From Deltaproteobacteria bacterium (GTDB lineage Bacteria; Desulfobacterota; Desulfomonilia; UBA1062), in NCBI GenBank assembly GCA_022703355.1, contig JAKLDU010000012.1, positions 1 to 34,014 on the forward strand: DNA of 34,014 nt, written 5' to 3'. Under the pieces are notes generated by a model. That model was given only the letters and a program-made list of their open reading frames with translations, had not been told where the DNA came from and did no database searches. Within the stretch, counting starts at the first letter, position 1; every line of letters begins with the position of its first letter. The position numbers were made by a program, and so were the translations under genes. This document shows, piece after piece, positions 1 through 34,014 of the stretch.

Positions 1-1
1 G

Positions 2-544
2 CTCGTCATGGCCCGCCATCGGGCTGGCGACATGAGCTGCACCATCATCCGCCCCGCCAACGTGACCGGGCCGGGGAGCGTCTGGGTGCGCGACATCGTG
101 GAGAAGATGCTGGCCATGCCCGTTCCCCTCATCGACGGGGGAAGGCATTCGGCGAGCCTCGTCCACGTCGACAGCCTCGTGGACGGGATCATCCGCGCGG
201 CCCTGTCCGACGGCGCCCGGGGCAGGACCTACCACCTCCGGGACGACTGGGACGTGACCTGGAAGCGCTACATGACCGACCTCGGGTCATTCATAGGAAA
301 GAGGCCCGTGGGCAGCCTTCCCTACCGCCCCGCACGGATGCTCGGGGCCTTCTTCGACCTCGTCTGCACCCCGCTGGGCGTGCGGCCGCCCATCTCCCGC
401 ATGTCCATGGACATCCTGGGAAGGGACAACGACGTGGACACCACGCTGGCGAGGACGGAACTCGGCTGGAAGACGACGGTCCCCTACCCCGAGGCCATGG
501 AGGCCATCGGGGCCTGGGTGAGGCGCACCTATGGCAGGGCATGA
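2..544 (+). CDS. NAD-dependent epimerase/dehydratase (extended SDR), C-terminal part
   Basis: The frame is open through the left edge of the window, so this is only the C-terminal ~180 residues of a longer protein; the first visible ATG (base 8) is probably internal. The segment RPANVTGPGS, followed by a block ending in LVHVDSLVDGIIRAAL, matches the substrate-binding half of extended short-chain dehydrogenases (NAD-dependent epimerase / 3-beta-HSD type). The Rossmann GxxGxxG and catalytic YxxxK lie outside the window and cannot be checked. It precedes an SCP2-like gene by about 80 bp on the same strand. The substrate could be a nucleotide sugar, or a sterol-like or acyl-derived keto/hydroxy compound; the visible part does not decide this. 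Confidence 0.8.
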   Translation, partial: LVMARHRAGDMSCTIIRPANVTGPGSVWVRDIVEKMLAMPVPLIDGGRHSASLVHVDSLVDGIIRAALSDGARGRTYHLRDDWDVTWKRYMTDLGSFIGKRPVGSLPYRPARMLGAFFDLVCTPLGVRPPISRMSMDILGRDNDVDTTLARTELGWKTTVPYPEAMEAIGAWVRRTYGRA

Positions 545-625
545 GCCGGGGATGAGGGCGCCCGGACGGCATCCCGCCTTTCCGTGCAAGAAGAACCGGG
601 GAATTTCGACTACGAGGGGGTACGT

Positions 626-982
626 ATGAGGTTGTCGCTGCTTCTCTTCATCCTGTCCTTGAAGCTCAGGGACGCTGCGCTGAGGAACCGGGCATTCAAG
701 AACTACATCGGCACCGTCAGGCTGAACATCCTCATCAGGACCAGGGACGGCAAGTCGGGCCGGCTCTTCGTCTTCGACAAGGGGTCCGTCTCGTCCGTGA
801 AGGGTGCGAACCACGCCTGCGACGCCGCGCTCGTCTGGTCCGATTCGGGCACCGCATTCACGGTCATGCTCAAGGGCACCGACGAGGCCTCGTTCCAGGC
901 TGCCGCCGCGGGCAAGCTCACGGTGGAGGGCATGTCGTACTACATCCAGTGGTTCAACGACGCGGTGAAGCTCGTCATGTAG
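626..982 (+). CDS. Small SCP2-like (sterol carrier protein type) lipid-binding protein
   Basis: A 118-residue protein. I chose ATG 626 because GAGGGGG (614-620) lies 5 nt upstream; an in-frame ATG-like start at 584 has no such site. After a hydrophobic N-terminus (residues 1-11), the second half has the SCP2 pattern: a charged acidic strand (DAALVWSDSG), a hydrophobic strand, KGTDEASF, then AAGKLTVEGMSYYIQWFNDAV. In the SCP2 fold this Gkl-x-veG segment leads into the last helix. SCP2 domains bind acyl-CoAs, fatty acids or sterols in a hydrophobic tunnel. It sits between an SDR and a thiamine-diphosphate enzyme, so it may present a lipophilic substrate to them. The family call rests on pattern similarity only. 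Confidence 0.6.
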   Translation: MRLSLLLFILSLKLRDAALRNRAFKNYIGTVRLNILIRTRDGKSGRLFVFDKGSVSSVKGANHACDAALVWSDSGTAFTVMLKGTDEASFQAAAAGKLTVEGMSYYIQWFNDAVKLVM

Positions 983-1053
983 GGCTCCCGTTCCGCGGGG
1001 GCATCACCGGCCGCGGGGATGAGCGGGAGAAACAAGAAACGAGGGGGACGCAT

Positions 1054-2724
1054 ATGACTCAGATTCTCGGAGGCCACCTGGTCGGGAAATACCTCAAGGA
1101 GATCGAGAAGGTCGACACGGTTTTCTGCATATCCGGAGGCCACATCGAGTCCATCCTGGACAGCTTCACCGAGTACGAAATCCGCACCGTCGACGTGCGC
1201 CACGAGCAGGCTGCGGCCATGATGGCCCACGCCTGGTCGGTCTACGCGGGGACGCCCGGGGTCTGCCTCGTCACGGCGGGCCCGGGGTTCACCAACGCCG
1301 TCACCGGCATCGCCAACGCCTACCTGGACAACGCGCCGCTCGTGGTGCTGAGCGGCAAGCACCCCCTGCGGGACGACCTGAAGGGGGCGCTCCAGGAGAT
1401 GAACCAGATCGACGTGATCAAGTCCATCACCAAGTGGGCGGCCACCTGCTATGAAACGAAGCGCATCCCCGAATACCTGAGCATGGCCTTCCGCCACGCG
1501 GTGAGCGGGAGGCCCGGCCCGGTCTTTCTGGAGCTTCCCCCCGACATCCTGAACGTGCGCGTGCCCCTTGCCCAGGTGCCCATGTCGGCACGGCCGACGC
1601 GGAAGTTCACCGTCCACCCCGACGACTGGGACCTCAGGCAGGCTGCGGACATCATCAACAATGCCAGGAGGCCCCTGTTCATCGGCGGCTCAGGCGTTGG
1701 CCTGAGCCGCTGCAGCGCCGCGCTGGGGCAGTTCATCGACCGCACGGGCATCCCCTTCATCCTCACGAACTGCGGCAGGGGAGAACTTCCCGACAGCCAC
1801 CCCCTTTCCCTCTGGGATGTCGGGAACGTGGGCATCCAGCTGGGCATGATGCAAGCCGACGTGGTCATCGCCGCGGGCCTGCGCTTCAACTGGCTCCTCC
1901 AGTCCGGAGCGATCATCCCCCCTGCCACGAAGGTCGTGCGCATCGACATCGACCCCCACGAGATCGACCGCAACCGCACCGCCGACGCCGGACTGGTGGG
2001 TGACGCCAGCTCCGTGCTGGGCCAGCTCGTCCCCCTTCTCAAGCGGGGAGAGCACAGCGCCTGGACCAGGGACCTGCGCACCGCGAGCAGGGCTTTCCTC
2101 ACCTCGGAGCTGGAGCTCAGGGAAAAGCCCTCGAACCCCATCCACCCCATCCGCCTGGTGGCGCAGATCCAGAAGTTCGTGGGCGAAGATGCGATCTACG
2201 TCATCGACGGCGGAGACACCTGCTACTTCGGCCTCACGGGCTTCTCCTCCCGGGAGAAGGCGGGGGTCATGGCCACGGCGGCCGGCCTCCTCGGCTGCCT
2301 GGGCACGGGCATCCCCTTCGCCATGGCCGCGAAGCTCGCCCGGCCGGACAAGAAGGTGCTCCTGCTGAACGGGGACGGCTCCTTCGGGTTCAACTCCATG
2401 GAGTTCGACACCATGGTCCGCAGGAACATCCCGGTGGTGTGCGTGGTGAACAACGACCAGGCCTGGGGCATGATCAAGCACAGCCAGGAGCTTTCGATAG
2501 GCGCCGAGAGGCTGCAGTGCTGCGAGCTGGGCGTCAGGCCCTACGAGAAGATGGTGGAGGGACTGGGCGGCTACGGCGAGCTCGTGACGAGGGACGAGGA
2601 GATCGTCCCGGCCCTGAAGCGCGCCTTCGACTCGGGCAAACCCGCCTGCATCAACGTCATCACGGACCCCACGGTGACGAGCCCGGCGACGCCGCTCTTC
2701 TACCAGTCGCTCAAGATGGACTGA
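1054..2724 (+). CDS. Thiamine-diphosphate-dependent enzyme (acetolactate synthase / 2-hydroxyacyl-CoA lyase-like)
   Basis: A 556-residue protein with the three-domain ThDP decarboxylase/carboligase layout. ATG 1054 is preceded by GAGGGGG (1041-1047); an upstream in-frame start at 949 overlaps the previous gene and is rejected. The PYR domain has RHEQ with the cofactor-activating Glu51, followed by GPGFTNAVTGIANAY. LQEMNQID (113-120) corresponds to the FQE/FQEM loop of acetolactate synthases and oxalyl-/2-hydroxyacyl-CoA enzymes, and SGRPGPVFLELPPDI is the usual end of the domain. The central domain spans about 190-340. The PP domain carries the ThDP/Mg motif from GDG (440-442) to NN (466-467), 28 residues. 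No regulatory small subunit (ilvN) lies nearby and there is no other Ilv gene, so branched-chain synthesis is less likely than a specialised carboligase or lyase. It is 4 bp from the next gene and thus co-transcribed. Confidence 0.85.
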   Translation: MTQILGGHLVGKYLKEIEKVDTVFCISGGHIESILDSFTEYEIRTVDVRHEQAAAMMAHAWSVYAGTPGVCLVTAGPGFTNAVTGIANAYLDNAPLVVLSGKHPLRDDLKGALQEMNQIDVIKSITKWAATCYETKRIPEYLSMAFRHAVSGRPGPVFLELPPDILNVRVPLAQVPMSARPTRKFTVHPDDWDLRQAADIINNARRPLFIGGSGVGLSRCSAALGQFIDRTGIPFILTNCGRGELPDSHPLSLWDVGNVGIQLGMMQADVVIAAGLRFNWLLQSGAIIPPATKVVRIDIDPHEIDRNRTADAGLVGDASSVLGQLVPLLKRGEHSAWTRDLRTASRAFLTSELELREKPSNPIHPIRLVAQIQKFVGEDAIYVIDGGDTCYFGLTGFSSREKAGVMATAAGLLGCLGTGIPFAMAAKLARPDKKVLLLNGDGSFGFNSMEFDTMVRRNIPVVCVVNNDQAWGMIKHSQELSIGAERLQCCELGVRPYEKMVEGLGGYGELVTRDEEIVPALKRAFDSGKPACINVITDPTVTSPATPLFYQSLKMD

Positions 2725-2728
2725 TCCC

Positions 2729-3940
2729 ATGAAGGCCCTGACGTACAATGTCACGGTGCCGGGGTATCTCGGGCTGCAGGTCCTCGGCCGGCTGAACAGA
2801 AAGTATTACTACGAGGGCCCCCTGTCCACGGTGAGGCTCGTGGACGTCCCGGAGCCCGTGCTGCCGGGCCCGGACTGGGTGAAGATCAAGGTCAGGCTCT
2901 GCGGTTTCTGCGGGAGCGACCTGAGCCTCATCTTCGTCAAGGGATCGGCCATGGCGAGCCCCTTCGGCTCTTTTCCCTGCATCTTCGGCCACGAGACCGT
3001 GGGCGAGGTGGTGCAGGCCGGGAGCTCCGTGCGAAACGCCGCCTTCGGCGACCGGGTGACTCTCAACCCCGGCCTGACCTGCGAGCCCCGGGGGATCTCA
3101 CCCCGATGCCCCTCCTGCGAGGCGGGCAGGACCGGGAGCTGCGAGCGCTACGCCGACGGCCCCTTTGCACCGGGCATGTTCGCCGGCCTCTGCAAAGATG
3201 TCGGGGGCGGGTTCGCCCAGTACATGGTGGCACACACCTCCCAGGTCCACCGGGTGCCCGACGGGGTGAGCGACGAAGCCGCCGTCCTCACCGAGCCGCT
3301 GGCCGTGGCCGTGCAGGCGGTGATGGACAACAGGCCCGCCGAAGGGGACAAGGTCCTGATCATCGGCGGCGGGGTGATCGGCGCCATGATCGTGAAGGCC
3401 ATCCGGGGGCTCGGCATCGGGTGCAGCATCACCGTAGCGGAGCCGTCGCCCTTCAGCGCAGCGTATGTAAAGGGGTCGGGGGCTGACTGTGTGGTGGACG
3501 GGGACCTCATCGAGGCCGCGGAGAAGATCGCCGGGGCAAGGGTTTACAAGCCCATGATGGGCGAACGCATCGTGCAGGGCGGGTTTCACCGGGTGTTCGA
3601 CACGGTGGGCCATTCCCAGACTTTCCAGAAAGCCCTCATCGTCACGGCGGCGGGCGGCACGGTGAGCCTGGTGGGGATCGCCAGAAGGCTCGCCTTCGAC
3701 CCCACGCCCGTCTGGCTCAAGCTCCTGACGGTCAAGGGCTGCTACGGCTACAGCTTCAACGACACGAAAGACGGCCGCAGGCACGCCTTCGAGACCGCTC
3801 TTTGCCTCATGAACGAAAGGCGGGTCCACGTGCAGGACATGCTCACCCACACCTTCCCCATCGAGGAGTACCGGGAGCTCATCCGGGTGAACGTGAGCAA
3901 GGGCCGGCACCGGGCGATCAAGACGGCCATCAGGTTCTAG
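2729..3940 (+). CDS. Zinc-dependent medium-chain dehydrogenase (alcohol/polyol type)
   Basis: A 403-residue MDR-family oxidoreductase. The catalytic-zinc ligands are visible as Cys61 in CGFCGSD and His88-Glu89 in FGHET. A structural-zinc lobe is present as C118-x8-C127-x2-C130-x7-C138; the first spacing is longer than the usual C-x2-C. TEPLAVAVQAV (188-198) is typical of this family, and the NAD(P) Rossmann fold begins VLIIGGGVIGAM with GGGVIG at 213-218. The N-terminus carries about 25 extra residues (MKALTYNVTVPGYLG...) before the usual VRLVDVPEP strand. The ATG lies 4 bp after the thiamine-diphosphate enzyme stop, so the two are translated from one message. A two-step route is plausible in which the lyase makes or consumes an aldehyde or ketol and this enzyme oxidises or reduces it. 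Substrate unknown. Confidence 0.88.
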   Translation: MKALTYNVTVPGYLGLQVLGRLNRKYYYEGPLSTVRLVDVPEPVLPGPDWVKIKVRLCGFCGSDLSLIFVKGSAMASPFGSFPCIFGHETVGEVVQAGSSVRNAAFGDRVTLNPGLTCEPRGISPRCPSCEAGRTGSCERYADGPFAPGMFAGLCKDVGGGFAQYMVAHTSQVHRVPDGVSDEAAVLTEPLAVAVQAVMDNRPAEGDKVLIIGGGVIGAMIVKAIRGLGIGCSITVAEPSPFSAAYVKGSGADCVVDGDLIEAAEKIAGARVYKPMMGERIVQGGFHRVFDTVGHSQTFQKALIVTAAGGTVSLVGIARRLAFDPTPVWLKLLTVKGCYGYSFNDTKDGRRHAFETALCLMNERRVHVQDMLTHTFPIEEYRELIRVNVSKGRHRAIKTAIRF

Positions 3941-4034
3941 GGGCTGACGGAAGCGGGGAGATGCCGCCCGATAAAGGCAGCCCGCCCATCGGCGTGAGCA
4001 GGGCCGTTGGCGTCTGGTTGAAGGGAAAGGCGCT

Positions 4035-4062
4035 GCCCGAAGGGGGACTTTCCTCCCCGGGC
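4035..4062 (-). terminator. GC-rich stem-loop just after the MauE/DoxX-like gene
   Basis: Immediately downstream of the stop codon on the minus strand, GCCCG (4062-4058) can pair with CGGGC (4039-4035), with additional G/C pairing possible inside. There is no T-tract, so it is at best a weak or Rho-assisted terminator or an mRNA 3' end stabiliser. Confidence 0.25.
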
Positions 4063-4063
4063 C

Positions 4064-4528
4064 TCACGAAACGCCCGGACCGTTGCCCACGGCAAACGGG
4101 CTCCGGCCGGAAAAGACCCACACGAAACACGCCATGCAGCAGAGGACGGCGTCCCGCAGAACGTACAGCCAGGTGACCGTGGCTTCGGAGGTTCCGAAGC
4201 AGCCGCACGAGAGGTCGATCCCCCTCCAGAGGTCGAACCCCAGGGCGACTGCAAAGATCAGCAGGAGACCGGCCGTGAGGAGGGAGCCGCCCGGGAGAAA
4301 GAACCCCAGCACCAGGCTCGCCCCTGCCAGGACTTCAACCCAGGGCAGGATGATGGCGGCCGCGTTCACCAGCGCGAGCGGAAGGATGCGGTAGTTGGCG
4401 ACAGCCTGGGCAAAAGCGGCGGGATCGGCTATCTTCACGATGCCCGCATACAGGAAGATGGCCCCGAGCACGAACCTGAAGCTCAAGACCAGGAGCCCCC
4501 AAAGGCTGAAACCGGGCGGGCGTTCCAT
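4064..4528 (-). CDS. MauE/DoxX-family membrane protein with CGCFG motif
   Basis: A 154-residue polytopic membrane protein. Four hydrophobic stretches are visible at about 12-32, 50-76, 82-100 and 118-139, as in the MauE/DoxX families. The motif SCGCFG (107-112) between the third and fourth helix is the characteristic MauE signature. MauE-type proteins are linked to disulfide or thiol handling during maturation of exported proteins. ATG 4528 overlaps the stop of the rhodanese gene by one base (TGATG), implying translational coupling. A longer reading with about 43 extra N-terminal residues exists but those residues overlap the rhodanese gene and look like out-of-frame sequence. The pairing suggests sulfur or thiol redox work at the cytoplasmic membrane. 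The substrate is unknown. Confidence 0.75.
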   Translation of the reverse strand: MERPPGFSLWGLLVLSFRFVLGAIFLYAGIVKIADPAAFAQAVANYRILPLALVNAAAIILPWVEVLAGASLVLGFFLPGGSLLTAGLLLIFAVALGFDLWRGIDLSCGCFGTSEATVTWLYVLRDAVLCCMACFVWVFSGRSPFAVGNGPGVS

Positions 4529-5049
4529 CAACCCCCCCCCTTTTCTTCGTACGGGAGGCCCGCCTCGTACCAGCCTGCCCAACCCTCGGGCATGACCTTG
4601 AGCCCCGTAAGCCCCCGCTTCGAGAGCAGGGAAGCGAGCTGGGCGCTCTTGGGGCACGCGGGGTCGCTGCAGTAGATCACCGCCGTCCTGCCTGCGGGGA
4701 TCCTCACCCTATCCGCCAGCTCCCCGGTCTGCTCCACCGGCAGGCTCAGGGCGCCTGGCAGGTGCCCGGCTTCGTATTCCCCGGCGGATCGCGCATCGAT
4801 GAACTGCACGAGGCCCTTCCGGTACTCCCTCCACGCATCGGCCGCGCTCACGGAGGGGACCGCCCCTTCCGCCCCGGGGGCGGGAACCTTGCTCGACCAG
4901 GGGAGCCCCTCGTGGCGGACGGTGTTGAAGACCGCCCCGGCGAGAGCCCCCACGACCACCAGCAGAGCGGCCTGCAGCAGGGATCTCAGGACCTTGTCTT
5001 TGATTGCGTCTCCGACGGCCATAGGGCACATCATCCTTATCGTTGTCAT
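4528..5049 (-). CDS. Membrane-anchored rhodanese-domain protein
   Basis: A 173-residue protein with a single membrane segment at about 23-41 and a rhodanese domain from about 66 to 168. FIDARSAGEYEAGHLPGA (83-100) is the standard rhodanese D-x-R-x-x-x-E-[FY]-x-x-G-H-I-P-G block. The active-site loop is YCSDPACPKS (126-135), with candidate sulfur-carrying Cys127 and a second Cys132. EGWAGWYEAGLP (155-166) is the typical C-terminal motif. The domain probably faces the periplasm, but topology is inferred. The start could be ATG 5049 (given) or ATG 5022 (MAVGDAI); the latter has AAGGA about 9-10 nt upstream and is equally plausible. It is coupled to the MauE/DoxX-like gene, and such pairs probably cooperate in persulfide or thiol transfer. 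Confidence 0.85.
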   Translation of the reverse strand: MTTIRMMCPMAVGDAIKDKVLRSLLQAALLVVVGALAGAVFNTVRHEGLPWSSKVPAPGAEGAVPSVSAADAWREYRKGLVQFIDARSAGEYEAGHLPGALSLPVEQTGELADRVRIPAGRTAVIYCSDPACPKSAQLASLLSKRGLTGLKVMPEGWAGWYEAGLPYEEKGGG

Positions 5050-5176
5050 TACACGGGAATGGCCCCCGAGGCAACCGTGGAGGACAGGCGGGCCTTAAGG
5101 GCGGACGCTCGGGGGCGAGAGTGGCGTTGGAGATCCCCCACGAGTTCTGCCTGCTGTTCGGGCGGACGCACGGGGG

Positions 5177-5944
5177 CTAGAGGAGTATCCCGAAGTACCA
5201 GTCGATGATGCGCGCGCCCCAGAGCACGTAGACGAGTGCCCCGAGGGCCAGGAAAGGCCCGAAGGGGATGGCGGCCTGCATGTTCTTTCTGTTCGCGAAG
5301 GCCCAGGGTATGCCCACCAGGGTTCCCGTCAGCGAGCCCATGAAGATGGTGAAGAGCACGCCCTGCCAGCCCGTGAACACCCCGATCATGGCCAGGAGCT
5401 TCACGTCGCCGCCGCCCATGCCCTGCTTGCCCGTGAGGAAATAGTACCCGTAGATAATGGCGATGAGCAGGCCTCCGCCCGCGGCCAGGCCGATGAGGGC
5501 GTCGGCGTAGGAAACCGGGAGCCACCACACCAGCACGAAGCCCGCGGCGATGCCCCCCAGGGACAGGCTGTCAGGAATGATCTGGAAGTCGATGTCGATG
5601 AAGGTGACGACCAGGAGGTTGCATGCCCAGGCATAGTAGATGAGCGCCGCCGGTGTGAGGCCGAACGCGGAGAACATGGTCAGCGCGAGCAGCCCGCTCA
5701 GGAGCTCGACCACGGGATACCTCAAGGAAATCCTCTGGCCGCACCCCCTGCACCTGCCCAGGAGGAGGAGATAGCTCAGGACGGGGATATTGTCCCACGG
5801 CTTGATCTTCGTGCCGCACCCGGGGCATTTCGAGGGGGGAAACACGATGGACTCCCCCCGGGGTATCCGGTGGATGCAGACGTTCAGGAAGCTCCCGATG
5901 AAGAGGCCGAAGATCGCGGCCAGGAGGGGAAGATACGCCCTCAC
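5177..5944 (-). CDS. pilD: Type IV prepilin peptidase / N-methyltransferase (A24 family)
   Basis: A 255-residue inner-membrane aspartyl protease that cleaves and N-methylates prepilins or pseudopilins. The N-terminus matches the family (LFIGSFLNVCIHRIPRGES). Both zinc-type cysteine pairs of the methyltransferase domain are present: C40-x2-C43 and C65-x2-C68. The catalytic aspartates lie in FIDIDFQIIPD (115-125) and in GMGGGD, ending at Asp180. At least six hydrophobic helices follow. I chose GTG 5944: it overlaps the stop of the upstream gene as GTGA, and it places the first helix at the N-terminus. A longer in-frame reading only adds sequence that is out of frame inside the neighbouring gene. 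No pilin or secretion gene is in the window, so its clients are encoded elsewhere. It could equally be called gspO. Confidence 0.92.
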   Translation of the reverse strand: MRAYLPLLAAIFGLFIGSFLNVCIHRIPRGESIVFPPSKCPGCGTKIKPWDNIPVLSYLLLLGRCRGCGQRISLRYPVVELLSGLLALTMFSAFGLTPAALIYYAWACNLLVVTFIDIDFQIIPDSLSLGGIAAGFVLVWWLPVSYADALIGLAAGGGLLIAIIYGYYFLTGKQGMGGGDVKLLAMIGVFTGWQGVLFTIFMGSLTGTLVGIPWAFANRKNMQAAIPFGPFLALGALVYVLWGARIIDWYFGILL

Positions 5945-6375
5945 CCGCTGAGGTCTCCCCTCTTGAAGCGCACCACCTCCGCGTTGAGGGTGGATGCCAC
6001 CTCGTTCATGATCCCCCTGAGCGGGTCGCCATCCGAGAGGAACGAGCCCGCGTCGAGCATCTCCGTTCGCAGCTGCCCGAGATCCTCCACCAGGGGGGCG
6101 ATGTCCTTGAGGCTCACCCCGGGATCGAGAAGGCGCTTCGCATAGGCTTCCAGGGTCCCCACCGCCTGTTCGCTCAGGCTCAGGCACCGCATCGTCTGCG
6201 GGCTCACGGGGTCGGCCCGGTACACATGCCCGACGGCCTTCGCTCCCGACACCCCGTCACTCTGGACCCCCTTGAGGATGTCCTCGAAGAGGCCCGTGCC
6301 CGCCGTGGATGAGCTTTTGCCGGCGGCTGCCTTTCCCGCCACTGCACCGATGATCAGATTCGGGTCTATCTTCAT
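5941..6375 (-). CDS. Uncharacterised 144-residue protein coupled to prepilin peptidase
   Basis: I do not recognise this family. ATG 6375 is chosen because GGAGGAGGG lies 4 nt upstream; an in-frame start at 6435 has no comparable site. The protein begins MKIDPNLIIGAVAG, is Ala/Gly/Ser-rich and probably flexible up to about residue 50, and then looks largely helical (AVGTLEAYAKRLLDPG, then IAPLVEDLGQLRTEMLD). No membrane segment, cysteine or catalytic motif is visible. The C-terminal half is soluble and amphipathic (IMNEVASTLNAEVVRFKRGDL), as in small secretion, flagellar or chaperone-like proteins, but that is only a resemblance in style. The stop overlaps the prepilin peptidase start (GTGA), so the two are translated together. 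Confidence 0.7.
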   Translation of the reverse strand: MKIDPNLIIGAVAGKAAAGKSSSTAGTGLFEDILKGVQSDGVSGAKAVGHVYRADPVSPQTMRCLSLSEQAVGTLEAYAKRLLDPGVSLKDIAPLVEDLGQLRTEMLDAGSFLSDGDPLRGIMNEVASTLNAEVVRFKRGDLSG

Positions 6376-6495
6376 GAATCCCTCCTCCGTGATAGCAAGC
6401 AAGGATGATGCCATTGCATGAAACCCCACCGGCATCGGGCCCTCTCCCCGTGAGCCCGGAATTTTCTTCCGGCGGTCGGGGAAAAATCCTCCGGA

Positions 6496-7427
6496 CTACC
6501 TGCCCGGCAGGAGCTTCTCGATGCTCGCGGCCCGCCTCGTCATGAGGCTGTCGAGATCGACGGCCATGAGATCCTCGAGATACGTGCGGATCACGCGACC
6601 CGTTTCGGCTATCACGCCAGCGGCGTCGTTGTGCGCGCCCCCGGTGGGCTCCCTCACGAGAAAATCGACGATGCCTCCCTGGTAGAGGTCACGGCCCGTG
6701 CCTTTGAGGGTGTCCGCGGCCTCCTCCTTGTTCGAGTCGTCGCCGTAGATGATGGATGAGTATCCCTCGGGGCTGATGGCGCTGTAGAAGGCGTTCTCGA
6801 GCATGACGATGCGGTCCCCGAACCCCAGGGCAAGCGCCCCCCCCGAACCCGCCTCGCCGATGATGACCGCCACCACCGGGGTGCGGATGGCCGCCAGGGT
6901 GGAGATGCACCGGGCGATGGAGAACGCCTGGCCCCGGTACTCGGTCTCGGGCACGGGGTAGGCCCCGGGCGTGTCCACAAAGGTGACGAGCGGCCGGCCG
7001 AATTTCTCCGCGAGCCTCATGAGCCGGACCGCCTTGTGGTGCCCCGACGGGCTCGCCATGCCGTAATGGCACCTGGGGTAGTCCTTCTGGGCGCTCGAGT
7101 GCTTGCGGTGGCCAATCACCACCACCGGGAGGTCTCCCAGGAAGGCCAGCCCGCCCTTCACCGCCGGGTCGTCTTCGGAGAGCCTGTCTCCGTGGAGTTC
7201 CGTGAACCCGGTGAAGATCCCGCTCAGGTAATCGTCAAAAACCGGACGGTCCGAATGACGCGCCAGCTCGAGGGAGCTCCACCGGGAGATGCCCGCATAG
7301 ATTTCCTCCCGGAAGATGTCCACCTTGCGGGAAAGCTCGGAGGCGTCCACGCCCTCGAGGCGGGAGATGCTCTCCTGCAGCTCCTTCAAGGCGCTGTCGA
7401 TCTCGTCGAACTTGTCCCTGGTCTTCT

Positions 7428-7431
<4 letters not shown>
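6496..7431 (-). CDS. accA: Acetyl-CoA carboxylase carboxyltransferase subunit alpha
   Basis: A 311-residue protein, close to the usual ~315. It is the alpha half of the carboxyltransferase that moves CO2 from carboxybiotin to acetyl-CoA, giving malonyl-CoA for fatty acid synthesis. It shows the helical N-terminus (IDSALKELQESISRLEG), the PRCHYGMASPSGHHKAVRLM region, the crotonase-fold segments FVDTPGAYPV and IGEAGSGGALALGFGDRIVM (oxyanion glycines), and AISPEGYSSIIYGD. ATG 7431 overlaps the dnaE stop (ATGA) and is preceded by GGAG within the dnaE coding end, so it is coupled to dnaE. dnaE-accA adjacency is common in bacteria. The partner accD is not in the window. Confidence 0.97.
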
Positions 7432-10868
<3,437 letters not shown>

Positions 10869-10877
10869 GGGGACCGC

Positions 10878-13221
<2,344 letters not shown>

Positions 13222-13261
13222 ATGAGCGGGGTGTTCCGACCTGTCCCTTCGTGAGCCAATG

Positions 13262-13288
13262 ATTATACGACCCCATGATGACGCGCAA
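13262..13288 (-). promoter_or_regulatory. Sigma-70-type promoter upstream of sppA
   Basis: On the minus strand a perfect -10 TATAAT (13267-13262) follows TTGCGC (13288-13283) with a 15-bp spacer; shifting the -35 by one base gives CTTGCG and 16 bp. It would give a ~35-nt leader for sppA. The -35 is weak (3 of 6), so the call rests on the -10 and the position between the rpsA terminator and sppA. Confidence 0.5.
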
Positions 13289-13321
13289 GTTAAAAATCGC
13301 CGTCATCGCCGCACGTTCCCG

Positions 13322-13360
13322 GAAAACAAGAGCGCCCTGATCCGTCGAGGATCAGGGCGC
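13322..13360 (-). terminator. Intrinsic terminator of rpsA
   Basis: A perfect 10-bp inverted repeat (GCGCCCTGAT at 13332-13341 and ATCAGGGCGC at 13351-13360) with a 9-nt loop. On the minus strand it is followed by TCTTGTTTT (13331-13323), giving a classical Rho-independent terminator about 65 nt after the rpsA stop. Confidence 0.85.
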
Positions 13361-13425
13361 CCATTGACTTCATGCCTGGTGAACCGCCCCCATGCCCTGG
13401 TTCCGGTATGGCAACCGCACGGGCA

Positions 13426-15213
13426 TCACCCCTTGTTTCTGTCCTGCAGACCCTTGAGGAGGTCGCCCAGGTTCGTACCCACCTTTTCGGAACCCTTTTC
13501 GTGGGTCGCCACGGTCCTTTTCTCCTGCGCTTCTTCGAGGGCCTTGATGGAAAGCCCGATCTTCTTCTGCTCCGGGTTCAGGCGGAGAATCATCGCCTCC
13601 ACCTCCTGTCCCACGGACAGCACGCTCGCGAGGTTGTCGATCTTGCCCGAACTCACCTCGGAGATGTGGATCATGCCTTCGACCCCTTCCCTGATCTCCA
13701 CAAAGGCGCCGAAATCGGTGAGCGAGGTGATCCTGCCCTTGACGAGGGAGCCCACGGGGTGCTCGTTGGCAACCTGCTGCCAGGGGTCCGGGCTCAGGTA
13801 CTTGATGCCCAGCGAGAACTTCTCGTTCTCCGGGTCGACGGCAAGCACCTTGGCTTCAACCACATCGCCCTTCTTGTAGAGGTCGCGGGGGTTCTTCACC
13901 TTGGGGTCCCAGGTGAGGTCCGACACGTGGATAAGGCCGTCGATGTCGATGTTTTCGTCGACAGAGACGAACAGCCCGAAATCGGTCACGTTCTTCACGG
14001 TGGCCTTCACCACGGTCCCCGGGGGATAGTAGTCGTAGAGCAGGTCCCAGGGGTTCGGCGAAGCCTGCTTGAGGCCCAGCGAGATCCTCCTGTTGTCCTG
14101 GTCCACGCCCAGAACCACGACGTTCACCTCCTGCCCCTCTACGAGAAGGGTGGAAGGATGCCGCATCCGCTTGGTCCAGAACATCTCGGAGATGTGCACG
14201 AGGCCCTCGACCCCTTCCTCGATCTCCACGAAAGCGCCGTAGTTGGTGATGGAGGTCACCTTGCCGGAGATCTTCTTGCCGATGGGGTAGCGGTACTCGA
14301 GACCCTTCCAGGGGTCTGGCGTAAGCTGCTTGAGGCCCAGCGAGATCTTCTCGGTCTCGGGGTCGAACTCGATGACCTTGACCTGGATCTGGTCGCCCGG
14401 GGCCACCTTGTCCTTCGGGTCCTTGAGCTTGCCCCAGGACATGTCCGTGATATGGAGCAGGCCGTCGATGCCGCCGATGTCCACGAAGGCGCCGTAGGCC
14501 ATGATGTTCTTCACCGTGCCCGTCACCACGTCGTCCTTCTTCAGGGTGGCGATGAGCTTCTTCTTGTTTTCCTCGCGCTTGCGCTCGAGGACCTCGCGGT
14601 GGCTCACCACCACGTTGTTTTTCTTGCGGTTGAACTTGATGATGGACACGTCGATGGTCTGGCCGACCATCTTTTCCAGCTCCGTCTCGGCAACGGGGTT
14701 GAGCGTCGCCTGGGAGGTGGGGAGAAAAGCGGGAATGCCGATGTCCACGGTGAGACCGCCCTTGATCCGCTCGCTCACCTTTCCCCTGATGAAGGTGTGG
14801 TCCTGGTAGGCGACCATGATGTCGTCCCATACCTTGATGCGCCGGGCCTTGTCCTTGCTGAGCCTGATGATGCCCTTGGACGTGTTGATGCTTTCCACGA
14901 GCACCTCGACCTCGTCGCCGATGCCGATGGTCAGTGCGCCGCTGTCGTCGATGAACTCGCGGATGGAGGCCTGGCCCTCCTGCTTCCTGCCGATATCGAT
15001 CATGATATGTTCAGCTCCCACCTGGACGACCGTGCCTGTCACCACGGATCCGGTGGAAACGCGCTTGTCAATGGTTTCTTCGTAGAGGGCCTCGAGCTCC
15101 AGATTCTTTGCAAAATCCCCTGCGTCGTCGACAACGGGCGCGCTCTCCCCTGCTTCCTCCTGAATGGGCTGCTCATCGGTTTGGTTTGTTTTGGTTTCTT
15201 CGTGATTATCCAT
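13426..15213 (-). CDS. rpsA: 30S ribosomal protein S1
   Basis: A 595-residue protein with six S1 RNA-binding (OB-fold) repeats, the standard proteobacterial form that helps mRNA bind the 30S subunit. Repeats open with phrases such as GSVVTGTVVQVG, IRGKVSERIKGGLTVDIG, GTVKNIMAYGAFVDIGGIDG, GKVTSITNYGAFVEIEEGVE, ATVKNVTDFGLFVSVDENID and GRITSLTDFGAFVEIREGVE. Repeats 3-6 carry the canonical GLVHISEM-type ending, while repeats 1-2 are more divergent, as in other S1 proteins. The acidic, Gln/Glu-rich N-terminal ~40 residues look disordered. ATG 15213 has AGGGGGAA 7 nt upstream. The gene is monocistronic: a promoter lies at 15269-15297 and a strong terminator follows. Confidence 0.98.
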   Translation of the reverse strand: MDNHEETKTNQTDEQPIQEEAGESAPVVDDAGDFAKNLELEALYEETIDKRVSTGSVVTGTVVQVGAEHIMIDIGRKQEGQASIREFIDDSGALTIGIGDEVEVLVESINTSKGIIRLSKDKARRIKVWDDIMVAYQDHTFIRGKVSERIKGGLTVDIGIPAFLPTSQATLNPVAETELEKMVGQTIDVSIIKFNRKKNNVVVSHREVLERKREENKKKLIATLKKDDVVTGTVKNIMAYGAFVDIGGIDGLLHITDMSWGKLKDPKDKVAPGDQIQVKVIEFDPETEKISLGLKQLTPDPWKGLEYRYPIGKKISGKVTSITNYGAFVEIEEGVEGLVHISEMFWTKRMRHPSTLLVEGQEVNVVVLGVDQDNRRISLGLKQASPNPWDLLYDYYPPGTVVKATVKNVTDFGLFVSVDENIDIDGLIHVSDLTWDPKVKNPRDLYKKGDVVEAKVLAVDPENEKFSLGIKYLSPDPWQQVANEHPVGSLVKGRITSLTDFGAFVEIREGVEGMIHISEVSSGKIDNLASVLSVGQEVEAMILRLNPEQKKIGLSIKALEEAQEKRTVATHEKGSEKVGTNLGDLLKGLQDRNKG

Positions 15214-15268
15214 AGTTCCGTTCCCCCTGTCCGTCGTTCCTTATTCCTGTTGAGTGATAAGTTGGCAT

Positions 15269-15297
15269 CCTATACAATATAGATATGCAAAACACAA
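15269..15297 (-). promoter_or_regulatory. Probable rpsA promoter
   Basis: On the minus strand TTGTGT (15297-15292) and TATAGG (15274-15269) are separated by 17 bp inside an AT-rich pocket unlike the surrounding GC-rich sequence. It would leave a leader of roughly 50 nt before the rpsA ATG. The hexamers are only 3/6 and 4/6 matches. Confidence 0.4.
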
Positions 15298-15434
15298 GCC
15301 CTTAATGGCGCCGGCGCACGCGGAACAATCCCCTCGATCGAGGCAGGCGGGGGCGCCGGGACGCCGGAGCGGACACCCCGGAAACCAGTGCCCGGAAAGG
15401 CTGCTGCAGGGGGGTGTGATCCGCGGGCGGGGAC

Positions 15435-15860
15435 TCAGTCCAGGGGGTTCTTTTTCTTCTGTATGCTCGAGGGGTCCTTGAGGGCCTTTTCCAGGTCGCC
15501 GAAGACCTTTTTCTTTTCTCCCCCCTCGGAAAGCGACTTTTCGAGCTCCTTGAGCCTGGACTGCCGGCGGTCCTGGAACTGGCTGATCTCCTCGGCCATG
15601 CGCGGGGCCTCTCCCTCCCGGGGCAGGGACTCGATCCTGGCATGGTCCCCGATGCCGTACCGGCACTCCGCACCCGAGACGATCATGGTCGCAATGTTCT
15701 CGTCCACGAGCTTCCGGGACAGGAGCGAGAGCTCCTCCTCGGACATCTTCAGGGTGTCCGAAAGATCCTTCAGGGCGGGCGGGCGCCCGTGCAGATGCTC
15801 GAAGACCCGGATCCCCGCTATGAACACGTGCGCCGACTGGTACATGCTCCTGGAACTCAT
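15435..15860 (-). CDS. Uncharacterised 141-residue protein with winged-helix-like N-terminal half
   Basis: I do not recognise this family. From ATG 15860 the protein reads MSSRSMYQSAHVF. Residues ~10-65 look like a helix-turn-helix fold: a helix (VFIAGIRVFEHLHG), a PPALKDLSDTLKMSEEELSLLSRKL pair of helices with the spacing of a MarR/ArsR-like domain, and a strand pair (IATMIVSGAECRYGIGD). Residues 70-141 are highly charged and probably coiled-coil (MAEEISQFQDRRQSRLKELEKSLSEGG). No membrane segment is seen. The start is uncertain because neither this ATG nor the in-frame ATG at 15902 has a clear ribosome site. It lies upstream of rpsA on the same strand with ~220 bp between, and is divergent from the LysM gene. 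Confidence 0.65.
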   Translation of the reverse strand: MSSRSMYQSAHVFIAGIRVFEHLHGRPPALKDLSDTLKMSEEELSLLSRKLVDENIATMIVSGAECRYGIGDHARIESLPREGEAPRMAEEISQFQDRRQSRLKELEKSLSEGGEKKKVFGDLEKALKDPSSIQKKKNPLD

Positions 15861-15921
15861 GAGCCCGTTGTAGCGCAAAGCCCGGCCCTGCGCAATCCTC
15901 ATTCCTCATTTAAGAATAACC

Positions 15922-15951
15922 TTGACAGAACCGATACATCTTTCAAATAAT
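15922..15951 (+). promoter_or_regulatory. Strong sigma-70-type promoter of the LysM gene
   Basis: TTGACA (15922-15927, 6/6) and AATAAT (15946-15951, 5/6) are separated by 18 bp. Transcription would begin near 15958, just before the ribosome-binding site at 15960-15967. Confidence 0.8.
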
Positions 15952-15959
15952 CATGCTCC

Positions 15960-15967
15960 AAGGAGGG
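15960..15967 (+). promoter_or_regulatory. Shine-Dalgarno site that fixes a TTG start for the LysM gene
   Basis: AAGGAGGG lies 6 nt before TTG 15974. The alternative ATG at 15953 is upstream of this site and at or before the expected transcription start, so it cannot be the initiation codon. Confidence 0.8.
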
Positions 15968-15973
15968 TTTATT

Positions 15974-16951
15974 TTGAAAAAAACAGCCTCTCTCATAATC
16001 GGACTGCTCCTTCTTTCCTTTGCAGCCACGTCCCTATGGGCACAAGATACCGTCCACGTTGTCAAGAAAGGAGACACCCTCTGGGACATCACCAGACATT
16101 ACCTGGCGAACCCCTGGAAGTGGCCCGTCGTCTGGTCGAACAACGAGGACATCACGAACCCTCATCTCATCTATCCCGGTGACCGCGTGATCATCTCCAC
16201 CAACGGCGGGAAAACCACCATCACCATCGTCCCGGCCAAGGGCGGAGAGGCTTCCGTGTACACCCCCGCTGGGGCAGCCGGGGTGAAGAGCAAGACCTTC
16301 ATGCTTTCGCCCCAGTATTCCTCCTATGTCTACAGCCCCACCCCCCTGACCGGGTCCGGCACCGTGGCCGCGAAGGTGGAGCAGGGAGAGCTTGCAGCAC
16401 GGGAGGAAGGCATCCTCATTACGTCGACAGGCGGTCTTGCCACGGGCAAGTACGTAAGCATCATGACCAAGATCACCGAAGCCAGGGACAAGGACGGGAT
16501 CAGGGGCTACCTGTACAAGACCGTGGGCATCGCGCGGGTGGACAAATCCCAGGGAAACCTGTACAAGGCCACCGTGGTTGATTCCAGCCAGGAAATTCGC
16601 AAGGGCGACCTCGCGTTCGTCGATGCCAGACCCGTCGCACCGGTGAAAATCAACCTGTACGAACCCTCCCTCAAGGAAAGCGGCCGGGTGATCGATCTTT
16701 CCGGCGGGATCGTGCAGGGCAGCACCTACCTGGATATCATTTTCCTGAACCTCGGCAAACGTGACGGTGTGGAACAAGGCGCCCTCGTGTCGGTCTACAA
16801 AGAGCTTTCCGTTGAAGGGGAAAAGGACACCATCCAGGATTACCGGGGGAATGCACTGGTTATCCAGGCGCTCGACGACTCCTGCCTGGCCCTGGTTACG
16901 GAGTCCCTGGTTCCCATCCAGAGAGATTTCGTGGTGCTCGGCGCGCAGTAG
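15974..16951 (+). CDS. Exported LysM-domain protein
   Basis: A 325-residue secreted protein starting at TTG 15974. Residues 1-23 form a signal peptide (MKKT, a hydrophobic core, then cleavage after SLWA). The LysM domain spans about 27-76, with VHVVKKGDTLWDITRHYL and NPHLIYPGDRVII, and should bind peptidoglycan. The remaining ~240 residues have no membrane segment and are rich in beta-strand-like sequence (GKYVSIMTKITEARDKDG, GDLAFVDARPVAPVKINLY, LVSVYKEL). This resembles proteobacterial periplasmic LysM proteins with a long C-terminal domain of unknown role. It has its own strong promoter and terminator, so it is an independent, probably well-expressed envelope protein. Confidence 0.9.
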   Translation: MKKTASLIIGLLLLSFAATSLWAQDTVHVVKKGDTLWDITRHYLANPWKWPVVWSNNEDITNPHLIYPGDRVIISTNGGKTTITIVPAKGGEASVYTPAGAAGVKSKTFMLSPQYSSYVYSPTPLTGSGTVAAKVEQGELAAREEGILITSTGGLATGKYVSIMTKITEARDKDGIRGYLYKTVGIARVDKSQGNLYKATVVDSSQEIRKGDLAFVDARPVAPVKINLYEPSLKESGRVIDLSGGIVQGSTYLDIIFLNLGKRDGVEQGALVSVYKELSVEGEKDTIQDYRGNALVIQALDDSCLALVTESLVPIQRDFVVLGAQ

Positions 16952-16978
16952 CGGACGGAAAGAACCTGAAGACGCACA

Positions 16979-17007
16979 GGCCTCCCTGCCCGCAGGGGGG
17001 CCTTTTT
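16979..17007 (+). terminator. Intrinsic terminator of the LysM gene
   Basis: GGCCTCCCTG (16979-16988) pairs with CAGGGGGGCC (16993-17002), ten pairs with one G-T wobble, around a CCCG loop, and is followed by TTTTT (17003-17007). It begins 28 nt after the stop codon. Confidence 0.9.
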
Positions 17008-17020
17008 CATGCTCCCGGCT

Positions 17021-17332
17021 TCAGCCGGGAATCCCCAGATGTGACAGGTACAGGTCCAGCCCCTTGCCGTCGATGCGGGTGAAAGCGATCCCCATGCCCG
17101 CGCCGTTCTTCCGGACAACGCGCCCCTGAACCCAGATGATCTTGCCCAGGTCTTCCACGTCGATGCTGGCGGTCATGAATTCGTTCACGGGACCGGGGGG
17201 GCTGCTGGTGACGATAAAGGCCCCGCCCCGGCTGATGTTGCTCACCCGGCCGATCTTGTACGCGTACCCCGTGTCGCGGTACGCGATCCTGATGTTCACC
17301 CTGACCCGCTCGTGCGCCCTGTGCTCATCCAT
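17021..17332 (-). CDS. PilZ-domain protein (cyclic di-GMP receptor)
   Basis: A 103-residue single-domain PilZ protein. Both ligand motifs are present: R5-x3-R9 (RAHER) and N32-x-S34-x2-G37 (NISRGG). GKIIWVQGRVVRKNGAGMGIAF is the usual end of the barrel. PilZ proteins bind cyclic di-GMP and control motility, exopolysaccharide or secretion. I chose ATG 17332 because it begins just before the RxxxR motif; the frame is open further upstream to 17437, but that part overlaps the promoter. An in-frame TTG at 17407 lies at the expected transcription start and is a less likely alternative. The same window encodes an HD-GYP protein that could degrade the same messenger. Confidence 0.88.
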   Translation of the reverse strand: MDEHRAHERVRVNIRIAYRDTGYAYKIGRVSNISRGGAFIVTSSPPGPVNEFMTASIDVEDLGKIIWVQGRVVRKNGAGMGIAFTRIDGKGLDLYLSHLGIPG

Positions 17333-17413
17333 GAAGCATGAAACCCTTCGCCCCGTCTGAAAGGCGTCGTGAGAAACTGCCGGGGAAAAGATGAACTCCC
17401 CCGGCAACTCCCC

Positions 17414-17444
17414 ATTATATAACTGAAAAGGGGACAATGTTCAA
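17414..17444 (-). promoter_or_regulatory. Promoter of the PilZ gene
   Basis: On the minus strand TTGAAC (17444-17439) is followed by overlapping -10 candidates: TATATA (17421-17416, 17-bp spacer) and TATAAT (17419-17414, 19-bp spacer). It would give a ~75-nt leader. Confidence 0.6.
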
Positions 17445-17520
17445 GGCAGCCCTGCGATCGGTGCGGGGTCATGCATCTAATCGGCTGATATCACGACAGG
17501 ATGCCCTGGCCAACACTGCG

Positions 17521-17550
17521 TTGACACCCCGGGTTCAATTAGGATATATG
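17521..17550 (+). promoter_or_regulatory. Promoter of hpt with the -10 box 8 nt before the start codon
   Basis: TTGACA (17521-17526, 6/6) and TATATG (17545-17550, 4/6) are 18 bp apart. The predicted transcription start (~17556-17558) is 1-3 nt from ATG 17559, and no Shine-Dalgarno site precedes the gene. Confidence 0.6.
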
Positions 17551-17558
17551 ACGAATCC

Positions 17559-18098
17559 ATGAAGGTGTTGTTTCCTGCCAGCGTAATCACCCAAAGGGTC
17601 CGGGAGCTGGGGAAAAAGATAACGTCCGAATACCAGGGGAAAGATCTTTACATCGTCGCCGTGCTCAAGGGCGGCTTCATGTTCGCCTCCGATCTCGTGC
17701 GCTGCGTGGACCTTCCCATCAGGATCGAGTTCGTCCGCCTCTCGAGCTATGGCTGCTCCGACAGCCCCCAGCATGAGGTGAGGATCCTGAGCGACATCGA
17801 AGGGACGATCACCGGCAGGCACGTGCTCATCGTGGATGACATCATGGACACCGGCCACAGCCTCGTGGCTTTCAGAAAGCACCTCGAAGGGAAAAATCCC
17901 GCCTCGGTAAAGATCTGCACCATGATCGACAAGACGTGCCGCAGGGAGGGTCCGATCCGGCCCGATTACTGCGGGTTCAGGATAGAAGACGGTTTCATCG
18001 TCGGATATGGACTTGACTATGCTGAAGACTACAGGGCCCTTCCGGACATATACGTGATCGAGCCCGCAGACAGCCAGCGCGAGGAGGAACACCCTTGA
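17559..18098 (+). CDS. hpt: Hypoxanthine phosphoribosyltransferase
   Basis: A 179-residue purine salvage enzyme that transfers phosphoribose from PRPP to hypoxanthine (and usually guanine). The PRPP-binding motif VLIVDDIMDTGHSL is at 89-102, AVLKGGFMFASDL (34-46) supplies the PPi loop, FVRLSSYG (58-65) is the flexible loop, and PDYCGFRIEDGFIVGYGLDY (ending near 160) is the base-binding end. The start at ATG 17559 is fixed by the family N-terminus (MKVLFPASVITQRVRELG), although it has no ribosome site. The stop overlaps the next start (TTGA), so it leads an operon with the zinc-ribbon gene. Confidence 0.96.
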   Translation: MKVLFPASVITQRVRELGKKITSEYQGKDLYIVAVLKGGFMFASDLVRCVDLPIRIEFVRLSSYGCSDSPQHEVRILSDIEGTITGRHVLIVDDIMDTGHSLVAFRKHLEGKNPASVKICTMIDKTCRREGPIRPDYCGFRIEDGFIVGYGLDYAEDYRALPDIYVIEPADSQREEEHP

Positions 18099-19039
18099 CC
18101 GTCATCGAATGCCCGAAATGCGGCAGCAAGTTCAAGATCGGGAAAACCGTCCTCGCCAGGCAGACCATCAAGATGCGCTGCAGTGTCTGCTCCCACGTCT
18201 TCACCTATTCCCTGAAGGAAACTGACGCCATCGAAAGCGCCTTCGACGAGCTCATCGGGTCGAAGGACGGCGCGCTCCGGGAAAATCCCCTGCAGGAAGC
18301 CCCGTCCGATGTCCCCGGGGAAAACCGGCCCGCGGAAACCGGACTCGCCGGCATCATCGAGTCCCCGGAGCCGGAGGAGGAAAAGCCGCAGGATGGTATG
18401 CCCGGGGCCGAAGAGGTTCAGCCCGAGTCGGTCATACGGGAGATCGACACGATCCTCGGCGCAAGCGAGGCGCTGCCAGGCGAAGAGGTACAGCCCCGGG
18501 AAACGGCCCCGGCCAAAGGCTCTTCCCTCAAAACCAAAGCGGTCGTCGCCCTGGTGGTGTTAGCGGTCGCCGCACTGGGCGTTCTGGCTGCGAGGCTCGT
18601 CATGCCGTCTCTGGGTAAAGGGGAAAAAGAGCTCGAGACCCCGACCCTCGAGAGGGGACCCTTCTTCTCCATCCCCGACGGGAGCGTCACCTACGAGATC
18701 CTCGCCAACGACAACGAGGGTTCCGTCCTCGTGGTCAAGGGCGTCATCAGGAAGCTCACGACAAAGCCCCTCAAATCGATCCTGGTGGAGGCGCGGGTGT
18801 ACGACCAGGTCAGCACACTCATGGAAAGCAGAACCGCATATGCGGGTATCGTTCCCGAGTCCATGGAGCTCATGCGGCAGAAGAGCTCCGACATAGACCT
18901 CCTGCTCACGGCGGAGCCCCGGACCCTCGGGGTGCTGGAGACACAGCAGGACATCCCGTTCGCGGTGGCCTTCTTCGGCAAGCCCGCGCGGGAGGGCACC
19001 TCGTTCAAGGTCGAGGTGAAGGAATTCCACTGGAAATAG
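18095..19039 (+). CDS. Zinc-ribbon membrane protein with DUF3426-like C-terminal domain
   Basis: A 314-residue protein starting at TTG 18095, which overlaps the hpt stop; GAGGAGG (18081-18087) is 7 nt upstream. An MJ0042-type zinc ribbon is at the N-terminus, with C6-x2-C9 and C29-x2-C32 (IECPKCGSKFKIG, MRCSVCSHVF). A long acidic, Pro/Glu-rich linker (45-145) leads to one membrane helix at about 148-170. The C-terminal ~140 residues resemble the DUF3426 domain (VLVVKGVIRKLTTKPLKSILV, VEARVYDQ, PFAVAFFGKP). The usual arrangement places the ribbon in the cytoplasm and the DUF3426 domain outside. Its function is unknown; a link between purine salvage and this protein is only positional. Confidence 0.85.
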   Translation: MTVIECPKCGSKFKIGKTVLARQTIKMRCSVCSHVFTYSLKETDAIESAFDELIGSKDGALRENPLQEAPSDVPGENRPAETGLAGIIESPEPEEEKPQDGMPGAEEVQPESVIREIDTILGASEALPGEEVQPRETAPAKGSSLKTKAVVALVVLAVAALGVLAARLVMPSLGKGEKELETPTLERGPFFSIPDGSVTYEILANDNEGSVLVVKGVIRKLTTKPLKSILVEARVYDQVSTLMESRTAYAGIVPESMELMRQKSSDIDLLLTAEPRTLGVLETQQDIPFAVAFFGKPAREGTSFKVEVKEFHWK

Positions 19040-19159
19040 GCCGGTCGAAAAGCCTCCCGGAGGCCTGTCCGCAGTTGGTTCTTCCGCGGGTGGGCCATGT
19101 GGCGGGCTCCGGCGGTCATTCTCCAGGAAGCTGACGGAAACGGGATTATCTCTATCTCT

Positions 19160-19573
19160 ATGCGGATAATGGGAATCGACTACGGGACGAAGCGGATCGG
19201 GGTGGCTGTCAGCGACCCGTCGTGCACTATGGCCCACCCCCTGGACATCGTCCTGGTGAGGGAGGACGGCTCCCACATCGAATCCCTGAGAAAGATCGCC
19301 CGCGACTACCAGGTGGACAGGGTTGTCGTCGGCCTTCCCTTCAACATGGATGGGGACATGGGGGAGAGCGCGCTGAAGGTGGCGCGCTGGTCGGAGGACC
19401 TCTGCAGGCAGCTGGACCTGCCTGTGGAGCTCTGGGACGAGAGGCTCACCACGTCTGAGGCCCACGAGATCCTCATGCACCTCAAGGTGAAGGGCCCCAA
19501 GCGCAGGCAGATCGTGGACAAGATCGCCGCGAGCATCATCCTGAAAAGCTATCTGGATGCACGGCAGCCATGA
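19160..19573 (+). CDS. ruvX: Putative pre-16S rRNA nuclease / Holliday junction resolvase RuvX (YqgF)
   Basis: A 137-residue RNase H-fold protein. GIDYGTKRIGVAVSD (5-19) holds the first catalytic Asp (D7), VVVGLPFNMDGDMG the second family motif, LWDERLTTSEAHEIL the acidic third motif, and VDKIAASIIL the last Asp. Family members process the 5' end of 16S rRNA. I chose ATG 19160 because the RNase H fold begins there; the frame is open upstream to 19097, but that extension lacks conserved sequence. Ribosome-site support is weak. The stop overlaps the mltG start (ATGA), a common pairing in bacteria. Confidence 0.92.
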   Translation: MRIMGIDYGTKRIGVAVSDPSCTMAHPLDIVLVREDGSHIESLRKIARDYQVDRVVVGLPFNMDGDMGESALKVARWSEDLCRQLDLPVELWDERLTTSEAHEILMHLKVKGPKRRQIVDKIAASIILKSYLDARQP

Positions 19574-20598
19574 AGAAGCGGTCCCGTTCGAGATCAGGCA
19601 TGAGAAAGCTTTCTACCGGCCTCCTGGTCCTTCTCACCTGCGCCCTCGTCATTGTCGTCACTCACACGTACATCTTCCTCATCACCCCCAGGACGCCGCC
19701 CAGGCCGCTCATGATCGACATAAGGCCCGGGATGAGCGCGTGGCAGATCTCCAGGGAGCTGGAGAGGCAGGGGATCATCACGGACAAGACCATGTTCATG
19801 GCGTGCGCCGTCCTCACGGGCAAGGTGACGCACCTGCAGGCAGGCTCCTACGTGTTCGAAGGCACGCACTATCCCTTCGACATCGTCTCCATCCTCTTCA
19901 AGGGCCGGACCCTGAAGTACCGCATTACCATCCCGGAGGGATCGACCATCTACGACGTGGGGGCCATCGTGGCCGAAACGGGCCTCCTGAGCAAGTCTGA
20001 CTTCGTCAGGATCGCCACCAGCCCCGCCACCACGGAGTTCTTCGGCATCGAGGTGCCCACCATGGAGGGCTTTCTCTACCCGGACACCTACTTCCTCGCC
20101 CCCCACATGACCTCGCTGGAGATCATGGCCAAGATGGTGAACCGCTTCAACGAGGCCTGCCCGGCGAACATCAGGGAGCGCTCAAAAGAGCTGGGGATGA
20201 CCATGCCCGAGGTGGTCACGCTGGCGTCCATCATCCAGAAGGAGGCGGTGACCGCAAGCGAAAAGCCCGTCATCGCGTCCGTCTTCCACAACCGGCTCAA
20301 GAGGAACATGCCTCTGCAGTCTGACCCCACGGCGGTGTACGGGATCGACGGCTTCCGGCGCAGGATCCTGCCCGAAGACCTCAGGCGCGTCTCGCCGTAC
20401 AACACCTACCGCGTCCAGGGACTGCCCCCGGGGCCCATCTGCAGCCCTGACGCCAGGTCCATCCACGCGGCCCTGTGGCCGGCCAGGACAGGGTACATGT
20501 TCTTCGTCTCCAGGGGCAACGGCAGGCACTATTTTTCCCGGACGTACGAGGAGCACGCCCAGGCCATCCAGATGAGCAACGCCGCTCCCCCCAGGTAG
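19570..20598 (+). CDS. mltG: Endolytic murein transglycosylase MltG
   Basis: A 342-residue YceG/MltG enzyme that cuts newly made glycan strands in peptidoglycan, probably ending polymerisation. A basic N-terminus is followed by one membrane helix (about 14-37). A LysM-like region (IDIRPGMSAWQISRELERQG) leads into the catalytic domain with TMEGFLYPDTYFLAP (164-178), the active-site Glu225 in ASIIQKEA, VFHNRLKRNMPLQSDPTAVYG, and YNTYRVQGLPPGPICSP. The length and motifs are complete. It overlaps ruvX by 4 bp (ATGA). Together with rodA and the LysM protein it makes cell-wall growth a theme of the window. Confidence 0.96.
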   Translation: MKKRSRSRSGMRKLSTGLLVLLTCALVIVVTHTYIFLITPRTPPRPLMIDIRPGMSAWQISRELERQGIITDKTMFMACAVLTGKVTHLQAGSYVFEGTHYPFDIVSILFKGRTLKYRITIPEGSTIYDVGAIVAETGLLSKSDFVRIATSPATTEFFGIEVPTMEGFLYPDTYFLAPHMTSLEIMAKMVNRFNEACPANIRERSKELGMTMPEVVTLASIIQKEAVTASEKPVIASVFHNRLKRNMPLQSDPTAVYGIDGFRRRILPEDLRRVSPYNTYRVQGLPPGPICSPDARSIHAALWPARTGYMFFVSRGNGRHYFSRTYEEHAQAIQMSNAAPPR

Positions 20599-20684
20599 CC
20601 TCTCTTCCCCCCTGCCGCCAGGGTTCCGGGGCATCCGGCAGGCCATTATTCCCACTCAAGTTCTCCTTCTGCGAATTCGATATG

Positions 20685-20690
20685 AAGGAG
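20685..20690 (+). promoter_or_regulatory. Ribosome-binding site deciding the start of the first response regulator
   Basis: AAGGAG lies inside the reading frame just after ATG 20682, abuts ATG 20691, and is 9 nt before TTG 20700. Only the TTG has normal spacing. Confidence 0.5.
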
Positions 20691-20699
20691 ATGGACCGC

Positions 20700-21311
20700 T
20701 TGCGAGCAGCCGTCATCGACGACGATGCAGGAATACTCGACCTCATAGAGCAGATACTCAGGGAAGAGGGCCTCGACACGAACCGCTACCAGCAGGTGGA
20801 AGAGCTGCTTGACCAGCTTGAAGGGTACGACTTCGACCTCATCATCTCGGACCTGATGCTGCCGGGCATGAGCGGCCTGGATCTGCTCGACGAGCTCGCG
20901 GCGCGAAGAAAGGAAATCCCGGTGGTGATCATCACCGGGTACGCGTCTCTGGATTCGGCCATCGAGGCGGTGAACCGGGGGGCCTTCTCCTACATAAAGA
21001 AGCCCTTCACCATCGAGGAGATCCGGTTCATCATCACCCGCCTGAGGCAGCGGCGGGAGCATGTGAAGGAAATGAACGCACTGAAGGATCAGGTGAGGAT
21101 GCTTACGGAAAAACTCGTGAAGGAAGGACAGGCCGGGAGCCAGGGCGCTATCGCAGCCACGATACAGCCGTTTTCCCTTTTCCAGGAAAGCACGGATGTG
21201 AACAAGGCCCTTTCCGCCATCGAATATCTCGGGAGGCTCAAATCCGGCGGAATCATCTCAGAGAAGGAATTCGGCGAATACAAAGGCAGAATCCTCAAAA
21301 GGATCGTATGA
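20700..21311 (+). CDS. Response regulator receiver with SHOCT-like C-terminus
   Basis: A 203-residue protein if it starts at TTG 20700 (ATG 20682 or 20691 are alternatives). The receiver domain (1-~118) has the acidic triad (D7-D9), phospho-acceptor Asp51 in ISDLMLPGMSG, the Thr in VVIITGYASL and the Lys in YIKKPF, so it should be active. A charged helix follows (REHVKEMNALKDQVRMLTEKLVKEG). The last ~35 residues (ALSAIEYLGRLKSGG, IISEKEFGEYKGRIL) match the SHOCT pattern of two short helices around a G-[IV]-[IL]-[ST]-x-x-E-F turn. There is no DNA-binding or enzymatic output domain. Its stop overlaps the next regulator (ATGA), so the two are coupled. The role is probably protein-protein signalling. 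Confidence 0.85.
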   Translation: MRAAVIDDDAGILDLIEQILREEGLDTNRYQQVEELLDQLEGYDFDLIISDLMLPGMSGLDLLDELAARRKEIPVVIITGYASLDSAIEAVNRGAFSYIKKPFTIEEIRFIITRLRQRREHVKEMNALKDQVRMLTEKLVKEGQAGSQGAIAATIQPFSLFQESTDVNKALSAIEYLGRLKSGGIISEKEFGEYKGRILKRIV

Positions 21312-22741
21312 TGCCCGAAAAGGTTCTCATCGTCGATGATGACCCCGGGATTCGCAGCACCATCTCGGACCTCATCGAGGAACTCGGCTACGCCTCCGAG
21401 ACGGCCTCCGACGGGCTCGACGCCGTGGGCATGCTGGACCGGGGCCCGTACATGTGCGTGTTCACTGACATCATGATGCCCAACATGAGCGGCCTGGAGC
21501 TCATCAAGAGGATCAAGGCCCGGGAAGTCTCCCTGCCCATCATCGTCATCACGGGGTACGCTTCCCTCGAGATCGCCATCGACGCCATGAAGTACGGCGC
21601 CTCCGACTTCATCTCCAAGCCCTTCAAGGTCAAGCAGATCGAGCTCATGCTCAACAAGATGAAGAGGGAGAAGACCCTGCTGGAGGAAAACAGGCGCTTC
21701 TCCGACACCCTGCACCTGCACCGGCTCATCGACAACCTCGTGGGCCAGATCGAGGACAAGAACGAGGAGATCATCTCCCTGCAGGAGATCTCCGAGAAGA
21801 TCATCGGGCTGAAGGGGATCAGGGACCTCGTGGGGGCCATCATCGACGTGTCCCGGCAGCTCCTCGACGAGGCCGAGGTGCGCTTCTTCCCGCTCAACAG
21901 CAAGGACAACACGCTCATGGACACCTCGAGCGGCGATGCCATCCCGGCCGACCCCACCCTGCTTCACGGGAACATCGTACGGAAGAGCTCCTCGGAATCC
22001 CGGTTCACGGACAGGTTCGAGTCCGTGTTCCCCCTCATGATCGAGGGCCAGGTCTTCGGGGCCCTGCACGTGGTTTCGCCAGCGGCGCTGGGCGAAGAGA
22101 AGGAGGGCAAGATCCTCTACCTCCTGAACCGCTCTGCGGAGCGGATGGAAAACGTGGCGCTCTACGAGGGCCTCTACGAGAACATGCTGTCCACCCTGAA
22201 CAGCCTGGCCAAGACCCTGGACGCCCGGGACCCGCACACGGCCCAGCACTCCACCAGGGTCACCACGCTCTCCATGGCCATGGCGGACGCGCTGGAGCTT
22301 TCCGACCTCGAGCGGGACACGCTCTACATCTCTGCGTCCCTGCACGACATCGGCAAGGTGGGGATCCCCGACGACATTCTCCTGAAGCCCGGCAGACTCA
22401 CGGACGCCGAGTTCGACATCATCAGGAAGCACCCCGACATCGGCGCGGACATCCTCAAGCCCCTGCCCCCCATGTCCAGGGAAACCGAGATCATCCGCCA
22501 CCATCACGAGCGCTACGACGGGAAAGGCTACCCGTCGGGCCTCACGGCCGCCGAGATCCCCTACCTGTCGAGGATCATCGCCCTGGCCGACTCGTTCGAC
22601 GCCATGACCTCGGACAGGCCCTACCGCAAAGGCATGTCCATCGAAGAAGCCATCCGGGAGATCACTGCATGCAAGGGCCTGCAGTTCGACCCGGTGCTCG
22701 CCGATCTCTTCATCGCCCTCAACGGGGTCGAACCGGGATAA
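21308..22741 (+). CDS. Response regulator with HD-GYP cyclic di-GMP phosphodiesterase domain
   Basis: A 477-residue protein in three parts. The receiver (1-~118) has D10-D12, phospho-acceptor D54 (FTDIMMPNMSG), T82 and K104. The middle (about 130-285) starts with a coiled coil (LIDNLVGQIEDKNEEIISLQ) and then has a GAF-like fold (VFPLMIEGQVFGALHVVSP). The HD-GYP domain (about 295-477) has H314, the metal pair in HDIGK (346-350), HHHERYDGKGYP (398-409) and ALADSFDAMTSDRPYRK, all intact, so cyclic di-GMP hydrolysis is expected. Phosphorylation probably adjusts this activity. It is translationally coupled to the preceding receiver-SHOCT protein. No histidine kinase is in the window. Confidence 0.95.
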   Translation: MMPEKVLIVDDDPGIRSTISDLIEELGYASETASDGLDAVGMLDRGPYMCVFTDIMMPNMSGLELIKRIKAREVSLPIIVITGYASLEIAIDAMKYGASDFISKPFKVKQIELMLNKMKREKTLLEENRRFSDTLHLHRLIDNLVGQIEDKNEEIISLQEISEKIIGLKGIRDLVGAIIDVSRQLLDEAEVRFFPLNSKDNTLMDTSSGDAIPADPTLLHGNIVRKSSSESRFTDRFESVFPLMIEGQVFGALHVVSPAALGEEKEGKILYLLNRSAERMENVALYEGLYENMLSTLNSLAKTLDARDPHTAQHSTRVTTLSMAMADALELSDLERDTLYISASLHDIGKVGIPDDILLKPGRLTDAEFDIIRKHPDIGADILKPLPPMSRETEIIRHHHERYDGKGYPSGLTAAEIPYLSRIIALADSFDAMTSDRPYRKGMSIEEAIREITACKGLQFDPVLADLFIALNGVEPG

Positions 22742-22770
22742 TCGACGGGAACCGACCCGTTCTGCCCGGG

Positions 22771-22791
22771 AAAAGGGGGGGTCACCCCCCC
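22771..22791 (-). terminator. Terminator-like G7/C7 hairpin after the coiled-coil gene
   Basis: Seven G (22775-22781) and seven C (22785-22791) flank a TCA loop. On the minus strand the hairpin is followed by TTTT (22774-22771), about 50 nt after the stop of the small membrane coiled-coil gene. On the plus strand there is no T-run, so it would mainly serve the minus-strand gene. Confidence 0.55.
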
Positions 22792-22840
22792 ATCCCCAAT
22801 CTCCCCTCAAGTTATCCCGGCCTCACCCGGGGGAACCTGT

Positions 22841-23206
22841 TCATGGCCCGACGGTGGTGTCTGCCTGGTGGGTGAGGCCCTGGATCTGGCCCTTGAGCCT
22901 CTGGTTCTCAGCCTCGAGGAAGCCCACGCGCTGATTGAGGGTCGTGATGATGTTCGTGTTCCGGGTGCCCGACTGCTGGCCTTTCTGCCTCAGGACGTTC
23001 ACCTCGGCGTCGAGGCTTTCCACCCGGGTGGCAAGATCCTTGTTCTTTTCTTCGAGTGTGCGGACGTAGGCGGCAGCGTCCATCAGGGTCTGCCTGTAGT
23101 CCAGGGGCTTCTTTTCTCCTCCCCAGAAGGAGTAGCCCAGAACGAGCCCGACGATGACCGGTATGATGACTGCTGCCGCCATCAGGATGATCCTTTTCCT
23201 GTCCAT
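22841..23206 (-). CDS. Small single-pass membrane protein with periplasmic coiled coil
   Basis: A 121-residue protein. MDRKR at the N-terminus precedes a membrane helix at about 6-26 (ILMAAAVIIPVIVGLVLGYSF), positive-inside, so the C-terminus is probably outside the membrane. Residues 36-115 form a heptad-like coiled coil (AAAYVRTLEEKNKDLATRVE, FLEAENQRLKGQIQG) interrupted by GQQSGTRNTN. ATG 23206 has GGAGG about 9 nt upstream; a GTG three codons earlier is a possible start. I do not recognise the family. Structurally it resembles small bitopic proteins that organise envelope or division complexes, which is only an analogy. Confidence 0.7.
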   Translation of the reverse strand: MDRKRIILMAAAVIIPVIVGLVLGYSFWGGEKKPLDYRQTLMDAAAYVRTLEEKNKDLATRVESLDAEVNVLRQKGQQSGTRNTNIITTLNQRVGFLEAENQRLKGQIQGLTHQADTTVGP

Positions 23207-23377
23207 GGCCTTCACCTCCCCGTGCATGCGGAAACTGCCTTTCCCGTCTCCATGGGTGGAGGATACGGGGATGCGGACGGAACCGTCAAGGGTTTCTTCC
23301 CGCATACCGGCTCCCGGGCGTAAGTGAACTCCATGCTTCTGTTTTGACAACAGGTGAATATGTGGTAATGAAACCGC

Positions 23378-24322
23378 ATGAACGTTGCCATAATCGGTGC
23401 CCGGAAAGACAGGAACGGCATCGGCGGTTTTATCGCCAGGTATTTTCACCAGAACGGGGCACAGGTGACATGCGTGCTGGGCACCTCCGAAGCCACGGCA
23501 GCCCTTGCGGCCGAGGCCCTCGCACCCTGCGGCATCAAGGCGAAACCCTACCGGGACTATACCGACATGGTGGAAGGCGAGGACCTCGACGCGGTGGCCG
23601 TTGCGTCTCCCGCCGAGACCCACTACGCCTTTCTGTCCGCATCCATGGAGCGCGGGCTTTCGGTGTTCTGCGAGAAGCCGTTCATCGACCCCGCCCGGGA
23701 CGACGTGCCCGGCGACCTCGAGACCCTGTTTCACCTGGCCCGCAAGAAAAGGGCCGCCGTGGCCATGAACTCGCAGTGGCCCTTCTGCCTGCCCTCCTAC
23801 GAGCGCCTCTGCGGCACCCTGGTCCCCGGGGAGATCCGTAAATTCTTTATCCGCCTGTCCCCCCTGAGCGCGGGCGCCGACATGATCCCGGACTCCGTGC
23901 CCCACGGGCTGAGCCTCCTCCACGCGGTCCTGGGCGCCGGGACGGTCCATGACCTGTCCTTCGAAAACGGCCCCGGATCCCTGGGCATCTCCTTCACCTA
24001 CGCATCCTCCTTCAGCGACTGCGAGGTGAGCATGCTCCTCGTGCAGGAAAAGCAGCAGCCCAGGACCTTCTCCTTCGGCTTCAACGGCCTCGTGGCGGAA
24101 CGGTGCATCGACATGGCCAGCTACGAGATCTCGCTGGCCTTCGGCGAAAAGCAGGCGCCCATCCCCGACCCCTTGAACCTCTGCGTCCGCGACTTCGTGG
24201 AGGCAGGAACTTCGGGCAGACACCCCGTCATCGGCGCGGACCACATCATCGCCACGTCGCTCAACCTCAAGCAGATATACGACGCATACACCCACCCGGA
24301 GAGGACCACATGGAAAAGCTGA
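23378..24322 (+). CDS. Gfo/Idh/MocA-family oxidoreductase
   Basis: A 314-residue NAD(P)-dependent dehydrogenase of the sugar oxidoreductase family. The N-terminal Rossmann fold starts MNVAIIGARKDRNGIGGFIA (a slightly expanded glycine loop), followed by AVAVASPAETHYAFL and the hallmark VFCEKPF with the EKP at 99-101. The C-terminal half is a beta-sheet domain (IRKFFIRLSPLSAG, ISFTYASSFSDCEVSM, RTFSFGFNGLVAERC). DSVPHGLSLLHAVL fills the position of the conserved His region. It begins the envelope cluster and overlaps the radical SAM gene by 13 bp. No ribosome site precedes ATG 23378. The substrate is probably a sugar, nucleotide sugar or cyclitol, but is not known. Confidence 0.85.
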   Translation: MNVAIIGARKDRNGIGGFIARYFHQNGAQVTCVLGTSEATAALAAEALAPCGIKAKPYRDYTDMVEGEDLDAVAVASPAETHYAFLSASMERGLSVFCEKPFIDPARDDVPGDLETLFHLARKKRAAVAMNSQWPFCLPSYERLCGTLVPGEIRKFFIRLSPLSAGADMIPDSVPHGLSLLHAVLGAGTVHDLSFENGPGSLGISFTYASSFSDCEVSMLLVQEKQQPRTFSFGFNGLVAERCIDMASYEISLAFGEKQAPIPDPLNLCVRDFVEAGTSGRHPVIGADHIIATSLNLKQIYDAYTHPERTTWKS

Positions 24323-25527
24323 CCCGGAAAGAGCACGATTTCAGCGCGAAGCTCAGGCAGAAATCCGTCATCGAGAACCTGCGGCAGTACATCGCCTGGC
24401 AGCGGGAAGCGCGCCGGTCGCCGGCACACCCCCCCCTCCCGGCTCTCGGGCCCGTGTCCATCAACCTCGACCTCACCACGGCATGCAACTTCAAATGCCC
24501 CCACTGCGTGGATTCCGGGATCATCAACACGGGCGAGGACATCAGCCTCGACGTCATCAGAGACAGCGTCGACACCCTCGCCGCGAAGGGCCTGCTCTCC
24601 GTGATCCTCATCGGCGGCGGAGAGCCCACGGTCCACCGGGACTTCGAGGAGATCGTGAGGGTCGTCAAGGCAAAGGGCCTCCAGGTCGGCATCGCCACCA
24701 ACGGCTCCCGGCTCGAACGCGTGGCGTCCGTGGCGGGGATCCTCACCGAGGGCGACTGGCTGCGCCTGTCCCTGGACGCGGCCCGGGAAGAAACCTTCGA
24801 GAAATCTCACAAACCCCCGGCAAAGGTCACCCTCGAAAAGATCCTGTCGGACGCGCAGGCCGTCAAGAAACTCAATTCGAACATATCGCTGGGATATTCC
24901 TTCGTCATCGTCTGGGACGGCATCCGCTACGGAAACAGGGAGCTCACGCCCAACCTGGACGACATCCCCGAGGCCGTGGTCAAGGCGCGGGAGTACGGCT
25001 TCGACTACGTGTCCTACAAGCCCTGCCTGCTGCGCCTGGAGGGCTCGGGCAAGGAATCCCTCTTCGACCCGCCCGACCCCGGGCGGGAGGAGAAGGTCAT
25101 CCAGGCCATAGGGAAAAGGCTCGACCAGGCGGAAAAGCTGTGCGCACCGCCCGTGAAGGTGCTCAGGAGCGTCAACCTCCAGGCCATGATGGAAGGGAAC
25201 CTCCACGAGCTCAAGAGGCAGCCCGTGGTGTGCCACTCCCAGTTCTTCCGGTCCGTCCTCGCCCCGGCGGGGATCTTCCACTGCCCCGCGCTCCGCGGCG
25301 TGAGCGCCGGCAGGATCGGGGACAAGGAAGGCTACCGGAGCGCAGCGCGCTTCCTCGAGACCCAGGCCTCCCTGGAAAGGTCGGTGCAGAGCTTCGACGC
25401 CTCGCGGGAATGCAGCGTCGTGGTATGCTTCTACCACCATGTCAACTGGTGGATCGAGAAGTTCATCCAGTCTTCCACGCCCGTGACCCTGATCCCGGAG
25501 GTGGAGGACAACAATTTCTTCCTGTAG
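24310..25527 (+). CDS. Radical SAM protein with C-terminal cysteine set (SPASM/Twitch-like)
   Basis: A 405-residue enzyme starting at ATG 24310, with GGAGAGGA just upstream. The [4Fe-4S]-SAM motif is C59-x3-C63-x2-C66 (TTACNFKCPHCVDSG), followed by ILIGGGEPTVHRDF (GGEPT) and GIATNGSRL, as in the SPASM-type and sugar/cofactor-modifying radical SAM proteins. The C-terminus holds C308, C325, C368 and C373 in segments VVCHSQFFRS, GIFHCPALRG and ECSVVVCFYHHV, consistent with one auxiliary iron-sulfur cluster; a full SPASM set is not clearly present. It overlaps the Gfo/Idh gene and is followed by GT9 after 18 bp, which suggests modification of a sugar or of a peptide/carrier used in envelope assembly. 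No precursor peptide gene was seen nearby. Confidence 0.9.
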   Translation: MEKLTRKEHDFSAKLRQKSVIENLRQYIAWQREARRSPAHPPLPALGPVSINLDLTTACNFKCPHCVDSGIINTGEDISLDVIRDSVDTLAAKGLLSVILIGGGEPTVHRDFEEIVRVVKAKGLQVGIATNGSRLERVASVAGILTEGDWLRLSLDAAREETFEKSHKPPAKVTLEKILSDAQAVKKLNSNISLGYSFVIVWDGIRYGNRELTPNLDDIPEAVVKAREYGFDYVSYKPCLLRLEGSGKESLFDPPDPGREEKVIQAIGKRLDQAEKLCAPPVKVLRSVNLQAMMEGNLHELKRQPVVCHSQFFRSVLAPAGIFHCPALRGVSAGRIGDKEGYRSAARFLETQASLERSVQSFDASRECSVVVCFYHHVNWWIEKFIQSSTPVTLIPEVEDNNFFL

Positions 25528-25545
25528 AAGGGGCCCGGGCATCCC

Positions 25546-26550
25546 ATGAGAATCTGCGTGGTACACTTGAACCAGATCGGGGATCTGGCCTTCTCCCTGC
25601 CGCTCCTGAAATCCCTGCGGGACGGGCACCCCGGGGCGGAGATCCACTCGGTGCTCAAGCCTGGCATCGGCAAGCTCCTGGAAGGCTCGCCCTTCGTGGA
25701 CAGAATCATCCCCAAGCCCGGGGGCGTTCGCGGCACCCTGGAGCTCGTGCGCGCCCTGCGGAGGAACTCGTACGACCTCCTCATCAGCCTTGCCCGCTCC
25801 GAGGAGGCCTTTCTCCTGGCAGCCCTGAGCGGGGCGGGAAAGAAGGCGGGGTTCGCCCGGTTCCCCTGGGACCTCTGCCTTGACGTGAAGGAGACCGTCG
25901 CCGGGCACAACAGCTCCTTCAACAACGCAAAGCTTCTGCGCCGCCTGGAATTCCCGGTGACGGCGGAGACCTATGTGGGGCTCCTGCCCGTGTCACCGGA
26001 CGAATGCCCGGAAGCGGTCCCTGCGCCTTATGCCGTGTTCTCCGCCGGGGCGTCTCCCCGGAGACTGGTCAAGGCCTGGGACGAGGAGAAGTTCGCCGGG
26101 CTCATCGTCGAGCTGAACGCCCGCTTCGGCCTCGTTCCCGTCCTGGTGGGGGCGGACGACACGCGGGAAAGCAACGACAGGATAAAGGACGCGGTCGGCC
26201 ACGACCCCCGCGGCAGGCACATCGCGGTCATCGACCTCACGGGCAGGCTGGGGCTGCGGGCGCTCTCCGCGCTCCTCATGCGCGCCGGCCTCTTCGTGGG
26301 CATCGATTCGGGGGTGATGCACCTGGCCTCCGCCTCGGACACCCCGGTGGTGGCGCTGTTCGGCCCCACCGACCCGTTCTACGTGGGCCCCCAGAACGCC
26401 AGGAGCGTCGTGGTGTCCCAGGACCTCGACTGCATGCCCTGCTATCTGAAAAGGACCTGCGAGGACGTCCGGTGCATGCGGGGTCTCTCCATGGAGAAAG
26501 TCCTGGCAGCGTGCGCTGGTCTTGTGGAAGGAAACGCCCGGGCAGACTGA
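25546..26550 (+). CDS. Glycosyltransferase family 9 (heptosyltransferase-like), first copy
   Basis: A 334-residue GT-B enzyme of the ADP-heptose:LPS heptosyltransferase family. The N-terminus MRICVVHLNQIGDLAFSLPL contains the usual GD-L loop. The C-terminal donor site has GLFVGIDSGVMHLASASD and VVALFGPTDPFYVGP. A cysteine-bearing tail (CMPCYLKRTCEDVRCM) matches the segment CxPC...C...C found in many GT9 proteins. ATG 25546 follows the radical SAM stop by 18 bp. The donor may be a heptose or another sugar. It is about 1.2 kb from a second GT9 gene on the opposite strand, so the two probably add successive core or saccharide residues. Confidence 0.9.
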   Translation: MRICVVHLNQIGDLAFSLPLLKSLRDGHPGAEIHSVLKPGIGKLLEGSPFVDRIIPKPGGVRGTLELVRALRRNSYDLLISLARSEEAFLLAALSGAGKKAGFARFPWDLCLDVKETVAGHNSSFNNAKLLRRLEFPVTAETYVGLLPVSPDECPEAVPAPYAVFSAGASPRRLVKAWDEEKFAGLIVELNARFGLVPVLVGADDTRESNDRIKDAVGHDPRGRHIAVIDLTGRLGLRALSALLMRAGLFVGIDSGVMHLASASDTPVVALFGPTDPFYVGPQNARSVVVSQDLDCMPCYLKRTCEDVRCMRGLSMEKVLAACAGLVEGNARAD

Positions 26551-26569
26551 AGGCCGCTCCGGCCTTCAG
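26547..26569 (+). other. Perfect 10-bp stem-loop containing the GT9 stop codon
   Basis: CTGAAGGCCG (26547-26556) and CGGCCTTCAG (26560-26569) form a perfect hairpin with a CTC loop. The TGA stop (26548-26550) of the first GT9 gene is part of the stem. There is no T-tract on either strand. It lies between convergent genes and could slow both polymerases or protect mRNA ends. Confidence 0.5.
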
Positions 26570-26740
26570 CCGGACACCTGAAGGAACTGCATCGATGCCT
26601 GCCCTGACCGGGCACATCCTGGAAAAGTGCCCGCCCACGCCCACGGATACGAGCGCTACCGGTGGGAACGGGGGGAAGACAACGGGGAAGGACCGGGCCG
26701 CTTCCCCTGCCGGGGGGGTGGGTTTCGCTTTCTGCTCCCT

Positions 26741-27706
26741 TTATTCCCCGAGGACGGCTTCGAGCTCGGCCAGCACGTCTTCGGGGCTGATGGCTTCCAT
26801 GCACAGCGGGTCCCGGCACACCTTCCTGCCACAGGGGGAGCAGGGCAGGCCCTTCGATATCACCCGCCCGAGGAAAGGTCCGGTCCTGCCCGGGTCTGCC
26901 GGCCCGAACAGTGCCACCACCTCTTTTTCCAGGGCGACCGCCAGGTGCATGGGCCCGGTGTCGCAGGTCACCACTGCCCGGGCGCCGGAAAGGACGCCGA
27001 CGAGCTCCATGATGGTGGTCCTGCCCACCAGGTCGATGGTCGACACCGCGGCGCCTGAAACAACCCCGTCCGCCGCTTCCCGGTCCTCGGGCCCCCCGGT
27101 GAGCACGCACGGCAGGCCGAAACGGCGATCGACCAGGCGGGACAGGGCCGAGAAGCCCTTGGCTCCCCACCGGTTCGCAGGCTTCGTGGCACCGATGTTC
27201 AGGACGATGTACGACGCAGGGAGCGCGGCCGGGGGCCGGTCGCCTTGGGGGATGTCCCATGCGACGCTGTCCGAAGAGGCGCCCAGGTAGGAGGCAAACT
27301 CCAGGTACTGCCGCACCATGTGCCCCGACGGGTCTGCAGGCGGTATGCGCTCGAAGGGCAAAAGCCAGGTCATTTCCTTGCACCGGCCCCTGTCGAAGCC
27401 GACGCGCCGGCCGGCCGCCGAGGCCCAGGTGAAGAGCCCCGACTTCGCCGTCCTCTGGAGGTCGAGCGCCAGGTCGAAGCGCTTTTCCCTCACCGCATGG
27501 AGCACCCCAGGGAGAGCCGCGGGCCATCTGCGCTTGTCGAAGAGGATGGGTACGTCCACGGACGCGTGCCGGGAGACGAGTGCGTGGCTCAGTGGCTCGA
27601 CCAGCCAGTGAATGCGGGCGTGGAAATGCCTTTTCAGGGAGATGGCGAGCGGCAGGGTGTTCACCACGTCCCCCAGCGCCCCGAGTTTGACGATGAGAAT
27701 GTCCAT
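26741..27706 (-). CDS. Glycosyltransferase family 9 (heptosyltransferase-like), second copy
   Basis: A 321-residue GT-B enzyme. MDILIVKLGALGDVVNTLPL is the classic GT9 opening. The donor site is VVTCDTGPMHLAVALEKEVV followed by ALFGPADPGRTGPF, and the tail CSPCGRKVCRDPLCMEAIS has the same Cys pattern as the first copy. I chose ATG 27706 because the fold begins there; the frame is open to 27859, but that part lacks GT9 features. It is convergent with the first GT9 gene, with ~190 bp between that holds only the stem-loop at 26547, and divergent from the GT2-kinase gene. Confidence 0.9.
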   Translation of the reverse strand: MDILIVKLGALGDVVNTLPLAISLKRHFHARIHWLVEPLSHALVSRHASVDVPILFDKRRWPAALPGVLHAVREKRFDLALDLQRTAKSGLFTWASAAGRRVGFDRGRCKEMTWLLPFERIPPADPSGHMVRQYLEFASYLGASSDSVAWDIPQGDRPPAALPASYIVLNIGATKPANRWGAKGFSALSRLVDRRFGLPCVLTGGPEDREAADGVVSGAAVSTIDLVGRTTIMELVGVLSGARAVVTCDTGPMHLAVALEKEVVALFGPADPGRTGPFLGRVISKGLPCSPCGRKVCRDPLCMEAISPEDVLAELEAVLGE

Positions 27707-27879
27707 TTCCCTACCGTTATTGCACATTCCCTTTTTCGACACAAGGAGGCCTCCATGCCCTTCATCCTCCCTGACACAAGAGTTTTGACATGACCTCCAT
27801 GCCCACCCGGGAGATTTACAGGAGAGAAAACCTGGGGTATGTTCATCGAAAACCGGCACGAAAGGATAAACGGGGATCG

Positions 27880-29544
27880 ATGCTGAGCATAATCATCGTC
27901 ACCATGGGTGAGGACCCCCTGCTCGGGGAGTGCCTGTCCTCCCTTCGGGAGCACGTCCGGCTCCCCAGGGAAGTCATCCTCGTGAACAATTCGCCCGACC
28001 CCCTCCCCCCTGGTAAGAAAGACGGAATCGTCCGCCTGGAAAACGGGCGAAACCTGGGGTATGCCCGGGCAGTGAACCGAGGCATCAAGGCGGCGACTGG
28101 CGACAAGATACTCCTGCTCAATCCGGACGCCCGCTTCACCTCGGACATCCTTTCCGGCCTGGCCTCCTTCCTGGACGCCCATGAGCATGCGGGCATCGCG
28201 GGCCCCCAGCTGGTCTTCCCGGACGGAAGCCTCCAGAACTCCATCGACGTCATCCCCAACCTCGCCACGGAGACCTTGAACAAATCCCTTCTGAAAAGGC
28301 TGTTCCCCAGGTCCTATCCCAGCAAGCGCTCCGGCATCGACCGGCCCGTGCGGGTCCCTTCGGTCATCGGCGCGTGCATGATGATCAAACGGGAGGTGGT
28401 CGACGCGGTGGGCGCCCTGGACGAGGGATTCTTTCTCTACCTCGAGGAGACGGACTTCTGCCGCAGGGCCGTGAACGCGGGCTTCGAGGTGTGGTTCCTG
28501 CCCCATCTCACCGTGGTCCATCACCAGGGGGCAACGGCCAGGCAGTTCGATTTCCGGAGGAGGGCCGAGTACCACCGGTCCATGGTGAGATTCTTCCGGA
28601 AAGACAAAGGCCCTCTTGCGGGAGTGCTGCTCTCTGCGCTTTCCCTCGTGAAGTTTGCCGTCGAGGTCCTGGGGAGAATCCCCGCAGCCGCGACACCCAA
28701 AGGAAGGCACCGCCTGAAGATGTCTTCCCTGCTCCTGCTGTGGAGCCTTGCGGGCATGCCCGGGGGCTGGGGCCTCGAAAGGGGGCTGCCGCCCTATGCG
28801 CGGGTCAGGAGGAACGGCTACACCTGGCTTCTCCCCCCGGGGGCGAGTTTTCCCGAGGAAGCCGCCCGCATCGATTCCTTCATGGAAACCTTTGGGAGCA
28901 CGGTGCTCAACCGGTCGCGCACGACCTTCGTCAAGTCCGGGCAGCTGGGGTCGAAGGTCGTCTTCCTGAAGCGCTACAACTACAAGGGCCTCCTCGACAC
29001 GGCCAAGAACATCTTCAGGAAGAGCAGGGCCAGAAAGGCCTTCGAGGGCGCCCTCCTGCTCGAGGAGAGCGGAATATCGACGCCGCACGTGCTGTTCGCC
29101 TGCGAAAAAAGGCGCTGGGGTATCCTCCTGTCTTCTTACATCGCCACGGAATGGGTGGAAGCCCTGGACCTGGTGAAGCACGCTGCTCGCCATGGGCATG
29201 ACGCGGAGCTCATCGCCGAAGTTGCGCGCTTCGTCCGCAGGCTCCACGAAATGGGCTTCATCCCCGTGGATCTCAAGGGGGAAAACCTCCTGAAATCGCC
29301 GAACGGCATCTGCCTCATCGACCTGGACCGGCTCAGACGGCCGGGCACCCCGGGCCTGTCGGCCGCCGCCCGGAACCTGAGCTACCTGAACGCGTCCTTT
29401 TGCCGGACCATCCCGCACACAGAAAGGCTCCTCTTCCTGGAAGAATACGTGAAGGGAAACCCCCGGATGGAGATAAGGAAAGAAGAGCTCTGCCGCCGGA
29501 TCAGCAGGCTCACGGAAAAACGGCTCAGAACAAGGCACTCCTGA
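27880..29544 (+). CDS. GT2 glycosyltransferase fused to LPS-kinase-like domain
   Basis: A 554-residue two-domain protein. Residues 1-~270 are a family 2 transferase of the rhamnosyltransferase type: LSIIIVTMG, EVILVNNSPD, NLGYARAVNRGI, LLLNPDAR with the metal Asp83, and DEGFFLYLEETDFCRRA (the ED catalytic region). Residues ~310-520 resemble the LPS core/Kdo kinase (WaaP/KdkA) group of protein-kinase-like folds: VVFLKRYNYKG with K364 as the ATP lysine, RLHEMGFIPVDLKGENLL with D464, K466 and N469, and CLIDLDRL with D481 in the DFG position. All key residues are present. The enzyme probably both adds a sugar and phosphorylates the glycolipid. ATG 27880 is chosen over an in-frame ATG at 27790 because it starts the GT fold. 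Confidence 0.88.
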   Translation: MLSIIIVTMGEDPLLGECLSSLREHVRLPREVILVNNSPDPLPPGKKDGIVRLENGRNLGYARAVNRGIKAATGDKILLLNPDARFTSDILSGLASFLDAHEHAGIAGPQLVFPDGSLQNSIDVIPNLATETLNKSLLKRLFPRSYPSKRSGIDRPVRVPSVIGACMMIKREVVDAVGALDEGFFLYLEETDFCRRAVNAGFEVWFLPHLTVVHHQGATARQFDFRRRAEYHRSMVRFFRKDKGPLAGVLLSALSLVKFAVEVLGRIPAAATPKGRHRLKMSSLLLLWSLAGMPGGWGLERGLPPYARVRRNGYTWLLPPGASFPEEAARIDSFMETFGSTVLNRSRTTFVKSGQLGSKVVFLKRYNYKGLLDTAKNIFRKSRARKAFEGALLLEESGISTPHVLFACEKRRWGILLSSYIATEWVEALDLVKHAARHGHDAELIAEVARFVRRLHEMGFIPVDLKGENLLKSPNGICLIDLDRLRRPGTPGLSAAARNLSYLNASFCRTIPHTERLLFLEEYVKGNPRMEIRKEELCRRISRLTEKRLRTRHS

Positions 29545-29672
29545 CCCTGCTCTCCTGCCCGGGTCAAACCTGGACAACGCCTTGCAATCATCATGTTTCC
29601 GTGAGAAACCCTGCCTTCCCCCCGATCGTTTTGACCTGACTCGAGCCGGCGGGCCTGGTCCGGCCCGACAGC

Positions 29673-30050
29673 TCAGTAGGTCACCGCGTCGGGCTGGTGA
29701 TGCTTCGATATGACGGTCACTGAAACGCGGTTGGGTATGCACAGGATGGTCCCGCCGGGGGCGCCGATCCTGCCCATACGGGTGCAGAGCTGGTCCGGGC
29801 AGGGGGAAAAAAGCATGCGCACCTTGCCTGACCGTATCTCGACGACACTCGCCCCCCGCGGGCCCGGGATCTCGAGGCGTGCATCCCTGTCCGCGGAAAC
29901 CTCGGAGAAGAGTCTGGATCCGGCATACACCCGCACCGTGGAGGCTTCCTGCCTGCTTTCCCGCCCGGTGAGCCACCAGGTCCCCGCGATTAAAAGGATC
30001 CCCGCCATGAGGGCAAGATCCCATCTCGTAATGCCCAAGCCCTTTTCCAT
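29673..30050 (-). CDS. Membrane-anchored NusG-domain-II protein
   Basis: A 125-residue protein. Residues 10-28 form a membrane anchor (WDLALMAGILLIAGTWWL). The rest is the NusG domain II family (distinct from the transcription factor NusG): VRVYAGSRLFSEVSADRDA, then CPDQLCTRMGRI (C84, C89) and PGGTILCIPNRVSVTVI (C104). Such small exported domains occur near electron-transport or flavin/quinone-related genes in anaerobes. It has a strong promoter with the -10 box ending 6 nt before ATG 30050, so its mRNA is probably leaderless. Function is unknown; three conserved Cys suggest a redox or metal site. Confidence 0.85.
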   Translation of the reverse strand: MEKGLGITRWDLALMAGILLIAGTWWLTGRESRQEASTVRVYAGSRLFSEVSADRDARLEIPGPRGASVVEIRSGKVRMLFSPCPDQLCTRMGRIGAPGGTILCIPNRVSVTVISKHHQPDAVTY

Positions 30051-30056
30051 GTTTCG

Positions 30057-30084
30057 GTTATATCCTTTTCTTCCCCCGTTTCAA
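30057..30084 (-). promoter_or_regulatory. Promoter of the NusG-II gene, giving a leaderless mRNA
   Basis: On the minus strand TTGAAA (30084-30079, 5/6) and TATAAC (30062-30057, 5/6) are separated by 16 bp. Only six bases (30056-30051) separate the -10 box from ATG 30050, so transcription should begin at or within a base or two of the ATG. Confidence 0.75.
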
Positions 30085-30139
30085 AGACCCCTGCCTGCGT
30101 CCATGAGAATCCCGGAGCAAGAGGCCGTGCTTGCAGATG

Positions 30140-30168
30140 TTGACCGGAATTATCTCCTGGCATATAGT
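30140..30168 (+). promoter_or_regulatory. Promoter of the MBL-fold gene, giving an ultra-short leader
   Basis: TTGACC (30140-30145, 5/6) and TATAGT (30163-30168, 5/6) are 17 bp apart. ATG 30179 is 10 nt after the -10 box, so the leader is about 3-5 nt. Confidence 0.7.
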
Positions 30169-30178
30169 TTCAGGCTAC

Positions 30179-31132
30179 ATGGACAAGGATATTTTCTCCC
30201 CTCTGGGGATCAGGGCCACGGGGATCACCGGAAAGATCTTCGTTGTCCAGGGGAACAACCGGGGCCGGTCCCCCTTTTCGAACTCCGTGTGCGTCCTCGA
30301 CAGAACCCGCCTGCTCATGGACACGGGGTGCGGCCACGACATCATAGCTTCCCTGAGGGACAGCGCGGGCATCCAGCGGGTGGTCCTCTCCCACTCCCAC
30401 CCCGACCACACTGCCGGCACCTGGCAGTTCCGCTCCTGCCCGGGCACCGAGGTCGCCGTGCCCCGGGAGGGCGCACAGAGCATCTCCTCGGCGGACAGGC
30501 TCGCGCTGAGATTCGTGGGCCCTGAACTTGCCGGCCTCTGGAAAGACACCTATCTGCAAGCCACGGGCTTCAGGGATTTTACCTTCGCTTCCCGGTTTGA
30601 AAACGGGACGGAGTTTTCCCTGGGCGAGAACCGGTTCATCGCCCTGCACGCGCCGGGGCATCTTACAGACCACTACTGCCTGTGGGAGCCGGACCGGAAG
30701 ATCCTCGTGGGGTTCGACATCGACATGAGCCCCTTCGGCCCCTGGTACGGCAACCCCGAGTCGGACATCGCGCTCTTCGGGAAATCGCTGGCGATGATAC
30801 GGGCCCTTCCGGTGGAGACCTACGTCTCCTCCCACGCCCGGCCCATGAAAGGCCCCCACTTCCAAAAGCGCCTCTCCCTCTACGAGGCGGTCTTCGAAAG
30901 GAGAGACCGCCTCGTCCTGGGCGCCCTGCCGCCTGACAGGCCCGTGCACCTCGACGAGGTCGTGGACAGGTCACCCATATACGCCGTCGACTACACCACC
31001 CACCCGGACAAGCTGCTCAGGTTCGGCGAATCGCAGATGGTCGCCAAGCACCTCCTCCGTTTGGCTTCACGGGGCCTCGTGGAGGCCGAAAGCCGGGAAG
31101 GCTCTTTTCCCATGGTCAGAAAGGCCCGGTGA
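30179..31132 (+). CDS. MBL-fold metallo-hydrolase (LACTB2-like layout)
   Basis: A 317-residue metallo-beta-lactamase-fold protein. The first metal site is SHSHPDH (H72, H74, D76, H77); H161 in LHAPGHLTDH, D180 in VGFDID and H219 in SSHARPMKG complete a binuclear site. The C-terminal ~80 residues (DEVVDRSPIYAVDY, QMVAKHLLRLASRGLVEA) look like the winged-helix end of LACTB2-type hydrolases. An in-frame ATG at 30131 precedes the promoter and is rejected. The enzyme is divergent from the NusG-II gene. The fold covers nucleases, lactonases and thioester hydrolases, so the substrate cannot be named. Confidence 0.88.
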   Translation: MDKDIFSPLGIRATGITGKIFVVQGNNRGRSPFSNSVCVLDRTRLLMDTGCGHDIIASLRDSAGIQRVVLSHSHPDHTAGTWQFRSCPGTEVAVPREGAQSISSADRLALRFVGPELAGLWKDTYLQATGFRDFTFASRFENGTEFSLGENRFIALHAPGHLTDHYCLWEPDRKILVGFDIDMSPFGPWYGNPESDIALFGKSLAMIRALPVETYVSSHARPMKGPHFQKRLSLYEAVFERRDRLVLGALPPDRPVHLDEVVDRSPIYAVDYTTHPDKLLRFGESQMVAKHLLRLASRGLVEAESREGSFPMVRKAR

Positions 31133-31371
31133 TCCACGGCACCACCGGGACCGGCCGGGCGCCCGGGCCCGATGCTCTCCCGGCCCAAGAAACCGCCCCG
31201 ATACCCCGCGGAGACGTGCGGGCTGAAGCCATTGCCCATCCCCGGCACATAAGAACCCCGGAATATTAAATCGATTTGGGGCATTGCCTGAAGTGTGATA
31301 AGTAACTCCTGTACACGGCGCCCGACGGGATGCCGGGACAGCTCACCCTCGAGGGGCGAAGGACCGCTGCG
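31133..31371 (+). other. 239-bp gene-free stretch with AT-rich pocket
   Basis: Between the MBL and GT26-STAS genes. An AT-rich pocket at 31261-31310, including the palindrome AAATCGATTT (31268-31277), stands out from the GC-rich surroundings and probably holds the promoter of the next gene, but I found no convincing -35/-10 pair. No coding frame is supported. Confidence 0.35.
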
Positions 31372-32871
31372 ATGAAGAGAACCGCTGCCGCAATACTGGG
31401 CGTCCCCGTGGACGCCTTCACCAGGGAAGAAACCATCGCGTACATCTTCCACCTCGTCCAGTGCCACCGGACCGATCGGACCCCCAGGCTCGTCTGTACG
31501 CTGAACAAAGACTCCCTCGCCGACACCCTGGCCTGGCGCCCCGGGCAGACGCGCCACCCCGAACTGCTCTCCATTCTCCGGGGCGCCGACCTGGTGACGA
31601 CCGACGACACGCGCCTCGTGTGGGCGAGCAGGCACCTGGGGCCAGCGCTCAAGGAGCCCGTCACGGGCGCTGACCTCGTGAACGGGCTCGCAGGAGAAGC
31701 GGCGCGCAGCGGCCTGTCCCTGTACCTGCTGGGCGGGGCTGGAGGGGCCCTCCTGAAAGGGGCTTCCCTGCTCCGGGAAAGATTCCCCGGCCTGCACATC
31801 GCCGGGTGCGACTCGCCCGCCGTCCACGTGGAAGGGGCACCTCTGGCAGACAGCCCCGAGGCCGACGGGGAAATACTGGAGAAGATCAAGAGTGCTTCGC
31901 CCGACCTGATCCTGGCGTCCTTCGGCAGCCCGGGACAGGAGCTCTTCTTCGGGCGGAACCGTCACCGCCTCATGGTCCCGGTGACCGTCTGCCTCGGCGG
32001 CACGTTCGACTTCGCGGCGGAAACGGTGACGAACGCGCCCGGGCGGATGCGCCCCGGATTCCTCCCCTGGCTCCTGCGCTTCGCCCGGCACCCCGGGCGC
32101 CTGGTGAATCGCCGCCTTCTCGACCTGGTCAAGTGCGCAGCGCAGATCTGGCCTTCGATTCTCGTCTACGAGTACGCAAAGAGGGTGGCACCGCACCCCT
32201 ACCTGAAAAGGTGCAAGTCGGGGGTGTCTTACAAGTACATGACCAGGGGCAGAACTCAGGTCCTGCACCTGACCCTGCCCGGGAGCGTGGACGCCGGGGC
32301 GGTGCCCCGGCTGGCCTCGCTCATCCCGAAACGCCCCACCGCCCATCTTCTGCTGGACGTGAACGACGTGGCCTTCATCGACTCGGCCGGCCTCGGCCTG
32401 CTCCTGAGCGTCATGAACCTCTGGGCGGCGGGCAGGTATGAACTGCTCGTCACCGGCGCCGGCCCGTATGCGAAAAAGGTCATGGCCAGCAACCGCCTGC
32501 ACGATCTCTTCTCCGGGCGGCTTTTCGACTCGTTGGAAGATGCCCTTGCCTGGCTGGACAGGCACGCCGGGGAGTCGGCCTCCTGCATCGAGGTCGCACA
32601 GGGGGCGGATTCGAGCACTATTGCCTTCTCCGGCAGCCTGAAACCCATCGGCATCTCCCCCGCAGAGATCAGGGGCATCGCCTCCCGGGTGAAGGGGGCC
32701 CGGTGCGTCCTGGATCTTTCCGCCCTCCACTCGATCAGCACCCAGGGCATCATCCTCCTGCTCAAGCTCAGGGACGCCGTCGAGAAGGGGGGAAAGACGT
32801 GCACCTCGCAGGGGGCGCACGGGGAAGTGGCCCAGATGCTCAGGGTGACCCGAACCGAAAGCCTCGTCTGA
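31372..32871 (+). CDS. WecG/TagA/CpsF (GT26) glycosyltransferase fused to two STAS-like domains
   Basis: A 499-residue three-part protein. Residues 1-~255 are GT26: VPVDAFTREETIAYI, TLNKDSL, the Asp79 region (VTTDDTRLV), YLLGGAGGALLKGA, LASFGSPGQELFF and CLGGTFDFAAETV, then LPWLLRFARHPGRLVNR. The usual PKQE is PGQE here. Residues ~290-395 are a STAS domain with LLLDVNDVAFIDSAGLGLLL; Ser338 is the residue normally phosphorylated in anti-sigma antagonists. Residues ~405-497 look like a second STAS domain (ARCVLDLSALHSISTQGIIL) in which the D-S-x-G motif is S-T-Q-G (Thr457). The start at ATG 31372 fits the GT26 N-terminus. The transferase probably makes a surface saccharide under STAS-mediated control. 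No kinase (RsbW-like) gene is in the window. Confidence 0.88.
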   Translation: MKRTAAAILGVPVDAFTREETIAYIFHLVQCHRTDRTPRLVCTLNKDSLADTLAWRPGQTRHPELLSILRGADLVTTDDTRLVWASRHLGPALKEPVTGADLVNGLAGEAARSGLSLYLLGGAGGALLKGASLLRERFPGLHIAGCDSPAVHVEGAPLADSPEADGEILEKIKSASPDLILASFGSPGQELFFGRNRHRLMVPVTVCLGGTFDFAAETVTNAPGRMRPGFLPWLLRFARHPGRLVNRRLLDLVKCAAQIWPSILVYEYAKRVAPHPYLKRCKSGVSYKYMTRGRTQVLHLTLPGSVDAGAVPRLASLIPKRPTAHLLLDVNDVAFIDSAGLGLLLSVMNLWAAGRYELLVTGAGPYAKKVMASNRLHDLFSGRLFDSLEDALAWLDRHAGESASCIEVAQGADSSTIAFSGSLKPIGISPAEIRGIASRVKGARCVLDLSALHSISTQGIILLLKLRDAVEKGGKTCTSQGAHGEVAQMLRVTRTESLV

Positions 32872-32872
32872 G

Positions 32873-32894
32873 ACCCGGTTCTCCGGGTTCTTCC
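32873..32894 (+). terminator. Weak terminator-like hairpin after the GT26-STAS gene
   Basis: ACCCGG (32873-32878) and CCGGGT (32883-32888) around TTCT, followed by TCTTCC. It overlaps the space between convergent genes. The short stem and poor T-tract make it weak. Confidence 0.35.
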
Positions 32895-32917
32895 AGGGCG
32901 AAGCGGGGCGCCCCTCC

Positions 32918-34009
32918 TCAGAACATGAACCTTCTCCAGGCGACGTTCAGCACGAGGCCGATGCACAGGAGATTCATGAACATGAACGAGCCGCCGTAGG
33001 AGATGAAGGGCAGCGGCACGCCCACCACCGGGAAGATGCCCAGGGTCATGGAGATGTTGATAAAGATGTGCAGGGTGAAGTACCCGGCGATCCCGAAGCA
33101 GATCATGGAGCCGAAACGGTCCTTTGCCCGGTAGCCCACCTGGATGATCTTGGTGACGAGGATGATGTACAGCAGGATGAGGATGGCGGTGCCGGCGAAC
33201 CCCCACTCCTCGGCCACCACGGAAAAGATGAAGTCCGTGTGGTGCTCGGGCAGGAAACTCAGCTGGGTCTGGGTGCCCTGGAGGTAGCCCTTGCCCCAGA
33301 GACCGCCGGAACCCACGGCAATCTTGGACTGCGTGGCGTGGTAGCCGGTGCCCAGCGGGTCGCGGCTCGGGTCGAGGAAGGTCAAAATCCGGTTGCGCTG
33401 GTAGTCCTTGAGGGTGAGCCAGGCGAACGGCAGGGCGGACAGGAAGAGCGCTCCCAGGGAGATGACCGTGGAGCGTCTGACACCCAGGAGCAGGAGCATG
33501 ATCACCGCGATCATGGCCACGATCCCCGCGGTCCCGAGGTCGGGCTCCAGGAGGATGAGACCCACCGGCAGGAGGATGAAGATCGCGGGCAGGATGAGGT
33601 CCTTCATGCCGTAGCTTTCGATCTGGATCTTTTTTTCGCTCCAGTAAGCCATCCAGATGATGATGATGATCTTGGCGAACTCCGAGGGCTGGATGCTCAC
33701 GAATCCCAGCGATATCCACCTCCGGGCCCCGGAGATCTCCCTTCCGACGAAGAGCACCAAAGCGACCCCTAGGACCATCAGTACATACATCGGCCAGGCC
33801 AGCCGCATGTGGGCCCGGTAGTCCACGAGAAAGGCGACGATCATCACCACGAAGGCCGCGGAGATCCACAGGAGCTGCTTGAAGAAGATGGAGACCTCGG
33901 TGAGCCGCACGGCGCTGTAAAGGCAGAGCAGACCCACGGCGATGAGAGCCAGCGTCGTGGAGAGCAGGCCCCAGTCGATGTTATTGGCTATCTTGTCGTA
34001 CCTGCTCAT
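32918..34009 (-). CDS. rodA: Rod shape-determining protein RodA (SEDS peptidoglycan polymerase)
   Basis: A 363-residue polytopic membrane protein of the SEDS family, which polymerises glycan strands during lateral wall growth with a class B PBP and MreBCD. Family motifs include SGARRWISLGFVSIQPSEF, LLEPDLGTAGI, the extracellular loop with KIAVGSGGLWGKGY, LPEHHTDFIFSVVAEEWGF and the C-terminal GVPLPFISYGGSFMF. GxWGKGY and FLPExHTDFIF point to RodA rather than FtsW. ATG 34009 lies 5 bases from the window edge, so upstream genes (often mrdA, mreD) and the ribosome site cannot be seen. It is convergent with the GT26-STAS gene. Confidence 0.95.
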   Translation of the reverse strand: MSRYDKIANNIDWGLLSTTLALIAVGLLCLYSAVRLTEVSIFFKQLLWISAAFVVMIVAFLVDYRAHMRLAWPMYVLMVLGVALVLFVGREISGARRWISLGFVSIQPSEFAKIIIIIWMAYWSEKKIQIESYGMKDLILPAIFILLPVGLILLEPDLGTAGIVAMIAVIMLLLLGVRRSTVISLGALFLSALPFAWLTLKDYQRNRILTFLDPSRDPLGTGYHATQSKIAVGSGGLWGKGYLQGTQTQLSFLPEHHTDFIFSVVAEEWGFAGTAILILLYIILVTKIIQVGYRAKDRFGSMICFGIAGYFTLHIFINISMTLGIFPVVGVPLPFISYGGSFMFMNLLCIGLVLNVAWRRFMF

Positions 34010-34014
34010 CCGAA

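Follow-up and report, generated by a model that had tools for sequence, protein, structure and literature searches.

A GT26 glycosyltransferase with two built-in STAS domains: an apparent orphan of an exopolysaccharide cluster and its putative tie to a partner switch

Does a sugar transferase that carries its own STAS domains answer directly to a serine-kinase partner switch, and is any such partner left in the genome studied here? The question is raised by a gene at 31372-32871 (forward strand) of a 34,014-nucleotide stretch of a Deltaproteobacteria assembly (the window; its genome is G000). A preliminary description of this DNA had proposed that a GT26 enzyme is joined to two STAS-like modules, one perhaps switchable and one structural, and that surface saccharide synthesis is placed thereby under direct control of a serine kinase.

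Domain architecture and key residues of the fusion protein

The open reading frame encodes 499 residues plus a stop, with zero internal stops on translation, and is assigned as a GT26-STAS-STAS fusion by Pfam and homologue search. A start at the in-frame ATG of position 31330 would lengthen the protein by 14 residues; in relatives the start is the codon at 31372. With Pfam, Glyco_tran_WecG was found at residues 72-247 (E 1.8e-39), along with two STAS stretches, the better at 290-391 (E 8.4e-15; STAS_2, E 4.3e-14). Moreover, the NCBIfam models wecG_tagA_cpsF (TIGR00696) and ant_ant_sig both exceed their cut-offs, and an MlaB-like match at 446-488 falls under the cut-off of that family. The AlphaFold model of the whole protein is of moderate quality (pLDDT 67, pTM 0.44), and its Foldseek search returned TagA (7mpk, E 1.4e-10) plus several STAS proteins. 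Modelled by itself, the tail (residues 284-499; mean pLDDT 83) forms two beta-alpha STAS units that matched TM1442, SpoIIAA, RsbV, and MlaB. By these four methods and by its conservation as a fusion, the protein is a GT26 member carrying genuine STAS domains, and the STAS fold described after residue 290 is borne out. As the same GT-STAS-STAS order is conserved in other genomes, at full length in 8 others of the family and more distantly elsewhere, a frameshift or chimeric artefact is rejected. So too is a reading of the tail as one transporter-type STAS domain, the best Foldseek matches being anti-sigma antagonists and MlaB; SLC26 STAS domains are also among the matches, and Pfam found no membrane transport domain in the protein.

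The GT26 (WecG-TagA) domain and its C-terminal appendage span residues 1-262 (31372-32157, forward), as judged from Pfam, Foldseek alignment to TagA, and residue mapping. With the TagA residues given in PMC6493773 as the reference, equivalents of T37, N39, D65, Q167, E168, R214, R221, and R224 are all retained, including the catalytic Asp65 (D78 here), Thr37 (T43), and Arg221 of the appendage (R243). The predicted activity is sugar transfer to an undecaprenyl-diphosphate (UndPP)-linked acceptor. Two positions deviate. At D78-D79 (31603-31608, forward), the catalytic aspartate is followed by Asp79 in place of Gly66 of TagA, a glycine present in nearly all relatives (DG to DD). At 31657-31659 (forward), alignment and residue mapping place Pro96 where TagA has the conserved Arg83 (ERVTG to EPVTG), a residue that the TagA model places beside the lipid diphosphate (PMC6493773).

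STAS1 occupies residues 283-398 (32218-32565, forward; Pfam, tail model, and Foldseek) and keeps D-S-A-G, in which Ser338 (codon 32383-32385, forward) is the candidate phosphosite. STAS2 covers residues 405-499 (32584-32868, forward; NCBIfam, Pfam, and Foldseek) and is closest to MlaB by sequence, and by itself it scores 22.2 bits in Pfam, just short of the 22.6 required. Its Thr457 (codon 32740-32742, forward) aligns with the STAS2 serine of relatives, which is a threonine in one of them (G023). In the AlphaFold models, Ser338 and Thr457 each open a helix after a strand, which is the usual position of a STAS phosphosite, and in the alignment both fall on the equivalent sites of the relatives' proteins. 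The D337-S338 pair is invariant in the alignment of 11/11 family members, and Ser or Thr stands at the STAS2 site in all nine that possess this domain (it is missing in G002 and G007). The STAS2 motif, which reads D/N-S/T-x-G in relatives, is S-T457-Q-G in the window and so without the Asp. By sequence and model position, the D-S-x-G-type Ser/Thr of phospho-switched anti-sigma-antagonist STAS domains is therefore present, and STAS1 of the window would still be of the switchable type, with Ser338 as its putative phosphorylation site.

The locus in relatives and in the window

The fusion is conserved in 11/24 family genomes. Among 60 related genomes searched, full-length forms besides that of the window occur in five of the same genus and three of the same family (39-49% identity); G002 and G007 have GT-STAS in a shorter form. 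Equivalents named in GTDB include the Deltaproteobacteria MAGs SM3-B3m, LM3-B1m, Phox-21, SV3-B1.1, and others, as well as Syntrophaceae bacterium UBA6087. In six complete loci, the fusion is the last gene of an exosortase-type exopolysaccharide (EPS) cluster, at whose start a REC-SpoIIE/PP2C-HATPase protein (HsbR-like; the switch) is followed by a free STAS protein (HsbA-like). For instance, the G006 locus runs from a metallo-beta-lactamase-fold (MBL) gene through REC-SpoIIE-HATPase_c_2 (557 aa), STAS (114 aa), a Bac_transf initiating sugar transferase, and a hexapeptide protein to an AAA_31 protein of chain-length type, a polymerase-like protein, a flippase, several GT2 proteins, and a TPR protein, and ends with Exosortase_EpsH, DUF3485 (EpsI-like), GT26-STAS-STAS, and a convergent rodA. 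The locus of G003 is the same, as are those of G018, G020, and G023 with parts on separate contigs, and in G004 a single contig carries both switch and fusion, ~22 kb apart. These six genomes are the only ones with an EPS polymerase-like gene.

Other relatives have lost parts of this arrangement. Between switch and fusion, G001 keeps a truncated Bac_transf, exosortase, and EpsI (L034:9216-10433), and G005 keeps sugar-transferase and EpsI remnants (L035:9725-10001), which are scars of EPS deletion. In G006 coordinates, the left breakpoints of the two deletions are 13 bp apart and the right ones differ, and G005 is placed outside G004/G001/G006 (84/94 support), so that one or two deletion events are possible. 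The window, G002, and G007 have lost both the switch and the EPS genes at this locus, where the fusion stands alone between MBL and rodA. The reverse case is G013, where switch and STAS genes are kept beside rodA without the fusion, so that in this genome, at least, the switch has some other target.

In the window, neighbourhood comparison identifies the upstream edge as the MBL gene (30131-31132, forward) and the downstream edge as a convergent rodA-like gene (32918-34009, reverse), after which relatives have pbp2-mreD-mreC-mreB (the last three named from sequence, with no profile search). The position of the intergenic gap at 31133-31371 holds the REC-PP2C-HATPase and STAS genes in G001/G005, and in G003/G006 it is where the row of switch, STAS, and EPS genes begins; no remnants of switch or EPS genes were found in the gap. 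The exosortase, EpsI, initiating transferase, flippase, and polymerase genes present in relatives are absent around the window fusion. A tree of the flanking genes makes the window sister to G003, with its complete locus, at a support of only 85/86.

No REC-PP2C-HATPase or RsbW-type kinase gene linked to the fusion was found in the window, and no switch orthologue in the G000 assembly, which at 80% completeness could miss a distant gene. The HATPase, SpoIIE, and STAS genes found elsewhere in this genome are all unlinked and non-orthologous. Because the defining partner was searched for in this genome and not found, the window protein is not classed as a partner-switch member. Contig C186 carries two adjoining small STAS genes (116 and 97 aa; L132:6326-6975, forward) at its end, with no kinase near them on the stretch seen. 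Within the window, an LPS-type group at 23378-27859 comprises a GFO/IDH oxidoreductase, a radical SAM protein, and two GT9 heptosyltransferase-like genes. At 27790-29544 (forward) lies the gene of a 584-aa protein with GT2 (33-206) and Kdo/WaaP-kinase-like (409-545) domains, whose homologues share the neighbourhood in relatives.

A switch orthologue is present in nine of the 24 family genomes, namely all eight with a full-length, motif-intact fusion, plus G013. It is absent from all three with a degraded or shortened fusion (window, G002, and G007), and 12 genomes have neither. The association gives a Fisher p of 0.002 over the 24 family genomes, a value inflated by linked loss: members of a single cluster disappear jointly, which makes part of the co-occurrence trivial. 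Nevertheless, the switch is rare in the phylum (4/198 genomes at E 1e-60), and in G171, of another family, genes for the switch, BacA/UppP, and GT26-STAS-STAS are consecutive, which is independent support for the link. The switch shares its domain layout with HsbR, a protein that phosphorylates Ser56 of HsbA (PMC6482189). As for the proposed serine-kinase control, direct control of a UndPP-linked glycosyltransferase is thus plausible from gene content for the family, where surveying for a co-occurring kinase turned up the REC-PP2C-HATPase protein in the same cluster, and it is not supported for the window genome.

Fusions beyond the family

Among 395 phylum genomes, GT26 proteins that carry one or two STAS domains and are more distantly related occur in four other families (G242/G284/G376; G171; G127; G230). 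The G171 genes lie at L127:8675-10249 and 11280-12920 (both reverse), GT26-STAS-STAS with UppP and the REC-PP2C-HATPase gene adjoining. Here, the GT active site looks dead (D65 to V, T37 to V, and Q167 to A), yet the DSxG motifs of both STAS domains and the switch are intact, so catalysis by the GT is not always the output, and the case hints that this part can become a scaffold. In G242/G284, STAS1 lacks its serine, and no switch homologue was found. Since STAS1, and not STAS2, is degenerate in other families, the STAS roles are not fixed. The division into one switchable and one structural domain fits in part, through the invariant D-S of STAS1, the degenerate STAS2 flank in the window, and the two losses of STAS2. 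In G376, G127, and G230, the GT26 protein carries only one STAS domain, and it lacks DSxG.

Several observations stand beside these. In G376, genes for a 1155-aa FHA-GAF-PAS-SpoIIE-HATPase protein and a STAS protein (L143:9942-13768, reverse) adjoin PelF-/PelG-like genes; they may form the partner switch of a pel-type operon and are a second tie of this switch type to EPS. In G111, a REC-PP2C-HATPase homologue is accompanied by a pair of STAS genes and the gene of a 742-aa sensor-like protein (L147:9621-14264, forward), and the stretch read holds no GT26 fusion. In G210, a GT26 domain is apparently fused, as judged by eye on the translated tail, to a C-terminal bacterial sugar transferase (phosphoglycosyltransferase; L093:763-2754, reverse). 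A plasmid search gave 282 records with GT26 matches, none covering 80% of the query and the best stopping near residue 250-290. In the literature searched, we found no paper discussing a WecG-STAS fusion.

Rates, a proposed mechanism, and its alternatives

Loss of EPS goes along with faster evolution of the GT domain. Terminal branches of this domain, relative to those of the flanking genes, are 2.1-11.2 in five EPS-less lineages (2.19 in the window) vs 0.5-1.6 in the five whose locus is complete (exact p 0.008, from few lineages and an imposed tree), whereas the corresponding ratios for STAS1 do not differ (p 0.31). Close EPS-less relatives have dN/dS values of 0.11-0.36, and among close relatives dN/dS is <0.4 in all parts; this measure covers close relatives only, the window copy being too diverged. 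With its 499-codon frame intact despite about 50% divergence from the nearest relative, the window fusion is best explained as retaining some constraint, weakened in the GT part.

Overall, the best explanation, to which we give a probability of roughly 0.6, is a GT26 enzyme with a built-in two-STAS tail that was ancestrally switch-controlled within an EPS cluster and in this genome is an orphan whose GT part has begun to decay. Ancestrally, the enzyme would transfer a sugar onto a UndPP-linked acceptor after the initiating phosphoglycosyltransferase of the exosortase-type cluster. The REC-PP2C-HATPase protein of the same cluster would phosphorylate and dephosphorylate the STAS serine(s), the free STAS protein acting as a co-substrate or competitor, and the phosphorylation state would set GT26 activity or its docking and placement at the membrane. 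We infer this kinase-substrate relation, the phosphorylation of Ser338, what it does to the enzyme, and which sugar is made. Only tentatively do we propose the further step that the switch acts on the polysaccharide-building enzyme directly through its own STAS domains, with no sigma factor or second messenger between. In the window lineage, loss of the EPS and switch genes from the locus would have left the fusion behind with its GT active site beginning to decay, and with cluster and kinase gone from the locus it looks like a leftover.

Alternatively, the tail could be a constitutive docking or oligomerisation module without phospho-control, as MlaB is for MlaF, holding the GT at the membrane or at an EPS partner. 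STAS2 is matched to MlaB by fold as well as by sequence, the non-switchable single STAS is kept in three genomes of other families, and STAS1 persists in G002 and G007 without the switch. Moreover, the TagA appendage needs membrane-driven ordering (PMC6493773), and the STAS tail comes directly after its equivalent here. We consider this rather unlikely given the conserved Ser/Thr sites of both STAS domains, the kinase/phosphatase encoded in the cluster, and its independent occurrence beside the G171 fusion gene.

We rate as equally unlikely that the window gene is a functionless, decaying relic of the lost cluster. The absence of the remaining cluster, the R83-to-P and DG-to-DD changes, the degenerate STAS2 motif, the loss of STAS2 and, by residue mapping, of key GT residues in G002 and G007, and the faster GT evolution all point that way. 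Against this stand the intact frame, the retained D65, T37, N39, Q167, R214, and R221 equivalents, an unaccelerated STAS1, the low dN/dS of close EPS-less relatives, and survival of the gene in three lineages whose locus has neither switch nor EPS genes.

Re-use of the fusion in the window lineage, for another UndPP-linked glycan and answering to an unlinked kinase/phosphatase pair, seems improbable. Candidates for such a pair exist on contig C27 (a REC-HATPase_c_2 protein beside a PAS-SpoIIE phosphatase), with STAS proteins on C186 and C192, the catalytic Asp is retained, and the LPS-type genes (two GT9 and the GT2-Kdo-kinase-like protein) are nearby; yet the contig genes are unlinked to the fusion, no initiating transferase or polymerase was recognised in the window, and an EPS polymerase homologue is absent from G000.

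Comparison with known systems

The ancestral, switch-controlled enzyme that we favour has several partial parallels. HsbR-HsbA(-HsbD/FlgM) of Pseudomonas aeruginosa is a partner switch linked to biofilm (PMC6482189), and it and CrsR-CrsA of Shewanella share with the relatives' loci a REC-PP2C-HATPase switch protein beside a STAS protein and the tie to biofilm. However, the HsbA/CrsA STAS acts on separate partners (FlgM, HsbD, and the RpoS axis), whereas here an extra STAS pair lies inside a biosynthetic enzyme. In Vibrio fischeri, SypE-SypA exerts post-transcriptional control of polysaccharide-dependent biofilm, likewise with a kinase/phosphatase response regulator and a STAS protein within a polysaccharide locus (PMC4517449, PMC8256260). 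SypA is nonetheless a single-domain STAS protein, in contrast to STAS domains covalently joined to a glycosyltransferase. The likeness to HsbR/HsbA or SypE/SypA holds at most in the relatives.

Among single proteins, TagA/TarA of Thermoanaerobacter italicus (GT26) has the same fold and nearly all of the active-site residues, but ends after the membrane appendage, while the fusion has about 235 more tail residues and the window copy lacks Arg83. MlaB of E. coli, nearest to STAS2 by sequence, is a separate subunit that binds the ABC ATPase MlaF. In all4160 of Anabaena, cited in the review PMC8256260, STAS and glycosyltransferase also share one chain, with the STAS domain at the N-terminus instead.

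A STAS domain built into its effector enzyme may be a new form of partner switching in the relatives, with the window copy as its apparent orphan. The genome series from complete cluster through deletion scars to orphan fusion shows what stays and what decays after EPS loss. The targets through which SypA-type STAS proteins control polysaccharide output are still unknown (PMC4517449), and a STAS-glycosyltransferase fusion in an EPS cluster with a kinase/phosphatase names a concrete target class that is testable in vitro. If true, the arrangement would be a hard-wired counterpart of SypE-SypA.
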